Positions 1-64,000 of a DNA stretch of 64,000 nucleotides are shown here, piece after piece (position 1 is the first letter of the stretch; the number at the start of each line of letters is the position of its first letter). Source of the DNA: Arthrobacter globiformis (GTDB taxonomy: Bacteria > Actinomycetota > Actinomycetes > Actinomycetales > Micrococcaceae); contig NZ_QLNP01000074.1 in assembly GCF_003261175.1 (NCBI RefSeq), positions 124,001 through 188,000 of the forward strand. Direction: 5' to 3'. The notes beneath the pieces are model-generated. The model was given only the letters and a program-made list of their open reading frames with translations. It had not been told where the DNA came from and did no database searches. A program made the position numbers and the translations under genes.

Positions 1-1
1 T

Positions 2-127
2 CATATCGAGGGGAACGCCAGCAAGACTGAGGAATTGATCTGGATGACCACTCGGACGCCGGACAACATCGTAGTGAATCTCGCCGACCAGGACGTGGCC
101 GATTTGCAGATCGACTACCAGTCCTAA
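2..127 (+). CDS. 3' end of a gene cut by the window edge, product unknown
   Basis: This frame is open from the window edge to a TAA at 125-127 and gives 41 residues ending DLQIDYQS. A strong terminator hairpin begins 20 bases later, which supports a real gene end. The visible residues contain no recognisable motif, so no function is proposed. It is separated from the carboxylase operon by a terminator and a promoter region, so it is probably a different transcription unit. Confidence 0.5.
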   Translation, partial: HIEGNASKTEELIWMTTRTPDNIVVNLADQDVADLQIDYQS

Positions 128-146
128 ACGGACGCCTGTTCAAGCA

Positions 147-188
147 GGGATGGCCGGCCTGATGAATTTAGGCCGGCCATCCCCTTTC
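147..188 (+). terminator. Rho-independent-like terminator of the left-edge gene
   Basis: A perfect 14-bp inverted repeat (GGGATGGCCGGCCT at 147-160, its complement at 170-183) with a 9-base loop is followed by CTTTC. It sits just after the stop of the left-edge gene. Confidence 0.7.
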
Positions 189-496
189 ACGGTCGATACG
201 CAGGGGGAGGGCTCAGATTTTCCCGGCTCAACCGTTCTCGAGGCTGACCGCACCGGCCAAACCTACGCATGCCCATGGCGTCTATTTCGTGGCTCCCCGG
301 TACCCGACAAGGCTGGCCCATTGAGCAGGGAGAGCCTCGCTAAAAGGTGATTCCAGGGCTTTATCCCGACCGGCCCCGGGGACATTGCCCATGGCAAGCT
401 GCACGAGCCCACCGCTGCAGTCCCACATGTCGCTCTCCTCAAAGCGGTACGCGGATCAGCCATCTCTAATAATATTCTCCAAGCCGGGACTGGACT
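189..496. other. Intergenic region without a convincing gene
   Basis: No frame here has a ribosome binding site with coding-like sequence. The region lies between a terminator and the operator/promoter of the carboxylase gene, and short open frames on both strands look accidental. Confidence 0.5.
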
Positions 497-514
497 AGCG
501 AGCGCTTGTTCGTA
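497..514 (+). promoter_or_regulatory. Operator-like motif upstream of the carboxyltransferase gene
   Basis: The 18-mer AGCGAGC-GCTT-GTTCGTA matches the motif found before seven other units of this window (right half GTTCGTA, centre GCTT). It lies 50 bases before the ATG of the carboxyltransferase gene, where a TetR repressor would be expected to act. Binding is inferred from recurrence only. Confidence 0.65.
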
Positions 515-563
515 TACTGGTTAGACGTAAGTATCTATATTGCTGTTTCAACTGGAGGCCCAT

Positions 564-2147
564 ATGAGCACCACAACGATCACGGAAGCCGAGGCGCCGA
601 CGACGGCGGCTGCCGGCGCACCGACCGTGCACGAACTTCTCCAGGAGAAGCTCGCCCAGGCCAAGCTGGGCGGTTCAGAGAAGAACCGCAAGAAGATCGT
701 CGATTCCGGCAAACTCCTGGTGCGCGATCGCCTCGCGCTGCTGTTTGACGATAACGAATACATTGAGGACGGGCTGCTGGCCCGTTTCGAAGACGGCCTG
801 CCCGGAGATGCTGTTGTGATTGCCTTCGGCCGGGTTGATGGCCGGCAGGTGTGCGTCATCGCCAACGACTTCAGCGTCAAGGCCGGGACGTGGGGCAACA
901 GGACTTTTGAAAAGATCACTGCCGCCCAGGAGAAATCCAACGCTGCGGGGATCCCGCTTGTCTACCTGTTCGATTCTGCCGGTGCGCGCATCGACGAACA
1001 GTTTGAGAGCTTCGCAGGTCGCCACGCCTGGGGCAACATCTTCTACAACCAGGTCCAGATTTCGGGCCGTGTGCCACAGATCTGTGCCCTCTTCGGGCCC
1101 TCCCCGGCCGGCTCCGCCTACGTTCCCGCCCTATGCGACATGACCATCATGGTCCGCGGTCACGCGACGGCATATTTGGGATCTCCGCGCTTGGCTGAGA
1201 TGGTGACGGGTGAAAAAGTCACTTTGGAGGAGATGGGTGGCGCTGAAATGCACTGCACCGTCTCGGGACTCGGTGACGTTCTCGTCGAAGACGACGCGGA
1301 GGCCATTGCCGCCATTCGTGTGTGGCTCAGTTTCCTGCCCGCCAACTGGGAGCAGCCGGCTCCGGTGGCCCCTGCTTTGGACCCGCGGCCCGGGCGCACG
1401 CTGGAGGAGATCGTCCCGCTGCGCGAGGCTGAGGTGTTCGACATGGAGGAGTTTGTCGAATCCCTGGTGGATGAGGGCAGTTGGTTCCCCTACAAGGAAC
1501 TGTTCGCCCCGGAAATGCTGACCGGCTTCGCCAGGATTGGTGGGCGCCCGGTGGGGCTGGTTGGTAACCAGCCAAAGCACATGGGTGGGTCCATCTTCCC
1601 CGACTCATCCGACAAAGCTGCCCGGTTCATCTGGATCTGCAACGCCTACAACATTCCGATTCTCTTCCTCGTAGACATCGCCGGGTACATGATCGGTTCG
1701 GCCGTGGAACGCCAGGGCATCATCCGTCACGGAGCGAAGATGATCTTCGCCGTGTCCGAATGCCGGGTCCCGCGCATCACCATTCTGGTGCGGAAGGCCT
1801 ATGGCGGCGGTTACCTGGCAATGTCCGGCGCACCGATGAACCCTGATGCGGTCATCGCTCTTCCCACCGCGCGCCCGGCACTGATGGGTCCGGACGCAGC
1901 CGTCAACGGCATTTACTACAACCAGATCCACGAAATAGCCGATCCCGAGGAACGCCAGAAGTTCATCATGGAAAAGCACAATGAGTACGCCGAAGGGATC
2001 GACGTCTTCAAGATCGCCAATGCCAACGCTGTGGAAGCGGTCGTTCCGGCCAACGATCTGCGCGCGGACCTGATGGTGCGCCTGGATCTGTATGGCCGCC
2101 GCAAGACCGTCCCCGTGGAGCGGCGCCAGGCCGTCACCCCTGCCTAG
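564..2147 (+). CDS. Acyl-CoA carboxylase, carboxyltransferase (beta) subunit
   Basis: The 527-residue protein has the size and two-lobed crotonase-like fold of propionyl/methylcrotonyl-CoA carboxylase beta subunits, which move CO2 from carboxybiotin to an acyl-CoA. The first lobe shows PLVYLFDSAGARIDEQ and SAYVPALCD; the second shows GGSIFPDSSDKAARF, the oxyanion-type region around LFLVDIAGYMIGSAVE and the KAYGGGYLAM segment. The start at 564 has GGAGG a few bases upstream; an in-frame start at 540 does not. The biotin-carrying alpha subunit is probably the gene at 9987-11750. In this context a branched acyl-CoA such as 3-methylcrotonyl-CoA is a plausible substrate, but propionyl- or geranyl-CoA cannot be excluded. 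An EthD-family gene follows after 9 bases. Confidence 0.88.
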   Translation: MSTTTITEAEAPTTAAAGAPTVHELLQEKLAQAKLGGSEKNRKKIVDSGKLLVRDRLALLFDDNEYIEDGLLARFEDGLPGDAVVIAFGRVDGRQVCVIANDFSVKAGTWGNRTFEKITAAQEKSNAAGIPLVYLFDSAGARIDEQFESFAGRHAWGNIFYNQVQISGRVPQICALFGPSPAGSAYVPALCDMTIMVRGHATAYLGSPRLAEMVTGEKVTLEEMGGAEMHCTVSGLGDVLVEDDAEAIAAIRVWLSFLPANWEQPAPVAPALDPRPGRTLEEIVPLREAEVFDMEEFVESLVDEGSWFPYKELFAPEMLTGFARIGGRPVGLVGNQPKHMGGSIFPDSSDKAARFIWICNAYNIPILFLVDIAGYMIGSAVERQGIIRHGAKMIFAVSECRVPRITILVRKAYGGGYLAMSGAPMNPDAVIALPTARPALMGPDAAVNGIYYNQIHEIADPEERQKFIMEKHNEYAEGIDVFKIANANAVEAVVPANDLRADLMVRLDLYGRRKTVPVERRQAVTPA

Positions 2148-2156
2148 GCGCTGACC

Positions 2157-2474
2157 GTGATCAAAGTCGTAGCTGTACTCACTGCCAAGTCAGGCATGAG
2201 CCGCGAGGAATTCCTCCACAAGTGGAACGTGGAGCACCCGGTCCTGGTCCGTAAGCTACCCGGACTGAGGCGATACCGGCAAAACCCTGCCATTGAGCAT
2301 GCCAAGAATTGGCCGTTCAACGGCATGGCCGAACTGTGGTTCGACAGCGTGGCGGACGTCAAGAAGGCCTACGCGGGCGAGGAGGCCAGAGTGCTCTTCG
2401 AGCATGAGCATGAATTCCTCGATGACATGCGGTGGTTCCTGGCGGAGGAGCGGGAAATCGACCTCAACGCATGA
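2157..2474 (+). CDS. EthD-family small protein
   Basis: This 105-residue protein starts at a GTG nine bases after the carboxyltransferase stop, so it is probably translated by coupling. The pattern IKVVAVLTAKSGMSREEF followed by HKWNVEHPVLVRKLPGLRRY is typical of the EthD domain, a dimeric ferredoxin-like alpha/beta barrel. The family is named after an ethyl-tert-butyl-ether degradation protein of unclear role; related folds bind small hydrophobic molecules or carry out decarboxylation, isomerisation or cofactor-free oxidation. Two more EthD-type genes occur at 15734-16096 and 31162-31518, all within the same catabolic island. The specific function is unknown. Confidence 0.75.
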   Translation: MIKVVAVLTAKSGMSREEFLHKWNVEHPVLVRKLPGLRRYRQNPAIEHAKNWPFNGMAELWFDSVADVKKAYAGEEARVLFEHEHEFLDDMRWFLAEEREIDLNA

Positions 2475-2671
2475 AACGGCGGACGGGCCGGATCCAGCGA
2501 TCCGGCCCTTCCGCATCAGCGCAGAAAACCCGGCGGTGACCGCGCCACTCCCGAACGCCGGGAGCGCCGCCGGCAAGTGTGAATGATCAAAGTGGATCAG
2601 GCGGCCCGCGACGCCCATGGGGGAGCGAGCAACGCACATGGCCTGTTCCGTCAGTGAAATGAGGAAGGGCT

Positions 2672-3313
2672 ATGTCAGCTTTGGAAGCAAGCGCTGCCTT
2701 TACGGCGGCACACGGTCTTCATCCGGTCCAAGGGGGCCCGGTAGTGGACCTGCCTACACAGTTCGGACTCTTTCGGGCTCAAGCCTGGACCGACGGGCTT
2801 ACCGGCGTCGAACACCTTGCCGTCAGCTCACCGGCCCCGGCAGCAGATGGAGAAGCGCCCTTGGTGAGGCTCCATTCAGAATGCCTCACCGGTGATGTGT
2901 TTGGCTCATACCGGTGTGACTGCGGTGAGCAGCTCGACTACGCGTTGGATATGATCAGCCGGCACGGCGGCACATTGCTGTATCTTCGCGGGCAGGAAGG
3001 GCGGGGCATTGGTTTGGCCAACAAGATCAAGGCCTACGCCCTGCAGGAAGCAGGGTTCGACACCGTGGAAGCCAACGAACAACTGGGTCTTCCGGTTGAT
3101 GCCCGATGCTACAACGCAGCCGCCCAGATCCTGATCGAGATGGGCTTCCACACGGTCCGGCTCCTCAGCAACAACCCTGACAAGCAGGATCGCCTCAGCC
3201 GGGCCGGCCTTTCAGTTGTCGACCTGGTGCACACGGAAGTCCCTTCCAGAGAACAGAACATCCGCTACCTTCGGACCAAACGGGAACGGATGGATCACCG
3301 GCTGAACCTCTGA
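2672..3313 (+). CDS. ribA: GTP cyclohydrolase II (stand-alone RibA)
   Basis: The protein is 213 residues, the size of single-domain GTP cyclohydrolase II, which opens GTP to 2,5-diamino-6-ribosylamino-pyrimidinone phosphate in the cytosol, the first committed step to riboflavin and to the ribityl-uracil precursor of F420. The zinc-binding cysteines are in SECLTGDVFGSYRCDCG, and the catalytic RGQEGRGIGL loop and LLSNNPDKQ motif are present. The DHBP synthase half found in bifunctional RibBA is absent. GAGGAAGG precedes the ATG. A lone ribA beside F420-dependent catabolism suggests extra precursor supply for deazaflavin synthesis; this is an inference, as no other riboflavin genes are seen. Confidence 0.9.
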   Translation: MSALEASAAFTAAHGLHPVQGGPVVDLPTQFGLFRAQAWTDGLTGVEHLAVSSPAPAADGEAPLVRLHSECLTGDVFGSYRCDCGEQLDYALDMISRHGGTLLYLRGQEGRGIGLANKIKAYALQEAGFDTVEANEQLGLPVDARCYNAAAQILIEMGFHTVRLLSNNPDKQDRLSRAGLSVVDLVHTEVPSREQNIRYLRTKRERMDHRLNL

Positions 3314-3733
3314 CCCACGCCCGCCTCACCTGAAATGATGGCAGCCAACGAAGGCCAGGGACAGCTGGCGCCAGGCGCCAGTGATTGCGGGAACGCTGGA
3401 AACAGGGAGGACAAAGAAATCCAGTCCTTCGCACCTTCCAGAACCTTGTACTCCTAATGGAGCCCAAGGAGGCGGCCTTCGCTGCGTCCCGGCCTCAGGC
3501 AACACGGACTCCACAATCCGCCACCGCAAACGGGCATGGCCCTTAGTCCCCGGCCGAAGCGCCCGTCACACGGTGCTGAGTAGAGAAAATGATGCGCGCA
3601 AGCCGTCTCAAGGTGCCGCAACGTCGGACCGTCCCCACCAGCATTGAAATCACTCGCCGGGAATGCTGCCGTCGGCCCCGTGGCCGTGACGAGCGCACCC
3701 GGCAGATAGAGCGCAGAGGACGCAGAAAAACCG
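3314..3733. other. Intergenic region, convergent genes, no gene seen
   Basis: About 420 bases separate ribA from the convergent MBL hydrolase gene. The 17-base palindrome CTGGCGCCAGGCGCCAG near 3365 is the only notable structure. Open frames lack ribosome binding sites and recognisable protein features. Confidence 0.4.
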
Positions 3734-4783
3734 CTAACCCGCGGTGGATGCCCCAGTCCGGCTCACGGCCGGAAGGCCCTCGATGCCGTGGTCGAAGCCG
3801 GATGTCCGCAGGTACTGCAGGTGCGCGGCGGTCTCGCTGAGGGCCAGGCGCAGCTGGAGGTTGCCCAGCGACTCGAACCCCCGCGACCAACTCAGCTTGG
3901 CCGCGATGGTCCACACGGTCGGATCCACCTGCGCGTTAAGTTCCTGCACCACTTCTTCGGAGCGCTCCAGGGCCAGGGACTTCAGGTGCCGAACCCGGTC
4001 CGGAAGGCCCCTGAAACGGTATTCATGGGCTGGAAGGACCTCGAAATGCGTGTCTGCCTCCAGCCGGTCAAGAGACTCCAGGCAGCTGCGCAACGGGTCG
4101 GCATCCCCGCGGATTTCCAGCGAAACGTTCGGTGAGATGCGCGGAAGGACATGGTCGCCGCTGATGAAGACTTCGCGGCTGTCGTCGCGCAGGCAGATGT
4201 GGCCCGGGGTGTGGCCGGGGGTTTCGACTACGGTGAGCCTGCGGCCGGCGACGGGAACAGTGTCCCCGTCACCGACCCGCAGGTCGGCGTCGGCAAGATG
4301 CTTCAAATGCATCAGGCCGCCCACGGACATGGCTGCCTCGCGGATCCGGTCTTCCGGCACGCCCCATGTCCGCATCCTGGCACGATCCGCCGCGCTTTCG
4401 TCTCCCGGGTCTTCGAACGCCGAGATGTACCGCTTCTCGGCTCTGCCCAGTGCCACCCACGCGCCGGACTCGTCCCTGAGCCAGCCGGCCATTCCGAGAT
4501 GGTCGGTGTGAAAGTGGGTGGCCAGGATCCCGGTGACGTTCCGGAATCCGACTCCGGCGGTCCGGAGCCCGGCTTGGAGATCAAGCCTTCCCTGAGGGCT
4601 GTCAAAGCCAGGATCGACGACCAGGCAATCGTCGCCGTCGAGAATGATGTACGAGAGGGTGTACCGCATCGGGTTCCGCGGGAAAACCACGGGCACGGAC
4701 CACAAGCCCTCTGCCACGCATTCGACCGGCGGAATGACCTTGTCCAGCCAGGCCTGGCGCTGGAGTGTGCCAGTAATTTCCAC
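3734..4783 (-). CDS. MBL-fold metallo-hydrolase
   Basis: The 349-residue protein carries the metallo-beta-lactamase metal motif THFHTDHLGMAGW at about residues 89-101, a second histidine in the VETPGHTPGHICL loop and the aspartate of FISGDHVLP. This is the glyoxalase-II-like branch, whose members hydrolyse thioesters, lactones or similar bonds. It follows the SDR gene by three bases in an operon led by the old yellow enzyme gene, so it probably acts on an intermediate of the same pathway, for example a CoA thioester or lactone. Substrate is not identifiable from sequence. Confidence 0.8.
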   Translation of the reverse strand: MEITGTLQRQAWLDKVIPPVECVAEGLWSVPVVFPRNPMRYTLSYIILDGDDCLVVDPGFDSPQGRLDLQAGLRTAGVGFRNVTGILATHFHTDHLGMAGWLRDESGAWVALGRAEKRYISAFEDPGDESAADRARMRTWGVPEDRIREAAMSVGGLMHLKHLADADLRVGDGDTVPVAGRRLTVVETPGHTPGHICLRDDSREVFISGDHVLPRISPNVSLEIRGDADPLRSCLESLDRLEADTHFEVLPAHEYRFRGLPDRVRHLKSLALERSEEVVQELNAQVDPTVWTIAAKLSWSRGFESLGNLQLRLALSETAAHLQYLRTSGFDHGIEGLPAVSRTGASTAG

Positions 4784-4786
4784 GGC

Positions 4787-5572
4787 TCAGCCCCGGGCGC
4801 GGTCAAACAGCTGGAAGACCTGGGTGGCGCCGCCGTCGATGACGAGGTCAGCGCCGTTGATGCTCCGGGCGTCGTCGGTCAGGAGGAAGGCAATCAGGGC
4901 GCCGATTTCGTCGGGATCCACGATCTTGCCGGTGGGGACTTTGTGAGGGACCTGGTCGCGGACTTCCTGAATGACCATGGGGGTGTCCACGACACCCGGG
5001 CAAACAGAGTTCACCGTGATCCCCGTGCCCCAAAAATCCACGAGCAACGAACGCGTGAGGTTCGACAGTCCCGCCTTGGACGCCGCATAGCTGGGGTACG
5101 GGTAACCGGTGGTACCGGCGATCGAGGAAACGTTGACGATGCGGCCCCAGTTCGCGGCCAGCAGGTCCTCCGCGAAAGCCCTGATGAGGGCGAAAGGTCC
5201 CACCAGGTTGATATCGATGGCCCGCGAGAAGGAATTCACGTCGTGATCCAAAAGCATCTTCCGGTCCAGGATGCCTGCGGCGTTGATAAGGGCCTGTACG
5301 TCCCCGACTGTGTCCTTGACTTCGTTCCTGAGGCGTTCGACATCCTCTTGCCGGGTGACGTCGGCGGCGAAGGCATACGCACTCACCCCCTCGGCTCGAA
5401 GTTCCTTAACGGCTGCCTCGCAGCGGCCCAGGTCGAGGTCCACGCAGAGCAGCGTATGTCCGGCACGGCCGAGGCGCCTGTTGATTCCCCGGCACATCCC
5501 GCCAGCGGCCCCTGTGATGAGCACATTGAGCCCTTGCGGAGCGTCGTATGCGGCATGTGGGTTCGAGTTCAC
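4787..5572 (-). CDS. SDR-family NAD(P)-dependent oxidoreductase
   Basis: The 261-residue protein is a classical short-chain dehydrogenase: the nucleotide-binding ITGAAGGMCRG loop is near the N-terminus, NAAG near residue 100, and the catalytic Ser-Tyr-Lys set lies in NVSSIAGTTGYPYPSYAASKAG. The frame is open much further upstream, but that overlaps the old yellow enzyme; the GTG at 5572 has GAGGGG upstream and starts just after that gene's stop. It probably oxidises or reduces a hydroxyl/keto group of a pathway intermediate. It is the middle gene of the OYE-SDR-MBL operon. Cofactor preference is not clear. Confidence 0.85.
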   Translation of the reverse strand: MNSNPHAAYDAPQGLNVLITGAAGGMCRGINRRLGRAGHTLLCVDLDLGRCEAAVKELRAEGVSAYAFAADVTRQEDVERLRNEVKDTVGDVQALINAAGILDRKMLLDHDVNSFSRAIDINLVGPFALIRAFAEDLLAANWGRIVNVSSIAGTTGYPYPSYAASKAGLSNLTRSLLVDFWGTGITVNSVCPGVVDTPMVIQEVRDQVPHKVPTGKIVDPDEIGALIAFLLTDDARSINGADLVIDGGATQVFQLFDRARG

Positions 5573-5597
5573 GTCGTGGTTCCCCTCTGATGGGTTT

Positions 5598-6710
5598 TCA
5601 GTTGGATGACTGCAGTTCCGGGTAGTCGGTGTAGCCTGCAGGGCCGCCGGCGTAGAGGCCTTCTTCGCGGAGTCCGGTGAGTTCTGCCCCGTGCCGGACG
5701 CGGCGCGGCAGGTCGGGATTGGCAATGAACAGCCGTCCAAAGCCAACGAGGTCAGCGCTTCCTGATCCGACGACTGCCGCTGCACTCTGGGGGGTGTGGC
5801 CGCCCGTGACGATGACGGGGCCATCGAAGAGTTCGCTGAGTTCGGCGCTGTCGATGGCGTTGGGGTCTGTTTGCGCATCGACGGCACCGGCGATTCCTGG
5901 TTCGACCATATGGAGGTAGGCCAGTCCGCGCTCATTCACTCCGCGGACCAGGGCAGAGTACAGGCTTCGTTTGTCCGGGTCGGAGACGTCCATCCAGCTT
6001 GACGAGGGAGAGATCCGCACACCTATCCGGTTGACCGGAAGGACCTTGCTGACGGCTTCGATGACCTCAAAGAGGAAGCGCAGTCGGTTTTCGACTGAAC
6101 CGCCGTACTGGTCGGAGCGCTGGTTGGAACTGGAGTTGAAGAACTGGTCGAACAGATAGCCGTTCGCCGCGTGGAGTTCCACGCCGTCAAAACCGGCGGC
6201 GGCAGCGTTGCGTGCGGCAGTGGCGAACTGAGTGACAACTTCTGCGATGCCTTCGTGGCTGAGTTCCCGTGGGACTTCGAAGGGAACCGGTCCGTCCGGG
6301 CTGCGGTATTCCCATCCGGCAATGGCTATCGGCGACGGTCCCAGGGGAGGGCAGCCGTCGGGCTGCACGCAGGAGTGGGCCTGGCGGCCTACATGCCACA
6401 GCTGCGCATAAACGGCTGCTCCCTTGGAACGGGCTGCGGCCACAACCGGGCGCCATGCTTCGACCTGCGCTTCGGTGTACAGGCCCGGGACCTGCGCATA
6501 GGCCGAACCCTGGGGGGATACGACCGTACCCTCGCTGATGACCAGGCCGGCGCCTGCCCGTTGCCGGTAATACTCGGCCATCAGGGGCGTCGGAACCCCG
6601 TCCTCCTGGGCCCGGCTCCGGGTGAGGGGAGGAAGCACGAAGCGGTTGGGCAGGGTCTGGCCACCGAGGACCATGGGCTCAAAAAGTTGATCCAGCAAGA
6701 CACACCTCAT
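5598..6710 (-). CDS. Old yellow enzyme family alkene reductase
   Basis: The 370-residue flavoprotein matches NemA/OYE ene-reductases, which reduce activated C=C bonds of enones (and some nitro compounds) with FMN and NAD(P)H. It shows LFEPMVLGGQTLPNRF at the N-terminus, the substrate-binding GVELHAANGYLFDQFF motif (His-Asn pair type), RSDQYGGSVENRLRF, and the FMN-phosphate region VGFGRLFIANPDLPRR. The ATG at 6710 lacks a clear ribosome site, while a TTG four codons inside has GAGGTG upstream and may be the true start. It heads a minus-strand operon that diverges from a TetR gene, with an operator-like site between them. Confidence 0.88.
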   Translation of the reverse strand: MRCVLLDQLFEPMVLGGQTLPNRFVLPPLTRSRAQEDGVPTPLMAEYYRQRAGAGLVISEGTVVSPQGSAYAQVPGLYTEAQVEAWRPVVAAARSKGAAVYAQLWHVGRQAHSCVQPDGCPPLGPSPIAIAGWEYRSPDGPVPFEVPRELSHEGIAEVVTQFATAARNAAAAGFDGVELHAANGYLFDQFFNSSSNQRSDQYGGSVENRLRFLFEVIEAVSKVLPVNRIGVRISPSSSWMDVSDPDKRSLYSALVRGVNERGLAYLHMVEPGIAGAVDAQTDPNAIDSAELSELFDGPVIVTGGHTPQSAAAVVGSGSADLVGFGRLFIANPDLPRRVRHGAELTGLREEGLYAGGPAGYTDYPELQSSN

Positions 6711-6716
6711 ATCGAA

Positions 6717-6734
6717 GGAGTACGATCGTTCGTA
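6717..6734. promoter_or_regulatory. Operator-like motif between the OYE operon and tetR copy 1
   Basis: The 18-mer GGAGTAC-GATC-GTTCGTA shares the GTTCGTA half-site of the island motif. It also contains the overlapping dyad GTACGA-TCGT-TCGTAC (6720-6735). It lies immediately before the OYE start and about 125 bases before the tetR start, so one site could control both directions. Confidence 0.55.
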
Positions 6735-6857
6735 CGTTCATAACAGTGAACGAGTTCCAGGGACGAAAGTCAACACCTCAACTCCCGATTCATAGGACCA
6801 GCCGCTACCCGATCAACTGACATTCAAGGGTGCGGTGAAACAGAAAGGCGCAACCCG

Positions 6858-7481
6858 GTGACTGTATTGAGCGAGCGACACAGCGCGGACGTGATCCGGG
6901 CGGAGGCGGCCCAGCTGTTTTTTGACCGGGGTTATGACGCGACGAGCCTGCGCCAGATCGCGGCTGCGTCCGGACTGAAAGTGGGAAGCCTCTATAACCA
7001 CATAGACAGCAAGGAGCACCTGCTGCTGCAGATCATGGGGAGGATCATCGATGACCTCGTGGACGCCACCCGCGGCGCCAGTCTGGTCCCGGGAGATGCC
7101 GTCACCAAGCTCCAGGCGGCGCTGGCCGCCCACCTCACCTTCCACGCGCAGCGCGCCCGGGAAGTGTTCATCGGCAACACCGAACTGCGCTCCCTCTCCG
7201 ACTCCGCCCGCGAGGTCGTGATCGAAAAGCGCCAGGAATACGAATTGCTCCTCCAGGGCCTGATCGAGGACGCCGGCCGGGCAGGACTCGCCGAGGTCGT
7301 CGACGCCAAAATCCACGTTTACAGCCTTGTCGCGCAGGCCACCCACATCGCCAGCTGGTTCAAACCGGGGGGACGCATGGACCTGGACGAGATCGTGGCC
7401 GTCTACACCAAGCTGGCCCTTCGGGAGCTTAATGTCATCGACGCCGACACTAGAGTCGGCCGGGACCGCCCGGGGGTGTAA
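6858..7481 (+). CDS. TetR-family transcriptional regulator (copy 1)
   Basis: The 207-residue protein starts with GTG preceded by AAAGG. Its N-terminal helix-turn-helix is ATSLRQIAAASGLKVGSLYNH, followed by the typical SKEHLLLQIM. The C-terminal ligand domain contains TFHAQRAREVFIGNTELRSL, as in regulators of acyl-CoA or branched-chain metabolism. A sister gene at 34219-34833 is closely similar over almost the whole length (roughly three quarters of residues by eye). It diverges from the OYE operon and sits just before the ligase operon; operator-like sites lie on both sides. Ligand and DNA site are inferred, not shown. Confidence 0.88.
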   Translation: MTVLSERHSADVIRAEAAQLFFDRGYDATSLRQIAAASGLKVGSLYNHIDSKEHLLLQIMGRIIDDLVDATRGASLVPGDAVTKLQAALAAHLTFHAQRAREVFIGNTELRSLSDSAREVVIEKRQEYELLLQGLIEDAGRAGLAEVVDAKIHVYSLVAQATHIASWFKPGGRMDLDEIVAVYTKLALRELNVIDADTRVGRDRPGV

Positions 7482-7513
7482 TTGTCACGCAGCGTTGCGC
7501 ACAGCGGCTTTCG

Positions 7514-7531
7514 GACGTACGCTTGTTCGTA
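7514..7531 (+). promoter_or_regulatory. Operator-like motif upstream of the acyl-CoA ligase operon
   Basis: The 18-mer GACGTAC-GCTT-GTTCGTA has the consensus centre and right half of the island motif. It lies 61 bases before the ligase start and 32 bases after tetR copy 1. Confidence 0.65.
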
Positions 7532-7591
7532 TTGGAGTAGTTGCCTATAGGGTCACTGCAGACAGCTGAAATTCGTTCCAGAGAGGCAACG

Positions 7592-9127
7592 ATGCGAACT
7601 ATTGGAGACTGGATTCGCCTGAACAGTCGACGCAACCCTGCGAGGGAAGCGTTCGTCGGTACCGATGGCAGAGTCACGTTTGGGGAGGCCGCGGAGAGGG
7701 CTTGGCAACTGGCCAGGGGACTGCGCGATTCCGGAGTCCAGGCAGGGGCCGGCGTCGGCGTCCTGGCCGGCAACTCGGTGTTCAACGCGGAAGCATTCTT
7801 CGGCATCGCTGCTGCCGGCGGGGTTTACATTGCGTACAACTGGCGGTGGGCCCCGGCCGAGCTCGCCGCTGGCATTCGGGAGACCGAGGCAAAAGTCATT
7901 CTCGTGGAAGACGCTCACCTTCCGCTTCTGGAGCAGGCCCTGGAGATCCTCGCCGAAAACGCAGGGGAGGTGCCGCTGATTATCCGCCAAGGCAGCGAAA
8001 CCGACTCCCTTCGCCGGGGGACAGGGCCATTAGATGATGTGGCCACCCCCGAATCGCCGTTGTGCATTATCTACACCGGCGGAAGCACCGGGGTTCCGAA
8101 GGGCGTCGTCCTGTCGCACAGATCAGCACTGGCGAACGCGATCAACGAGATGTACGACTGCGGGGTCGGCAGCCGGGAGAACGAGCGGGGTCTGATCGTC
8201 ACCCCCCTCTTCCATTCAGCGGCCCTGCTGTGCTGGCTCGTTCCGCATTTCATCGCCGGAGCCACCAGCGTCATTGCCGAGAAGTTCAGCGACGAGTCCG
8301 TCGTTGACCTGGTCGGCCGGGAAGCCATCACCAATACGTTCATGATCCCCAATATGATGCGCCGCCTGATGGACGGCGGCGTGCTGCAGGATCCGGCGAT
8401 CCGGAAAAACCTCAAGAGCGTCCACACCGGAGCCGGCCTCCTCCGGATGCCGGACAAGGAACTGTTCACCGGGATGCTTCCGGGGGCCGAACTCTACTTC
8501 CGGTACGGGCTGACCGAGGCAGGGCCTATGGTCACCCGGCTCAAGCCCTCTGACATGCTCGACCCCGAGGTGGACGGATCCATCGGCACCGAATACCTCC
8601 TGGTCGAAGCCCAGTTGCAGGATCCGGATGGGCGGGAAGTCCCGGCCGGAGAACTCGGGGAAATCTGTGTGCGGGGCCCGGGTCTGATGACCGGATACTA
8701 CGGGCGTCCGGAGGCAACGGCCGAGGCCCTCAGGGACGGCTGGCTGCACACCGGCGATCTCGCCATACGCGATGACCGAGGCTACTTTTACTTCCGCGAC
8801 CGGCTTAAGGAAATGATCAAGACCGGCGGCGAGAATGTGTACTCCGCCGAGATTGAGCAGGTTCTGCACCTTCATCCCTCTGTTCTGGAAGCCGTAGTGG
8901 TGGGTGTGCCGGATCCCAAATGGGACGAGGAAGTCCGGGCCGTCGTCGTGCTCCGAAACGGCGTCCAGACCGACGCAACCGAGCTGTCCGGGTTCCTCCG
9001 CCAGCACCTCGCCGGCTACAAGATCCCGAAGAAAATGGTGTTCATGCGTCCCGAAGAACTTCCCCGGTCCGCTGCAGGAAAGCTGGTCAAGAGCCAGCTG
9101 AAAGTGAACCTGGGGTGGAACGCATGA
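7592..9127 (+). CDS. AMP-binding acyl-CoA ligase
   Basis: The 511-residue protein belongs to the ANL superfamily, activating a carboxylic acid with ATP to an acyl-adenylate and then an acyl-CoA. Seen motifs are the P-loop-like IYTGGSTGVPKGVVLSH, the YGLTEAGPM core, GWLHTGDLA, the hinge KTGGENVYSAEIEQ and the catalytic lysine of PRSAAGKLVK near the C-terminus. The start at 7592 follows GAGAGGCAACG; a longer frame exists upstream. It opens an operon of ligase, FAH-family enzyme, carboxylase alpha, CitE and MaoC, so it probably activates the carboxylic acid that enters this CoA pathway. The acid itself is unknown. Confidence 0.88.
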   Translation: MRTIGDWIRLNSRRNPAREAFVGTDGRVTFGEAAERAWQLARGLRDSGVQAGAGVGVLAGNSVFNAEAFFGIAAAGGVYIAYNWRWAPAELAAGIRETEAKVILVEDAHLPLLEQALEILAENAGEVPLIIRQGSETDSLRRGTGPLDDVATPESPLCIIYTGGSTGVPKGVVLSHRSALANAINEMYDCGVGSRENERGLIVTPLFHSAALLCWLVPHFIAGATSVIAEKFSDESVVDLVGREAITNTFMIPNMMRRLMDGGVLQDPAIRKNLKSVHTGAGLLRMPDKELFTGMLPGAELYFRYGLTEAGPMVTRLKPSDMLDPEVDGSIGTEYLLVEAQLQDPDGREVPAGELGEICVRGPGLMTGYYGRPEATAEALRDGWLHTGDLAIRDDRGYFYFRDRLKEMIKTGGENVYSAEIEQVLHLHPSVLEAVVVGVPDPKWDEEVRAVVVLRNGVQTDATELSGFLRQHLAGYKIPKKMVFMRPEELPRSAAGKLVKSQLKVNLGWNA

Positions 9128-9945
9128 AATTGGCAACGATCCGCACCGGAAACGGAACACGTGCTGCGGTCATCGACGGCGGCAAACTGGTCCCCCTGGA
9201 CTTCGCCGATGTGGGAGCCTGGCTGCAGGCCGGGTCCCCGGAGTGGTCAGGCCACGTCGCCGGAGCACCCGTCAGTACTGAGGAAGCGGATTTCGCGCCC
9301 GTAGTCCCAAACCCGGGCAAGATCATCTGTGTTGGGCTGAATTACCGGGACCACATCCTGGAGATGGGCAGGGAACTGCCCGAATACCCGACCCTTTTCG
9401 CCAAGTTCGCCGATTCCCTGGTCGGAGCCCGCGACGACATTGTTCTTCCCCCGGGCTCCGCCAGTGTCGACTGGGAAGGTGAGCTTGCGGTCATCATCGG
9501 CTCCGCGGTCAGCCGCGCCGACGAAACCCAGGCGCGCAACGCCATTGCCGGGTTCGCCGTGGCCAATGACGTCTCGGCACGCGATTACCAGAGGCGCACA
9601 CCGGAATGGCTCCAGGGCAAGACTTTTGACCGGACAACTCCGCTGGGCCCCTATCTGGTCACAGTCGACGAGACGGGCCACGAGCCGGATCTGGACATCA
9701 GCTGCGCCGTGGATGGCAATACCAAACAGCATTCACGCACCTCGGAACTGGTTTTCGGTCCCGTGGCTCTCATCCGGTACATCTCGTCAATCACCACCCT
9801 GCGCCCCGGAGACGTCATCCTCACCGGAACCCCCGGTGGGGTGGGGGACGGTCGCAGTCCCAAGGAATTCCTCGAGCCGGGGTCCGTGCTCGAAACGGGC
9901 ATCAACACGCTCGGTGCCACCGCCAACCACTGCGTCGTCCGCTGA
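9124..9945 (+). CDS. Fumarylacetoacetate hydrolase (FAH) family protein
   Basis: The 273-residue protein starts at an ATG overlapping the ligase stop (ATGA), so the two are translationally coupled; a longer in-frame start lies inside the ligase. The FAH fold is shown by ICVGLNYRDHILEMG, the metal ligands in SVDWEGELAVIIG and VANDVSARDYQRR, the GKTFDRTTPLGPYLV segment and TGTPGGVG. The family cleaves or hydrates 1,3-diketo acids, acylpyruvates or oxaloacetate-like compounds. No aromatic ring-cleavage dioxygenase is seen in the window, so its role in this CoA pathway is open. Confidence 0.85.
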   Translation: MKLATIRTGNGTRAAVIDGGKLVPLDFADVGAWLQAGSPEWSGHVAGAPVSTEEADFAPVVPNPGKIICVGLNYRDHILEMGRELPEYPTLFAKFADSLVGARDDIVLPPGSASVDWEGELAVIIGSAVSRADETQARNAIAGFAVANDVSARDYQRRTPEWLQGKTFDRTTPLGPYLVTVDETGHEPDLDISCAVDGNTKQHSRTSELVFGPVALIRYISSITTLRPGDVILTGTPGGVGDGRSPKEFLEPGSVLETGINTLGATANHCVVR

Positions 9946-9986
9946 TCCCGACGCTGCCGACTTCATACTCATGACAAGGAACGACC

Positions 9987-11750
9987 ATGTTTAGCAAAAT
10001 CCTGATCGCCAACCGCGGCGAAATCGCTGTCCGTGTCATTCGGAGCTGCCGATCCCTCGGAATCAAGTCAGTAGCGGTTCATTCCGAGGCTGATTCGGCA
10101 TCCCTGCACGTCCGCGAAGCCGATCGAGCCGTGAATTTGGGCGCTGGCCCGGCAAGCGAAAACTACCTGAACATCGAGGGCATCATTGCAGCTGCCCTTG
10201 AGACCGGCGCAGAGGCCATCCACCCCGGGTATGGGTTCCTTTCTGAGAACGCAGCCTTCGCGAAGGCTGTAGTGGATGCTGGGCTGGCCTTCATCGGGCC
10301 AAGTCCGGAGGCGATTTCGACCATGGGCGAGAAGGTCGCTGCCAGGGCTGTTGCCATTGCGGCCGAGGTGCCGCTCGCCCCCGGCTCAAAGAACGCCATC
10401 CGGGGTGCCGGAGACGTTATCGACTTCGGCTCCCGGCACGGGTACCCGATCCTCGTGAAGGCATCGGCCGGCGGCGGCGGCCGTGGCATGCGACTGGTCG
10501 AGTCCGAGGAACAGGCAGAGGACGCCGTCGCCGCAGCGGTCCGCGAAGCGACGGCCGCATTTGGCAACGGCGAGGTCTACCTGGAGCGGTATCTCACCAG
10601 CGCACGGCACGTTGAGGTGCAGGTCTTCGCCGACACACTGGGCAACACCGTCTACGTCGGGGACAGGGACTGCTCCGTCCAGCGCCGCCACCAAAAACTC
10701 ATCGAAGAGTCGCCCGCCCCGGGCCTGTCCCCGGAGCTCCGTGCAGTCATGGGCGACGCGGCAGTCCGGCTCGCCCAGCACGTCGGCTACGCCGGCGCCG
10801 GGACCGTGGAATTCCTGGTGGAAGGCGAAAACTTCTACTTCCTCGAAATGAACACCCGCATCCAGGTGGAACACCCCGTCACCGAGATGGTGCACGGCGT
10901 GGACCTCATCGCCGAGCAGATCCGTGTGGCAGCCGGTGAAGAACTGAGCATCCGGGACCGGCTCACCCCGCAGGGTGCGGCTGTCGAAGCGCGCATTAAC
11001 GCCGAAGACGTCGCAGGAGGGCGGTTCCTGCCCGCACCCGGGCTCATTGAGGAGCTCACGCCCCCCGAAGGGGAAGGTCTTCGCTTCGACGCCGGCTACC
11101 AGAGCGGCGACGAGGTCCTGCCGTACTACGACAGCCTCATCGGCAAGCTCATTGCCTATGGACCCGATCGTGAAACGGCACTGGCCAGGCTCGAGGACGG
11201 CCTCGAGAAGCTGGTGGTCCGCGGCGTTCCCACCACCGTCCCGGCCTCCCTCAAGGTGGTGCGCCACGAGGACTTCCAGGCGGCGCGATTCACCACCCGG
11301 TGGCTCGAAGAGACCGTCGACTTCTCGGAAGAACCCGAGGACGAGCCGCTGGCGCGCAATGAAGTGGAAGTCGGCGGACGCTTCTACATCATTCCGCAGT
11401 TCTCAGACCGCCCCGGCGCAGCAAACAACGGCGGACCAGGCTGGGCTCCGCCCGTGGAGGATGTCACAGCGGGCGGCCAACGGCCGCGAAGCAACCGTGC
11501 CCGGGGCAAGGGCAAGGCCACCGACGGAAGCATCAAGGCACCGATGCAGGGGACCATCATCAAGATCAACGTCGAGGAAGGCCAGGCCGTCGCAACGGGA
11601 GACGTCCTCTTTGTCCTGGAAGCGATGAAGATGGAGAACCCCATTCAGGCGCCGGCTGCCGGAATCGTCGGCCCGGTCCATGCCGTCGTGGGCGACTCGA
11701 TGGCAGCCGGAACCCTGCTGACCCAACTCGTCCTGGAAGGGGCCAACTGA
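9987..11750 (+). CDS. Acyl-CoA carboxylase alpha subunit (biotin carboxylase plus BCCP)
   Basis: The 587-residue protein joins biotin carboxylase and biotin-carrier domains. The N-terminus has KILIANRGEIAVRVIR; the ATP-grasp region has KASAGGGGRGMR and DRDCSVQRRHQKLIEE; the active site has EMNTRIQVEHPVTE. The C-terminal carrier ends with the biotinylation motif EAMKMEN. Length matches actinobacterial AccA-type alpha subunits rather than the longer MccA type. The partner beta subunit is probably at 564-2147, 8 kb away in another operon with the same operator motif. It shares one base with the next start (TGATG), indicating coupling to the CitE gene. Confidence 0.92.
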   Translation: MFSKILIANRGEIAVRVIRSCRSLGIKSVAVHSEADSASLHVREADRAVNLGAGPASENYLNIEGIIAAALETGAEAIHPGYGFLSENAAFAKAVVDAGLAFIGPSPEAISTMGEKVAARAVAIAAEVPLAPGSKNAIRGAGDVIDFGSRHGYPILVKASAGGGGRGMRLVESEEQAEDAVAAAVREATAAFGNGEVYLERYLTSARHVEVQVFADTLGNTVYVGDRDCSVQRRHQKLIEESPAPGLSPELRAVMGDAAVRLAQHVGYAGAGTVEFLVEGENFYFLEMNTRIQVEHPVTEMVHGVDLIAEQIRVAAGEELSIRDRLTPQGAAVEARINAEDVAGGRFLPAPGLIEELTPPEGEGLRFDAGYQSGDEVLPYYDSLIGKLIAYGPDRETALARLEDGLEKLVVRGVPTTVPASLKVVRHEDFQAARFTTRWLEETVDFSEEPEDEPLARNEVEVGGRFYIIPQFSDRPGAANNGGPGWAPPVEDVTAGGQRPRSNRARGKGKATDGSIKAPMQGTIIKINVEEGQAVATGDVLFVLEAMKMENPIQAPAAGIVGPVHAVVGDSMAAGTLLTQLVLEGAN

Positions 11751-12619
11751 TGAAGCCCTACCGCTCACTCCTCTTCGTCCCCGGCCACAAGCGAAGCTGG
11801 ATCGACAAGGCCCTGGCCTCAGAGGCTGACGCGATCATCATCGACCTGGAGGACTCTGTCCCCGAACCGGACAAGGCGCTGGCGCGGACCAACGCCCGTG
11901 AAGCCCTCGACACCCACTCGGGTGACAAGGGCATCCTTATCCGCCCCAATGCCCTGGACACCATCCATTTCGGATCCGACATCGCTGAAACCACGCACGG
12001 GAACCTGACGGGTTTCCTGCTCCCCAAGCTCTTCTCACGCGATGACGTGGTGCGCTTCGACGCCCTGGTCACCGCCGCCGAAATCGCCTACGGGCTATCC
12101 AGGGGATCGGTGGAACTCATCCCGTCGCTGGAAACCGCTGCATCGATCAGCAAGGTTGACGAAATCCTGGCCGGTCCCCGAGTGGGCGGCGTCATGGCGG
12201 CGGCCGCCAAGGATGCCGACGTCTCCCGCGAAGTCGGCTTCAGCTGGACAGCGGAAGGTACCGAAACGCTGTACCTGCGCAGCAAAGTTGTCCTTGCAGC
12301 ACGGGCGGCAGGGCTGCGCAGCATTGTTCTCGGCCTCTGGCAGGAGGTCAGCAACATTGACGGGCTTCGCCGCTTTGCGACAGCCAACAATGGGCTGGGC
12401 TACACCGGCCAGGTGCTGATCCATCCCACCCACGCCCCGGTGGCCAACGAGTCCTACGGCTTATCGTCGGCCATGCGCACCTACTACGAGGGGCTCGTTG
12501 AGGCTTTCGAAGAAGGTCAACGCCAAGGGCATGGTGCCGTCTCCTACCGTGGAGATCACATCGACCTCGCCCACGCAAACCACGCCCGCCAGGCTCTCGC
12601 CTTCGCCGGCAGCAACTAA
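11750..12619 (+). CDS. CitE-like CoA-ester lyase (HpcH/HpaI family)
   Basis: The 289-residue protein shows RSLLFVPGHKRSWIDKAL, the metal-binding IIIDLEDSVPEPDK, the SLETAASISKVDEI strand and ALIHP-like GQVLIHPTHAP, as in malyl-, citramalyl- and 3-hydroxy-3-methylglutaryl-CoA lyases of the CitE family. The mycobacterial CitE relative in the leucine locus (Rv2498c) cleaves an HMG-CoA enantiomer. Together with the carboxylase and the MaoC gene it could form carboxylation, hydration and cleavage of a branched acyl-CoA to acetyl-CoA plus a keto acid. The exact CoA ester is inferred. Confidence 0.85.
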   Translation: MKPYRSLLFVPGHKRSWIDKALASEADAIIIDLEDSVPEPDKALARTNAREALDTHSGDKGILIRPNALDTIHFGSDIAETTHGNLTGFLLPKLFSRDDVVRFDALVTAAEIAYGLSRGSVELIPSLETAASISKVDEILAGPRVGGVMAAAAKDADVSREVGFSWTAEGTETLYLRSKVVLAARAAGLRSIVLGLWQEVSNIDGLRRFATANNGLGYTGQVLIHPTHAPVANESYGLSSAMRTYYEGLVEAFEEGQRQGHGAVSYRGDHIDLAHANHARQALAFAGSN

Positions 12620-12651
12620 TAACGCAAACCCCACACCACAGGAGACACACC

Positions 12652-13131
12652 ATGGCCGGAATGTATTACGAGGACTTCCAGGTAGGCGAAGTGATCCGCC
12701 ACGAAGTCACCCGGACCGTCACTGAGACGGACAACCTGCTGATCACGGCATTGACCATGAACGTCCAGCCCCTGCACCTCGACGCCGAATTCTCGGCTAA
12801 GAGCATGTACGGCAAGCAGATCGTCAACAGCATCTTCACCCTGGGCCTTGTCACCGGGATCCCCGTCCAGGACACCACGCTCGGGACCACCCTGGGCAAC
12901 CTCGGATTCCGGGACATCGAATTCCCCAAGCCCGTCTTCTTCGGCGACACCCTGCGCGTGGAAACCGAAGCACTGGACAAGCGCGTGTCCAATTCGCGGC
13001 CCGAGACAGGGATCGTCGGCATCGAACACCGCGGCTACAACCAGCACGGCGACGTGGTCTGCGTGGTCCGCCGCACCGCGCTGATGAAGCGCCAGCAGAG
13101 CGCGGAGGCAGAGGCTACCGCCAGCGCCTAG
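12652..13131 (+). CDS. MaoC-family enoyl-CoA hydratase-like protein (copy 1)
   Basis: The 159-residue hot-dog-fold protein shows MYYEDFQVGEVIRHEVTRTVTETDN and the hydratase-2-like NVQPLHLDAEFSAKSMYGKQIVNS. The family adds water to trans-enoyl-CoA esters. It lies 32 bases after citE behind AGGAGACACACC, in the same order seen in mycobacterial leucine loci, where the MaoC protein acts on a methylglutaconyl-CoA type ester. Here it would supply the hydroxyacyl-CoA to the lyase. A second, different MaoC gene is at 17395-17871. Confidence 0.85.
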   Translation: MAGMYYEDFQVGEVIRHEVTRTVTETDNLLITALTMNVQPLHLDAEFSAKSMYGKQIVNSIFTLGLVTGIPVQDTTLGTTLGNLGFRDIEFPKPVFFGDTLRVETEALDKRVSNSRPETGIVGIEHRGYNQHGDVVCVVRRTALMKRQQSAEAEATASA

Positions 13132-13152
13132 CTCGTTTACTCCCGAACGTGT

Positions 13153-13185
13153 GCGGGCCGGCCGGCAGAGATGCGGCCGGCCCGC
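13153..13185 (+). terminator. GC-rich hairpin after the MaoC gene
   Basis: A perfect 12-bp repeat (GCGGGCCGGCCG at 13153-13164, complement at 13174-13185) encloses a 9-base loop. No T-run follows, so it may attenuate rather than stop transcription into the next ligase gene. It also covers an apparent ATG at 13171, which argues for the downstream GTG as the ligase start. Confidence 0.5.
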
Positions 13186-13215
13186 TCCGTCCCAGCCGGA
13201 AGCAGGACCAAAGCA

Positions 13216-14607
13216 GTGCCCTTCCTGAACAGACTCCAGAGATGGGCCGACCTCCGCCCCGACGGCACAGCCGTCGCCGTCGGCGGCCGCGGACTCAGCT
13301 GGGCGGAACTCCGCGGGGCAGCAGAAGAGCTCGTCCCTTCCACTTCGGAAACCTACATCCTGTCCGAACCCAACTCAGCCCAATTCGCAGCGCTGTACTG
13401 CGCCGGGGTAGCCAAGGGGCGGCAAATCGCTGTGCTCGATCCCGCCTGGACGCCACAGGCCCAGGAAGAAGTGGCCCGCATGCTGCCCTCCCCGTCCCGC
13501 GCCACCGGGACGGCGCTGGAAGACGGCGACCCGGACGAGCCCTTCCTCATCGGCTTCACCGCCGGCACGACATCAACACCAAAGGCCTTCACGCGCTCCC
13601 GCCGGTCGTGGCAGGCCTCCTTTGACGCCTCAATCGAATTCTTCGGCCTCCGGCCGGAGGACAAAACATTGGCGCCGGGCCCGCTCTCGGCGAGCCTGAA
13701 CCTCTACACACTTTCCGAATGCCTCTACGCCGGCACGGAATTCCACACCCTGCGCACCTTCGACGTCGGCGATGCCCACGCCGTCATCGCCCACGACGGC
13801 ATCACGAGGCTGGTCCTCGTCCCCACGATGCTTCGGCTCCTCAGCGAACGGGGACTCATGGCATCGGTGGACGCCTCCGCCATCAGAACCATCATCTGTG
13901 CCGGGTCCAAGCTCGACGCCCGCACCTTGGAAGCCGCCAGGCGCTGGGCACCCAACGCCACCATCTTCGAGTATTACGGCGCCGCAGAACTCAGCTTCGT
14001 GGCCGGCCGGGGCCTGGAAGCAGGCGAACCGCTGGACGCCGCGGGCACGGCCATTGGGCGGCCCTTTCCCGGCGTCGAAGTGCGGATCGTCGATGACCAT
14101 GGGGAGCCCCAGCCGGAGGGATGCGTGGGAAACATCAGAGTCAAGAGCCCCATGATCTGCCAAGGCTACCTTTGGGGCGACGACGGGAAAGCCCTCCGGC
14201 GCCTGAACGGTGGCTCCACGGTTGGTGATCAGGGATACCTTCTCGACGGGGTCCTCCACATTCTCGGCCGGAGCTCGGACATGATCAACACGGCAGGCAG
14301 GAACGTCTACCCGCATGAGGTCGAGCTCGCCCTGTCGTCCATCCCTGGCGTTGACGCTGCCGTGGCTGTCGGGTTTCACGATGACCTGCGCGGACAGCGT
14401 GTCGTTGCCGGAATCATTCCCTCCTGTGGAGGGCTCACCGCAGCCGCGCTCAACGCGGGCCTGCAGGCGCTCTTGGCCAGGGACAAGAGGCCTCTCCACT
14501 ATTACTCCCTCACCGAGCTGCCCCTGACCGACAGAGGAAAGCTCAACCGGCGAATGCTTCTTGAATGGATCCGCAGCAACGATTCACGGCTCCGCCGCCT
14601 GCATTAG
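13216..14607 (+). CDS. AMP-binding acyl-CoA ligase (short form)
   Basis: The 463-residue protein is an ANL enzyme with GFTAGTTSTPKAFTRSRRSW as the ATP loop, EYYGAAELSFV, the IGRPFPGVEVRIVDD region, the GRSSDMINTAGRNVYPHEVE hinge and the catalytic lysine in LTDRGKLNRRMLL. The N-terminal domain is shorter than usual. The GTG at 13216 is preferred because the upstream ATG at 13171 lies in a hairpin. It is probably read through from the MaoC gene. With two ligases, the island may activate two different acids, for instance the substrate side chain and a later fragment. Confidence 0.82.
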   Translation: MPFLNRLQRWADLRPDGTAVAVGGRGLSWAELRGAAEELVPSTSETYILSEPNSAQFAALYCAGVAKGRQIAVLDPAWTPQAQEEVARMLPSPSRATGTALEDGDPDEPFLIGFTAGTTSTPKAFTRSRRSWQASFDASIEFFGLRPEDKTLAPGPLSASLNLYTLSECLYAGTEFHTLRTFDVGDAHAVIAHDGITRLVLVPTMLRLLSERGLMASVDASAIRTIICAGSKLDARTLEAARRWAPNATIFEYYGAAELSFVAGRGLEAGEPLDAAGTAIGRPFPGVEVRIVDDHGEPQPEGCVGNIRVKSPMICQGYLWGDDGKALRRLNGGSTVGDQGYLLDGVLHILGRSSDMINTAGRNVYPHEVELALSSIPGVDAAVAVGFHDDLRGQRVVAGIIPSCGGLTAAALNAGLQALLARDKRPLHYYSLTELPLTDRGKLNRRMLLEWIRSNDSRLRRLH

Positions 14608-14641
14608 AGGAACGGTCACACTGAACAGGTGAGCGGGGCGG

Positions 14642-14926
14642 TCAGTCCCTGAGTTCCCTGGTCAGCACTTCAAACTCCTCCACGCTCAGAATCTGCATAT
14701 GCTGCTCGGCGCTTGTCTCCGTCCGGATCCGCTCGGCCGCCTGTTGGCTTCCGTCAAGGGCATTTTTGTCGTCCCACAGGGTGATGGACAGGGACGTGTT
14801 GTCTTGGCTGTACAAATAATAGATGCCTTTGCAACCGGGCATTTCAAGCACCCGGTTGATGGTCTCGTCCGTGGGCGCCCCGGTACTCTCGGGCCCGGGA
14901 CGATAGGTGCTGACTCTGGCGAACAT
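14642..14926 (-). CDS. ABM/EthD-like dimeric ferredoxin-fold small protein
   Basis: The 94-residue protein begins MFARVSTYRPG after a clear GGAGG; the frame is open upstream but without a site. The sequence FARVSTYRPG, a central GCKGIYYLYS strand and SLSITLWDDKNALDGSQQAAER match the antibiotic-biosynthesis-monooxygenase-like (dimeric alpha/beta barrel) fold. Members are cofactor-free monooxygenases or isomerases, or have no known activity. It is convergent with the second ligase gene. Its role in the island is unknown. Confidence 0.65.
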   Translation of the reverse strand: MFARVSTYRPGPESTGAPTDETINRVLEMPGCKGIYYLYSQDNTSLSITLWDDKNALDGSQQAAERIRTETSAEQHMQILSVEEFEVLTRELRD

Positions 14927-15733
14927 TAATTCCTCCAATCGTGCGCTGCAGGGACCGCTCGCCACGTGGCCTGGAAACGAAAAGCCGCCGCCTGCAGGAA
15001 AAATGCCGACTGCTCCAGATGTGGCTGGGACCCCTTCATCAAGTAAGGATCCAATTGGGTCTGGGCACAAGACCGTCACGGTTTTCCGGCTCGACGCACC
15101 ATTCACGCTGCTCGGCACGGCTGACTTAGGGCACGTCGAAAGTAATCCCAGGCCAGCGGCCAGAACGCCTGACCCGGATCCCTAAGGTCGCGGTTCGGCG
15201 GTTTTGGCGCCCGGGTAACGCCGGTCGACCCAGGGTGCCGCGCCGGGGACGTTGGGTCGACCCGCGCCAGTTTTGGAGTAGACGGGACGATCCCGTCCAG
15301 GTTTCATATGCCCTCCGGGTTTTGAAGCACGAGGCAGTGGGGCCGGCCAGGGACACAAGAAGGCACGCGATGCGCGGGCGATGACGTCGCCGACGAACAC
15401 TTCCCGGGCGCATTCACAGTGGAATCGCAGGGGTGGGTCCGGTGGCGCCTCGAGCATGTCCAGCGCATCACCGTCGCCTTAAAGCGCCGTTCGTGCACTG
15501 TCCAGCAGGTCAGCGATCATCGTGATCCATCCCATGATCCGCAGGAGCAGGTGCTCCGTGCTACGGATGTGGCTATACGGTTGCCGACCATAACGCCGGC
15601 GGCGCAGGCCGCATGCCGCAGCCTCGTGAAATTAATGCGCGGATTGGTTTGGCCGTCAGGCGTGGCTCAGGACGCCAGCTACGGATAGCAGGGGAGTGCA
15701 ATCTCCATCTGGGGGATGAGCCAAGGTGTGGTT
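14927..15733. other. Long intergenic region without a convincing gene
   Basis: About 800 bases separate two minus-strand genes. Open frames at 15182-15457 (minus) and 15419-15688 (plus) lack ribosome sites and resemble no family I recognise. The GC-rich sequence could hold a decayed gene, but no alignment can be made by eye. Confidence 0.4.
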
Positions 15734-16096
15734 CTAGGCCGAAGTTGCCTCACCATCCCGGGCGATGACCGCAATGCTGGTCACGGTCAGAACCACCATG
15801 GCTGAAATGAAGTTTTCCGCGTCTACGAGTACGTGCTTGCCCAGCTCTCCTGAGAACGCCTTGCCGGCTCCATCGGCGTCCTCAAAAACGAACTCCACAA
15901 TCCCGTCGACTTCGACGTCCGGCGCAGGGTAGTTTTCCCGCGCGCCTGAGGCCGTCACGTGGTGCTGTGTGTAGGAGATGATGTGCGGAAGCTGGCGCAC
16001 CATCGGGGCATGCACTTCACTCCAATAACGCTGGAATTCGCCGCGCGAAATTCCGGGCTTGCGCTGGAGCAGTGTCAACTGCCTCAAGTAGGGCAT
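15734..16096 (-). CDS. EthD-family protein
   Basis: The 120-residue protein shows the EthD signature YLRQLTLLQRKPGISRGEF then QRYWSEVHAPMVRQLPHI and a second barrel half with GIVEFVFEDADGAGKAF. The ATG at 16096 has AGGAGAAAGACCC upstream. It is the last gene of the minus-strand MaoC/acyl-CoA dehydrogenase/EthD operon. It is closer to the copy at 31162-31518 (both have the W...HAP pattern) than to the one at 2157-2474. The function is unknown beyond the fold. Confidence 0.8.
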   Translation of the reverse strand: MPYLRQLTLLQRKPGISRGEFQRYWSEVHAPMVRQLPHIISYTQHHVTASGARENYPAPDVEVDGIVEFVFEDADGAGKAFSGELGKHVLVDAENFISAMVVLTVTSIAVIARDGEATSA

Positions 16097-16155
16097 GGGT
16101 CTTTCTCCTGGAGTGTTGGCTGGCTGTCGCGTTGCAGGGCAGGACGGCTCTGGGC

Positions 16156-17355
16156 CTAGTAAGAGCGTGGAAGCCCCAAGTGCTGCTCGCCGATGTAGTT
16201 GCGGATCATGTCGTCCGTGAGTGGGGCGAACGTGTAAAGCCGGGCGTCCCGGAAGTAGCGCTGCATGGGCAGTTGCCGCAGGAAACCCCAACCGCCCATT
16301 GCCCGCATCCCGACGTCGGTGGCAGTGGTTGCGGCGTCGGCTGCGGCCAGTTTCGCCATGGCCGAAAGGGTTTCGTCAGCCCCGGCATGCCGATCTGAAG
16401 TGGTGGCTGCCTTCTCCAACAACAGCCGCGCGCTCTCGACTTTGACGCTGCAGTCGACGAGCTTGTGCTGCAGGGCCTGGAAGGCACCGATCGGCCGGCC
16501 GAAGGCGTGCCTTTCCTTCACGTAGTCGACCGCGTAGTCAAGAGCGCCCCGCGCGATTCCCAGTGCGACGGCTGCGCCGTTCAACCGTTCGCCGTTGAGC
16601 GTGCCCAGGACGTGGCGGAAGCCTTTGTCCACTTCGCCGAGTACCAAATCTGCGGGAACGCGTACGTCGGTGAATTCGATATCGCACTGTTCCAGCGCCC
16701 GGATGCCCATCGTGTCAATAGGCATCGTTGCGATGCCGGACGTGGCCCGGGGAACGATGAACATGGTGATTCCATCGATCGATGACCGCTGAATCTCACT
16801 TGTGCGCGCCAGGACGATGAGGTAATCCGCGTCGGAGGCGCCGCCGATCCACTTCTTGGGCCCATTGATCAGGAAGGACCCGTCGGGCTGCCGGACGGCC
16901 CTGGTCATCATGGCCCGTGCCACATCCGTCCCGCCGGCCGGTTCACTCAAGGCAAAGGACATTTTGGCGTCGCCAGCGAAAAGCGGGGCGAGGAATCTTT
17001 CCTGCTGGTCGCGGCTGCCGAAGGAATGCAGCAGTTCGACACCCATGTACTGGACCACGAAGCTGACCCCCATGGAGGTGGCGCGGGCGCCGAGTTCTTC
17101 CAGTACCACGGTCTGGCTGCGGTGGCTGGCTTTGGCCCCGCCGATCCCTGACTCCAGCTGGACGAAACCGGCTTTCGCCAGCGTACGGAAAATTTCGATG
17201 TCGTACGTCTCACCTTCGTCATGGGCCGTCAGGCGTTCTTCCGTGACGTGTTCGTCCAGAAGCTGAACGAGCCGTGTCCGTAACCCGTCAGGGTCCTCGC
17301 GGCGGCCTCCGGCTGAGGCGTTGACAATAGGCTCACTGTCCGCGGTGATGCTCAT
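16156..17355 (-). CDS. Acyl-CoA dehydrogenase family protein
   Basis: The 399-residue flavoprotein has the acyl-CoA dehydrogenase layout. The FAD/substrate region is FALSEPAGGTDVARAMM, then KKWIGGASDADYLIV, then the middle beta domain with CDIEFTDVRVPADLVLG. The C-terminal helical domain has ERHAFGRPIGAFQALQHKLVD and AMGGWGFLRQLPMQRYFRDAR. The family desaturates acyl-CoA esters, passing electrons to ETF. The usual GTxEI tail is replaced by APLTDDMIR, so the catalytic glutamate may lie elsewhere, as in isovaleryl-CoA dehydrogenases, or the activity may differ. It lies 39 bases after the MaoC gene. Confidence 0.87.
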   Translation of the reverse strand: MSITADSEPIVNASAGGRREDPDGLRTRLVQLLDEHVTEERLTAHDEGETYDIEIFRTLAKAGFVQLESGIGGAKASHRSQTVVLEELGARATSMGVSFVVQYMGVELLHSFGSRDQQERFLAPLFAGDAKMSFALSEPAGGTDVARAMMTRAVRQPDGSFLINGPKKWIGGASDADYLIVLARTSEIQRSSIDGITMFIVPRATSGIATMPIDTMGIRALEQCDIEFTDVRVPADLVLGEVDKGFRHVLGTLNGERLNGAAVALGIARGALDYAVDYVKERHAFGRPIGAFQALQHKLVDCSVKVESARLLLEKAATTSDRHAGADETLSAMAKLAAADAATTATDVGMRAMGGWGFLRQLPMQRYFRDARLYTFAPLTDDMIRNYIGEQHLGLPRSY

Positions 17356-17394
17356 GGGAGAAGCTCCTTGCTTGGTATACAGACTTCGTGTTGT

Positions 17395-17871
17395 CTAGCG
17401 GCGCTTAATCAGGAAGCTGCTGGAGAACGTCATCACCGTGCTGCCATCCTGCTTTACGACTGTGTAGTCGATGGTCCACAGCCCGGCACCGGCTTTGCTG
17501 GTTTCCCGGGCCTGGCTGACAGTTGCCTCCACATGAATCGTGTCCCCAATGAAGACCGGCTTTACCGCGCGGACAGCATCCAGCCCAAGCCAGGCGATGA
17601 CGTTGCTGAAGTATCCGGTCTGGGTCATCAATCCCAGCCCAACTGACAGTGTGAGCGGCCCGTGGCCGATCCTCTGGCCAAATGGAGTCTGCGCCGCGTA
17701 CTCCTCATCCAAGTGGAGGGACACCCAGTCGCCGGTGAGTCCGGCCCACTGCACCAGGTGCGCCTCGGTGACGGTGATACCCGGGCTTTGCAGCCGGTCA
17801 CCTGTCTCAAGGGCGTCCCAGAAATGGTCCGGGCGTCCCTTGACCAGCTTCTCCTGGACCTGCTCGCTCAT
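17395..17871 (-). CDS. MaoC-family dehydratase-like protein (copy 2)
   Basis: The 158-residue hot-dog protein shows FWDALETGDRLQSPGITVTEAH, the DWVSLHLDEEYAAQTPFGQRIGHG hydratase-2-like core and VKPVFIGDTIHVEATV. The ATG at 17871 follows AAAGGAG; the longer frame upstream crosses the promoter region. It is the first gene of a minus-strand operon with acyl-CoA dehydrogenase and EthD genes, and an operator-like motif lies 75 bases upstream. Likely role is hydration of the enoyl-CoA made by the dehydrogenase; a thioesterase-like role is possible. Confidence 0.82.
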   Translation of the reverse strand: MSEQVQEKLVKGRPDHFWDALETGDRLQSPGITVTEAHLVQWAGLTGDWVSLHLDEEYAAQTPFGQRIGHGPLTLSVGLGLMTQTGYFSNVIAWLGLDAVRAVKPVFIGDTIHVEATVSQARETSKAGAGLWTIDYTVVKQDGSTVMTFSSSFLIKRR

Positions 17872-17945
17872 CTGTTCTCCTTTGGGGGACCGTGATTCTC
17901 CACAGCATCGGCTGCCTTTCAGCCGAAGCCTCTCAGGCAAGCATA

Positions 17946-17963
17946 GACTAACGGGCGTTCGTA
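17946..17963 (-). promoter_or_regulatory. Operator-like motif upstream of the MaoC/acyl-CoA dehydrogenase operon
   Basis: Read on the plus strand it is GACTAAC-GGGC-GTTCGTA; on the minus strand TACGAAC-GCCC-GTTAGTC. One half-site is perfect and the other is degenerate. It sits 75 bases upstream of the MaoC start. Confidence 0.6.
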
Positions 17964-18081
17964 CGACTAGGGATTTGGTGAACTCCCCCTTCGGCACCCA
18001 GGCGCAGCCCGCCCAACCCCGTTCCCGGGGCGATGGATTAGGCGCCTCTTGCGTGCGACACGCATCACACCCTAAACTCCG

Positions 18082-18099
18082 TACGAACGCTTGTTTCTT
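18082..18099 (+). promoter_or_regulatory. Operator-like motif upstream of the MHS transporter
   Basis: The 18-mer TACGAAC-GCTT-GTTTCTT has the perfect left half and centre. TAAACT at 18073-18078 just upstream is a possible -10 element. It lies about 130 bases before the transporter start. Confidence 0.6.
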
Positions 18100-18228
18100 T
18101 CCTCACCGTTATCGAGCACTACGGGGGAGGGGAGCGCACCGAAGGTCCGCAGCAACCGACCCGAACCGCGAGCGTCGCGGGAGACGCCGATCTCCCCTAC
18201 TCTTCAATTAACTAAGGAATGAGTTCCA

Positions 18229-19581
18229 ATGTCGGAATTGACTAATCCCGTCCAAGCTTCGGCGCCGGATGTGCCCGGGGCCCCAGCGTTTGATCCGCGG
18301 ACCTCGCGACGGGCGGTCGCGAGTGGCACGTTCGGCACCGCGCTGGAGTGGTTCGACTTTGCCGTGTACGGCACGCTGTCGGCGACCCTGTTCCCCCAGC
18401 TCTTCTTCCCCAGCTTTGACACGAATACGGCAATTCTGGCCTCTTTCGCCACCTTTGGAGCTGGCATGGTCGCCCGCCCCCTCGGCGGAATCTTCTTCGG
18501 GGCGCTCGGTGACAAGATTGGCCGACGAAACGTCCTCATGTTCACCCTCATGCTCATGGGCGTTTCCTCGGTGCTGATCGGTCTGCTTCCGAATTACGCC
18601 GTGGCGGGGATCATTGCCCCGATGCTTCTTGTCCTGCTGCGCTTCCTGCAGGGCTTCGCCCTCGGCGGGGAGGCCTCGGGCGTTCAGGTGCTTGTCGTCG
18701 AGCACGCCCCCTCAGCCCATCGAGGCCTGTACGGAGGAATCCTGGCTACAGGCTCGCCCCTTGCCCAGACCTTCGCGTCGGTCACCCTTACGGGGCTGGC
18801 TATGTTTCTCTCCAAGGAAGACTTTTCCTCGTGGGGATGGAGGGTCCCCTTCCTGATGGGTGTGCTACTGCTCGTTGTAGGTGTGTTCATCCGCCGGCGG
18901 GTCGAAGAAACCCCTGCCTTCAAGGAAAGCCAGAAGAAGGCTGCCGAATCCGCGGTTCCCCAGGAACGCGCCCTGGCAGTGATTGCGAAGAAGCCCGGAA
19001 CCGTCATCAAGCTGGTGCTGTCCTGGGCCGCGTCCGCGGGGTTGTTCTGGATCAGCGTCACCTATGCCGTGAATTACCTGACCAAGGAGCTCGGCTACGA
19101 CAACTCGATCACTTTCGGGCTCCTGCTCATGGCAAACCTCATCTCCATTCCTGCTGCGCTTCTTGGAGGCCGGCTCAGTGACAGCATCGGCCGCAAGAAG
19201 ACAATGCTGCTCGGCCTGACCATGCAGGGTCTCGCGGCGGCCACCATGTTCCCCATCATGAATTCCATGAATTACCCGGCAAGCGTCGCGATCATCACAC
19301 TGGCGCTGTGCGGTATCCAGGTCACGGCTGGCACCCAGGCCGCCTTCTTCTCCGAAGCGCTCCCTACGTCCATGCGCTACACGGGCTCGGCGCTGGGCAT
19401 GACCCTGGCCGGCCTGTTCTTTGGGGCGCCGATCCCGTTCGTTGCCGCCTGGATCTTCCAGCACACCAGCAACGGCATCCTAGCCTTGACCTGCATCGGG
19501 CTCGGACTGGTGGTCATCTCTGTCATTGCCGTCCTGACGCTGCCGGAACGCTACAAGCAGTCGCTTCACGGGGAACACTGA
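18229..19581 (+). CDS. MFS transporter, metabolite:H+ symporter (MHS) type
   Basis: The 450-residue protein has about twelve membrane segments. SGTFGTALEWFDFAVYGTL at the N-terminus, RPLGGIFFGALGDKIGRRN in the first loop and LLRFLQGFALGGEASGVQV are typical of the MHS family, which imports organic acids such as shikimate, ketoglutarate, aromatic acids or betaines with protons. It is a single-gene unit preceded by an operator-like motif and followed by a strong hairpin. It is the likely importer of the island's acidic substrate or of a pathway acid; the compound cannot be deduced. Confidence 0.87.
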   Translation: MSELTNPVQASAPDVPGAPAFDPRTSRRAVASGTFGTALEWFDFAVYGTLSATLFPQLFFPSFDTNTAILASFATFGAGMVARPLGGIFFGALGDKIGRRNVLMFTLMLMGVSSVLIGLLPNYAVAGIIAPMLLVLLRFLQGFALGGEASGVQVLVVEHAPSAHRGLYGGILATGSPLAQTFASVTLTGLAMFLSKEDFSSWGWRVPFLMGVLLLVVGVFIRRRVEETPAFKESQKKAAESAVPQERALAVIAKKPGTVIKLVLSWAASAGLFWISVTYAVNYLTKELGYDNSITFGLLLMANLISIPAALLGGRLSDSIGRKKTMLLGLTMQGLAAATMFPIMNSMNYPASVAIITLALCGIQVTAGTQAAFFSEALPTSMRYTGSALGMTLAGLFFGAPIPFVAAWIFQHTSNGILALTCIGLGLVVISVIAVLTLPERYKQSLHGEH

Positions 19582-19623
19582 CATAAACGGGGATCGAAAC
19601 TTTCACCTCCGGCACCCTCGTTA

Positions 19624-19668
19624 GCAACACTTCGGGCCGCGCCCATATGGCGCGGCCCGCAGTGTTGC
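19624..19668 (+). terminator. Terminator-like hairpin after the MHS transporter
   Basis: GGGCCGCGCC at 19634-19643 pairs with GGCGCGGCCC at 19649-19658 around a 5-base loop, and flanking GCAACACT/AGTGTTGC extend the stem after one mismatch. It could serve both the transporter and the convergent debranching pseudogene. Confidence 0.65.
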
Positions 19669-19830
19669 CTGATCCTCGGCGATTTAATGAGGCACGCTGA
19701 GGGAATCTTCGGGGATACGCCTGAAGGTTCTGTGGCGGGCATCGCTTTTAGATGACGGGCACCGAGGCTCCTCTTCCTAGTCCATGCCTGCACGCAAGTC
19801 CATGCCCTGCAGCGGAGCGGGTAACCGCGG

Positions 19831-21966
19831 TTAGGCCTTCCCGAGCAATTTGGCTTGTTCGACAAGATCGGCCGCCCACGGTCGCTTTCCATGGTGGAAC
19901 AACATACCCTTGGGCAGGCCTTGGACGGTCGCGGTAGTACCGGAGATATCGATAGTGATCCTGCCGTTTGGTGATGTGCAGGTCGCCGTAAGATTCGGGG
20001 AGCACCGGATCCATCCAGAGGCCGCCGCGGGCCACGTCGGCGTAATATCCCATTAGGCCCTTCACAAGCTGGATAGGGGTAGTGGCGGCGCAGGCCTGCG
20101 GCGAGCACGCCGTGGGATAGGGAAGCGGTTCGTCGAATTGGTCCCGGCTGAATCCACAGAACAATTCCGGCAGCCTCCCTTCCGAATATTCGGCCGCTTC
20201 AAACAAGGCAGTGGAGATCCGCTGCGCCTGCTCCACGAAGCCGTAGCGCAGGAGACCGGCCGCGATGATTGCGTTGTCGTGGGGCCACACCGATCCGTTG
20301 TGGTAACTTGCGGGATTGTAAGCGCCCATGTCACTCGCCAAGGTTCGGACGCCCCACCCGCTGAACATCTCCGGGGACATGAGTCGCTCCGCCACCAGCG
20401 GGGCCTTGTCCTGGTCGATGATGCCAAACAACAGGCATTGGCCCATGTTGGACGCGCACGCATCGACAGGCCGCTTCTTTCCGTCGAGGGCGACGGCGTA
20501 ATAGCCGTGCTCAGGCAACCAGAACCGTTCGTTGAACTGCCTCTTCAACGTCGCCCCACGTTCCCGGTATTCAGCCGCCAAGGCCATGTCACCGGCGTCA
20601 TAGGCTATCCAGAAGCGGGCAAGATACGCACTGTAGACGTAGGCCTGCACTTCGCAGAGTGCAATGGGCGGCTCGGCCAGGGTGCCGTCAGCAAAGTTGA
20701 TGCCGTCCCAGGAGTCCTTCCAACCCTGGTTGATCAGCCCTTGGTCGTTCAGACGCTGGTACTCGACGAATCCGTCGCCGTCCTTGTCTCCGTAGTCCCG
20801 GATCCAGGCCAGCGCCCGGTCAACGTGCGGCAGCAGCGCTGAGATGGTTTCCGGGGCGAATCCCCAGCGGCTCACTTCCCCGAACAACGCGACGAACAAC
20901 GGCGTGGCGTCGACGCTGCCGTAGTAGGCAGACTTGCCGCCCAGGGCAAGACCGCTGGAGACATCGAGCCTGACCTCGTGGAGGATCTTCCCGGGTTCCT
21001 CCTCGCTCATCTCATCGACGGCACTGCCCTGGCGATCGGCCAGCGTCTGGATGGTGCCAAAGGCCAGTGACGGGTCCACCGGCAACGCCATGAGGGATGC
21101 CCATAGGGAGTCCCGCCCGAAAAGCGCCATGAACCACGGCGCGCCGGCGGCTACCACGATCCGGTCCGGATGGGCGGGGTCCTCGATCCGAAGGGCGCCC
21201 AGGTCGTCATAGCTGCGCCGAAGCGTCCGCTCGATGGAGCGGTTGCCCATCCGCAGCAACGGGATCTTCGACACCCACTCCTGCCGACGAAGGTCCCGCG
21301 GCGATACTCCCCTGGCACGGATAAAGGGTGACAACGGATGGGACTGAATGGCGGTCGGCACCGCTCGTATGGTTGCGCTCCATTGTCCGTGCGGCGGCAC
21401 TACCGTGCGGTAGGTCAGAGCCTCAGGCGAGGCGTCGGCGCCACTGGCGGACACGACGACACCTTTCCGAATGTCCTGCCAGGCGGCCCTGATGGTCAGC
21501 GCGTCGCCTTCCGCCTGCCGGGACTCATTCCAGCGCCGTTGGATGCGCGCCTCCTTCACCTCAAAGAGGTCAGCGAAATCCGCTTCAACCCTGAGGCGGA
21601 CCACACATTCGGCCCGGCCGGCGCGTAGTTTCTGACCGTTATCTGCTCCACGATTCCGCCGCCGACCTCGCGGAGGCGTACAACAATCAGCGGGCTGTCC
21701 GCGTGCCCGTCCGGACGGGGAACGCGGCCGGCAAACAGGCCCCGGTACGGTTCCTTGGTTTTAGCCGCCAGCGGCTCCAACGGGGCACCATTAACGGTCA
21801 GATGCCAGCCGGACAGGATACGGGTGTCCTCATAAAAAACCCCGTGCGGGTATTCCGGATGAATGTCGCCGTTCGCCGAGGAGATGCAGAAGGAAGAGCC
21901 CTCCACCAGGGTGACCGAGCCGGGCCCCAACGGCCCGGCAGCGGTGTCAGCGTTCCATCCAGCCAT
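19831..21966 (-). pseudogene. Frameshifted glycogen-debranching-like (amylo-alpha-1,6-glucosidase) gene
   Basis: This is a homologue of the intact 718-residue gene at 52319-54475. It starts MAGWNADTAAG at 21966 with the same N-terminal debranching domain, then loses frame near 21615 where it lacks one base relative to the intact copy. The next frame runs through the (alpha/alpha)6 catalytic region (FMALFGRDSLWASLMALP, AYYGSVDATPLF, SDMGAYNPASYHNGSVWPHDN is split here as SDMGAY and YHNGSVWPHDN). Near 19969 a 14-base loss after DLHIT shifts frame again; the original ending resumes as GRITIDISGTT and runs to a TAA at 19831-19833. Two independent frame breaks make a non-functional gene likely, although sequencing error at GC runs could explain the first. 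Confidence 0.85.
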
Positions 21967-22248
21967 CCGGGCTCCTTCAAAGGGCTGACCTCACCGCCAG
22001 GAGACCCGGCCCAGCACTGTACGCACCCCGGTCCGGCCACCTGCTCCAATCGACGCTACCCCTGTGTGCCTGATGATGCCATAGGCCGCTGGACGAGCCC
22101 TCGACGACCGCAACCCAACCCGGAATTACTTGCAGTCGGCGGAACTCGATGGAGGAGTGCGATATTGCATCAAAGGAAACATTCACTTCTACCGGCACTC
22201 TACGTATCAAGCCGTACTCAGCTGATCCTTTCAACCCTAGGAAGATGA

Positions 22249-22276
22249 TTGACACCGAGTGAGACATGGGTAACAT
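22249..22276 (+). promoter_or_regulatory. Promoter of the alcohol/aldehyde dehydrogenase operon
   Basis: TTGACA at 22249-22254 is followed after 16 bases by TAACAT at 22271-22276. The same TTGACA-N16-TAACAT arrangement precedes the F420 biosynthesis operon. The operator-like motif starts 12 bases downstream, over the expected start of transcription. Confidence 0.6.
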
Positions 22277-22288
22277 TGAGGAAGCAAG

Positions 22289-22306
22289 AACGAGCGATTG
22301 TTCGTA
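22289..22306 (+). promoter_or_regulatory. Operator-like motif upstream of the alcohol dehydrogenase
   Basis: The 18-mer AACGAGC-GATT-GTTCGTA has the full right half-site. It lies just downstream of a TTGACA/TAACAT promoter and 52 bases before the ATG, a classical repressor position. Confidence 0.68.
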
Positions 22307-22358
22307 CTCGATTTAGTCAAGGATGACTGGCTGCTGCTCGGCCACGGATGGAGAAAAA

Positions 22359-23411
22359 ATGAAGGCTTTAGTACTGACGGAGTTCGGCAAGGATCTTGAA
22401 GTTCTGGAGGTGCCGGAGCCGGACCTGACAGCCAAGGGCGCGCTGATCCGGGTCGAAGCGAATGGGATCTGTCGCAGTGACTGGCACCTCTGGATGGGCG
22501 ACTGGGACTGGCTGGGCCTGAAGCTGGAACTGCCCCACGTGATGGGCCACGAGTTCGCCGGCGTCATTGAAGAGGTGGGATCCGAAGTTTCGCGTTACAA
22601 GAAGGGTGACCGCGTCGTCGTACCCCACGCTCACGGTTGTGGGCACTGCGAGTACTGCCTCGCAGGGCATAACAACATCTGTGAAAACGTCTCGTTCGCC
22701 GGCACCAACTACTGGGGCGGCTATGGCCGCTTCGTCGAGGTTCCGGACGCCGACCGCAACCTCGTCCGTCTGCCCGAGAACGTTGACTTTGACGCGGCCG
22801 CCGGCCTGGGATGCAGGTTCATGACCGCCTTCCACGGCATCGTGGACCAGGTCAGCGTCAAGCCTGGCGAATGGGTATCGGTTCACGGCTGCGGCGGGCT
22901 GGGCCTCTCGGCAATCCACATCGCCGCTGCCATGGGGGCCAACGTCATCGCCGTGGACATCAACGAGGACTCCCTCGCGCTGGCAAAGTCGCTCGGTGCA
23001 GTGGCAACCGTCAACGGGCGGAACGAAGACCCGGTCGCGGCAATCCGGGAGCTTACCAAGGGCGGAGCCCACGTAGCCGTGGACGCCCTCGGGATCTCCA
23101 TCACCTGCCAGGCCGCGGTCAATAGCCTCCGCAAGCGCGGCCGCCTCCTGCAGGTCGGCCTGACATCCAAGGAAGAAAAGGGCATGATTGCCCTGCCCAT
23201 CGACAGCATCGTCCTTCAGGAACTGTCGATCGTCGGGTCAGCCAACATGCCGGTCTCCCGCTACCCCGACATGATGCGCATGGTCGAGCGCGGCATCCTG
23301 AACCCGGGCAGCATGATCACCAACCGAGTAGGACTTGACGAAGCCGGGAGCATTATCGCCTCCATGGGTGAATTCAAAGGCAGCGGCATCAGTGTCCTCA
23401 ACCGCTGGTAG
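22359..23411 (+). CDS. Zinc-dependent alcohol dehydrogenase
   Basis: The 350-residue medium-chain dehydrogenase begins MKALVLTEFGKDLEVLEVPEP. Catalytic zinc ligands are Cys in NGICRSDWH and the GHE of HVMGHEFAGVIEEVG; the structural zinc lobe is CGHCEYCLAGHNNIC. The Rossmann motif is VHGCGGLGLSAIHIA, and VIAVDINEDSLALAKSLGA indicates NAD binding. An in-frame ATG at 22323 lies upstream, but 22359 has GGAGAAAA before it. It is followed after 49 bases by an aldehyde dehydrogenase, so the pair probably oxidises a primary alcohol to the acid that the ligase activates. Confidence 0.88.
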   Translation: MKALVLTEFGKDLEVLEVPEPDLTAKGALIRVEANGICRSDWHLWMGDWDWLGLKLELPHVMGHEFAGVIEEVGSEVSRYKKGDRVVVPHAHGCGHCEYCLAGHNNICENVSFAGTNYWGGYGRFVEVPDADRNLVRLPENVDFDAAAGLGCRFMTAFHGIVDQVSVKPGEWVSVHGCGGLGLSAIHIAAAMGANVIAVDINEDSLALAKSLGAVATVNGRNEDPVAAIRELTKGGAHVAVDALGISITCQAAVNSLRKRGRLLQVGLTSKEEKGMIALPIDSIVLQELSIVGSANMPVSRYPDMMRMVERGILNPGSMITNRVGLDEAGSIIASMGEFKGSGISVLNRW

Positions 23412-23460
23412 CACACCAGCCAACGTCACCACTCTCCTGAACAGCTGAAAGGCTCCTGAA

Positions 23461-24945
23461 ATGAAGATGCTTATCAATGGGGAAAAGCGCGACGCCCGCA
23501 ATGGCGCCATCTCCGAAACACTGAATGTCGCCACCAATGAAGTCATCGATACGATCCCCTCTGCCACCGCGGAAGACATCCAGGAGGCCTTGGAACACGC
23601 GCAGGAGGGCGCAAAGATCTGGGCTGAGACACCTGCCCACCAGCGCTCATCCGTCCTGACAAGGTTCGTGGCGACACTGCGCGAAAACATCGATGAGCTT
23701 GCGGTCCTGCTGGCCGGTGAGAGCGGTAAGATCCTCGCCCATTCCCGGAACGAGCTGGAAACAGCCGCGCGAATCTTTGAGGGATTCGCCGAGGAGTCCA
23801 AGCGGATCTTTGGTCAGTCCATCCCGTTGGATATCCAGCCCGGGCTTGAGGGGGATCTCCTCATTACCAAGCGCGAGCCCTTGGGCGTTATTGCCGCCAT
23901 CCTTGCCTTCAACTTTCCGGCTGAACTTTACGCACAGAAAGTTGGCGCCGCCCTCGCCGGCGGAAACGCTGTTATCGTCAAGCCCCCGCAGGATGACTCC
24001 CTCACCTGCATCCGGATGACCGAAATGCTTCTTGAAGCCGGCGTGCCGGGCAAGACGCTGCAGATTGTGACGGGATCCGGATCGGTGACTGGCGACTACC
24101 TGTCTCGCAGCGCACTGATCAACGGACTGAGCTTTACCGGCAGCACGAGGGTCGGAGAAATGATTGCGGAAAACACGGCGCGTAACGTCGTCCGCACCTT
24201 CCTTGAGCTCAACGGCAACGATGCGTTCATCGTTTGCGAGGACGCCGACATCGACCTTGCGGTCCAGCACGCCGCCATCGGCCGCCTATACGGCAACGGG
24301 CAGGTCTGCGTGGCCACGAAGAGGATTCTGGTCGAGGAATCACGTTACAGCGAGTTCCTTGCAAAGCTTACGGATCAGGTGCAGGGCAAGAAATCAGGGG
24401 ACCCGACCGATCCCTCGACCGAGATCGGCCCGCTCATCAACGAGCGTGCGGCGAAGGACGTTGAGAACCAGATCCAGCAGGCCGTGTCTGAAGGCGCCAC
24501 TATTCACCTTGGTGGCAAGCGGGACGGGGCATTCGTCGAGCCCACCATCCTTGAAATCACCAGGGAAGTCGGGATTGCAACCGACGATGAAATCTTCGGC
24601 CCGGTGTTCTCCGTTCTGCCCTTCCGAGGCATCGAGGAAGCCCTTGAAATTTCCAATGCCTCCTCATTCGGGCTCGGCGGTGCGGTCTTCTCGACCGACT
24701 TCCACAAAGCCTATTACGCTGCCAGCCGCATGCAGACGGGCATGGTTTCCATCAACGGCGGCAACTGCTACCGTCCCGACGGAAGTGCCTTTGGCGGGTA
24801 CAAGAAGAGCGGCATCGGACGCGAAGGCTTCCTGTACACGCTTGAGGAACTCACTCAGATCAAGAGCATTGTGATGCGCGGAATCCTCACGAACCCGCTG
24901 TCTCCCAGCGCTGCAACCGGAACTGAAACCATCACCGGCGACTAG
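23461..24945 (+). CDS. NAD(P)-dependent aldehyde dehydrogenase
   Basis: The 494-residue protein fits the aldehyde dehydrogenase superfamily. The cofactor region has AAILAFNFPAELYAQKVGAAL, the SFTGSTRVGE motif follows, the general base glutamate is in TFLELNGNDAF, and the catalytic cysteine is in GNGQVCVATKR. The C-terminus has EIFGPVFSVLPF and FGGYKKSGIGREG. ELNGND rather than ELGGKN and QVC rather than QRC place it near the succinate-semialdehyde/lactaldehyde-type branch. It is co-transcribed with the alcohol dehydrogenase. A hairpin terminator starts five bases after the stop. Confidence 0.9.
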   Translation: MKMLINGEKRDARNGAISETLNVATNEVIDTIPSATAEDIQEALEHAQEGAKIWAETPAHQRSSVLTRFVATLRENIDELAVLLAGESGKILAHSRNELETAARIFEGFAEESKRIFGQSIPLDIQPGLEGDLLITKREPLGVIAAILAFNFPAELYAQKVGAALAGGNAVIVKPPQDDSLTCIRMTEMLLEAGVPGKTLQIVTGSGSVTGDYLSRSALINGLSFTGSTRVGEMIAENTARNVVRTFLELNGNDAFIVCEDADIDLAVQHAAIGRLYGNGQVCVATKRILVEESRYSEFLAKLTDQVQGKKSGDPTDPSTEIGPLINERAAKDVENQIQQAVSEGATIHLGGKRDGAFVEPTILEITREVGIATDDEIFGPVFSVLPFRGIEEALEISNASSFGLGGAVFSTDFHKAYYAASRMQTGMVSINGGNCYRPDGSAFGGYKKSGIGREGFLYTLEELTQIKSIVMRGILTNPLSPSAATGTETITGD

Positions 24946-24950
24946 CCGCT

Positions 24951-24983
24951 TGGCTGGCCGGCCCTCAGTGGGCCGGCCAGCCA
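24951..24983 (+). terminator. Terminator-like hairpin after the aldehyde dehydrogenase
   Basis: TGGCTGGCCGGCC at 24951-24963 pairs perfectly with 24971-24983, with one further C-G pair and a 5-base loop. Only a short A-rich stretch follows. Confidence 0.65.
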
Positions 24984-25571
24984 GAAACCGGTGGAAGGGC
25001 CTGGACGGCTCACGCCGGAAAGCATGCATCACCACTGCTTGAATGGGTAATTTGATCCTGCCCATATATCTGTAAAAAACCCGGCATTAACCCCGTCACG
25101 GTGAAAACGACACGGCGAAAAGCGAGGAGAATGCTTTTGCAGAAAGACCGCGGCAGCGTGTTCGCCAACGATTTCACACCCGTCCGTTTATCGACGAACA
25201 TTTCTAATTAACTAAGCAACCGCACGCCTACGCCGTGAGCCTAGGGGTGCGGCCGAAACATTGCTTCGGGCTCTAGACTCCGCGGTCGGCGCTCTTCAGG
25301 CCTCGGAGTGCACAGACCTGCGTCCCGCCCGGGCGCCAATCCCTGAGCGCGCCTTGGAAAAGTCCGCGCCAGCCCCGTAGTTCCGATCGTGGCCCGGCAG
25401 CGCCAGGAGCGCTGTCCCCTTGGCTGCGGGTAGTGCTCTGACACTCTTAATACCGGATTTTCCCTCATGCCCTCAACAGCACCGCCCCCGGTTCTCTTGG
25501 GGGCATTTTCATCTCCTGCAGATAAATTTTCACCGCCGAAATAGCGGGAGTTGTTAGCAATCAGGAATTTG
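24984..25571. other. Intergenic region without a convincing gene
   Basis: About 590 bases follow the terminator. Long open frames on the minus strand (25241-25816) overlap the next promoter and gene and look accidental. The 11-mer AATTAACTAAG near 25207 also occurs near 18207, in both cases in an untranslated region. Confidence 0.4.
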
Positions 25572-25615
25572 TTGACAAAGTGGCGCCCGTCACAGCAAAC
25601 TAGTGTATGTTCGTA
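25572..25615 (+). promoter_or_regulatory. Promoter and operator-like motif of the ABC transporter/F420 operon
   Basis: TTGACA at 25572-25577 is a strong -35; CAAACT at 25596 is a weak -10. The overlapping 18-mer AACTAGT-GTAT-GTTCGTA (25598-25615) keeps only the right half-site of the island motif. It precedes an operon of about 8 kb. Confidence 0.55.
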
Positions 25616-25706
25616 TTGAGCAGCCTGCCGAATTGCCCCACGAAGCGTATGAGGCGCAATGGAGCAGCCCCGGACGGTTTTACGTCTGCGACAGAAGAGG
25701 CCCAAA

Positions 25707-26234
25707 ATGTCTATTGAAACTAATGAAGACCGCAGTACCAACGCCACTCTTGAGGACCTGAGCCGGCGGCTTACGCGACTCGAGGATGTCCAGGCAATCG
25801 AGAAGCTCAAGTACACATACGCGGGCTACTGCGACGACTCCTACAACCCGGACGGCATCGCCCGCCTCTTCGTGGAGGATGGCCGGTGGATCGTCGATGG
25901 AGAGGGCGCCACCCTGACCGGGCGCGACGCCATCAAGAATCACTTTGCAGCTCTCTCCGAGCGGATCTCATGGGCCCTGCATTTCGTCATGGCGCCCAAT
26001 ATTTCCGTCTCCGATGACGGAGAGACCGCAACAGGGACGTTCTACCTGCTGTGCCTGTGCACCATCGAGCAGACCAATAACCCCGACAAGAAGGACGCCG
26101 TCGTCCTCACCGTCACCTACTCCGACAAGTTCGTCAAACGCGACGGCCGTTGGTTCTTCGAAGAGCTGATCGGGCGCACCCACCAGGTCTCCAACTGGGA
26201 CAAAGGCTGGGCCGAGCAGCAGTTCCGGGACTAA
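25707..26234 (+). CDS. SnoaL-like / NTF2-fold protein
   Basis: The 175-residue protein begins with a short coiled helix (RRLTRLEDVQAIEKLKYTYAGYCD), then FVEDGRWIVDGEGATLTGRDAIKNHF and a C-terminal sheet with VKRDGRWFFEELIGRT, the pattern of the NTF2/SnoaL superfamily. Members act as small hydrolases, isomerases, dehydratases, or as beta subunits of ring hydroxylases; here no alpha subunit is present. The ATG at 25707 is preferred over an in-frame one at 25659. It is the first gene of the operon with the ABC importer and F420 enzymes, so an early pathway step is likely. Reaction unknown. Confidence 0.78.
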   Translation: MSIETNEDRSTNATLEDLSRRLTRLEDVQAIEKLKYTYAGYCDDSYNPDGIARLFVEDGRWIVDGEGATLTGRDAIKNHFAALSERISWALHFVMAPNISVSDDGETATGTFYLLCLCTIEQTNNPDKKDAVVLTVTYSDKFVKRDGRWFFEELIGRTHQVSNWDKGWAEQQFRD

Positions 26235-26322
26235 CCGTCCCCGCTTAGCGCCGGCCGGCGCATGACTTCGAACCACAGAGTGCCCCTTCGGGCCCCTCAG
26301 CTTCTCCCTCTAAGGAAACACC

Positions 26323-27459
26323 ATGAAATGCTCGCTAACTTCCCGGCGGACCCTTTCGGCCGCCGCCGCAGTCCTGACAGCACTGCTCTTCACCGGCTGC
26401 ACGGTCGAAGGCCCTAATTCGGCCGCTCCGGGCGGCGAGGGAGCAGCTGCTGCAGCGGCGAAATCCGGAGGCGCACCGCTTCCCGTTGACCAACTCTGCG
26501 GTGACAAGCCGATCAAGATCGCCCACGTGGCAGGGTTCGGCGCCAACTCCTGGCGGAAGATCACCGAAGCCGAGCTCAAGGACGAGCTCTCTGCCTGCAA
26601 GAACGTGACTGTGGACTACTCCCAGGCCGACGGCGACCTGCAAAAGTACATCACCGCAATCAACTCCTACAGCGCTCAGGGCTACGACGCCATCGTCACC
26701 TATGACGACTTCGGCAGCCAGGCGCTCAGCGCCCTCACCAACGCCAAGAAGGCCGGCGTTGTCGTCGTTCCGTACATCGCCGACCCGGGCGGCAAGGTCG
26801 GCACCGACTACGACGGTTACGTGGCATACGACTTCAAGACCGAAGGTGACACCATGGCCAAATGGCTGGCCAAACAGGTCCCGGCCGGCGGAAACGTCAT
26901 CTTCACCGGCGGACTTCCCAGCGGCAGCCCATCAACCGTGGAGCTCCTCAAAGGCATCCAAGCGACCAACGAACAAACCAACGCCTTCAAATTGGCAACA
27001 CCTGACCCGATTGCTTCAAGCTGGGACCCCGCGTTCATGCAGCGTGCGATGTCCGGTGTGCTGACGAAGTTCGACAAGATCGATGGCTGGGCCTCCGACT
27101 ATGGCGTCGCTGACCTGGGCGGTCTCCGCGCTATGGTCAACGCAAACCGCTCCATTCCCCCGCTGGCAACCTCCGCGACGGATAACGAGCTCGGTTGCTT
27201 CTGGCTGGAGCAGAAAGACAAGAACCCCAAGTTCCAGCTCCTGACCCTTGACGGCACCACCACGGTGGTCCGCATCGCCGGCCGCAAGGCACTCGCCGCG
27301 TTGAACAAGTTGCCGGACAACGAACCGGAACTCTTCAAGCTGACCACCTTCGTCGACACCGCCAACGGAAAGCTTCCGACCTGCAACAAGGACCTGCCGC
27401 CGGACGCTGATCTGTCCTCCGCTCTTTCACCCGAGAAGTTGAAGGCAGTCTTCCAGTGA
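26323..27459 (+). CDS. ABC transporter substrate-binding lipoprotein (CUT2 type)
   Basis: The 378-residue protein has a lipoprotein signal: positively charged start, a hydrophobic stretch and the lipobox LFTGC at about residues 22-26. After an Ala/Gly-rich linker, PIKIAHVAGFGANSWRKI and DLQKYITAINSYSAQGYDAIVTY follow the periplasmic-binding type I fold of ribose/xylose-binding proteins. It is followed by the fused ATPase-permease with a GTGA overlap and a second permease. CUT2 binding proteins usually take sugars, but the other genes here are not sugar-catabolic, so the ligand may be the pathway substrate or a glycoside. Confidence 0.87.
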   Translation: MKCSLTSRRTLSAAAAVLTALLFTGCTVEGPNSAAPGGEGAAAAAAKSGGAPLPVDQLCGDKPIKIAHVAGFGANSWRKITEAELKDELSACKNVTVDYSQADGDLQKYITAINSYSAQGYDAIVTYDDFGSQALSALTNAKKAGVVVVPYIADPGGKVGTDYDGYVAYDFKTEGDTMAKWLAKQVPAGGNVIFTGGLPSGSPSTVELLKGIQATNEQTNAFKLATPDPIASSWDPAFMQRAMSGVLTKFDKIDGWASDYGVADLGGLRAMVNANRSIPPLATSATDNELGCFWLEQKDKNPKFQLLTLDGTTTVVRIAGRKALAALNKLPDNEPELFKLTTFVDTANGKLPTCNKDLPPDADLSSALSPEKLKAVFQ

Positions 27460-30044
27460 CTTCCTCTGTTCACGGAACTGCGCACAAGGAGATGACAGTG
27501 ATCCACCAGGATCCCCAAGGGCTCGTCCAGGCAGAGCCTGCCGGCACCCTGGACGACACACAGACAGTCCTCCGGCTGGAGGGCGTCGACAAGCGCTACC
27601 CCGGCGTCCATGCCCTTAAAAATGTCTCCCTCGACGTCCGTCGGGGCGAGGTCCACGCTCTGGTCGGTGAGAACGGCGCCGGCAAGTCCACCCTTGTCGG
27701 CGTCGCAGCCGGCGCTGTTCTGCCCGAACAGGGTTCTGTTCAGATCTGCGGGGCGAGCACCGACTCCCCGACACCACAGTGGAGCCGTGAACAGGGATTG
27801 GCCATCGTCTACCAGGAGCCTGCGCTCCTTCCCCATCTGACGGTGGCGGAGAACATGCGGCTGGGAATGCCCAAGGCACTCCGCCCCGCAGTGCGCGATC
27901 AGGACCGGTGGGCCGAAGGGATACTCGAGGGCTGGAAAAACGTCGCCTCGATTGATCCGCGGTCCCTCGTAGGTAGCCTCAAGCCGGACGCCCGCTTCGT
28001 GGTGGAGATCGCCCGGGCCATGGCGGAGGATCCCAAGGTCATCGTCCTGGACGAACCGACGGAGCATCTCCTTCCGGCCGCGGTCGAGGAACTCTTCCAC
28101 CTCATTGACGCCGTCGTCCGGCGAGGCGGGGCCGTCGTCTACATCTCGCACAAGATTAACGAAGTCAAGAAGATCGCAAACACGATTTCTGTTCTTCGTG
28201 ACGGAGCCCTGGAGGGGACCTTCCCCGCCGCCGACATGTCCGAACAGGACATCGTCGACCTCGTCGTCGGGCATCAGAAGTCCCGTGAAGCTGCACGAAC
28301 CACTACCCTCGATCCAGCCGCGCCCGTGCAGCTGAAAATCAACGAGCTCAGCGGACACGGCTTCTCCCACCTCAACCTGGAGGTCCGGAAAGGCGAAATC
28401 GTAGGTTTCGCCGGCATCGAAGGCCAAGGCCAGCGCGATGCGCTGAGGGCCTTGGCGGGACTGTCACGGACCAAGGGGTCGGTCACCATCAACGGCGGCG
28501 ACGTCAGGCTGGGAAGCACGACCACCGCCATGCGCGATGGGATTGTTTACCTGCCACATGACCGGCACAACGAAGGCATCTTCTCACGGCTCAGTCTTAG
28601 GGAAAACGCATCCATCGGCTCCATCGCACAGTTCGCCAAGGCAGGAGCGGTGAGCTCCCGGCAGGAACAGAAGACGGTGATCCAACAGTTTGCCGCCCTG
28701 CGCGTCAAGGCGCCCTCGGCTGAAGTGGATATCGATACGCTGTCAGGAGGAAACCAGCAGAAGGTCGTCCTCAGCCGTGTCCTTCTGGGCGGCTCTCCTG
28801 TCCTCTTGGCTGACGAGCCGACCCAGGGAGTCGACGTCGGAGCCCGTGGCGAGATCTATCAGATCCTCCGTACTGCAGCAGCGGGCGGGGCGTCCATCAT
28901 TGTCCTTTCCTCCTCGGCCGCCGAGCTGGAAGAGCTGTGTGACCGTGTCATCGTCTTTTCCCGAGGCCAGGCCGCAAAGGAACTGACCGGTGAGGAGGTT
29001 TCTGAGCGTCGGATCACCGAGGCCGCACTCACTGCCAGCCAGCACCGTGCAGTCTCAACTGAGGCGTCTCGGCCGGAGAAGAAGTGGAAGCGACAGCTGG
29101 CAGAGAACGACCTGATGCCCGGTGGCGTGCTCCTGGTGGCCACCATCGTCCTCGGAATCGTGGCCTCCTCCCAAAGCAGCTTCTATCTCACGCCGCGCAA
29201 CTTCGGCCTGGTCCTGCCGCTGGTTGCCATCCTCGCGTTCTTCGCGATTGCCCAACAGCTGGTCATGATGGTCGGGGCGATAGACCTGTCGGTCGGTCCT
29301 CTGGCCGGGTTCCTCGTGGTCCTAGGGTCCTTCGTATTGTCAGAATTCCGGTCACCTGTTGGCATCGCCATTGGCATCCTGATAGTCACGCTCGCGGCGG
29401 TCGCCGTCGGGGTCATCAACTGGTTCCTGACCACGATAGTGAAGATCACCCCCCTCATCGCCACTCTCGTCACCTTCACAGCCCTCCAAGGCTTCGCCTA
29501 CCTGCTGCGGCCGCTTCCCGGCGGCCGCATGGATCCAAATTTCACGGACATGGTCACGTCCTCCTTCGGTTTCCTTCCCTGGATGCTGGCAGGAGCAATC
29601 GCTGTTGCGCTCGGACTTGAGGTCACCCTGCACAAGTCCCTCTTCGGTGTCCGGCTCCGCGCCGTCGGCTCGAACCCGGCGACGGCAAAAAAAGTCGGTG
29701 TGAAGTCCAACCTCGTGGTGCTGGCAGCATACGTCGGATGCTCAGTCCTGGTCGTTCCCGCCTCTCTGCTGCTCATGGCACAGGCCGGAACCGGTAATGC
29801 CAGCATCGGCGACAGCTATACCCTGGCGAGCATCGGAGCCGTCGTCCTGGGCGGTGCAAGCATTTTCGGTGGCCGCGGATCATTTCTCGGCGCCATCATG
29901 GGGGCAATCCTGGTGATCCAGGCCAACACCGTGGTGCAGTTCCTGGGCCTGCAAATGTACTGGCAGCAGTGGTTCATAGGCGGACTTACGCTCGCTGCCG
30001 CGGCCTTCTACTCAAAGACACGCTCCCTTTCGGAACGGATGTAG
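27456..30044 (+). CDS. Fused ABC transporter: RbsA-like double ATPase plus permease
   Basis: This 862-residue protein joins two domains normally encoded separately. Residues about 25-270 are the first ATPase (Walker A GENGAGKSTLVG, Walker B VIVLDEPTEHL), but its signature is degenerate (SLKPDARFVVEIARAM). Residues about 285-520 are the second, RbsA-like half, with a lost Walker A (AGIEGQGQRDAL) and a good signature LSGGNQQKVVLSR then DEPTQGVDVGAR. From about residue 545 a CUT2 permease follows (MVGAIDLSVGPLAGF, VGSNPATAKKVGV, VLGGASIFGGRGSF). The start overlaps the upstream stop (GTGA); an ATG at 27492 is an alternative. Four bases separate it from the second permease. Confidence 0.9.
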   Translation: MTSSVHGTAHKEMTVIHQDPQGLVQAEPAGTLDDTQTVLRLEGVDKRYPGVHALKNVSLDVRRGEVHALVGENGAGKSTLVGVAAGAVLPEQGSVQICGASTDSPTPQWSREQGLAIVYQEPALLPHLTVAENMRLGMPKALRPAVRDQDRWAEGILEGWKNVASIDPRSLVGSLKPDARFVVEIARAMAEDPKVIVLDEPTEHLLPAAVEELFHLIDAVVRRGGAVVYISHKINEVKKIANTISVLRDGALEGTFPAADMSEQDIVDLVVGHQKSREAARTTTLDPAAPVQLKINELSGHGFSHLNLEVRKGEIVGFAGIEGQGQRDALRALAGLSRTKGSVTINGGDVRLGSTTTAMRDGIVYLPHDRHNEGIFSRLSLRENASIGSIAQFAKAGAVSSRQEQKTVIQQFAALRVKAPSAEVDIDTLSGGNQQKVVLSRVLLGGSPVLLADEPTQGVDVGARGEIYQILRTAAAGGASIIVLSSSAAELEELCDRVIVFSRGQAAKELTGEEVSERRITEAALTASQHRAVSTEASRPEKKWKRQLAENDLMPGGVLLVATIVLGIVASSQSSFYLTPRNFGLVLPLVAILAFFAIAQQLVMMVGAIDLSVGPLAGFLVVLGSFVLSEFRSPVGIAIGILIVTLAAVAVGVINWFLTTIVKITPLIATLVTFTALQGFAYLLRPLPGGRMDPNFTDMVTSSFGFLPWMLAGAIAVALGLEVTLHKSLFGVRLRAVGSNPATAKKVGVKSNLVVLAAYVGCSVLVVPASLLLMAQAGTGNASIGDSYTLASIGAVVLGGASIFGGRGSFLGAIMGAILVIQANTVVQFLGLQMYWQQWFIGGLTLAAAAFYSKTRSLSERM

Positions 30045-30048
30045 AACC

Positions 30049-31086
30049 ATGACCATCACCATCAGCAACGACCCGGCCACATCACGCCGGACGTCCGGCG
30101 AAGCAGCACGCTCCGTCGCCGGGCAACTCACCCGCTCACCTATCCTCATTGCCACCGTCGGACTGTTCCTCCTCAGCTGGCTCATCGCCCCCGGAAGCGT
30201 CTCCAGAAGCTCCATAGACTCACTGCTGCCATTCGCAGCCATCCTCGCCATCACCGCCATCGGGCAGACACTGGTGGTGATGCTCAAAGGCATCGACCTC
30301 TCAGTTCCCGGCATGATGACGATGGGGGCACTGGTCAGTACACAGTTCGCAGCAAAGAACTCCGACAACGTCCCGCTCGCACTGGCCGTTGTCGCCCTCA
30401 TCGCCGTCGCCGTCGGTCTGGTCAACGGCTTGGTCATAGCAGTGTTCTCTGTCACGCCGCTGGTCGCGACGCTGGCCATGAACGCCCTGCTGCTGGGAGC
30501 CGCCCTGGCCTACTCAGGGGGTACCCCCACCCGCGCGCCCCAGTCCGTATCCGACTTCGCTCTCGATAAGACCTTCGGAGTGTCAAACACCGTGTGGCTC
30601 TCAGTTCTCTTGGTCGTTGTGGTGGCACTTGCCACGAAACGCACTGTCTGGGGCAGGCGCCTTGTCGCGGTCGGTGCCAACGAATCGGCCGCCAAGATCG
30701 CCGGCGTGCGGGTAGTCAGCCTAAAAGTCAGTGGCTATGTTGCGGCTGCCCTCTGCTACAGCGGTGCCGGCGTCCTTCTTGCCGGTTACATCAGCACGCC
30801 GAACACCAACGTCGGAAACCAGTACCTCCTGCCGGCAATTGCCGCCGTGGTAGTCGGTGGAACAGCACTTAACGGTGGCCGGGGCAAGATCCTGGGCACA
30901 GCGATCGGGGCGCTCTTCCTCAGCCAGCTGACCCAGCTGGTTCTGTCGCTGGGCGCACCTTCGTCCACCCAGCTCCTCATTCAGGCGGCCGTCATCGCGG
31001 TGGCCGTGGGGCTTCAATCGGTCCAGGGAAAGTCCGTGTTGGGACGTCTGGCCCCGTCACGGCCGAAACGAAAACAGCCCGCCTAG
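30049..31086 (+). CDS. ABC transporter permease (CUT2 / RbsC type)
   Basis: The 345-residue membrane protein shows VVMLKGIDLSVPGMMTMGA, the VAVGANESAAKIAGVRV cytoplasmic loop and AAVVVGGTALNGGRGKILGT, as in ribose-type permeases. About nine hydrophobic segments are visible. It presumably forms the channel together with the permease half of the upstream fusion protein, giving a heterodimeric pore. It is part of the operon that starts at the SnoaL-like gene. Confidence 0.88.
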   Translation: MTITISNDPATSRRTSGEAARSVAGQLTRSPILIATVGLFLLSWLIAPGSVSRSSIDSLLPFAAILAITAIGQTLVVMLKGIDLSVPGMMTMGALVSTQFAAKNSDNVPLALAVVALIAVAVGLVNGLVIAVFSVTPLVATLAMNALLLGAALAYSGGTPTRAPQSVSDFALDKTFGVSNTVWLSVLLVVVVALATKRTVWGRRLVAVGANESAAKIAGVRVVSLKVSGYVAAALCYSGAGVLLAGYISTPNTNVGNQYLLPAIAAVVVGGTALNGGRGKILGTAIGALFLSQLTQLVLSLGAPSSTQLLIQAAVIAVAVGLQSVQGKSVLGRLAPSRPKRKQPA

Positions 31087-31161
31087 CCAGCCTCCTTGGG
31101 GCCCACGTATCCGGCGGCCACCGGCCGCCATGCACCCCAGGTTACAAACGAAAGGAAACCC

Positions 31162-31518
31162 ATGCCCGACAACAACGTCCGCCCGGTTAAGACCATGGCC
31201 CTTCTGGGCCGCAAACCCGGAATGTCCTTCGACCAGTTCTGCACCTACTGGCGGGATACCCACGCGCCCCTGGCCTCCAAGGTCCCCGGTGTAACACGGT
31301 ACGTCCAGCGCCACATCGTTCCGGACGCCGGGAACGGTGAACCGGACAACGACTTTGGCATCGATGGCATCGCCATTCTCGAATACGAAAGCCAGGAAGC
31401 AATGGAACAGGGCTGGGCCACGGAAGCCGGGCAGGCCGCACTGGCCGATGTCCCTAACTTCCTGGGCAAGCACTCCGTGATCGTGCTGAACGACTATGTC
31501 GTCGTCGACAACGACTAA
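31162..31518 (+). CDS. EthD-family protein
   Basis: The 118-residue protein shows the EthD pattern VKTMALLGRKPGMSFDQF with TYWRDTHAPLASKVPGVTRY, and IDGIAILEYESQEAMEQGW in the second half. The ATG at 31162 follows AAAGGAAACCC; an upstream in-frame ATG overlaps no site. It lies 36 bases before the F420-dependent oxidoreductase, an association that suggests it handles the substrate or product of that enzyme. Exact role unknown. Confidence 0.8.
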   Translation: MPDNNVRPVKTMALLGRKPGMSFDQFCTYWRDTHAPLASKVPGVTRYVQRHIVPDAGNGEPDNDFGIDGIAILEYESQEAMEQGWATEAGQAALADVPNFLGKHSVIVLNDYVVVDND

Positions 31519-31554
31519 ACCCCTTCCACTTTTGAACAGAAAGACCTGAGATCA

Positions 31555-32412
31555 ATGGATATTGGTGGAGTTTATTTCTTCACGGACGAAGGCCCGGATC
31601 CGGTGAAGTTCGCACAGGAGATGGAAGCCTACGGCTTCGAGTCCCTGTACGTGCCTGAGCACACTCACTTTCCTACCTCGAGGAAGACCCCGTACCCTGC
31701 CGCATACGGGGGAGGGGAGCTTCCCAACTTCTACCTGCGCACGTACGACCAGGTGGTCACACTTTCCTACATCGCCGCCACCACCAAGCTGAACATCGGC
31801 ACCGGTGCATGCCTGATCGCCCAGCATGACCCCATCTCCAAAGCCAAGCAGCTGGCGACCCTCGACTACCTGTCCGGAGGACGCCTTACCGTCGCCGTCG
31901 GCCTCGGCTGGAACGCCGATGAAGCCGAAGCACACGGGGTCATCTGGAAGCAGCGGTTCAGCATCGTCAAGGAAAAGGTCGCCGCCATGCGGGCCCTATG
32001 GACCGAGGACGAAGCCAGCTACGAAGGCAAACACATTCACCTCGCCCCGAGCTGGTCATGGCCCAAGCCGCAGCAGACAGGCGGCCCGGCCGTGTTCATC
32101 GGAGGCGCCGGCCCCACTACCTTCAAGCACGCCGCCGAATGGGCCGACGGCCTCTACATCGTCCCGCCGCCGGACGACCCGACGCTGGAAAAGACTCTCC
32201 CGAAGTTCTGGGAGATCGTGGAAGAATCCGGACGCGATCCGAAGACCATGCGGGTAGCGGTCGCGTCCGCACCACCAGATCCGAAGGTGCTGGAAAGATA
32301 CGCCGAGCAGGGAATTGAAAGGGCTGTTCTCTGGATTGACCCCTCGGATCCCAGTCAGGCGTTCCAGAACCTGGAGACCGCCGCGAAGGCCATGCAGGAA
32401 TTCCAGCAATAA
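31555..32412 (+). CDS. LLM-class F420-dependent oxidoreductase
   Basis: The 285-residue TIM-barrel protein resembles the luciferase-like F420 enzymes: GFESLYVPEHTHFPTSR near the N-terminus, TTKLNIGTGACLIAQHDPISKAKQLATLD, LSGGRLTVAVGLGWN and GGPAVFIGGAGPTTFKHAAEWADG. The phosphate-binding GxGW and the VPEH segment fit deazaflavin rather than FMN users. It would move a hydride between F420 and the substrate, as an alcohol dehydrogenase, a reductase or a hydride transferase. The F420 reductase gene follows in the operon and an F420 biosynthesis operon lies 2.5 kb further, strongly supporting F420 use. Confidence 0.87.
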   Translation: MDIGGVYFFTDEGPDPVKFAQEMEAYGFESLYVPEHTHFPTSRKTPYPAAYGGGELPNFYLRTYDQVVTLSYIAATTKLNIGTGACLIAQHDPISKAKQLATLDYLSGGRLTVAVGLGWNADEAEAHGVIWKQRFSIVKEKVAAMRALWTEDEASYEGKHIHLAPSWSWPKPQQTGGPAVFIGGAGPTTFKHAAEWADGLYIVPPPDDPTLEKTLPKFWEIVEESGRDPKTMRVAVASAPPDPKVLERYAEQGIERAVLWIDPSDPSQAFQNLETAAKAMQEFQQ

Positions 32413-32444
32413 TGCTCTCTCGTTAGCACAGCAAGGCTAACCCT

Positions 32445-32501
32445 GATCCCGTCATTGACCGCTTGCGGATTCCACCTCCGCATGCGGCCAATGACGGGAT
32501 C
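32445..32501 (+). terminator. Long hairpin between the LLM and F420-reductase genes
   Basis: GATCCCGTCATTG at 32445-32457 pairs perfectly with 32489-32501. The interior also pairs (CCGC with GCGG, TTGCGGA with TCCGCAT), leaving a 7-base loop, so the stem is about 24 bp. No T-run follows. It may end part of the transcripts or protect the upstream mRNA. Confidence 0.6.
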
Positions 32502-32535
32502 CCCTATACCGTCTCAACGAGCTCCAAGGATCATC

Positions 32536-33237
32536 ATGCAACCCGACAACGACTCTCTGCCTTCGATTGGAATTCTCGGCGGAACAGGCGCCCTGGGCGG
32601 TGGCCTCGCCTATCGATGGGCCGCTGCAGGCCTCACAGTCACCATTGGCTCCCGTAATGAAGAACGTGCCGCAGAGGCAGCGGCGAGAATCAGCAGCGCC
32701 ATTCCGACAGCACATTCCCTTACCGGAGCCGGCTTGGAAGAATGCGCGGCCAACGCAGATGTGGTGGTCGTGGCCGTGCCTTGGGACGCCCATCGGGAAA
32801 CACTGGAACAAATCCGTGATGGCGTTCCGGGAAAGATCGTCATCGACGTCGTCAACCCCTTGGTCTTTGACAAGGGCGGGGCATATGCGCCGCCGGTCGA
32901 GGAAGGCAGCGCGGCGCAGCAGGCACAGGTTCTCCTTCCCGATTCACGTGTGGTCGCAGCTTTCCACCACGTCTCCTCGGTGTTGCTTTCCGACGTTACG
33001 GCAGAAACGGTTGACACTGATGTCATGGTTCTGGGCGACGATGCCGAAAGCACCAAGAAGGTGCAGGACTTGGTGCGCCTGATTCCCGGGATGCGCGGTA
33101 TTTTCGCAGGCAAGCTGCGCACTGCACATGCCGTTGAAGGTCTGACGGCCAACCTGATCGCCGTCAACCGCAGGTATAAAACTCACGCCGGGATTGGCCT
33201 GACCAACGTCGAGGAGGTGGCCCATGCCCAGGCTTGA
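32536..33237 (+). CDS. fno: NADPH-dependent F420 reductase
   Basis: The 233-residue protein has the Rossmann motif GILGGTGALGGGLAYRWA near the N-terminus followed by VTIGSRNEERAAEAA, which specifies NADP. DVVVVAVPWDAH and IVIDVVNPLVF follow, with AAFHHVSSVLL in the C-terminal half, as in Fno/NpdG. It transfers hydride between NADP(H) and F420 and would recharge the cofactor used by the LLM enzyme. The ATG at 32536 lies after the hairpin; an upstream frame includes the hairpin. The next gene overlaps its 3' end by 14 bases. Confidence 0.9.
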   Translation: MQPDNDSLPSIGILGGTGALGGGLAYRWAAAGLTVTIGSRNEERAAEAAARISSAIPTAHSLTGAGLEECAANADVVVVAVPWDAHRETLEQIRDGVPGKIVIDVVNPLVFDKGGAYAPPVEEGSAAQQAQVLLPDSRVVAAFHHVSSVLLSDVTAETVDTDVMVLGDDAESTKKVQDLVRLIPGMRGIFAGKLRTAHAVEGLTANLIAVNRRYKTHAGIGLTNVEEVAHAQA

Positions 33238-33970
33238 GGGCAAGGTCGCACTCATCAGCGGCGCCGCCCAGGGCATGGGTGCCAGCCACGCACGAGCCAT
33301 CATCGAGCACGGTGGCAGTGTAGTGATTGGCGACGTGGATGACGAACGCGGCAAAGTTTTTGCTGATTCACTGGGCCTGCGCGCCCGGTTCGTGCACCTC
33401 GATGTCCGCAGCAGCGCCGACTGGGAGGAAGCGGTGGCGTTGGCCGTGCGGGAATTCGGGGGATTGAATGTCCTCGTTAACAACGCGGGTGTGCTGCGGC
33501 ACAGCGGGGTCGAGCAATGCTCCGACGAGGAATGGGATCTCGTGCTGGGCATCAACCTCACAGGAGCGTTCAAGGGAATCCGCGCGGCTGCCCAGGAGCT
33601 GAAACGCTCTGCACCGTCGGCTGTCGTCAACATTTCCTCCACGGCGGGACTCAAAGGCTTTGCCGGGTTTACTGCCTACGGATCTTCCAAATGGGGCCTT
33701 CGCGGCCTGACAAAGAATGCAGCCATCGAGCTCGCACCTCATGGTGTGCGCGTGAACTCGATACACCCTGGGAACATCAAGACCCAGATGATCGACGGGC
33801 TCTACATGGACTTCAGCCATGTGCCTCAAGGCCGCGCCGGTGATGCTGAGGAAATCAGCAACCTCGTGGTTTTCCTTGCCAGCGAAGAGAGCTCATTCTC
33901 AACCGGCAGCGAGTTCGTGGCCGACGGGGGCGAAACAACAGGACTGCCGGCCATCGCGAAGGCCGAGTAA
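33224..33970 (+). CDS. SDR-family oxidoreductase
   Basis: The 248-residue protein has the SDR NAD-binding motif ISGAAQGMGASHARAI, NNAGVLRHSGV, and the catalytic Ser-Tyr-Lys set in VNISSTAGLKGFAGFTAYGSS with K following. The aspartate of VIGDVDDERG suggests NAD(H). The C-terminus has VADGGETTGLP. It overlaps the F420 reductase gene by 14 bases and closes the operon. It resembles 3-alpha/20-beta-hydroxysteroid-type dehydrogenases, which oxidise secondary alcohols of alicyclic compounds; the substrate here is not known. Confidence 0.87.
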   Translation: MPRLEGKVALISGAAQGMGASHARAIIEHGGSVVIGDVDDERGKVFADSLGLRARFVHLDVRSSADWEEAVALAVREFGGLNVLVNNAGVLRHSGVEQCSDEEWDLVLGINLTGAFKGIRAAAQELKRSAPSAVVNISSTAGLKGFAGFTAYGSSKWGLRGLTKNAAIELAPHGVRVNSIHPGNIKTQMIDGLYMDFSHVPQGRAGDAEEISNLVVFLASEESSFSTGSEFVADGGETTGLPAIAKAE

Positions 33971-33984
33971 CCACCCGCAGGAAC

Positions 33985-34021
33985 CGCAGCCGGGCTCTCA
34001 TCGTGAAGAGACCCGGCTGCG
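33985..34021 (+). terminator. Terminator-like hairpin ending the ABC/F420 operon
   Basis: CGCAGCCGGG at 33985-33994 pairs with 34012-34021, continued by CTCT/AGAG around a short loop. It lies just after the SDR stop and before the second tetR gene. Confidence 0.6.
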
Positions 34022-34218
34022 CGGGTTCAAGAAGCCGGTGTTGCGGAACAGTTGCCAGGAGACGGGCCGGCACAGGCGACGCCGACCACCGGTCTTGTCC
34101 CGAAGTAGGCTTCGGCCTCCTCAGGGAAGGCCCAAAAGCGTGTAATTTCACTGATACTCAGCAAACGAATGTCCGTGCGGTTAAACTTGGGGCATCGACG
34201 AAACGATAGGTGACGTAA

Positions 34219-34833
34219 ATGGTTGCAACGGCAGAACGCAGTACTGCGCAGGCTATCCGCGAGGAAGCTGCAAAGCTTTTTTTTGAACGCGGATACGACG
34301 CGACGAGCCTGCGGCAGGTGGCGTCTGCTGTTGGGGTAATGGTGGGCAGTCTCTACAACCACATTGACAGTAAGGAACATCTCCTGCTGCAGATCATGGG
34401 CGGGATCATTGATGATCTGTTGGACACTGCCCGCAGTGCCGTCAAGATAGACGGGGACGCGGTCGACAGACTCCAGGCGGCGCTGGCTGCCCATCTGACC
34501 TTTCATGCCGAACGCGCCCAAGAAGTGTTTATCGGCAACACCGAGCTGCGTTCGCTTTCGAACGGTGCCCGTGATGTCGTTATCGAAAAGCGCCACGAAT
34601 ATGAACTGTTCCTACAGGAGCTGATCGAAGACGCGGGCCGAGCAGGACTCGCCGACGTCATCGACGCCAAAATCCACGTCTACAGTTTTGTCGCGCAGGC
34701 CACCCACATTGCCAGTTGGTTCAAACCAGGAGGTCGGATGAGCCTGGATGAGATCGTCGCCATCTACACCAAACTGGCCCTCCGCGAACTCAACGTCCCC
34801 GACGCCGACGCCAGGGTAGACGAGCGGCACTAA
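34219..34833 (+). CDS. TetR-family transcriptional regulator (copy 2)
   Basis: The 204-residue protein is the sister of the regulator at 6858-7481: both share YDATSLRQ, VGSLYNHIDSKEHLLLQIM, EVFIGNTELRSL and AKIHVYS. The recognition helix region differs slightly (VASAVGVMVGSLYNH against IAAASGLKVGSLYNH), so the two may prefer the same or overlapping sites. It lies between the F420-enzyme operon and the F420 biosynthesis operon and converges with the latter. A duplication followed by divergence is the simplest origin. Confidence 0.88.
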   Translation: MVATAERSTAQAIREEAAKLFFERGYDATSLRQVASAVGVMVGSLYNHIDSKEHLLLQIMGGIIDDLLDTARSAVKIDGDAVDRLQAALAAHLTFHAERAQEVFIGNTELRSLSNGARDVVIEKRHEYELFLQELIEDAGRAGLADVIDAKIHVYSFVAQATHIASWFKPGGRMSLDEIVAIYTKLALRELNVPDADARVDERH

Positions 34834-34877
34834 CAGCAATTCAGCCATCCTCACGACGCCGCGGTTTCACCAGGGGA

Positions 34878-35678
34878 CTAACGGGCCCCGCCTCCAAAGG
34901 CAGACGCTGCGCGCTGGCCGTCTTTGTACCCGTTGGAGTAGGCCTCGTCGCTGCCGAGTCTGAACATGTCCTTATCCGCTGGCCGGACCAGGCTGCGCGC
35001 TGCCCCGGCAGGCGAATCAAGGTCGTCAATGACCAGATGGGACAGACCGCGCACCAGCGCAACGGGGCACCCGTTGGATTTGCCCTTAACCAGGTCAGCG
35101 GCACCAGCGATCTCATCGGCAACGGCGGCCGCGGAGGCAAGAAGCAGGTTCCCGTGCGGGTCGCGGGTTCCCCGGTAGTCTTCAAGCACGCGCACTCCCG
35201 CCGCACCGATGGCCGCGTCTGTTTGCCCTTCGCGCCACGGTCTGCCGAGAGTATCGCTGAGGATCACCGCGATCGCCACCCCAAACTGCATGCGCAGATC
35301 AGCGCACAGCTTCCTGGCAGACGCGTCGGGGTCGGTCGGAAGGAGCAGGACCGTGCCTTCGGGCGTGTTGCTATTGTCGACTCCCGCTGCGGCCAGAACC
35401 AGTCCCTGCCGGTTTTCCACGATGCGCGTCAGACCCCCGGGGTACGGTCTGCTGGCCACAAGCCGGACTGTCTCGGCGGTGATGGCAGCCTCACGGTCAG
35501 CGGCCGCGACCTGCCGGCCTTCGGCTTTGGAGACGATTTTGCTCGTAACGACGAGTATGTCCCCGTTCTGGATGCCCTCAGGAGACTTGCTGATCGCTGC
35601 GCCGATAATCTCGGCAAGGTTGTCGTCAGAGGTGACCTCTGGGATTCCCGCAAGGGTGGTAATTAAAAGGCCGGACAT
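34878..35678 (-). CDS. cofE: Coenzyme F420-0:L-glutamate ligase
   Basis: The 266-residue protein matches CofE, which adds glutamates to F420-0 using GTP. It shows [57 protein letters not shown]-like [16 protein letters not shown] and [14 protein letters not shown]. Mycobacterial FbiB carries an extra C-terminal FMN-binding nitroreductase-like domain that reduces dehydro-F420; this protein ends without it. It overlaps cofC by 16 bases and is the last gene of the F420 operon. Whether a separate dehydro-F420 reductase exists elsewhere in the genome cannot be seen. Confidence 0.9.
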
Positions 35679-36454
35679 GACTTCCTTTGCACGCTGGGAT
35701 TTGCTAACAGACGGATTTGGCGGTGCTCGCCTCCCAAGGGCACCGGACGAGCTGGGAAAAGGCCGGAGGCAAGCAGCGCGGCACGGGTGTGGGCGCCGAC
35801 GCCCCGCTCTATGGCACTGGCAAGGTCCTCAAGAGTGTCTACGTCAGCACGCAGGGTCGAGCTGCGGGGTATGGGCAGCAGACGGTGGCCGGCGTGCTGG
35901 TGTCCGGCACGGGAATGAGGGCCAAAGCAGGGATTCACCGGGGCTCCTGGCAGCGCCGATATCATCGTGCTCCCCGTCCCGTCCAGATCCGGAACGATGC
36001 CGAGTGAATGATGTTTCGCGCCTTCGAGTGCGTATTCCAGATCTCTCACCTCAAGGCACGGAAGGTCTGCTGTTATCGCGGCTACGGGAGTCACCCCCAG
36101 CGATCGTGCGAAGGCGAAGCCCGCCTTAACCGCACCATTGAGCCCCTGCCCGGGATCCGGGAGCATCTGGATCTTCCCTGCATCCATGACGGTGGCGGGG
36201 TCGGAAGAAACGACAATGATGTGTGCAACATTGGCCGCTGCCGCTGCTGCCGTAACGGTGTCCCGGAGAAATCCGAGCGCGATTTCACGTCGAAGGCCGG
36301 GACCCAGTCGATCCGTCCCTAAATTGCCCTGAAGGCGGCTCTTGCCGTTCGGTCCGCCCTTGAACGGCACCACAAGAGTCCACTTGGCGTCCCTGCTCGC
36401 CCAAATTGGGAGGCCTCCTCCAGCGGGCGCGACCCCGGAGCCGCTGCTGATCAT
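35663..36454 (-). CDS. cofC: Phosphoenolpyruvate/2-phospho-L-lactate guanylyltransferase
   Basis: The 263-residue protein is a CofC/FbiD nucleotidyltransferase, which activates 2-phospholactate or phosphoenolpyruvate with GTP for F420 side-chain assembly. Key parts are [17 protein letters not shown] (nucleotide loop), [17 protein letters not shown] and [16 protein letters not shown] with the metal aspartate. The C-terminal 25 residues beyond [11 protein letters not shown] look like an extension. It sits 29 bases after fbiC and overlaps cofE. Which three-carbon substrate is used cannot be told from sequence. Confidence 0.88.
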
Positions 36455-36483
36455 GAAGTGGTTCCTTTCGAGATGTGTGCTCG

Positions 36484-39108
36484 CTACTTCAGGGACAGGG
36501 GGAGCAGGCGAAGGTCTTTGCCTGTAGCGGCGAATCCGGTGTCTGCGTTTTGTCGGGCGACAGCTAGGCGCTCCGCTGTCGGCGTTCCGTAAGTCGTAGT
36601 GCGCTGCAAGGGAATCCGCCCGATGGAGCTGATCATGCGCTCAAGTTCCGAGACTGTCTTCTCGGAACCGTTGTCGGCTCCGGCCATGCGGCTGATGGTC
36701 TCTTCCATGAGTGTTCCGCCCAGGTCATTGGCTCCTCCCTGAAGCATGAGTTGCGTACCCTCGGTACCGAGTTTTACCCACGACGTCTGTATGTGATCGA
36801 TCCGGCCGTGGAGCATGAGGCGGGCCACGGCGTGGATGGCACGGTTTTCCTGCATGGTAGGTCCAGGGCGGGCGATGCCTGCAAGATAGACCGGGGCGTT
36901 CGTGTGGATGAACGGAAGCAGAACGAATTCGGTGAATCCGCCGGTTTCGTCCTGAATCCTGGACAGAGTGCGCAGGTGTCCCACCCAGTGCGAAGGGTTG
37001 TCGACATGGCCGTACATCATCGTTGAACTGCTGGGGATGCCGAGCCGGTGAGCTGTACTGACGATGTCGATCCATGTTGCCGCCGGCAGCTTTCCTTTGG
37101 TCAGCAGCCATCGGACTTCATCGTCAAGTATTTCTGCGGCAGTGCCTGGAATGCTATCGAGCCCTGCATTGCGCGCTTCGGTCAGGAACTCCTCGAAGGA
37201 CATCCCGAGGCGTGTCGCCCCGTTGACGATTTCCATCGGGCTGAAGGCGTGCAGGTGCATACCGGGCTGGCGCTTCTTCACCTCCCGTGCAAGATCAAAA
37301 TATGCGCTGCCGGGCAAATCGGGATGAATACCGCCCTGCATGCAGATTTCAGTCGCGCCGACGGCCCAGGCTTCATCAACCCGGTCCCCGACCTGCTTCA
37401 TCGACAGTGTGTAAGCGTCGGCGTCGGTCCGTCGCTGCGCGAAGGCGCAGAAACGGCAGCCTGTGTAACAGACGTTGGTGAAATTTATATTCCGGTTCAC
37501 CACATAGCGCACCTCATCGCCAACCGTGTGTGCTCTCACATCATCGGCCAGCGCAGCCAGGGCCTCCAGCTCCGGACCCTCTGAGGAGAGCAGCCGGAGG
37601 TAATCGGCGTCTGAGAGCCCTGCCGGGTTGTTCTCCGCCCGGCTGAGAACTTTGCGGATGTCACTGGCCTCGTGGCCGCCGGGGGAGTGGCGTGGGCTAT
37701 GGTCGCGGGCGGCGTCTTCACGGAGCGTGGCCCAGTCGCCGTAGACGCCGTCAAAATCACTCCGGCGGTCACTCGTCCGGCCGATAGTGTCTATCTCGAT
37801 GTGGAGGTTGACCCGGCCGTGCCCGCCGCTTGCCCATTCCACGTCCGGGTCCTGCCATGGCAGGCCGGCAGGATTTCGTCCTTCTACGGCGAGGCCGTCA
37901 GCGCCCGCCAGTGCACGGACGTGCGGCAGGATGCGCGGATCAAGCCAGGGCTCCTCTTCCTTTATATAGCGGGGGTGGGCGGTCAAGCGTTCGCGGAGTG
38001 TGAAGCCGTTGGCTGCTGTTAAGCGGGCAAGGTCTTCCAGATGTGGCCATGGGCGCTCCGGGTTGACGTGGTCCGGAGTCAGAGGGCTGACTCCGCCCCA
38101 GTCATCGATCCCTGCGCCGATCAGGAGGGCCAACTCGTCCGCGTCGGTGAGGTTTGGTGGTGCCTGGAGTCGGACCTTCGGTCCCAAGACCACGCGGGTG
38201 ACTGCTATGGCTGCCACGTATTCTTCCGTTCCGAGGTCCGGTGCAGCCATCATGGCTGTTGCATCCTTGGCACGGAAGTTCTGAACAATGACTTCCTGGA
38301 TGTTGCCGTACCGACGATGCGCGGCCCGGAGGGCGAAGATGGCATCAACACGCTCGGCGTAGTTTTCCCCGATGCCCAACAGGACCCCGGTGGTGAATGG
38401 AACGCTGGAACGTCCGGCATCTTCAAGGACCCTGAGTCGCAGCGCAGGGTCCTTATCCGGCGAACCGTAATGGGGCCCGCCCTTTTCGGACCACAGCCGG
38501 GTGGCGGTTGTCTCCAGCATCATTCCCATAGAAGGGGCGACCGGTTTGAGCCGCTGGATCTCCTCCCAGGTCATGACTCCGGGGTTCAGATGGGGCAGGA
38601 GGCCTGTTTCTTCCAGGACCCTGACCGCCATCGCGCGGACATAGTCCAGCGTTGAGTCATAGCCATGAGAGTCAAGCCATTCCCGGGCGGCAGGCCAACG
38701 GTCTTCGGGCCGGTCTCCCAGCGTGAAGAGCGCCTCCTTGCAGTCCAATTCCGCTCCCTTGCGTGCGACGTCCAGAATCTCATCCGGTGACATGAAGATG
38801 CCCTTCCCGGCCTTTGCCAGTTTGCCGGGAGTGCTGACAAAGGTGCAGTAATGGCACCGGTCACGACACAGGTGCGTGACTGGGATGAAAACCTTCCGGG
38901 AGTAGGTGATGATGCCGGACTGGCCGGCCTGCTCCAGACCGGCATCGCGGACCCTGGAAGCCGCGGTCATCAGGCGCGTGAGATTTTCCCCTCGGGCATG
39001 CAGGAGCGTTTGGGCCTCGTCGGGGTTTAGAGTCACCCCGTCCTCTGCGCGGCGCAGGGCCCTTCGTATTGCGCTTTCGGAAGGGACGAACGTATCCATC
39101 GCGGTCAT
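36484..39108 (-). CDS. fbiC: FO synthase (fused CofG-CofH)
   Basis: The 874-residue protein fuses two radical-SAM enzymes that together make the deazaflavin FO from ribityl-aminouracil and tyrosine. The CofG half has the iron-sulfur motif CRDRCHYC with cysteines at about residues 81, 85 and 88; the CofH half has CYTGCRFC at about residue 548. The CofH part also shows [15 protein letters not shown] and [10 protein letters not shown]. The ATG at 39108 follows GGAG; the frame extends upstream into fbiA without a site. Length agrees with mycobacterial FbiC. It needs the ribityl-uracil intermediate of riboflavin synthesis, linking it to the ribA gene at 2672. Confidence 0.95.
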
Positions 39109-39173
39109 GATCAAACTCCAGGGTAGGGGCGGAGGGTTGCTGCGCCCGACAGGGCGTGGGTGGATTGCAGGGG

Positions 39174-40187
39174 CTAGGGGGTGGCCATCGAGGTGGCCAT
39201 GTCCAATGCGGCTGAAGCCATGGCGGCAGTGGCCTGCGTATCTGTCATCCACAGTGGGGCCGTCGCCCCCCGGATGCCGAGTTCCTTCAGACTGGGAAGG
39301 TATTCGGCATCAGTAACATCCATGAGCCATCCGTCCAGAACGCCGCCGCGAGTTCTGGCGCCATAGAAACCAGCCACTCCGAGAGCAGTGGCATCCACGC
39401 CGACGGTCTGGAGGCACTGCTCGGCCATCCCGCGCACGGCCGATCCGCCGATGATGGGGGACAGGCCGACAATCCGGGCGTCCGTGCTGTCGAGGGCATC
39501 ACGGACGCCGGGAACTGCCATGATCGTTCCCACCGACACCACCGGGTTTGACGGACACATGATGATGGCGTCCGCGGATCCTATGGCTTCGATGACCTCC
39601 GGTGTGGCCGAGGCCTGCTCCAGGCCAACCTGGATGAATTCGCTAACCGGGATACCGGCGCGGTAGCGCACCCACCATTCTTCAAAATGGATCAGCTCAC
39701 CGGCCATATGCTCGGAGGTGCCCTGAGCAAGGCGGACGTGCGTTTCGACGGGTTGATCGCTCATGGGAAGGAGGCGAACCCCAGGACGCCAGCGCTGGCA
39801 CAGCGCTTCAGTGACCCGAGTCAGCGTTGCGCCTTCACGCAACATGTCCGTGCGGACGATGTGCGTCCCCAGATCGAGATCGCCGAGGGTAAACCAGTCC
39901 CAGCCACGGCCGTAGGCACTGATTTCAGCAGCCGCACGACGGCTTTCGCCACTGCGTCCCCAGCCCTGGTCCTCGTCCACTCCGTCACCCAATGTGTACA
40001 TGACAGTGTCCAAATCCGGACAAATACGCAGGCCGTTCAGCCACATATCATCTCCGGTGTTGGCAACTACGGTGACTTCAGGGGCCTTAGAACCGGCATC
40101 AGCGAAAGCGTCGGTCAGATGTGCACGGAGGCCGCGGACGAAACGGGCGCCACCCACGCCGCCGGCCAGAACCGTGATTCTCTCCAT
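39174..40187 (-). CDS. fbiA: 2-phospho-L-lactate transferase
   Basis: The 337-residue protein is CofD/FbiA, which couples the activated three-carbon unit to FO. It shows [17 protein letters not shown] at the N-terminus, [21 protein letters not shown] and the [17 protein letters not shown] loop. It is the first gene of a minus-strand operon fbiA-fbiC-cofC-cofE, with 65 bases to fbiC. The start lies 44 bases downstream of a perfect palindromic operator, so the whole F420 pathway appears to be regulated with the catabolic island. Confidence 0.93.
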
Positions 40188-40230
40188 CGTGATGCACCGA
40201 TCCTTCTACCAAGACACAGAACACAGTAAC

Positions 40231-40260
40231 TATGAGAGCGAACGCTTGTTCGCTCTCATA
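40231..40260 (-). promoter_or_regulatory. Perfect palindromic operator of the F420 biosynthesis operon
   Basis: Two 13-base arms, TATGAGAGCGAAC (40231-40243) and its exact complement (40248-40260), flank GCTT. The core 18-mer AGCGAAC-GCTT-GTTCGCT (40237-40254) aligns with the motif of the catabolic operons. It directly follows a -10 element on the minus strand, so a bound repressor would block transcription of fbiA. Confidence 0.8.
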
Positions 40261-40261
40261 T

Positions 40262-40289
40262 ATGTTACCTGCGTCTCATTAGCTGTCAA
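40262..40289 (-). promoter_or_regulatory. Promoter of the F420 biosynthesis operon
   Basis: On the minus strand TTGACA (40289-40284) and TAACAT (40267-40262) are 16 bases apart, the same as at the alcohol dehydrogenase promoter. The expected transcription start falls in the palindrome. Confidence 0.65.
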
Positions 40290-40646
40290 CGTGCTCGCTC
40301 GGCAAGTGATGCGGCCTGTCCACGGGCCCCGCCCCCTCTCATGGAGCCTTGGCGACGGCATATCCTTTGTTACCCACTCTTTATGCCCAATTTCAGACGC
40401 CATACGAGGCTTTAAGGGATCATTTGGGCGCCAGCTGCTCGAATCCCGCATCCAGTAACAAGGGCAAGCTGCTTTACAGAATCTCGGCCTACAAGCCCTG
40501 CAGGCAGGGTCGATACATTCCAGCGAGCGGGGCGCTTCTTCGCGGCCGGTTTCGGTGAATCGCCCGCCGGAGCTGACGCCTTGGGCTGGCGGGCCTTCAT
40601 CGTGGTCATGCTGAGCATCTTTACGGCAAGGGGCACTGTGGGAACC

Positions 40647-40682
40647 AAAAAAGCTGACCGGCTTGTGCCGGTCAGCTTTTTT
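40647..40682 (-). terminator. Terminator of the cold-shock gene
   Basis: AAAAAAGCTGACCGGC (40647-40662) pairs perfectly with 40667-40682 over 16 bp with loop TTGT. On either strand a run of T follows the GC stem, so it may be bidirectional. Confidence 0.88.
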
Positions 40683-40691
40683 AACAACCGC

Positions 40692-40895
40692 TTAGAGCGG
40701 CTGGATGTTCTCCGCCTGCGGACCCTTAGGGCCCTGGGTGACGTCGAACTGAACCTTCTGGTTCTCGTCGAGGGAGCGGTAACCGCTGGATGCGATTGCC
40801 GAAAAGTGTGCGAACACGTCAGCGCTTCCGTCGTCGGGGGCGATGAAACCGAAGCCCTTTTCGGCGTTGAACCACTTGACTGTACCCGTTGCCAT
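40692..40895 (-). CDS. CspA-family cold-shock protein
   Basis: The 67-residue protein has the full cold-shock domain: [20 protein letters not shown] with RNP1, DVFAHFSAI with RNP2, and [15 protein letters not shown] at the end. It binds single-stranded nucleic acid as an RNA chaperone. The ATG at 40895 follows GAAGGAAACAAG; a longer upstream frame is not needed. It is monocistronic with its own terminator. It looks like core-genome sequence marking the left border between the catabolic island and the mobile element. Confidence 0.95.
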
Positions 40896-41443
40896 GCTTG
40901 TTTCCTTCACGGGTCGCGGACCGGATCCGCTTTTCAGATTGCCGTCCCCGCCACTCACACCCTGAGCCTATGTGGCAGCAGCGGCGGCAGGCAAGAGATT
41001 GGTCAAAGGCTGGACGCCCCCCGGAGGACGGCCACACCAATGCGGGGAGTCTTCGGATGGCGGAACTAGAAACCCGCCGAAGTTGAAAGGCCCGTTACCA
41101 AACAGGCCGAATGCCGAGCGGGCCCCAGTTGACCGCACAGCCCGTCCTGGACACGGTGTCCGTTCTCAATGTATATGCCAGTGGCGACTTGGGAACTGAC
41201 AGGTTGGATGAGAGGAATCTGGTGAATTCTTTCTCACTTAAGTTGACAGTTCCGTAAGTCAGCGCAGTCCATGCGGCGTCGCGGTCAGGTACTTCGTCAG
41301 CCACAGCAAGACTAAACGCCAACTGACAACTTGACTGAGAAACGTCCAAAATCCGTCGACTGATACCTTGGATGCGAAAGCTGACACCTAAAATGGGAAC
41401 GGACACACGGCTACCGTTAAGGCCGCTCCCCCGGCCATTTTGA
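40896..41443. repeat. Non-coding region with reiterated TGACAG/CTGACA words
   Basis: Between the cold-shock gene and the inverted repeat no gene is convincing. From 41197 to 41390 the words CTGACAGG, TTGACAGT, CTGACAAC and CTGACACC recur, all in one orientation. Such spaced TGACA-type words are known from transposase-binding ends of Tn402/IS21-like elements, so a decayed transposon end is possible. Identity is not proven. Confidence 0.35.
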
Positions 41444-41471
41444 AACGCCGATAATAAAGATTCTGTAAAGC
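41444..41471 (+). repeat. Left inverted repeat of the 9.3-kb element
   Basis: The 28 bases match, in inverted orientation, those at 50759-50786 with one mismatch (C against A at position 20). The shared core is CGCCGATAATAAAGATT followed by TGTAAAGC. Confidence 0.85.
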
Positions 41472-41749
41472 TCCGGGGTCATCCGGAGCAGCGAAACGAG
41501 CGTGAATCTAGGCAGCCGTCGACGGAAGGTGAACAGGCGCGACGATGGGCAAAAGCTGCCAGCGCGAGCCTTCTGAGAGACGTTTCTAACGGAGATGCCA
41601 TGGAAGCGGGAACTGTTGACCGCGAACGCTCTAAACCGCGGCAGTGGATCCCGCCTGGCGTAGCGGGTAGTCCTCGAATACCGAACTAAGCGCGGAAACA
41701 AAGGCTAGGTCTGCAGGTGAAGCGGGTGCCGGCAGCTAGGATTCGTTCA

Positions 41750-42595
41750 ATGCAGCATCAGTGGACGGGCGGACAACTCAAGCGATTAAGCAAATGTCTC
41801 CGCGACGGGCTGGAACCCCGTGGCGACGTCCCGGATTATGGCGAGGTGATGGTCTTTTACAACGACGTGGCCGTCCATGTCGAGCAACAAATCGACGAGA
41901 TTGACTGGCCGGAGCTTCTCGGCGGCGTACGGCCGAAAGTTACATCCCGGGCCAAGTCCATTGACACTCTTCGGGAAAAGCTGCAGAGGGAACCCACCAC
42001 GCCACTGCCCAGCGTGCAGGACGTCGCCGGTGTCAGGTTTGAGGCCGATATGACGCTGGCTGAGCAAGACAAGGTTGTTCAACAGCTCGTGGGGGCGTTT
42101 GGCGCCGGCTGCACAGTTCGCGATCTTCGCAAGGAACCGCACAGTGGCTATCGAGCTGTGCACATCTGGCTCAGACTTCCTGTCCGGGCGGAGCTCCAGG
42201 TTCGTACTCAGCTCCAAGGCGCTTGGGCGAACATGTATGAGTCGGCTGCCGACGTTTTCGGCCGCGAGATTCGGTACGGCCACATGCCCGAGGACGACGC
42301 GTCAGCCAATCTCGTCGAGCAGATGCACGCCCTTTCTCTGGACCGCATCGTCACCTTGGAGAAGTCACGCAATGAGGTCCAACAACTTGAGATTTCCCAT
42401 GGCCGGTCTTCTCAATTTCTCCAAACTCTCATGCCAGGGCCGAAGGGAGAACGGATCGCGGACGAAGTGGCGCAGCTGCGAGGAACGCTGCACAGAGTGC
42501 GCGAGCTGCTTCGAAAGCAGGAGGAAGCGACCACAGAGGAGATGGTCGTTCTTAAGCGTCGCTTTGATACCATGCGAGAAGAACGAAAGGGGTGA
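41750..42595 (+). CDS. RelA/SpoT-domain protein (small alarmone-synthetase-like, possible toxSAS toxin)
   Basis: The 281-residue protein has a (p)ppGpp-synthetase-type domain at about residues 55-165: SRAKSIDTLREKL, SVQDVAGVRFEAD (the conserved metal-binding position), then HSGYRAVHIWLRL and AELQVRTQLQGAWANMYE. There is no HD hydrolase domain before it nor TGS/ACT after it; the C-terminal 110 residues are helical and coiled-coil-like. Stand-alone RSH domains act as housekeeping alarmone synthetases or as toxins that make (pp)pApp or pyrophosphorylate tRNA. A small gene follows after two bases, as in toxSAS toxin-antitoxin pairs. An in-frame GTG at 41717 is an alternative start. Confidence 0.8.
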   Translation: MQHQWTGGQLKRLSKCLRDGLEPRGDVPDYGEVMVFYNDVAVHVEQQIDEIDWPELLGGVRPKVTSRAKSIDTLREKLQREPTTPLPSVQDVAGVRFEADMTLAEQDKVVQQLVGAFGAGCTVRDLRKEPHSGYRAVHIWLRLPVRAELQVRTQLQGAWANMYESAADVFGREIRYGHMPEDDASANLVEQMHALSLDRIVTLEKSRNEVQQLEISHGRSSQFLQTLMPGPKGERIADEVAQLRGTLHRVRELLRKQEEATTEEMVVLKRRFDTMREERKG

Positions 42596-42597
42596 CC

Positions 42598-42828
42598 ATG
42601 CCGGGCTTTGTTATCGAATACAACAGGATTACGGGCGACCACTTGGTCACCGAGTACTCCGGTGCTGACGGACATCGAGCAGCGCTGCTGCGTCGGCTCG
42701 AGCTGGAAAAGATCCGCCCAAGCGCCGAATGGGAGATAGTTTCGCTGAACAGTGACTCCCTGGACACTGTCAGAAAGACGCACTCCAGGTACTTCACAGG
42801 CCACGCCGTTCACAAAATGAGTGCGTAG
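42598..42828 (+). CDS. Small protein paired with the RelA/SpoT-domain gene (candidate antitoxin)
   Basis: The 76-residue protein starts two bases after the RSH stop, with GAAAGGGG upstream, so expression is coupled. It has alternating strands and one helix (PGFVIEYNRITGDHLVTEY, AALLRRLELEKIR, WEIVSLNSDSLDTVRKTH). I recognise no family by name. Size, acidity balance and tight coupling suit an antitoxin or regulator of the RSH protein, which is an inference from position. Confidence 0.6.
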   Translation: MPGFVIEYNRITGDHLVTEYSGADGHRAALLRRLELEKIRPSAEWEIVSLNSDSLDTVRKTHSRYFTGHAVHKMSA

Positions 42829-43119
42829 CTTCCGTCGTTCAAAGATCTGTGAACGGCCTAGGGTCAACGCCACCATGATGGCCGTTTTTCTGGCAACATC
42901 CAACGTGGGGCATAACAGAGCCTGCTGTTTGGCACCCGCAGAGACTGCAAATAGATGCACGGTTCGCTTATCTAATGACACCCCTGACCGAACGCCGATA
43001 AGCGACAAGCTGAGGGCCGGACAGATAGGCGCCATTTCGTTCGTCCATTCAGCTGTGCTGAGGCGCCACGCCTGGATTGTGTCCGTAGTTGGAAGCAGTT
43101 GGCACATTGGCTACGAACG

Positions 43120-43686
43120 TCAGGCCAAGGTGGCGTCCACCTCGTCCTTTAGCTTAGTGCGTACGGCGCGCAGATCTTTGGCCCAATGCGTTCTTCTCTT
43201 CGCGGGAGTCTTGGCCCACTGCTGCGTGGTTCCTATGAGTGTGCCAAGAGCTCGACGCAGCAGGGCCCACACTTCATGCGATCTCTCGGCGTGACCATCC
43301 GAGTGTAGTCGTCCGGCTCGCACGGCCAAGACCCCAAGGTCTAGGGGCCACAGGCTTAGTTCTTCCGCGAGGGGAAAGTCATCAATGTCCATAGTGATGC
43401 GATTGCTAGCCGCGTCGGCTTGAATTACCAGCCGCTGAATCGATTCTTTCCCGTCCGCATACCTGCGTGGCATCTCGGAAAGTGCAGCTTGAAAGTCGGC
43501 AAGGGCACCCAAAACGCGAGCTTGCGCGGCAAGCTTCTTCTGGTGACCATTCGTGAGTCTGACCACCATCAGCGCGACCAGACCACCAACGAAGGCGGCC
43601 ACGACAGCCCCGATCGCCCCACTCCAAAACCCGAGCCAAGTACCGCAAGAAACCGAGGCGAAATTGCCGCACACGAACCAATCCAT
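43120..43686 (-). CDS. Small protein with one N-terminal membrane segment, unknown function
   Basis: The 188-residue protein begins MDWFVCGNF and has one clear membrane segment, WSGAIGAVVAAFVGGLVALM, at about residues 21-40, then a charged helical cytosolic domain (LAAQARVLGALADFQAALSEM). It lies 149 bases downstream of the Pycsar-like effector on the same strand, so it may belong to that operon or be an independent gene. No family is recognised. Anchored helical proteins of this kind are common beside defence genes but that is only context. Confidence 0.55.
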   Translation of the reverse strand: MDWFVCGNFASVSCGTWLGFWSGAIGAVVAAFVGGLVALMVVRLTNGHQKKLAAQARVLGALADFQAALSEMPRRYADGKESIQRLVIQADAASNRITMDIDDFPLAEELSLWPLDLGVLAVRAGRLHSDGHAERSHEVWALLRRALGTLIGTTQQWAKTPAKRRTHWAKDLRAVRTKLKDEVDATLA

Positions 43687-43835
43687 CTCCGGATCATATA
43701 GGCGGCCCGCAGACTCCCAGGGACGGGAAACCGATGTCCGGCATTATGCCCGACCCAGCGCGCAAACCTCAGCCTGGCACAGGTGAATAATTGCCTTGCC
43801 CGACACAAGGGAGAAATGGACTAGTTTCGATGCTC

Positions 43836-44417
43836 TTAGGCGGTGGTAAACAGCATTGATGCGCCTACGCATGCCGTCCCGAACAAGACAAGTGCGGCGA
43901 AGCCATTGACCGCCTTTCCGCATGCGGTGAACTTGCGTTCCGCCAGGAGTGATAGGTCGAGGACTTGTTGCCACGCGTCCGCGCGGACATCATTGTGGCT
44001 CGTATGCTCGAGTAGTTGTTCCGGTGTTGCCCGGACGAGGGAAGGCCAGGCAAAACGATTTAGTCGGGCGTAGAAGACCTTGTTTTGTGGTCCAATTGCT
44101 CGCACTAGCCAAAACAGTGTCCATCCAACTGCCAACACGGTTCCGACAGCGAGCCCGCTGACGACTGCTGCCGAGACATGACTCTTGCCCATTGCGTCAA
44201 GGATCGTTCGCGAGTTATTGATCAACATTGTCAGGACGACGCCCAAGCCAGCTGTCAGGATCGTGGCCTTTGTGTCTGCAAAGCGAACCCAGTTTGCCAG
44301 TTGGTCCATAGCCTGGAACCCGCCGTCAGCTGGTTTGCCATCTGCGGGCTTGCCAGCAAACGTGGGGTCCGGTGCCGCCGGCTCGGGTTCGGAGTTTGGG
44401 TTACGTTTAGACCGCAA
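43836..44417 (-). CDS. Pycsar effector-like membrane protein (PycTM / DUF5706-like)
   Basis: The 193-residue protein has a polar N-terminus of 40 residues, the conserved ADTKATIL motif (residues 47-54) running into membrane segment 1 (to about 67), a second segment at about 81-107, a cytosolic helix pair (RLNRFAWPSLVRATPEQL, LSLLAERKFTACGKAVNG) and a third segment at about 171-190. This TM-TM-helices-TM layout with ADTKA is characteristic of PycTM effectors, which respond to cCMP or cUMP and damage the membrane in infected cells. It overlaps the E2-like gene by 11 bases and is the last gene of a cyclase-E2-PycTM operon. Confidence 0.8.
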   Translation of the reverse strand: MRSKRNPNSEPEPAAPDPTFAGKPADGKPADGGFQAMDQLANWVRFADTKATILTAGLGVVLTMLINNSRTILDAMGKSHVSAAVVSGLAVGTVLAVGWTLFWLVRAIGPQNKVFYARLNRFAWPSLVRATPEQLLEHTSHNDVRADAWQQVLDLSLLAERKFTACGKAVNGFAALVLFGTACVGASMLFTTA

Positions 44418-45021
44418 TGCCCTGTGATCCTTCCACGGGCCAACGGCGAGTCATGCGCCATTCGGTGTAGGCAGCGAGCCAGTGAGCAGCCCAGGACGCG
44501 GCGGTAGCAACGGTGTGTTCCCGTGGATTCCAGTCCTCAGCTGCTGCCACGCAAAGGGTGCCGTTCAAGTACAGGTGAGGCGACGGGATCCAGCGCCGAC
44601 CTGCGTTCACGCCAAGTTTCGGCCCCAGAACCGTAATCCTAGGCAGTCCCTCATCACGGCGGGGGTAGATGGCCACGAGGAACTTGCCGCGCCCGGTGTC
44701 GATGGTGCCTCCCCAAGATGGCGCTTCGTCATCTGTTGCAGCGAGATAGACCCAACCCGGGAAAGATTTATCCATGGCGGCGCGGTGGCGGTTGAATCGG
44801 GGAGCGTCATTCCACCATGGCGAGGTTTCGGTGCCTTTGTCGGCCGGTGGGTTCTCTCCTCCGTGAAAGGTGTGGTTGGCTACAGGCGTCACCGTGCCGT
44901 GGGCAGGGTGCGAGGAGTTTGCGGGCGTCGTGGTGACGTTATCGAAGACGATTTGCCCGTCGATGGTGACCCACCTCGGGACGTTAACCCCGTGGTGTCG
45001 GAGCAGTGCAGCGATTGTCAT
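44407..45021 (-). CDS. E2 (ubiquitin-conjugating)-like protein of CBASS short type II kind
   Basis: The 204-residue protein ends in a domain that looks like prokaryotic E2 proteins: strands FLVAIYPRRDEGLPRITVLG (about 114-133), then PSPHLYLNGTLCVAA (147-160) with candidate catalytic Cys157 and His149, then the helix HTVATAASWAAHWLAAYTEW and RRWPVEG. The LC motif followed by W...WL..Y..W...WP is the pattern of bacterial E2 domains of CBASS Cap2 and stand-alone CBASS E2 proteins. The N-terminal 80 residues are variable and unassigned. It has GAGGAG before its ATG, follows the cyclase by 18 bases and overlaps the effector, so the three are one operon. No E1 or deconjugase gene is visible. Confidence 0.72.
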   Translation of the reverse strand: MTIAALLRHHGVNVPRWVTIDGQIVFDNVTTTPANSSHPAHGTVTPVANHTFHGGENPPADKGTETSPWWNDAPRFNRHRAAMDKSFPGWVYLAATDDEAPSWGGTIDTGRGKFLVAIYPRRDEGLPRITVLGPKLGVNAGRRWIPSPHLYLNGTLCVAAAEDWNPREHTVATAASWAAHWLAAYTEWRMTRRWPVEGSQGIAV

Positions 45022-45039
45022 GATGAACTCCTCGTCAGT

Positions 45040-45849
45040 TCAATTGATCGTGATGCTGGCTGTGGACTTGCCGTTGACCTGCTGGACGGTGCCCGGAATG
45101 TATTTAAGGGCTCTACGCCAGTGGTACTGGTAGAAGTTGTAGGTCTTGACTACTCCGGCTCGCTGGTAGGACTTCGGCGATTTTTCATGCCGGCTGTACG
45201 TCGTGGAATCGGGGACTTGTTGGGCGATACCCTGGCCGATCACGATCTCCCAAGATTTTGCCTGCTTTTCGCATTTGGCTGCGAAGTTGGCGGCGAACCC
45301 CAGGGGGTTGACCTCGCTGTGCTCGTGGTTCCCGCTACGAACAAAGGTTATGCGTCCGTAGTCCAGGCCGGCCCGGGCTTGGACTGGCTCGATGTTCTTG
45401 CGCTGCAACCGTGGATTTACTTCATTTTGTACGGCGTCCAGGGCAAAGGCGCAGGCGCTCAATGCCATGACGCTGTCGATTTGAGCATTGCCCGGACCGA
45501 AGCCGGCAAACAGTCCGTCGCCGCGGAGTCCAAGAGGGAAGCCGCCGAACGCGGTTACTGTTTGTATGAACCCTGTGAGGAGGGCGTGGGCTAGGTCGGC
45601 AACTTCTGTCTCGTCGTCCCAGAAGCTGCGGCCGGTGAAGTCGGTCAGATCGATGAACACCACCACCATGGGTGAAGTTAGGCGCTCCCCGACACGCAGC
45701 GTCTCGAACGCTGGATGACCGAGTGCTTTGGTCTCCAGAGCCGCGGAAGCACGGAGAGACTCTTTCATGACGCCGTTAGTTGCACGACGAATCGAGAAAT
45801 CACCCATGACGGCGTCGCCGAACATGCCGGGCGTGTACTCAGTCATCAT
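45040..45849 (-). CDS. Class III nucleotide cyclase, Pycsar (PycC) type
   Basis: The 269-residue soluble protein has one cyclase catalytic domain: VVVFIDLTDFTGRSF (metal Asp67), LRGDGLFAGFG (second metal Asp111), and NPLGFAANFAAKCE (186-194 region with Asn188 and Lys192 in place of the usual Asn/Arg pair). There is no membrane, HAMP or GAF domain, as in phage-defence uridylate/cytidylate cyclases. The next genes encode an E2-like protein and a PycTM-like effector, which supports a signalling role against phage. Nucleotide choice (UTP, CTP or ATP) cannot be read safely. A GGAG lies before the ATG at 45849; ATG at 45846 is equally placed. Confidence 0.82.
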   Translation of the reverse strand: MMTEYTPGMFGDAVMGDFSIRRATNGVMKESLRASAALETKALGHPAFETLRVGERLTSPMVVVFIDLTDFTGRSFWDDETEVADLAHALLTGFIQTVTAFGGFPLGLRGDGLFAGFGPGNAQIDSVMALSACAFALDAVQNEVNPRLQRKNIEPVQARAGLDYGRITFVRSGNHEHSEVNPLGFAANFAAKCEKQAKSWEIVIGQGIAQQVPDSTTYSRHEKSPKSYQRAGVVKTYNFYQYHWRRALKYIPGTVQQVNGKSTASITIN

Positions 45850-45947
45850 GTGGTCTCCGAACTAGAGGGACGAGGCAAGGTGAATAAAACATAGCGTTGG
45901 CCACCGACATTCTTTCTGGCACCTACGGGATTGTGGCTTCTTGAACT

Positions 45948-46226
45948 CTAGAAGCGGGGGAGTGAGAGCAGATTATTGTTCCATTCGCCATCCGCGTAAG
46001 TCCGAAGGTATGGAACTCGGCCGTTGGGCTTGATGACACCGACTTCCGCTCTTCCGTTTGGTGAGCTTACGTAGGCGCGTACACCCTGAACGTCGATAAA
46101 TTCGACTATCGAGGCCTTTGTGTTCGATCCCGTCTCCGAGCTTTCTTCCTCAATCCAGCGAAAATTGGTGATGTTTTCGTGGTTGATGGAGCCAGAAAGA
46201 CGAACATGTGTAATCCGTACAGCCAA
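45948..46226 (-). CDS. DUF3892-family small protein
   Basis: The 92-residue protein begins MAVRITHVRLSG and has the NITNFRWIEE strand, GVRAYVSSPNGRAEVGVI and the typical ending VPYLRTYADGEWNNNLLSLP, which is the DUF3892 signature. The family is widespread in bacteria, often beside variable genes; its function is unknown. It lies 98 bases upstream of the cyclase on the same strand and may be transcribed with it, though a promoter could lie between. Confidence 0.72.
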   Translation of the reverse strand: MAVRITHVRLSGSINHENITNFRWIEEESSETGSNTKASIVEFIDVQGVRAYVSSPNGRAEVGVIKPNGRVPYLRTYADGEWNNNLLSLPRF

Positions 46227-46724
46227 CGCTTCTCCTGTCGATTTCCGGTCCAGCCTTGCACTCCCTACTGTTGCAAATGTTTCTCAATTGCATATCAATA
46301 TTGGATCAAGACACGCTCAAGTCGGCGAGCAAAGCAGGAGCCCCCGGCGATGCGACGGAGTAGACCCGAAGTCTTCGTTCTGGCCTTCAAGCACCCAGGC
46401 CGGGAAACACGTATTCAATGAAAGTCCCCATCTACGGCAGATAGCGCAGGACCTGGCGGGTGCAGCGTAGGAACTGCACGGCCGGACAGCTGGTTCGAGC
46501 CGGCACCCGGCCACTCCGGCATCCAGCGAGGACGCACGGCCAATGCTGAGAATGCCGGCTCGTCCAATTTTATGTGCCCGCTGCTCTTCAGCTGTGCCCG
46601 CGGTGAGCGCGAACGAGTAAACCTCCGGAGGAGGAGATACTGGAAGCTTCAACTAGCTAGGTTGACGTAACGGCGGCTATCGGCCTCTAGGGATCGACGG
46701 AGCTCGTTTCATCGTGGGCCCGGC

Positions 46725-46900
46725 GGGGGGAGTGGAGGAGTTGTAAGCAGAAGGCGTCGCCAAGCTATCGCTCGTATTCTTCGTCGGTCCAGCCGCGGTT
46801 CGAGACCAGGAGTTGCCACACGCTGGGGTGGTTAAGCGTCCAGAGAATGTCAGTTGCCTGCGGCCTCCGACACTCACGAAATACTCCTGCAGCCCTGGAG
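46725..46900 (-). pseudogene. Remnant of a TetR C-terminal domain
   Basis: On the minus strand one frame reads QATDILWTLNHPSVWQLL then RGWTDEEYER, an in-frame TAG, then LGDAFCLQLL. This is the usual ending of TetR regulators (ADILWAL..P..Y..LV..RGWS...YE.WL). Nothing upstream encodes a helix-turn-helix, so only the end of a decayed gene remains. The neighbouring bases 46227-46720 hold no convincing gene. Confidence 0.5.
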
Positions 46901-46926
46901 CGGATCGCGTATTGAGCAACCGTGTC

Positions 46927-47562
46927 CTACTTAGGGATCACTAGTTCCTGTCGCCGTCCTTCAAGAAGCGCCTTTAGCGCAAGGGACATACCTACCCCTT
47001 TTGCGTGACGCACAATCTGCTGCGGCTCCCTGTTTCCCCAACATTTGAAACTAGACCCATGTTTTCCCTTTTCATATGGAGGAAAACTTCGGTCAAGCAT
47101 CAGTATGTCGTCCTCGGTCATGGCAGAGGCTGTTAGGTCATTTTCGACTCTTGTTCCCGATGAAAAAACCTTCGCTTCCTCCCACCGCCAAACTTTGAGG
47201 AGACAACCGTCTTTTTGAAGCACCCAGTATTTTTGCTCATAGTACTCGGTGTAAATACCCCGTTCCTTTGACTCGATATTGTGCCAGGTCTGGTGCAACA
47301 CCCAGTGAGGGCCAACCACTTCTTCGCTAGTCACCACCGCTCTTTGCACATCTACGGTTTTAGACCTCAAGCCTAGGAAGCCGCTTCTGATTGTCTCCGT
47401 AGACATGACGGCTTTCTCAACTTGGCGTGTGAGGCTGCCTGCGGGGGGAACACTAGTTTCGGCCGCAACTCTCTTGGCGTACGCAATTAACTTTCGCGTT
47501 TCAAGAGTCGTGGACGTATATGAAGTTACTCTTCCTTCTGATCCTCTAGACGCTGCAGACAC
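46927..47562 (-). CDS. Hypothetical protein, unknown family
   Basis: The frame gives up to 211 residues; internal starts such as the ATG at 47406 are possible because no ribosome site is clear. The C-terminal two thirds look soluble and globular: WVLHQTWHNIESKERGIYTEYY, YWVLQKDGCLLKVWRWEEA, and RHAKGVGMSLALKALLEGRR. The DGxLxxVxRxW pattern loosely recalls the small paralogues at 48166-48549 and 48973-49356. No function is proposed. Confidence 0.5.
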   Translation of the reverse strand: MSAASRGSEGRVTSYTSTTLETRKLIAYAKRVAAETSVPPAGSLTRQVEKAVMSTETIRSGFLGLRSKTVDVQRAVVTSEEVVGPHWVLHQTWHNIESKERGIYTEYYEQKYWVLQKDGCLLKVWRWEEAKVFSSGTRVENDLTASAMTEDDILMLDRSFPPYEKGKHGSSFKCWGNREPQQIVRHAKGVGMSLALKALLEGRRQELVIPK

Positions 47563-47640
47563 TCTCTCTCCGTCTCGGTTCGGCGATAACGGCGCGGCAA
47601 CTCGTGATGACGTGGCGCATACTTAGGCATACGCTACTTC

Positions 47641-47997
47641 TTACCGCTTGTCCCTGATTCGTTGTCTCCTCGGTACTCGCCAATCGACGGCTCCAGCCTG
47701 CTTTGGCTTTTTCCTGTGCGAGCCTTCCGCCGCGGCGAAAATTTCTCGCCCATAGCTGCTCTCTGAAGCCAGCCAGTGCGGAATAACCAGGCATAACGTC
47801 GTCAACAATTCATGCCCGGATGAATGAGAAGCCTCTGCGGATTTCCACCGGTGTCCCAAACAGTCCGTTCCAGTCATGGTAGGGGTAGCGTCAGCAGCGA
47901 GCTCCGAACCTAGTTTCTTACGTTCGATGCCGTGGCCCCCTCCGACCGTCGGAGGAATCGGCCCTTGATTTATCTGACCTTTGAAGTCGCTTATCAT
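47641..47997 (-). CDS. Hypothetical small protein
   Basis: The 118-residue frame begins MISDFKGQINQGPIPPTVG and has AAAGGA at a fair distance upstream. It contains LLTTLCLVIPHWLAS as the only hydrophobic stretch and ends basic (RVPRRQRIRDKR). No family is recognised. Coding is plausible from the start site and the absence of any competing gene between 47563 and 48165, but not certain. Confidence 0.4.
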   Translation of the reverse strand: MISDFKGQINQGPIPPTVGGGHGIERKKLGSELAADATPTMTGTDCLGHRWKSAEASHSSGHELLTTLCLVIPHWLASESSYGREIFAAAEGSHRKKPKQAGAVDWRVPRRQRIRDKR

Positions 47998-48165
47998 GGG
48001 CCCAGTTCCTTTACGGGCGGTCGCCCCGACGCAGGGCTATGACATCAATGTCGTAGTAGCGCAGTACCTGCTGCGCTACAGCGCCTGCCGCCGAGCGGGC
48101 CATAGGCATCACGTTGCTAGATGTTGCGGTGCTTTTCTATGTCCCGCAGTGCGATGCATTGTAGG

Positions 48166-48549
48166 TCACGATGAAATAGCCTCTAAACGCCTCAGCGCAC
48201 TTGCGACTTTTTCGAACGGCTCGTTGTCAGTACCAACTAGGCGCTCGGCAGTTGCTTCTTTGACCGTCAACTTGTCCCAGTATGGCCTTTCCGATGTTTC
48301 CCCCCATGATCGGTCTACTTCCCAAAGATAACCGTCGGTGCCCAGCACCAACGTGCCACCGATGTAATGGAAGTCTTTCCAATCGTTCCCCAATGCATCG
48401 CTATACTTTTGGCCGCTAGCGTGATCGGAGCGACGACCAGGCACGAGCTCCCATCCGTTAATTTCACCGAAGGTCTGGATGCGGGTAGACGCCGTAGTGG
48501 CAAGGGCGGCTACGCGCTTCGCTTCAGATCGAAGCTCAGTGAGATTCAC
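48166..48549 (-). CDS. Hypothetical protein, member of a local three-gene family
   Basis: The 127-residue protein starts at a GTG behind AAAGGACGA. After an N-terminal helix, FHYIGGTLVLGTDGYLWEVDRSWGETS and the ending RLVGTDNEPFEKVASALRRL are seen. The LVGxxxEPFxKxxxxLxRL ending is shared with the proteins at 48973-49356 and 49760-50116. The set looks like immunity-type or structural proteins of small size, but nothing in the sequence fixes a function. Confidence 0.6.
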   Translation of the reverse strand: MNLTELRSEAKRVAALATTASTRIQTFGEINGWELVPGRRSDHASGQKYSDALGNDWKDFHYIGGTLVLGTDGYLWEVDRSWGETSERPYWDKLTVKEATAERLVGTDNEPFEKVASALRRLEAISS

Positions 48550-48733
48550 ATTCGTCCTTTACTGGAGACTCAGATTTCCGGCACCTCTTGGAACTTCCCC
48601 GCCGTCGTCCGCATCAGAAGCTTTACTGAAGCCCACGCGAGTGGGCTTCAGCAAAGCCGGACGATCAATATCGAGGGCCGTCACTTACACAGCCAACACC
48701 CCAGACGGAAGAACCTAATCTATAAATTTAGAC

Positions 48734-48889
48734 TTACTTCTTTTTTGCCGCATCTTGGGCCTTTTGACCCTCATTTTTGATTCGAGCTTCTTCTTGGCTG
48801 CGGTTTGGAGTGTTGTTCTGCTTTTCGGCTTGGCGAACAATAGCGCTTGCAGCGGTGTTGGCTAGGTTCGGAGGGAGATCAATCGGCAT
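48734..48889 (-). CDS. Very small charged protein (51 residues)
   Basis: The frame begins MPIDLPPNLANTAASAIV and ends with a lysine-rich tail; residues 19-51 are almost all polar and predicted helical. AAGGAG lies eight bases before the ATG, a very good site, which is the main reason to call it. Function unknown. Confidence 0.55.
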   Translation of the reverse strand: MPIDLPPNLANTAASAIVRQAEKQNNTPNRSQEEARIKNEGQKAQDAAKKK

Positions 48890-48972
48890 ATTCGGACTCC
48901 TTGTTCGAGTAAAGCAGGTAGGGGCAATCCTACGTCCTCACCACAGCTTGTACTAGACCTTGAATACCAGCC

Positions 48973-49356
48973 CTAGTACTGGTATCGAAGGCGTTGGAGT
49001 ATCTCTTTGTACTTACTGAAGGGCTCTCCCTCTGATCCCACAAGGTAACTTTTCGGCATTGGCCTAATTCCATGACTGAGACGCGTGTCGCGCTCATGCT
49101 CATCGACGCCGGAGAAGGAATACTCCCAAAACCTGCAATCGGAATCGATGACATACGCGGTCCTGCCCCAGGCCTCCTGCCACCACCCCCTTCCTGGATT
49201 TCCGCGGATCTCGATGTCTCGCTCAATCCCATCGAACTGCCAACCAAGGATGGTTTGTCCATCGCTGCTTGTGAACGTGGCTTTCGGCACGGATTTTGAG
49301 ATCAACGTCGCAACAGTGTCTTGAGCCGTTGTCATAAAGTCTTGCTCGTAGTCCAT
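48973..49356 (-). CDS. Hypothetical protein, member of a local three-gene family
   Basis: The 127-residue protein begins MDYEQDFMTTAQDTV; an in-frame ATG at 49395 is possible, but the paralogue at 49760 starts at the equivalent place (MVNYESDFWDAV). Both share VP.T.FTSS.G..L.GW, a tryptophan-rich middle (YVIDSDCRFWEYSFSG) and SYLVGSEGEPFSKYKEIL near the end. A soluble globular protein of unknown role. Confidence 0.6.
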   Translation of the reverse strand: MDYEQDFMTTAQDTVATLISKSVPKATFTSSDGQTILGWQFDGIERDIEIRGNPGRGWWQEAWGRTAYVIDSDCRFWEYSFSGVDEHERDTRLSHGIRPMPKSYLVGSEGEPFSKYKEILQRLRYQY

Positions 49357-49759
49357 ATCGGCCTGCCTAGTCTCTTTCCCTTGGGTTTCTTGCATGGGCT
49401 GCCTTGTTTATACACCAACCGCCGCGGGAACCCGTGCTGCTGATGGGGGTATTCGGACGACCGATCTGCCCACTCTTGTTAACGAACTCCTGAAGCTATC
49501 GAAGGTTCCTTGCCTTGGATTGCCCGGAGTGCGGTTGGACGGAATTTGGACCTGAATATTACGAAAGGAGAGCTCGGTGGGGGCACACAGGCGCGCAGTC
49601 GAGCTGTCTTTCGAGGGGCACTGAGCCAAGAGAGAACGGCGAAGGCGGTGAGTCCCTTCCAATATAGAGGCATTGATATAGGCTTTGAAGATGGCAGCGA
49701 AGAGTGCATTTCTAGTTCGCATTGGTCTTGCATAGGCCCAGGCACGGGAGTCAGTTCTT
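49357..49759. other. Intergenic region between divergent paralogues, no gene assigned
   Basis: About 400 bases separate two divergently read members of the small family. It presumably holds both promoters. Open frames at 49408-49745 (minus) and 49510-49797 (plus) lack convincing coding features. Confidence 0.4.
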
Positions 49760-50116
49760 ATGGTGAATTACGAAAGCGATTTCTGGGATGCTGTTAGAAA
49801 CAGCATCGACGTCTTGAAGGCCAAAGGAGTTCCTACAACGCTTTTTACATCATCAAGTGGGCACGCGCTGCAAGGTTGGCTGGTTGAAAGATGGCATGAA
49901 AATACAGATGGTGTAGGCCCCGGAGGCACGCCTCTCGAACGTTGGCACAGTGAAGTGGTTCTCAGCGAGGACGGAAAGTTTTATCTCTACAGCGTCGAGT
50001 GGACTTACGGTGAAGGCGAAACGCGTTCGTTGCAGCCTCATTCGGGACTGGTTGGATGGGAAGGAAAGCCATTCTCCAAGCTTAAAGAGCAGATTGAACG
50101 GCTGCCGTACCTTTAA
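49760..50116 (+). CDS. Hypothetical protein, member of a local three-gene family
   Basis: The 118-residue protein shares with its divergent neighbour YE.DF at the start, GVPTTLFTSSSGHALQGW in the first half and GLVGWEGKPFSKLKEQIERL at the end. The middle HSEVVLSEDGKFYLYSVEWTYGEG is the same DG.fy.Y pattern. It is the only member on the plus strand. Function unknown. Confidence 0.6.
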   Translation: MVNYESDFWDAVRNSIDVLKAKGVPTTLFTSSSGHALQGWLVERWHENTDGVGPGGTPLERWHSEVVLSEDGKFYLYSVEWTYGEGETRSLQPHSGLVGWEGKPFSKLKEQIERLPYL

Positions 50117-50147
50117 GACCTCACTCCGTGCCCTATGCGATGTGTCT

Positions 50148-50348
50148 TCACTCCGCGACCCACTGATAAACAATTTGTGCCGTATTCACCGTGTAACCTT
50201 GGTCGGTCGTGATGCTGACAAGTTTCGTCAGGAGGAAACTTGCTTGCACATTCGCATCCCGCACGCCCATAGGCCCACTCGCACCGTAAAACGCATTACT
50301 GACAGAAAACTCTTCCCCTGTTGAAACTTTGAAACGAATTACAGCCAT
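50148..50348 (-). CDS. Hypothetical small protein (66 residues)
   Basis: The protein begins MAVIRFKVSTGEEFSVSNAF behind a good AGGAG site and is otherwise unremarkable: a small beta-rich soluble protein ending YQWVAE. It converges with the paralogue at 49760. No family recognised. Confidence 0.5.
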   Translation of the reverse strand: MAVIRFKVSTGEEFSVSNAFYGASGPMGVRDANVQASFLLTKLVSITTDQGYTVNTAQIVYQWVAE

Positions 50349-50758
50349 TCTTGTTCACTCCTAATGCTCGTCGATGACGATGACACTATCCAGACAGACA
50401 CCCCAAAGCAACCGGTTAATGTTTGACGTCAATGAGGGTTGAACAAGTAGCTCACTGGACTGTTCTGATGCGCCCTTCCTTCACTGCATTACAAGGAACT
50501 CTCAAGATTGGCTCAAGGGGTATGTTGTTCCACTGATTTTGGGTCCCCGTTGGGGACCAGCCTCAAGGGGATCCTCAGGTTTTCCGGCATCTTGGCGGAG
50601 TTCCGGTCAACCACTATTCGACTGGAGCTCCGCCAATTGCAGGCCCGTGCAGGGGTGAGGCCGCGCTCGAACAAGGGGTGGATTGCTGCGGTAACGCGGC
50701 CCGTAGGGTCATCCGAAGGTGTCGTCGGGAAGCCTTTGGTGAGCCCCTCTCAGCGTCA

Positions 50759-50786
50759 GCTTTACATAATCTTTATTATCGGCGTT
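50759..50786 (-). repeat. Right inverted repeat of the 9.3-kb element
   Basis: This is the inverted copy of 41444-41471 with a single mismatch. The 410 bases between it and the 66-residue gene hold no recognisable gene. Confidence 0.85.
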
Positions 50787-50825
50787 CAAGCAGGACGAGC
50801 AGAAGTAGATAAGAGAACGCCCGGT

Positions 50826-52184
50826 CTACGCGGACGATTCGTGGCTACCGGTGTTCATTGGTCCGCGCCCCGACAGGTCCCTGACGCCTAAACGGCACCC
50901 AGAGACTCCCACGGCCGGCGTCGTCTCCCGCCTTGTTTGCTGAGACGAGGCGGCGGCGGCCGGGCGTGTGGGCGACGGGCTGCCTTTTGCCGCGAGGGCA
51001 CGGTTTCTTTGGAAGAACCACAGCATGAGCGCAAAGACCAGGACCACTGCTGAGCAAATCATGATTGCCGGCCATTGCCCGATGTGCCAAAGCGTCGCGG
51101 CAAGGGTCGAACCGATGGCCCCACCGATGAAGTTGCTGACGATGTGGGCGGTGTTGAGGCGGCTGCGCGCGGCAGGATTTATCGAGACCATCATCGTCTG
51201 AAGGAGCACCAGCACGGACTGCGCGCCAACTGACAGCATTGAGACTGCGATAAATACGGCGACGATGGATGAACTGCCGAATCCTGCGACGGCGATCGCG
51301 GCTAGCGTGATAACCAAGCCGATGCCGATGGCGGGGACAGCCCACCCGCGGTCATGCACTTTTCCGGTGTACTGGGCGCCGATAACTCCTAAAACCCCGA
51401 GCAGGCTCACGAGGCCAATGTGTGATGCCGGAAGGGAGAACGGAGGTGCCGCCAGCAGCAGAGTGAGCCCGGTCCAGAAGGCAGTGAAAACGCACATCAG
51501 GGACGCTCCGAAGAGCGGGATGATCTTTCCCTGCCGATGCCGGAGGGCAACCTGAACCACTGAGGCGAGAAGCCGGCCGTAGGCTATACGCTTCCTGGGC
51601 GTCAGGACAGGAATTGCGCGCCACATGATGACGGCGAGGACGAGGATCGTCCCGGACGCCAAAGCATAGATCATGCGCCATCCGAAGGCGTCCCCCACCA
51701 GTCCGCTGAGAGTGCGAGACAGCAGGATACCGGTCAGGAGCCCAGAAGCAACCGTGCCGAGGACGCGACCGCGTTGTTCGTCAGTGGCAAGGTCCCCGGC
51801 GAGTGGCAGCAGCATCTGCCCGGCCACGTTAGTGAAGCCAACCAGGGCAAGAGTGCTCAACAGAAGGGCGAAGTTGGGCGCCAGAACGCACCCGGCAAGG
51901 GATATGGAGCAGCCGGCCATGATCGCCGGGATCAGGCGCTTCCTGTTAACGGTGTCACCGAGCGGCACGACGAAAAACACCCCAAGCGCGTAACCGATCT
52001 GTGTGAGTGTGACGAGGAGCCCCGCGGTGCCGGGAACGACACCCAGCTCCGCAGCGATGTCGCCCAGGAGGGGTTGGGCCCAGTAGAGGTTGCCGACGCC
52101 GGCTCCGCCGACGAAAGCGAAAAGAAGAGTTAAGCCCAGGCGGATGCCAGGAGTTCGGTTGGGGACGTGCTGGCGGGTGACCAA
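50826..52184 (-). CDS. MFS transporter (drug/metabolite exporter type)
   Basis: The 452-residue protein has about twelve membrane segments; ELGVVPGTAGLLVTLTQIGYALG and VVPLGDTVNRKRLIP fit the AraJ-like/DHA1 branch of exporters. The last 50 residues after LWFFQRNRAL are polar and low in complexity (SPTRPAAAASSQQTRRETT), unusual for the family. The stop lies only 39 bases from the right inverted repeat of the mobile element, so the 3' end might have been altered by insertion. Its substrate is unknown. Confidence 0.82.
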   Translation of the reverse strand: MVTRQHVPNRTPGIRLGLTLLFAFVGGAGVGNLYWAQPLLGDIAAELGVVPGTAGLLVTLTQIGYALGVFFVVPLGDTVNRKRLIPAIMAGCSISLAGCVLAPNFALLLSTLALVGFTNVAGQMLLPLAGDLATDEQRGRVLGTVASGLLTGILLSRTLSGLVGDAFGWRMIYALASGTILVLAVIMWRAIPVLTPRKRIAYGRLLASVVQVALRHRQGKIIPLFGASLMCVFTAFWTGLTLLLAAPPFSLPASHIGLVSLLGVLGVIGAQYTGKVHDRGWAVPAIGIGLVITLAAIAVAGFGSSSIVAVFIAVSMLSVGAQSVLVLLQTMMVSINPAARSRLNTAHIVSNFIGGAIGSTLAATLWHIGQWPAIMICSAVVLVFALMLWFFQRNRALAAKGSPSPTRPAAAASSQQTRRETTPAVGVSGCRLGVRDLSGRGPMNTGSHESSA

Positions 52185-52318
52185 GGGTGGCCCCTTTCAA
52201 GGCAGTAAGAAATAGGCGTGTGAGTCTCTCCTGAATAGGCATCTAGCACTGATGGCCTTAATCAATAATATCCTAAATGGCGGGATTTTCCGGAAAATGT
52301 GAGGAGTCCTACAGGCAG

Positions 52319-54475
52319 TTACTGTTCCGAGCGGCCCTTCGCCCGTTCCGCCAATTCCGTAGCTCTTGGACGAATCCCACGGTAGAACTTCATACCGGCG
52401 GGCATCCCGGTCACCTTCGCATCCGCGCCGGAGATGTCGATGGTGATCCTGCCGTTGGCCATGGGCGCATTCGTTATGTGAAGGTCGCCGTAAGACTCCG
52501 GAAAAGCTGGATCCATCCAAAGGCCTCCGCGGGCAACGTCGGCGTAATAGCCCATCAGGTTCTTGATCAGCATGACCGGAGTCGTGGCAGCCCAGGCTTG
52601 GGGAGAGCACGCCGTCGGATACGGAACGGGTTCGTCGAAGTGGTCCCGGCTAAAGCCGCAAAACAACTCCGGCAACCGGCCGTCGGAAAACTCAGCCGCC
52701 TCCAGGAGCGCCGTGGAGATCCGCTGCACATGATCTTTGAAACCGTAACGCAGGAGGCCGGCAGCAATGATGGCGTTGTCGTGGGGCCACACCGACCCGT
52801 TATGATAACTGACAGGGTTATAGGCCTCCATGTCGCTGGCCAAGGTTCTCACGCCCCAGCCACTGAACATTTCCTTCGACATGAGCCTTTCGGCCACCAG
52901 GGGTGCCTTGTCGTCATCGACGATGCCGAACAGCAGGCAGTGCCCCATATTGGAAGCACACGCATCAACCGGTCGCTTCCTCCCGTCCAGTGCTACGGCG
53001 TAATACCCGCGTTCCGATAACCAGAACGCCTCGTTGAATCGCGCCTTCAACTCCTCGGCGAGGTTTCTGTACTCGGCGGCTAAGGCGAAGTCACCTGCGT
53101 CGTACGCCAGCCAGGACCGGGCCAGATAGGCGCCATAGACATATGCCTGCACTTCACACAGCGCGATCGGCGGCTCCGCCAGCCTCCCGTCCGCGAAATT
53201 GATTCCGTCCCAGGAATCCTTCCAGCCCTGGTTGATCAGTCCGCGGTCATTGAGGCGCGCATATTCGACGAAACCGTCGCGGTCTCTGTCGCCGTAGTTA
53301 CGGATCCAAGCCAACGCCCGGTCCACGTGGGGCAGCAAGGCGGAGATGGATTCGGGGGCGAACCCCCACCGGCTGACTTCCCCGAAGAGGGCCACGAACA
53401 ATGGCGTAGCATCCACGCTGCCGTAGTAGGCGGATTTACCGCCCAAGGCCAGTCCGGTGGAAACTCCGAACCGGACCTCGTGGAGGATCTTGCCAGGCTC
53501 CTCCTCACTCATGGCATCGACGGCCATGCCCTGGTGGTCGGCCAGCGTTTGGAGTGTGCCGAAGGCAAGAGACGGATCAACGGGCAGTGCCATGAGAGAC
53601 GCCCACAGGGAATCCCGGCCGAACAGTGTCATGAACCACGGTGCTCCCGCGGCCACCACGATGCGCTCGGGGTGGGCAGGATCTTCGATCCGGAGCGATC
53701 CCAGGTCGTCATAGCTGCGGCGGAGAGTCCGTTCGATGGAGCGGTTCCCCATTCGCAATACCGGAATCCTGGCCACCCACTCCTGCCGGCGCAGGTCGCG
53801 GCGGATCGACTGGTCCTCGTCGGGACGAACGAACTGGCCGCCCGAACCGGCCTCCTCCCTCAGGGGTACAACACTTACACTGGCGCTCCATAGCCCATGC
53901 GGTGGCGCCACGATCCGGTACGTCAGCCCTTCGGGGGACGCCTCAGCACCGGCTCCAGAAACGACGACGGCCTTCCGGATGTCGTGCCAAGTGGCCCGGA
54001 TCGTCAGTGCGGTGCCGTCAGGCTCGCGGGACTGGTCCCATTGCCGCTGGAATCTGGCTTCCTTCACCTCGAACAGATCAGCAAAGTCCGACTCAACCCG
54101 CAAGGAAACCACACACCGGGCCGGAACGGACGAGTAGTTCCGGACAGTGATCCGCTCCAGAATTCCGGCCCCCACCTCGCGAAGACGTTCAACAATGAGC
54201 GGGGTATCGGGATGCCCGTCCGAGCTGTGCACGCGGCCGGCAAACAGGGCACGATAGGGTTCCTTTAGCTTCGCCGTCAACGGCTCCACAGGTTCGCCAT
54301 TCACTGTCAGATGCAACACGGACAGGATACGCGTGTCGTCATGGAAAACCCCGTGCGGGAGTCCGGGATGGATGTCGCCGTTTCGGGACGAGATACAGAA
54401 AGAGGAACCCTCCACCAGGATGACTGATCCAGGTTCCAGCGGCCCGGCAGCAGTATCAGCGTTCCATCCAGACAT
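52319..54475 (-). CDS. Glycogen-debranching-enzyme-like protein (amylo-alpha-1,6-glucosidase type)
   Basis: The 718-residue protein has an N-terminal debranching domain (EGSSFCISSRNGDIHPGLPH, DDTRILS) and a C-terminal (alpha/alpha)6 glycosidase domain: FMTLFGRDSLWASLMALP, EEEPGKILHEVRFG, AYYGSVDATPLFVALFGE, DGFVEYARL and YHNGSVWPHDNAIIAAGL with acid residues expected for catalysis. The ATG at 54475 follows AAAGGAG; a longer frame starts at 54553. It probably hydrolyses alpha-glucosidic bonds in the cytosol. A frameshifted relative lies at 19831-21966 and a scrap at 61741-61880. Confidence 0.85.
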   Translation of the reverse strand: MSGWNADTAAGPLEPGSVILVEGSSFCISSRNGDIHPGLPHGVFHDDTRILSVLHLTVNGEPVEPLTAKLKEPYRALFAGRVHSSDGHPDTPLIVERLREVGAGILERITVRNYSSVPARCVVSLRVESDFADLFEVKEARFQRQWDQSREPDGTALTIRATWHDIRKAVVVSGAGAEASPEGLTYRIVAPPHGLWSASVSVVPLREEAGSGGQFVRPDEDQSIRRDLRRQEWVARIPVLRMGNRSIERTLRRSYDDLGSLRIEDPAHPERIVVAAGAPWFMTLFGRDSLWASLMALPVDPSLAFGTLQTLADHQGMAVDAMSEEEPGKILHEVRFGVSTGLALGGKSAYYGSVDATPLFVALFGEVSRWGFAPESISALLPHVDRALAWIRNYGDRDRDGFVEYARLNDRGLINQGWKDSWDGINFADGRLAEPPIALCEVQAYVYGAYLARSWLAYDAGDFALAAEYRNLAEELKARFNEAFWLSERGYYAVALDGRKRPVDACASNMGHCLLFGIVDDDKAPLVAERLMSKEMFSGWGVRTLASDMEAYNPVSYHNGSVWPHDNAIIAAGLLRYGFKDHVQRISTALLEAAEFSDGRLPELFCGFSRDHFDEPVPYPTACSPQAWAATTPVMLIKNLMGYYADVARGGLWMDPAFPESYGDLHITNAPMANGRITIDISGADAKVTGMPAGMKFYRGIRPRATELAERAKGRSEQ

Positions 54476-54609
54476 CACGGCTCCTTTGATGGACTGTTTC
54501 AACGGCGCTATTAAACCGGCATCGCAAGTGGCGGCGCGCAAACTGCTCTGCACGCCAGCACCTGCGGACCTGACGCTACGCCTGGCTGGGGGCCGGGACC
54601 AGAGCCGGC

Positions 54610-54881
54610 CGCCGAATTGTAGGTTCCGGGCTGAAGGATTTTGATGGGCCCCAGCTCGTTGGCTGCCCGGGCAAGAGCGGTGTTGAGGGACTCGTGGTCA
54701 CGGGCGTCTGAGGCTTAACCGCGGGCGCCACTTCCGGCGTTGACCAGTTCCGCGGCGAATGCATCGAGCTGTTCTTGGGTGCGGGAGAGGGAGGACAACG
54801 TTGAAGCCTTCGTCTCCCAAACGGCTGGCAGCGGCGAGACCCAGCCGGTCCGGCGCCGATGATACCGATCGTGGTCGTCAT
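54610..54881 (-). pseudogene. Remnant of an SDR-like gene
   Basis: It begins MTTTIGIIGAGPAG, then needs a frame change to continue LGLAAASRLGDEGFNVVL and LSRTQEQLDAFAAELVNAG, meets an in-frame TAA, and goes on as ARAANELGPIKILQ. This parallels the intact SDR at 60842-61507 (GFSVALVSRD, ATADLGPIGVLQYS). One frameshift, one stop and a missing C-terminal half mark it as dead. Confidence 0.7.
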
Positions 54882-55042
54882 GGTGTTCCTTTCGTGGAGG
54901 GTATCAGGCTAGGTTGCCCGGTGACTGGGGCTGGTACCCGCTGCGGTCCTGTCGTTGGGCGGCCCGGCATGAAGCTGTGTCACGGGGCTCGTGACTGCTG
55001 TCGTTGGCGGTTTCACGTTCGGTACCGATAGCGCCGCCGTCG

Positions 55043-55948
55043 TCAGCGGGTCCTGTGCGTACTTTCGGACTCGGACGGGACGGCGTTTCCGTATTCGCTG
55101 GCCGCCCATGAGGCGAGCAGCTGCATGCGCTCTGCCGAGGGCGAACCAGGTTCGGCCGTGTAGATCGTGAGAGTCATGCCAGGTTCGGCAGCCATTTCCA
55201 GCCCCTCGAAGGCGAGGGTCATTTCGCCCACGATGGGGTGGTTGAAGGTCTTGAAGCCCGCGCCGTGGTGGCGGACGTTGTGGGCGCCCCAGCGGCGGCG
55301 AAACTCCTCGCTCCGGGTGCTGAGCTCACCAATGAGATCATGGAGTTCCTTGTTGTGGGGGTCTCGGCCGGCCTCGCTACGCAGGATGGCGACGGTCACC
55401 TCTGCGAAGGCATCCCAATCCGGGTAGAACTCGTGGGCACGTCCAGCAAGGAAGGTGAACCGGGCAATGTTCGGCGGCCGCCCCGGGGTTTCGTAGCAGT
55501 CCTTGTAGAACGCCCTCGCCAAGGGATTGGCCGCCAGCAGATCCATCCGGCCGTTACGCACGAATGCGGGACCGGCGGTGATCGAATCCAGTGCCCACTG
55601 CAGGCTCTGGTGCGGGACATAGGACTTCGAGCTCCGACGCCGCGGGGGCCGCGCAACCGGACTGGCCGCTTGGGCGAGGTCGAACAGATGTGCCCGTTCT
55701 GCGTCGTCGAGGCACAAGGCCCTGGCGATACTCTCGAGCACTTGCGGGGAGGCTCCGCTGATCACACCGCGCTCCAGACGCGTGTAATACTCCACGCTCA
55801 AACCGGCAAGAGTAGCTACCTCGCTGCGCCGTAACCCCTTTACACGCCGGTTCGTCCCGGCGGGCATTCCAACGTGCTCTGGGGCGACCTGAGCGCGTCT
55901 GGAGATCAGGAATTCGCGTACTTCCGCTCGGTTGTCCACGTCATCCAC
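55043..55948 (-). CDS. XRE-family transcriptional regulator with MmyB-like ligand domain
   Basis: The 301-residue protein has a helix-turn-helix at about residues 35-75 (GLRRSEVATLAGLSVEYYTRLERG), as in a large actinobacterial family, and a C-terminal MmyB-type domain that binds fatty-acid-like or small ligands (AFVRNGRMDLLAANPLARAFY, ARFTFLAGRAHEFYPDW, TFNHPIVGEMTLAFEGLEM). Such regulators often control the neighbouring SDR, aldo/keto reductase or MFS genes, here on the same strand downstream and upstream. The target is not known. Confidence 0.88.
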   Translation of the reverse strand: MDDVDNRAEVREFLISRRAQVAPEHVGMPAGTNRRVKGLRRSEVATLAGLSVEYYTRLERGVISGASPQVLESIARALCLDDAERAHLFDLAQAASPVARPPRRRSSKSYVPHQSLQWALDSITAGPAFVRNGRMDLLAANPLARAFYKDCYETPGRPPNIARFTFLAGRAHEFYPDWDAFAEVTVAILRSEAGRDPHNKELHDLIGELSTRSEEFRRRWGAHNVRHHGAGFKTFNHPIVGEMTLAFEGLEMAAEPGMTLTIYTAEPGSPSAERMQLLASWAASEYGNAVPSESESTHRTR

Positions 55949-56324
55949 GCTAAACCACCCCTGACGGCGGAGGGAGTCCCTTCCAGTACCTCTATCGCGC
56001 AGGCCCCCTCCACGTGCCTGTGCCTGTAGCTTCTCGTCCCAATCTCCGCTTTATGACCGGGACCAGTGAGGTTCACAGTGATCTGTGCGGCCAAGTGGCA
56101 ACTATTGCCTTCTGCTTCGATCCAAATCCATGAGCGGTGTGCGCTATCACCCGTACCCGCCGGCCGGACTGGCTGCGGGAAGGCAGTGCAGCGTGTACCG
56201 GGCTGCTGGGCGACCGCAGCCCAGCCGCAAGTGTGAACCGGGCACCGGTACGGCGCATGTGCTGTTCACTGCCCTCTTCCCGCCGGGGCCACCCGTGACA
56301 ACCATCGCAGCCGTCGCCGGAATA

Positions 56325-57035
56325 TCAGCAGAGCAAGTGCGGCCACCACCGCTGTAGCAGCCCATTGGGGTGCCGGCCAGTTATCAGGCGGGGCCGGTAT
56401 CCGCCGCGGGACAGACCGGCGTCCTGCTCGCAATGTTTGCGCGAGGCGGGAAACAGCGCGTCATCAGCAAAATAGGCGGCCGGGAACGCAAATGGGCCCG
56501 CGAGGCGATTTGCTACAGCCCACTGGCCCACATGGAGCGACTCGTGGTAGCCGAGCTCCTCTTCATGGGCGCGGTCCTGTGAAATGTTGGGGCCGTACCT
56601 GATGTACATCCGCTCGCCCTCGGTTCCGTACCCGTTGATGCTCAATGGCCCCGCTGACGTTTCGCCCGGGGGCATCCACGCGACAAACACATCCCCCAGG
56701 GCGCTTCCGCCGTCGCTTGTGCGGGGAGGGAGCCAAAACATGACCAGCAGTGGCGGGCCGGAACAATACTCCATGCCTGTCGCCCGGCCGGCCAGGACCC
56801 CTACTCCGCTGATGGGCGCGACCAAGAAGTTGAGGGTACTTCATGGGACAGGCGGCGAGACTTCAAGGTGCGGCTCGGGTTGCACTTGCCCGTCCGGGAT
56901 GATGTGACTATGGCAGATGATCTGCGGCGAGGCCGACTCGATGGCGCGGGCATACAGCTCCGGAGAGGAGCAGCGAGGCGGCCACGAAAAACGGTCACAT
57001 TGCGCATCCTCACGTGTAACGCGCAGGTTCGGCAT
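56325..57035 (-). pseudogene. Broken gene for a hypothetical actinobacterial protein
   Basis: One frame reads from about 57035 through ELYARAIESASPQI and HLEVSPPVP, meets a TGA at about 56844, and continues in the same frame as STLNFLVAPISGVGVLAGR, GDVFVAWMPPG and EELGYHESLHVGQWAVANR, AGPFAFPAAYFADDA to 56325. The continuous sense on both sides of the stop suggests a TGG-to-TGA change. The HExxH-like HESLH with QW and FPAAYF is a pattern I have seen in uncharacterised actinobacterial proteins. Function unknown. Confidence 0.5.
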
Positions 57036-57301
57036 ATATGGCCGCCCGTCTCAACCGGCGTGCCCGACGACGCGGTGCGGACCAGATCAGGCCGGCGATG
57101 CCGAAGATCCGGCAGGCAGGGCACGCAGGAGCGGACAAGCCCTTCTGACTAATGTGCCTCCTGGTCGCGCCATAGGGGATCATCTCGTGTTCCGGCACTA
57201 CCGCAAGCATCGCAAACCGCAGCTTTCCCCAATGGTCGCCGCTTCGCCCCCAGACTGCAACCCTCAAAGAACCGCAGCACCGCTTGAGGCTGGCTAGTGG
57301 G

Positions 57302-57340
57302 AGGGGAGCCCGCGGAGCGGGGATTTCCGCGGGCTCCCCT
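57302..57340 (-). terminator. Terminator-like hairpin after the Tat hydrolase
   Basis: AGGGGAGCCCGCGGA at 57302-57316 pairs perfectly with 57326-57340 (15 bp, 9-base loop). It lies just beyond the stop of the hydrolase gene; no T-run is seen on the minus-strand side. Confidence 0.6.
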
Positions 57341-57346
57341 GCTTTT

Positions 57347-58486
57347 CTAGAGCTTTGTCCGGAAGAAGTCCGTGAGCTTGCCGAAGGGGATGAGGCCCAC
57401 CCGGTCATAGAGGTCGACGTGGCCGGCTCCGGGGACCCAGAAGAGCTCCTTTGGCCCTGCGGCGAGACGGTAGGCCTCTTCGCTGAATTCCCGTGAATGC
57501 GCTTCGGTGCCCGTGATGAGCAGCAGCGGCCGCGGCGCAATGAGCTCCAGGTCGGCGAACGGATGGAAGTTCATGAACTTGGTGTTCGTGGCCAGGGCCG
57601 GATGCGTGGTCGTATTCGAGGCGTACCCCCGTGCCGTGCGGTAGAAGTCATAGAATTCCCGGTCCACCGCCGTGGATTCGGCGGTGAGCTCTTCCGGTGT
57701 CCCGCCGGTGTACTCGATCGGGCCGCCGGCGAACTCGACGTCACGCTGGGCGGCTGCCTGCGCGATAATCGCCTTCCGCTGTTCCAGGGTCACGGATTTA
57801 TTGAGCCCGTCACGGTTGGCAGCACCCATGTCGTACATGCTCACCGTTGCGATGGCCTTGATCCTGGGATCGATTTTTGCCGCGCTGATCACGAAGCTGC
57901 CGCTGCCGCAGATCCCGATCGCACCGACGCGTTCCTTATCAACGAACGGCTGGGACCGCAGGTAATCGACAGCGGCGCTGAAGTCTTCAGCGTAAATGTC
58001 AGGTAAGACCGCGTTTCCCGGCTTTCCGGCGCTTTCCCCCCAGAACGAGAGGTCGAAGGACAGCGTGACAAATCCCTGTTCAGCCATCTTTGTTGCATAG
58101 AGGTTAGCGCTTTGCTTCTTCACTGCACCCATGGGATGGCCTACCACCAGTGCCGGGTTGGTGGTCCTGCGGTCCAGGTTGTTGGGAACGAACAGGTTGC
58201 CCACTACCTTCATCTCGTACTTGTTCTTAAACGAAATCTTCCGGACTGTGACCTGGTCACTGGTGTAGAAGTTATCTGCCCCGTTCGAGGTGTCTCCCGG
58301 TTCCAGGTTCTTTCTCGGACCGGCGGGGGCGGCAACGGCCGGCCCGGCTCCGGCCAGACCTGTCGCAGAGTAGAGCCCGATTGCCGCCGCACCGGCACCA
58401 GTGAGCTTTATGAGGTTCCGGCGCGATACACCTTCCGACGGGGTCGCCGCGGTCGTGGTGTTTGTTGCGTTGGAATTGGTGTTCAT
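57347..58486 (-). CDS. Tat-exported alpha/beta hydrolase
   Basis: The 379-residue protein begins with a twin-arginine signal (SRRNLIKLTGAGAAAIGLYS, then AAVAA-type cleavage near residue 52). The mature part is an alpha/beta hydrolase: VVGHPMGAVKKQSANLYA, nucleophile-elbow-like GAIGICGSGSFVISAA, PRPLLLITGTEAHS and the late histidine in VPGAGHVDLYDR. The elbow has Cys-Gly-Ser rather than the common G-x-S-x-G, as in dienelactone-hydrolase-like relatives. It acts outside the membrane. A C-terminal scrap of a related gene is at 59681-59795. Confidence 0.85.
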   Translation of the reverse strand: MNTNSNATNTTTAATPSEGVSRRNLIKLTGAGAAAIGLYSATGLAGAGPAVAAPAGPRKNLEPGDTSNGADNFYTSDQVTVRKISFKNKYEMKVVGNLFVPNNLDRRTTNPALVVGHPMGAVKKQSANLYATKMAEQGFVTLSFDLSFWGESAGKPGNAVLPDIYAEDFSAAVDYLRSQPFVDKERVGAIGICGSGSFVISAAKIDPRIKAIATVSMYDMGAANRDGLNKSVTLEQRKAIIAQAAAQRDVEFAGGPIEYTGGTPEELTAESTAVDREFYDFYRTARGYASNTTTHPALATNTKFMNFHPFADLELIAPRPLLLITGTEAHSREFSEEAYRLAAGPKELFWVPGAGHVDLYDRVGLIPFGKLTDFFRTKL

Positions 58487-58668
58487 CGTGTTTCATCCTC
58501 GTCAGGGTCGGTTACGTATCTCGATGCGTTCGTTCCGCCCTTCGAGCACACCACAGCGTCGCCGGGTGAGGGAGTCCCTACCGTAAGTGGTACTGCCAGT
58601 GCCCCATTACGGGGTTTCCCTGCCCTCAGCACGGCAAACGGGTGTTTGACTTAGCGATCCAAGGCTGC

Positions 58669-59619
58669 TCAGGGCACCCGGTGCCCAGCGGCCTGGATGA
58701 GCCCGTACCACTCCGGCCGGGTGAGGGGGATGTCCGCGCCGGCGGCGGCCTCGACGACACGCTGCGGTGAGGTGGTGCCGAGCACCACCTGCATGCCGGC
58801 CGGGTGGCGGGTGATCCAAGCCGTTGCGATCGCGATGGGGGTCACCCCGTATTTCGCGGACAGGCGCTTCAATGCGGCATTGAGCTCCGGGTACTCCTCG
58901 GAATCGAAGAAGACGCCGTCTTGGAAGCTTTTTTGGAACGGCGACCAAGCTTGGATCGTGATGTTGTTGATGCGGCAGTAGTCGACGATGCCGCCTCCAT
59001 CCCGGGTGAGGGAGTCGGCCTCATCCGCCATGTTGGAGGCCAGGCCCTGTGCGACGATCGTCGAATGCGTTACCGAGAGCTGGATCTGGTTGGCCACCAG
59101 CGGCTGGCGTACGGCCGTCTTGAGCAGGTCGATCTGCCGGGGGGTGTGGTTGGAGACGCCGAAGGACCGCACCTTTCCCGAGGATTCGAGATCGTTGAAG
59201 GCGCGGGCTACCTCCTGGGGTTCGACCAGCGCATCCGGGCGGTGCAGGAGCAGCACGTCGATGTAGTCGGTGCTGAGCGCCCGCAGCGAATCCTCCACGG
59301 AGGAGACGATGTGTTCGTAGGAGGAGTCGTAGTGCCATTCCTCGTCCACGATGGTGGTCTTGGTCTGCAGTGTGATCTGCTCCCGCTCGGAGCTGCTGAG
59401 TCCGAGCGCTTCGCTAAAGCGGCGTTCGCACAGGTGCGGGCCGCCGCCGGGATGGTTAAACCCGTAGAGGTCGGCATGGTCGAAGAAATCGATCCCTGCC
59501 TCTCGTGCTGTGCCGTAGAGGGTACGGATCTGCTCGTCGGTCTTTCCTGCAATGCGCATCATTCCCGCGATGATGTTCGCAACGCGGGTTTCGGCGGCGC
59601 CGAAGGGCACGGTCTTCAT
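58669..59619 (-). CDS. Aldo/keto reductase
   Basis: The 316-residue protein is an NADPH-dependent TIM-barrel reductase: the catalytic Asp and Tyr are in GIDFFDHADLYG, the SVEDSLRALSTDYIDVLLLHRPD strand follows, then VRSFGVSNHTPRQIDLL and IQLSVTH. It is close to the YdhF/oxidoreductase type. The ATG at 59619 is preferred to a start at 59724 that lies in a decayed region. Substrate not known. Confidence 0.88.
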   Translation of the reverse strand: MKTVPFGAAETRVANIIAGMMRIAGKTDEQIRTLYGTAREAGIDFFDHADLYGFNHPGGGPHLCERRFSEALGLSSSEREQITLQTKTTIVDEEWHYDSSYEHIVSSVEDSLRALSTDYIDVLLLHRPDALVEPQEVARAFNDLESSGKVRSFGVSNHTPRQIDLLKTAVRQPLVANQIQLSVTHSTIVAQGLASNMADEADSLTRDGGGIVDYCRINNITIQAWSPFQKSFQDGVFFDSEEYPELNAALKRLSAKYGVTPIAIATAWITRHPAGMQVVLGTTSPQRVVEAAAGADIPLTRPEWYGLIQAAGHRVP

Positions 59620-59680
59620 TCTTATCCTCTTCGTGTCTTCTTGAGTCGGGGGTGTTGGTGTTGTGTGGGTATGGGCCGGC

Positions 59681-59795
59681 TCAGCCGGCCAGGTGCGCGG
59701 CGAAGAAGGACTCCACCGCGCCAAACGGGGATCAGCTCGAGGCGGTCGTAGAGGTCGATGTGTCAGGCGACCGGGACGACGATCAACTCTTTGGT
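59681..59795 (-). pseudogene. C-terminal scrap of an alpha/beta hydrolase gene
   Basis: The minus strand reads KELIVVPVA, an in-frame TGA, HIDLYDRLELIP, a one-base shift, FGAVESFFAAHLAG and a stop. This matches the ending KELFWVPGAGHVDLYDRVGL of the hydrolase at 57347. The rest of the gene is absent; 59800-60284 holds nothing recognisable. Confidence 0.65.
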
Positions 59796-60284
59796 TCGAC
59801 GGACTTCCTATCCGCCTGCCCAGTCTGTGTTTTCCAGACCGTCGCCCTCACGGTCTCCTCACCGATCATCAACCCGGACCGGAGTGCCCTCCTGCTCCTC
59901 GGCCTCAGCGGTCGGAGTTGGATCGGCAGCGGTGACCGGTTGCTCACTGCTATGGTCCTTTCCTCAAAGGGTCCCGGTGGCGGCAGGGACCCGACCGTGA
60001 GCCTCCGCGTCCGGGCCTCCCGCTGCATTTGGGTGTAGGGCCGGTGGCCAACCAAGTGGAACCGCACCCTACTTCACACAGCCCGAGGTGTTACGTGCCA
60101 ACGCGGAGCTCGGCACTCTGACGGAGGCTGGTCGCCCACTGGTGGCGTCACCTTTTACCCTGGGTGAAGGAGAGCCGCGCGAGTGTCCCTGGAGGACGAG
60201 ATCACGGGGCCAAGGCAACTGTTGCGAACAGTGCCCGGCCGCGAACGGAGTCCGCCGTGGGCGGGATGCATGCATGCCGACCGG

Positions 60285-60845
60285 TCACCCGGCGGCCTCG
60301 AGGGTGGCGGTGAAGTCCTCGGCGCGGCCGCTGATGGCCGACAGATCGCCGTGGATGCGGCCGATCCGGGCGATACCATCCCAGTAGCGGACGTCGCCGT
60401 AGTAGAGGACGACGTTGCCCCACGGGGCGTACCAGCCGAGGTCACCGACCCGTGGGTCGTCGCCCTGGGGCATACCGTTCATAGTCAGCGACTGCTCCAG
60501 GTGACCGACTTTCTCTTCGCCGTTGAGATCTCTGAAGGAAAGCGTCCGCGGAAGCTGTGTGAGCAGATCCCGGCCCGCCGGGGTGTCCCAGACAGTCGCG
60601 TCCAGCGTTTGGTTCCCGATCCTTATCCTGATGTGCGTTCCCTCCCGGTCATCGTCTGCGGAGGAGGAACCGGACGTCGAAGAGGAACCGGCAGCCGACG
60701 AGGAGCCGGACGGGGCGGCCGCCGAAGACGGGGCCGCAGAGCTGTCGCCGGGGCCCTGTGCGGACGGCTGCATGCAGGCGGCAAGGCCCATGCTGAGCAG
60801 GATGGCGATTGAGACGGCGGCGGTACGTTGTGGCATTGCTGTCAT
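60285..60845 (-). CDS. Cyclophilin-like-fold lipoprotein
   Basis: The 186-residue protein has a lipoprotein signal with lipobox MGLAAC near residue 23, a Ser/Ala-rich linker to about residue 68, and a C-terminal domain: HIRIRIGNQTLDATVWDTPAG, LPRTLSFRDLNGEEKVGHL, DLGWYAPWGNVVLYYGDV, which matches the bacterial cyclophilin-like domain seen in exported proteins. The start overlaps the SDR stop (ATGA), so it is co-translated with it. Isomerase activity has not been shown for this domain type. Confidence 0.82.
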   Translation of the reverse strand: MTAMPQRTAAVSIAILLSMGLAACMQPSAQGPGDSSAAPSSAAAPSGSSSAAGSSSTSGSSSADDDREGTHIRIRIGNQTLDATVWDTPAGRDLLTQLPRTLSFRDLNGEEKVGHLEQSLTMNGMPQGDDPRVGDLGWYAPWGNVVLYYGDVRYWDGIARIGRIHGDLSAISGRAEDFTATLEAAG

Positions 60846-61507
60846 GCGTTCTCCTCTCCGACAATGGTGCGGAACTGTCCTCGGTTCCGGTGCAGGGTCC
60901 AGATTGTCTCGGCTAGGGCGTCGGGCTCGTGGTCAGGTTCCCCGCCGCCGATTCCACGGGGAATGATCAGCTGCGCCACGTGGATGCCCGCAGGGGCGAG
61001 GGCCTCGTGGAGCATCTGGCCATAGGCGCTCTCTCCGGCGAAAGCAACCGAGGTCCCGGCGACGCCCGCACTGGACCTCATGGCGCTGCCGCCGTTGATA
61101 AACAGGATCGTGCCACGTCCCAGCTCCCGCAGCCCGGGCAGGAGATGCTGGACAGCGGCGGCCGGCCCGTACACGGACTGTTCGAAGGGACCGACGAGAT
61201 CCTCAGCAGTTGTCTCGAGCACAGGCTTCATGAACTCCTTGGCTGGCACCGGACTGTACTGGAGTACACCGATGGGCCCGAGGTCGGCCGTCGCAGCGTC
61301 CAGCGCGGAGCGCAGCGCCTGCGTGTCGCGAAGGTTCGCGGCGTACCCGCGCGCAGTGATCCCGTCGTCAACAAGCTGCTGCGCGAGGGCGTCAACGTGG
61401 GCATGGTCGCGCGAGACCAGGGCGACGGAGAATCCTTCGTTGCCAAAGCGGCGGGCGACGGCGGCTCCGAGTCCAGGGCCAGCTCCGAGAATGGCGATGG
61501 TGGTCAT
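60842..61507 (-). CDS. SDR-family oxidoreductase
   Basis: The 221-residue protein begins MTTIAILGAGPGLGAAVARRF with a glycine-rich NAD(P) motif, then VALVSRDHAHVDALAQQL and DLGPIGVLQYSP. The usual Tyr-x3-Lys is not evident; GESAYGQMLHEAL occupies that place, so catalytic competence is uncertain. The frame extends further upstream, but the ATG at 61507 has AGAAGGACCACC before it. It is coupled by ATGA overlap with the cyclophilin-like lipoprotein. A decayed relative is at 54610-54881. Confidence 0.8.
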   Translation of the reverse strand: MTTIAILGAGPGLGAAVARRFGNEGFSVALVSRDHAHVDALAQQLVDDGITARGYAANLRDTQALRSALDAATADLGPIGVLQYSPVPAKEFMKPVLETTAEDLVGPFEQSVYGPAAAVQHLLPGLRELGRGTILFINGGSAMRSSAGVAGTSVAFAGESAYGQMLHEALAPAGIHVAQLIIPRGIGGGEPDHEPDALAETIWTLHRNRGQFRTIVGEENA

Positions 61508-61740
61508 GGTGGTCCTTCTGATCGTTGGCGGTTGACGAACCCACGTGCTGCGGGGACCAGCTCGTCGACAGCCCGCATGCGCCGGGCGCCGCGCAGACGC
61601 CGATACAGAGCCGATCGGGCTCTTCCGGCGGGGCTGTTTGTTCCGTTTCAAACATATGCGGCGAACTCAAGGGCTTGGGAGTCCCTCTCAGTACCACCGA
61701 AGGATGGACTCCACTTCGGGACGGACAACGGGGTCCCATG

Positions 61741-61880
61741 AACAGGAGCGTGGCATCGACGCTGCCGTAGTAAGCGGATTTGCCTCCCAGAGCCAACCCG
61801 CTGAGACGCCGAAGCGCACCTCGTGGAGTATCTTCCCCGGCTCCTCCTCGCTCATGAGGTCGACGGTACAACCCTGGTAA
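61741..61880 (-). pseudogene. Fragment of a glycogen-debranching-like gene
   Basis: The minus strand shows LMSEEEPGKILHEVRFGVS, a one-base loss, and LALGGKSAYYGSVDATLLF, matching residues near the middle of the intact enzyme at 52319-54475. Only about 140 bases remain. The rest of 61508-62098 holds no gene I can recognise. Confidence 0.75.
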
Positions 61881-62098
61881 ACGAGTGCGGAAGCCTACCG
61901 AGAATTGCAGTTCGACCGCTTCATGGCCCGGCCCCCGTGTGCAAGCCCCTCGCCAGACTTTGGCGTTGAAGGTCCCGTGTCGCGAGTGATTAGGGCTGAA
62001 AACATTGTGGGTGCCGTCTGGGGAAGGCTTCAGCACGGGTGCCGGGCCAGGAAGGGCGGGTGGAGGCGGCGCCTCCCACCCACCATTGGACTTCCGGT

Positions 62099-63133
62099 TC
62101 AGGGGCGCACAAGAACCTTCAGTGCTTTGCGGGCGTCCATCAGGCGGTATCCTTCCGCGATGTCGTCGAGCGGAAGCTCCGTGTCGAAAACGCGACCTGG
62201 ATTGATCGTGCCATCAAGGACTTGGGGTATGGCGGATTCCAAGTAGGCGCGGACGGTTGCCGGGCCACCGGTAAGAGTTGCGTTCTTGCCGAAGAGCGAC
62301 GTGAACCCTACGGGAGCGTTTTCGTATTGCGGAACACCAACGCGTGAGATGACGCCACCGGGTCGGAGGATGCCGTACGCCTGCTCGTAGGCCGCCATAT
62401 AACCGACGGCTTCGAGCACGATGTGGGAGCCCTCCCCATTTGTAATGTCCATGACTTTCCTGATGCCTTCGTCACCGCGCTCGGCGACGACGTGGGTGGC
62501 ACCAAATTCCCTGCCAAGGTCGGTACGGGCAGTGTGGCGGCCCATAAGGATGATCGTCTCGGCCCCCATCTGCTTCGAGGCCAGCACGGCCGAGAGGCCT
62601 ACCGCCCCATCGCCGATTACGGTCACAGTCTTGCCCGGTCCCACCCGGCCCTGCAATGCGGCGTGGTACCCGGTGAGGTAGACGTCCGAAAGGGTGAGTA
62701 GCGATGGCATTAGGGACTCGTCAGTGCCGGCGGGGATGACGACGGCGGTCCCGTCAGCCTGCGGAACGCGCAGCTTCTCGGCTTGCGTCGCGGAGGCCGC
62801 CCCGTCGAAAAAACCGCCGTGGATGCAGGAAGTCGTAATGCCGTCACGGCAAAACGAACATGTGCCGTCTGACCAGGCAAACGGAACGATGACCGTGTCA
62901 CCGAGGCTGAGCGTAGTGACCTGATCACCGATCTGCTCGACCACCCCGATGGCTTCGTGGCCCATACGGCGGCCCTCAGGGGTTGCCTCGAGGCCATGGT
63001 AGGGATGAAGGTCAGACCCGCAAACACACGCGTAGGTCACACGGACAAGGGCATCGGTCGGTTCCTGAATGACTGGGTCCGGCACCTCCTCGACACGAAC
63101 GTCGCCGGACTTATACATGAGTGTCGCTTTCAT
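62099..63133 (-). CDS. Zinc-dependent alcohol dehydrogenase (threonine-dehydrogenase-like)
   Basis: The 344-residue medium-chain dehydrogenase shows catalytic zinc ligands in CVCGSDLHPYHG and GHEAIGVVEQIG, a shortened structural zinc lobe (CSFCRDGITTSCIHGGFF), and the Rossmann motif VIGDGAVGLSAVLASK. It differs clearly from the enzyme at 22359. It is a single gene here; a hairpin-like repeat (GGGTGG...CCACCC, 62058-62081) follows its stop. Substrate unknown. Confidence 0.88.
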   Translation of the reverse strand: MKATLMYKSGDVRVEEVPDPVIQEPTDALVRVTYACVCGSDLHPYHGLEATPEGRRMGHEAIGVVEQIGDQVTTLSLGDTVIVPFAWSDGTCSFCRDGITTSCIHGGFFDGAASATQAEKLRVPQADGTAVVIPAGTDESLMPSLLTLSDVYLTGYHAALQGRVGPGKTVTVIGDGAVGLSAVLASKQMGAETIILMGRHTARTDLGREFGATHVVAERGDEGIRKVMDITNGEGSHIVLEAVGYMAAYEQAYGILRPGGVISRVGVPQYENAPVGFTSLFGKNATLTGGPATVRAYLESAIPQVLDGTINPGRVFDTELPLDDIAEGYRLMDARKALKVLVRP

Positions 63134-63196
63134 GGCTTTGCCTTTCTTCAGCGGAGCTGCAATTTCGGTTGGTTTAGGTCCGGTTGATAGCGGATC

Positions 63197-64000
63197 TCAA
63201 GTTGCCTTTGCCTCGGCTCTAACCGCTGCCTCGTCGTGCCTTTGCTTTTCGCCCGTGGCGTTTCTTCGATCGAGGACTAAGAGGATGGTCAGCGGAAACA
63301 GTAGGAGAAAGGCGAAAACAGCTCCTACGACCGGGATCGCGATGGTACCGACGCCGTCAATCGCTCGCGCCGTGACCCAGCTGCCGAGAGCTGTTCCGAT
63401 GTTGAAGAACGAAGTCGCAAGGGAGGTGGCAAGGGTAGGCGCGTGGCGGGCATATCGCACGGCCAGTGCCATGAGTACAGGGTTTGTGCCCATGCCGAAA
63501 AGTCCCGCCAGAGCAAGCAGCACGGTAGCGGGAATAGCGAACACGGACAGCAAACACAGTGCACCCAGCGCTGCAAGAACAGCTGTGCCACCAGTGAGCG
63601 CGGTGGCGAATGGGGCCCTGTCACCGAAACGCCCGCTACTGAACGAACCTAGCAGCGCGCCCAAACCGAAGATCACGAGGCTAACGGGAAGAAGCTGGTC
63701 CGGGATGCCGGCTCTTTCAGTCAAGAGCGGGGCTATGAAGGCGTAAGTGGACAATACCGACGCATTTATCAGGACGCACGCCAGTAAGACAAGCCAGAGC
63801 TTCGTCGTCACGAGGAGGGCTATTTGCTTGCGTACGCTTGTTATAGGCCCAGCGGGCATGCTACCTGGTAAGCAGCGAGCGATGGCCGCTGCTGTCACCA
63901 CGGCTAGCACGGCGAGAGCCCAAAACGGCCCGCGCCAACCCGCGACTTGTCCCGCGAAGGAGCCGATGGGAACTCCGATGACCGTTGCCAGTATGCCGCC
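63197..64000 (-). CDS. MFS transporter, 5' end beyond the window
   Basis: The frame is open to the window edge, giving 267 residues of the C-terminal part. GGILATVIGVPIGSFAGQ at the edge continues the typical first-half loop, then about seven membrane segments follow (LVLLACVLINASVLSTYAF, LVIFGLGALLGSFSSGRFGD). It resembles DHA1-type exporters. A possible start at 63910 is internal, since coding continues upstream. Confidence 0.85.
   Translation of the reverse strand, partial: GGILATVIGVPIGSFAGQVAGWRGPFWALAVLAVVTAAAIARCLPGSMPAGPITSVRKQIALLVTTKLWLVLLACVLINASVLSTYAFIAPLLTERAGIPDQLLPVSLVIFGLGALLGSFSSGRFGDRAPFATALTGGTAVLAALGALCLLSVFAIPATVLLALAGLFGMGTNPVLMALAVRYARHAPTLATSLATSFFNIGTALGSWVTARAIDGVGTIAIPVVGAVFAFLLLFPLTILLVLDRRNATGEKQRHDEAAVRAEAKAT

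Follow-up and report, generated by a model that had tools for sequence, protein, structure and literature searches.

Three minus-strand genes of Arthrobacter globiformis, found in the 64,000-nucleotide stretch of DNA that was analysed (hereafter the window), probably constitute a Pycsar-type abortive-infection operon with a regular third component, an E2 (ubiquitin-conjugating-like) protein that has no E1 gene beside it in the operon and would regulate the cyclase. The first gene (45849-45040, 269 aa, ATG start) encodes a PycC-like, single-domain class III cyclase, as judged by PADLOC, alignment and a structural model; the second (45021-44407, 204 aa, ATG start) encodes the E2, assigned by PADLOC and predicted fold; and the third (44417-43836, 193 aa, TTG start) encodes a PycTM-like membrane effector, assigned by PADLOC and hydropathy. 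The open frames agree with the tight operon described in the original prediction, with a gap of 18 bases between the cyclase and E2 genes and an overlap of 11 bases between the E2 and effector genes, and all the sequence motifs quoted there for the three proteins are present. By PADLOC, the cyclase, which carries both metal-binding Asp residues, is matched by PycC (1.5e-28), the middle protein by E2 over residues 77-198 (2.5e-17) and the third protein by PycTM (8.2e-12), so that a PycC-type class III cyclase and one of the dedicated Pycsar effectors (PycTM or PycTIR) are found in the same operon. None of the three proteins is matched by Pfam above its curated cut-off or by NCBIfam; the cyclase and the third protein (PycTM) have Pfam matches below the cut-off and the middle protein has none at all, and a named family for the E2, sought in both collections, was not found. 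Three membrane segments had been expected in the effector, of which hydropathy places two above the threshold, at about residues 84-102 and 166-190, and no third.

The E2 fold foreseen for the 204-residue middle protein is indeed predicted, with fair confidence, and the model aligns to a CBASS E2. Foldseek alone returned weak E-values for this model (best 8.5e-3). Among the aligned entries, the 50 matches listed are titled E2, UEV, UFC1, VPS37A or Fanconi (FANCL/core complex). A UBC-like fold with a catalytic Cys, as in the E2/UBC superfamily, is thus predicted for the protein. Asp67 and Asp111 of the cyclase and Cys157 of the E2, all numbered correctly in the original prediction, are each invariant in 17/17 aligned rows, as is His149 of the E2. 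The motif that holds His149 and Cys157 (PH-x-Y ... LC) is shared with CBASS E2s, as are the Trp-rich helix and the predicted fold, whereas the conserved N-terminal extension of the operon E2 (about residues 1-76) is absent from the seven CBASS E2s examined, which lack this part of about 75 residues and have a Gly-rich, His-bearing end that is in turn absent from the operon E2. All three genes have dN/dS below 1 in three close pairs (0.42, 0.15 and 0.16 for the E2). In one locus (L016, 8001-8613), the reading frame of the E2 is interrupted near residue 22 next to open cyclase and effector frames, which may be an error of the draft sequence or a real loss. The E2 is also matched by the C-terminal end (485-536 of 542) of PADLOC model PDLC00816 ("oligonucleotide-cyclase"), which suggests that cyclase-E2 fusions exist.

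The trio is rare and scattered among actinobacteria. A pattern-based scan of the genome collection with the E2 gave at least 16 loci (a lower bound), all of them in actinobacteria, and three of the 59 relatives carry the E2, namely the window's own genome, G004 (locus L018) and G035 (locus L019). As L018 is a copy of L001 and two loci (L023 and L062) were added, 20 distinct loci were available in total. The cyclase gene directly precedes the E2 gene in 20/20 of them, on which ground the reading of the two as chance neighbours was rejected, and the conservation of the trio in other genomes, on which the original prediction depended, was thus found. With the window effector as query, tblastn found an effector relative in 19/20 loci; in the exception, L005, the effector is diverged and was missed by tblastn yet matches PycTM (3.4e-15), and the cyclase and E2 are kept. 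The gap between the cyclase and E2 genes is 5-18 bases in 19/19 rows (18 distinct loci), and an overlap of exactly 11 bases between a possible effector start and the E2 stop occurs in 15/18 rows (14/17 distinct loci). Profile searches, which scored few candidates per genome and can miss weak or further copies, returned only the window's own genome among 396 genomes across the phylum, both with the cyclase (E 1e-20) and with the E2. At the level of the order, the search from the cyclase (E 1e-8) found 3/396 genomes, with an adjoining E2 gene in all three. At the level of the class, the PADLOC PycC model has matches in 109/246 genomes, mostly open frames longer than 400 codons among the matches listed, and its three best places are taken by members of the E2-linked clade; in an equal-sized draw, the PADLOC E2 model alone found 3/246, the same three genomes, and in each the matched gene adjoins the cyclase gene. 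No relatives of the E2 were found in plasmids, phages and viral contigs at the limits used.

In the tree built from 41 cyclases, all 19 E2-linked rows fall into a single clade with a support of 100/99. Hosts are mixed within this clade, Leucobacter standing next to Arthrobacter for instance, in keeping with transfer from genus to genus. A haloarchaeal cyclase, itself on a long branch, is the row nearest to the clade, and the E2-linked clade together with clade-E-like plasmid cyclases is separated from the genus's conventional PycCs (91/80, not starred); the tree has several long branches, with which its deep placement is unsure. Across 18 loci, the correlation of pairwise distances is 0.86 for cyclase and E2, 0.68 for cyclase and effector and 0.62 for E2 and effector, and 0 of 2000 permutations reached any of the three values.

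The C-terminal tail of the cyclase (residues 245-269) has exactly 25 residues after the last Trp in 20/20 E2-linked cyclases, the total lengths of which range from 264 to 275. By letter, the tail is the least conserved part of the cyclase (major-residue frequency 0.55), yet 0/25 of its alignment columns are gapped, compared with 14/67 in the N-terminal part and 0/90 and 2/94 in the better conserved middle. It is predicted to form short helices (block pLDDT 89, 82 and 76 in the cyclase model), and Gly260, nine residues from the cyclase end, is nearly invariant (16/17 aligned rows). Among 12 distinct E2-free PycC-like cyclases of the genus, eight end two to three residues past a Trp near the end and four are without it. 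From the alignment, the fixed length of the tail suggests that the end of the cyclase matters. In all seven CBASS loci examined, taken from 61 plasmid records matched, the nucleotidyltransferase beside the E2 has Gly as its last residue but one, and the solved SmCdnG ends likewise; a penultimate Gly is found in 2/20 E2-linked cyclases and a terminal Gly in 5/20. A CBASS-like Gly tail on this cyclase, in which the tail next to an E2 gene would end in Gly plus one residue, is ruled out by the comparison of these 20 tails with the seven CBASS loci and SmCdnG, and conjugation of the CBASS Gly type as such is not supported by the letters of the tail.

The operon has its closest counterpart for the E2 in CBASS with a stand-alone E2 (short type II; SmCdnG-E2, 8hsb/8yjy), in which the cyclase gene is likewise followed directly by the E2 gene and the E2 reportedly processes the C-terminus of the cyclase. 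In the seven loci of this kind that were read, no E1 is annotated beside the E2, and the same cyclase-E2 order without an E1 gene is found in the operon described here. The cyclase here is, however, a class III cyclase and not a CD-NTase, and its tail is without the N-x-[FY]-[FY]-G-X ending. The four-gene type II CBASS, with a Cap2 E1-E2 fusion and Cap3, also places ubiquitin-like machinery on an immune nucleotide cyclase (PMC11153139; PMC10419184), but the trio is without an E1 and an isopeptidase gene, and the cyclase folds are different. In CBASS, ubiquitin-like enzymes have been shown to act on the immune nucleotide cyclase (PMC11153139). The trio is Pycsar-like in its cyclase and effector and CBASS-like in its E2, and it is not a member of CBASS. 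Open-licence PMC literature yielded no Pycsar operon with an E2, which is not proof of absence.

We propose that the E2 regulates the cyclase catalytically, and we regard this as probable. Co-occurrence, correlated divergence and the fixed-length C-terminal tail all support an action of the E2 on the cyclase. In the proposed mechanism, the E2 would form a complex with the cyclase, like that of CdnG and E2 in CBASS, and would take the tail of the cyclase, or a neighbouring residue, onto Cys157 before passing it to a lysine. The action through Cys157 would modify or trim the cyclase, which may thereby be kept ready, be held, or be switched on during infection; the cyclic mononucleotide made by the cyclase would then act on the PycTM-like membrane protein, and growth would stop. 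Given that the tail does not have the usual Gly at its end, the E2 may, less firmly, accept a different tail end or first trim the tail, for example at Gly260. That the tail itself is the site of E2 action is a tentative proposal, to which we give a little less than an even chance. The earlier suggestion that the E2 may conjugate or prime the cyclase is thus partly supported; the lack of the CBASS-type Gly in the tail speaks against a simple repeat of the CBASS mechanism.

It is unlikely that the E2 is a non-catalytic, UEV-like partner that binds and holds the cyclase with no part for catalysis by Cys157, since a pure scaffold is expected to lose Cys157 or His149 now and then, and both have stayed invariant in a motif that is also that of the CBASS E2s. 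Somewhat less likely still is that what the E2 attaches is not the cyclase, or that its target is the PycTM-like effector or a phage or host protein, and that it is only co-regulated with the cyclase. Such a target would fit the lack of a conserved CBASS-like terminal Gly in the cyclase tail and the 11-base overlap, by which the E2 gene is linked to the effector gene no less closely than to the cyclase gene, but the distances of the E2 track those of the cyclase more than those of the effector, and L005 retains the cyclase and E2 despite its diverged effector.

The regular occurrence of an E2 of the CBASS kind next to a cyclase with another fold suggests that conjugation is a control module that can be carried over between systems, and that in bacteria two immune alarm enzymes of unrelated origin may come under the same kind of control by protein conjugation. 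The fuller version of this proposal, which we consider possible although not quite as probable as its opposite, is that E1-less E2 conjugation was recruited a second time, here for processing or conjugating a fixed-length tail without the usual terminal Gly and so for gating an unrelated class III cyclase that has a pocket of its own and possibly makes a messenger other than cUMP or cCMP. Were this true, ubiquitin-like priming would be a general control of immune nucleotide cyclases and not a trait of CBASS. The trio is also a small three-gene system for asking how an E2 works without a neighbouring E1 gene, and it offers a way to ask what switches Pycsar on, the trigger of which is, to our knowledge, not settled.

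The cyclase resembles Pycsar clade E (EaPycC, 8jsf) in its single cyclase domain, which aligns from near the N-terminus, in the kept pair of metal-binding Asp with a Phe two residues before the first, and in the PycTM-like effector of its operon; it differs in the E2 gene between cyclase and effector genes and in two of the three CTP-contact positions. The reported CTP contacts of EaPycC are F100, R142 and Q144, and the UTP contacts of BcPycC are Y50, D94 and R97 (PMC11224242). Upon alignment to EaPycC, only F65 agrees with the CTP set (Phe/Arg/Gln), with G107 in place of R142 and R109 in place of Q144, and F65, D67, G107, R109 and D111 are all invariant in 17/17 aligned rows. The UTP-type letters, placed via the conventional PycCs of the genus, are also unmatched. 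By its letters, the pocket of the E2-linked cyclases is thus invariant and unlike the reported UTP and CTP sets, so that the product cannot be read from the sequence; the same feature makes the messenger of this cyclase directly testable. A second, conventional Pycsar of the window's genome (L061, 3311-4647) likewise has a PycC and a PycTM-like effector in overlapping genes, but no E2 was found in that stretch, its cyclase ends two residues past the Trp and its pocket has, by alignment, the letters Tyr, Asp and Arg, which are the UTP type described for BcPycC. The cyclase gene is preceded by an effector-type gene (in one case annotated DUF5706) in four plasmid Pycsar-like loci, while in a haloarchaeal Pycsar-like locus the effector-type gene follows, and the C-terminus of the E2-linked cyclase is different from and shorter than those of the plasmid relatives. 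Several related genomes (L066, L068, L070, L071 and L064) have two PycC-like cyclases near each other without an E2, and such pairs may represent a variant of their own.

A small DUF3892 gene (45948..46226, minus strand) lies about 100 bases upstream of the cyclase gene; it is an optional neighbour, because tblastn detected it next to the trio in just three loci, all Arthrobacter-type: the window, L001 (6742-7077) and L002 (6743-7078). The flanks of 16 loci showed no further operon gene that all of them share. Four loci (L004, L008, L012 and L016) have an upstream, divergent gene for an HTH protein, which on L004, where it was tested, matches peptidase M78 below the cut-off, and a small gene without a known family, and L062 has a more distant HTH-M78 relative. 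The upstream HTH gene recalls the HTH and ImmA/IrrE genes annotated beside the CBASS loci that were read. CapP is an M78-type protease. A regulatory pair of repressor and protease, CapH and CapP, reportedly controls various operons, those of CBASS and Pycsar among them, when DNA is damaged (PMC13373217).

Among 80 neighbouring genes from the 16 loci (100 called, 20 left out), 132 PADLOC models were matched, one gene being able to match many models, and QatA, QatC, PifA, ThsA, type III restriction and RmrA are among the 25 families listed; as a control, 35 genes located elsewhere in the window, a smaller set from one genome, matched six models (best mad3, 9.4e-35). That the trio is instead a housekeeping or stress signalling operon that uses a cyclic nucleotide is very improbable, for although the phage and viral-contig collections showed no relative of the E2 and the predicted protection against phage is drawn from gene context, the trio is rare and scattered as described above, its cyclase and effector match PADLOC defence families and its neighbours include QatA/QatC, PifA, ThsA and type III restriction genes, against the six models matched in the control.

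Two other features of the window were observed. A RelA/SpoT-domain protein is encoded at 41717-42595 on the plus strand (Pfam 4.3e-7; PADLOC candidate PDC-S33, 3.9e-13) and its gene is overlapped by a small gene (42592-42828, plus strand); the two may be a toxin-type or defence pair of their own. A similar E-x-P-F-x-K end is seen by eye in three small proteins (48166-48549, 48973-49395 and 49760-50116), two of which were tested and had no Pfam match; they are perhaps a local family.
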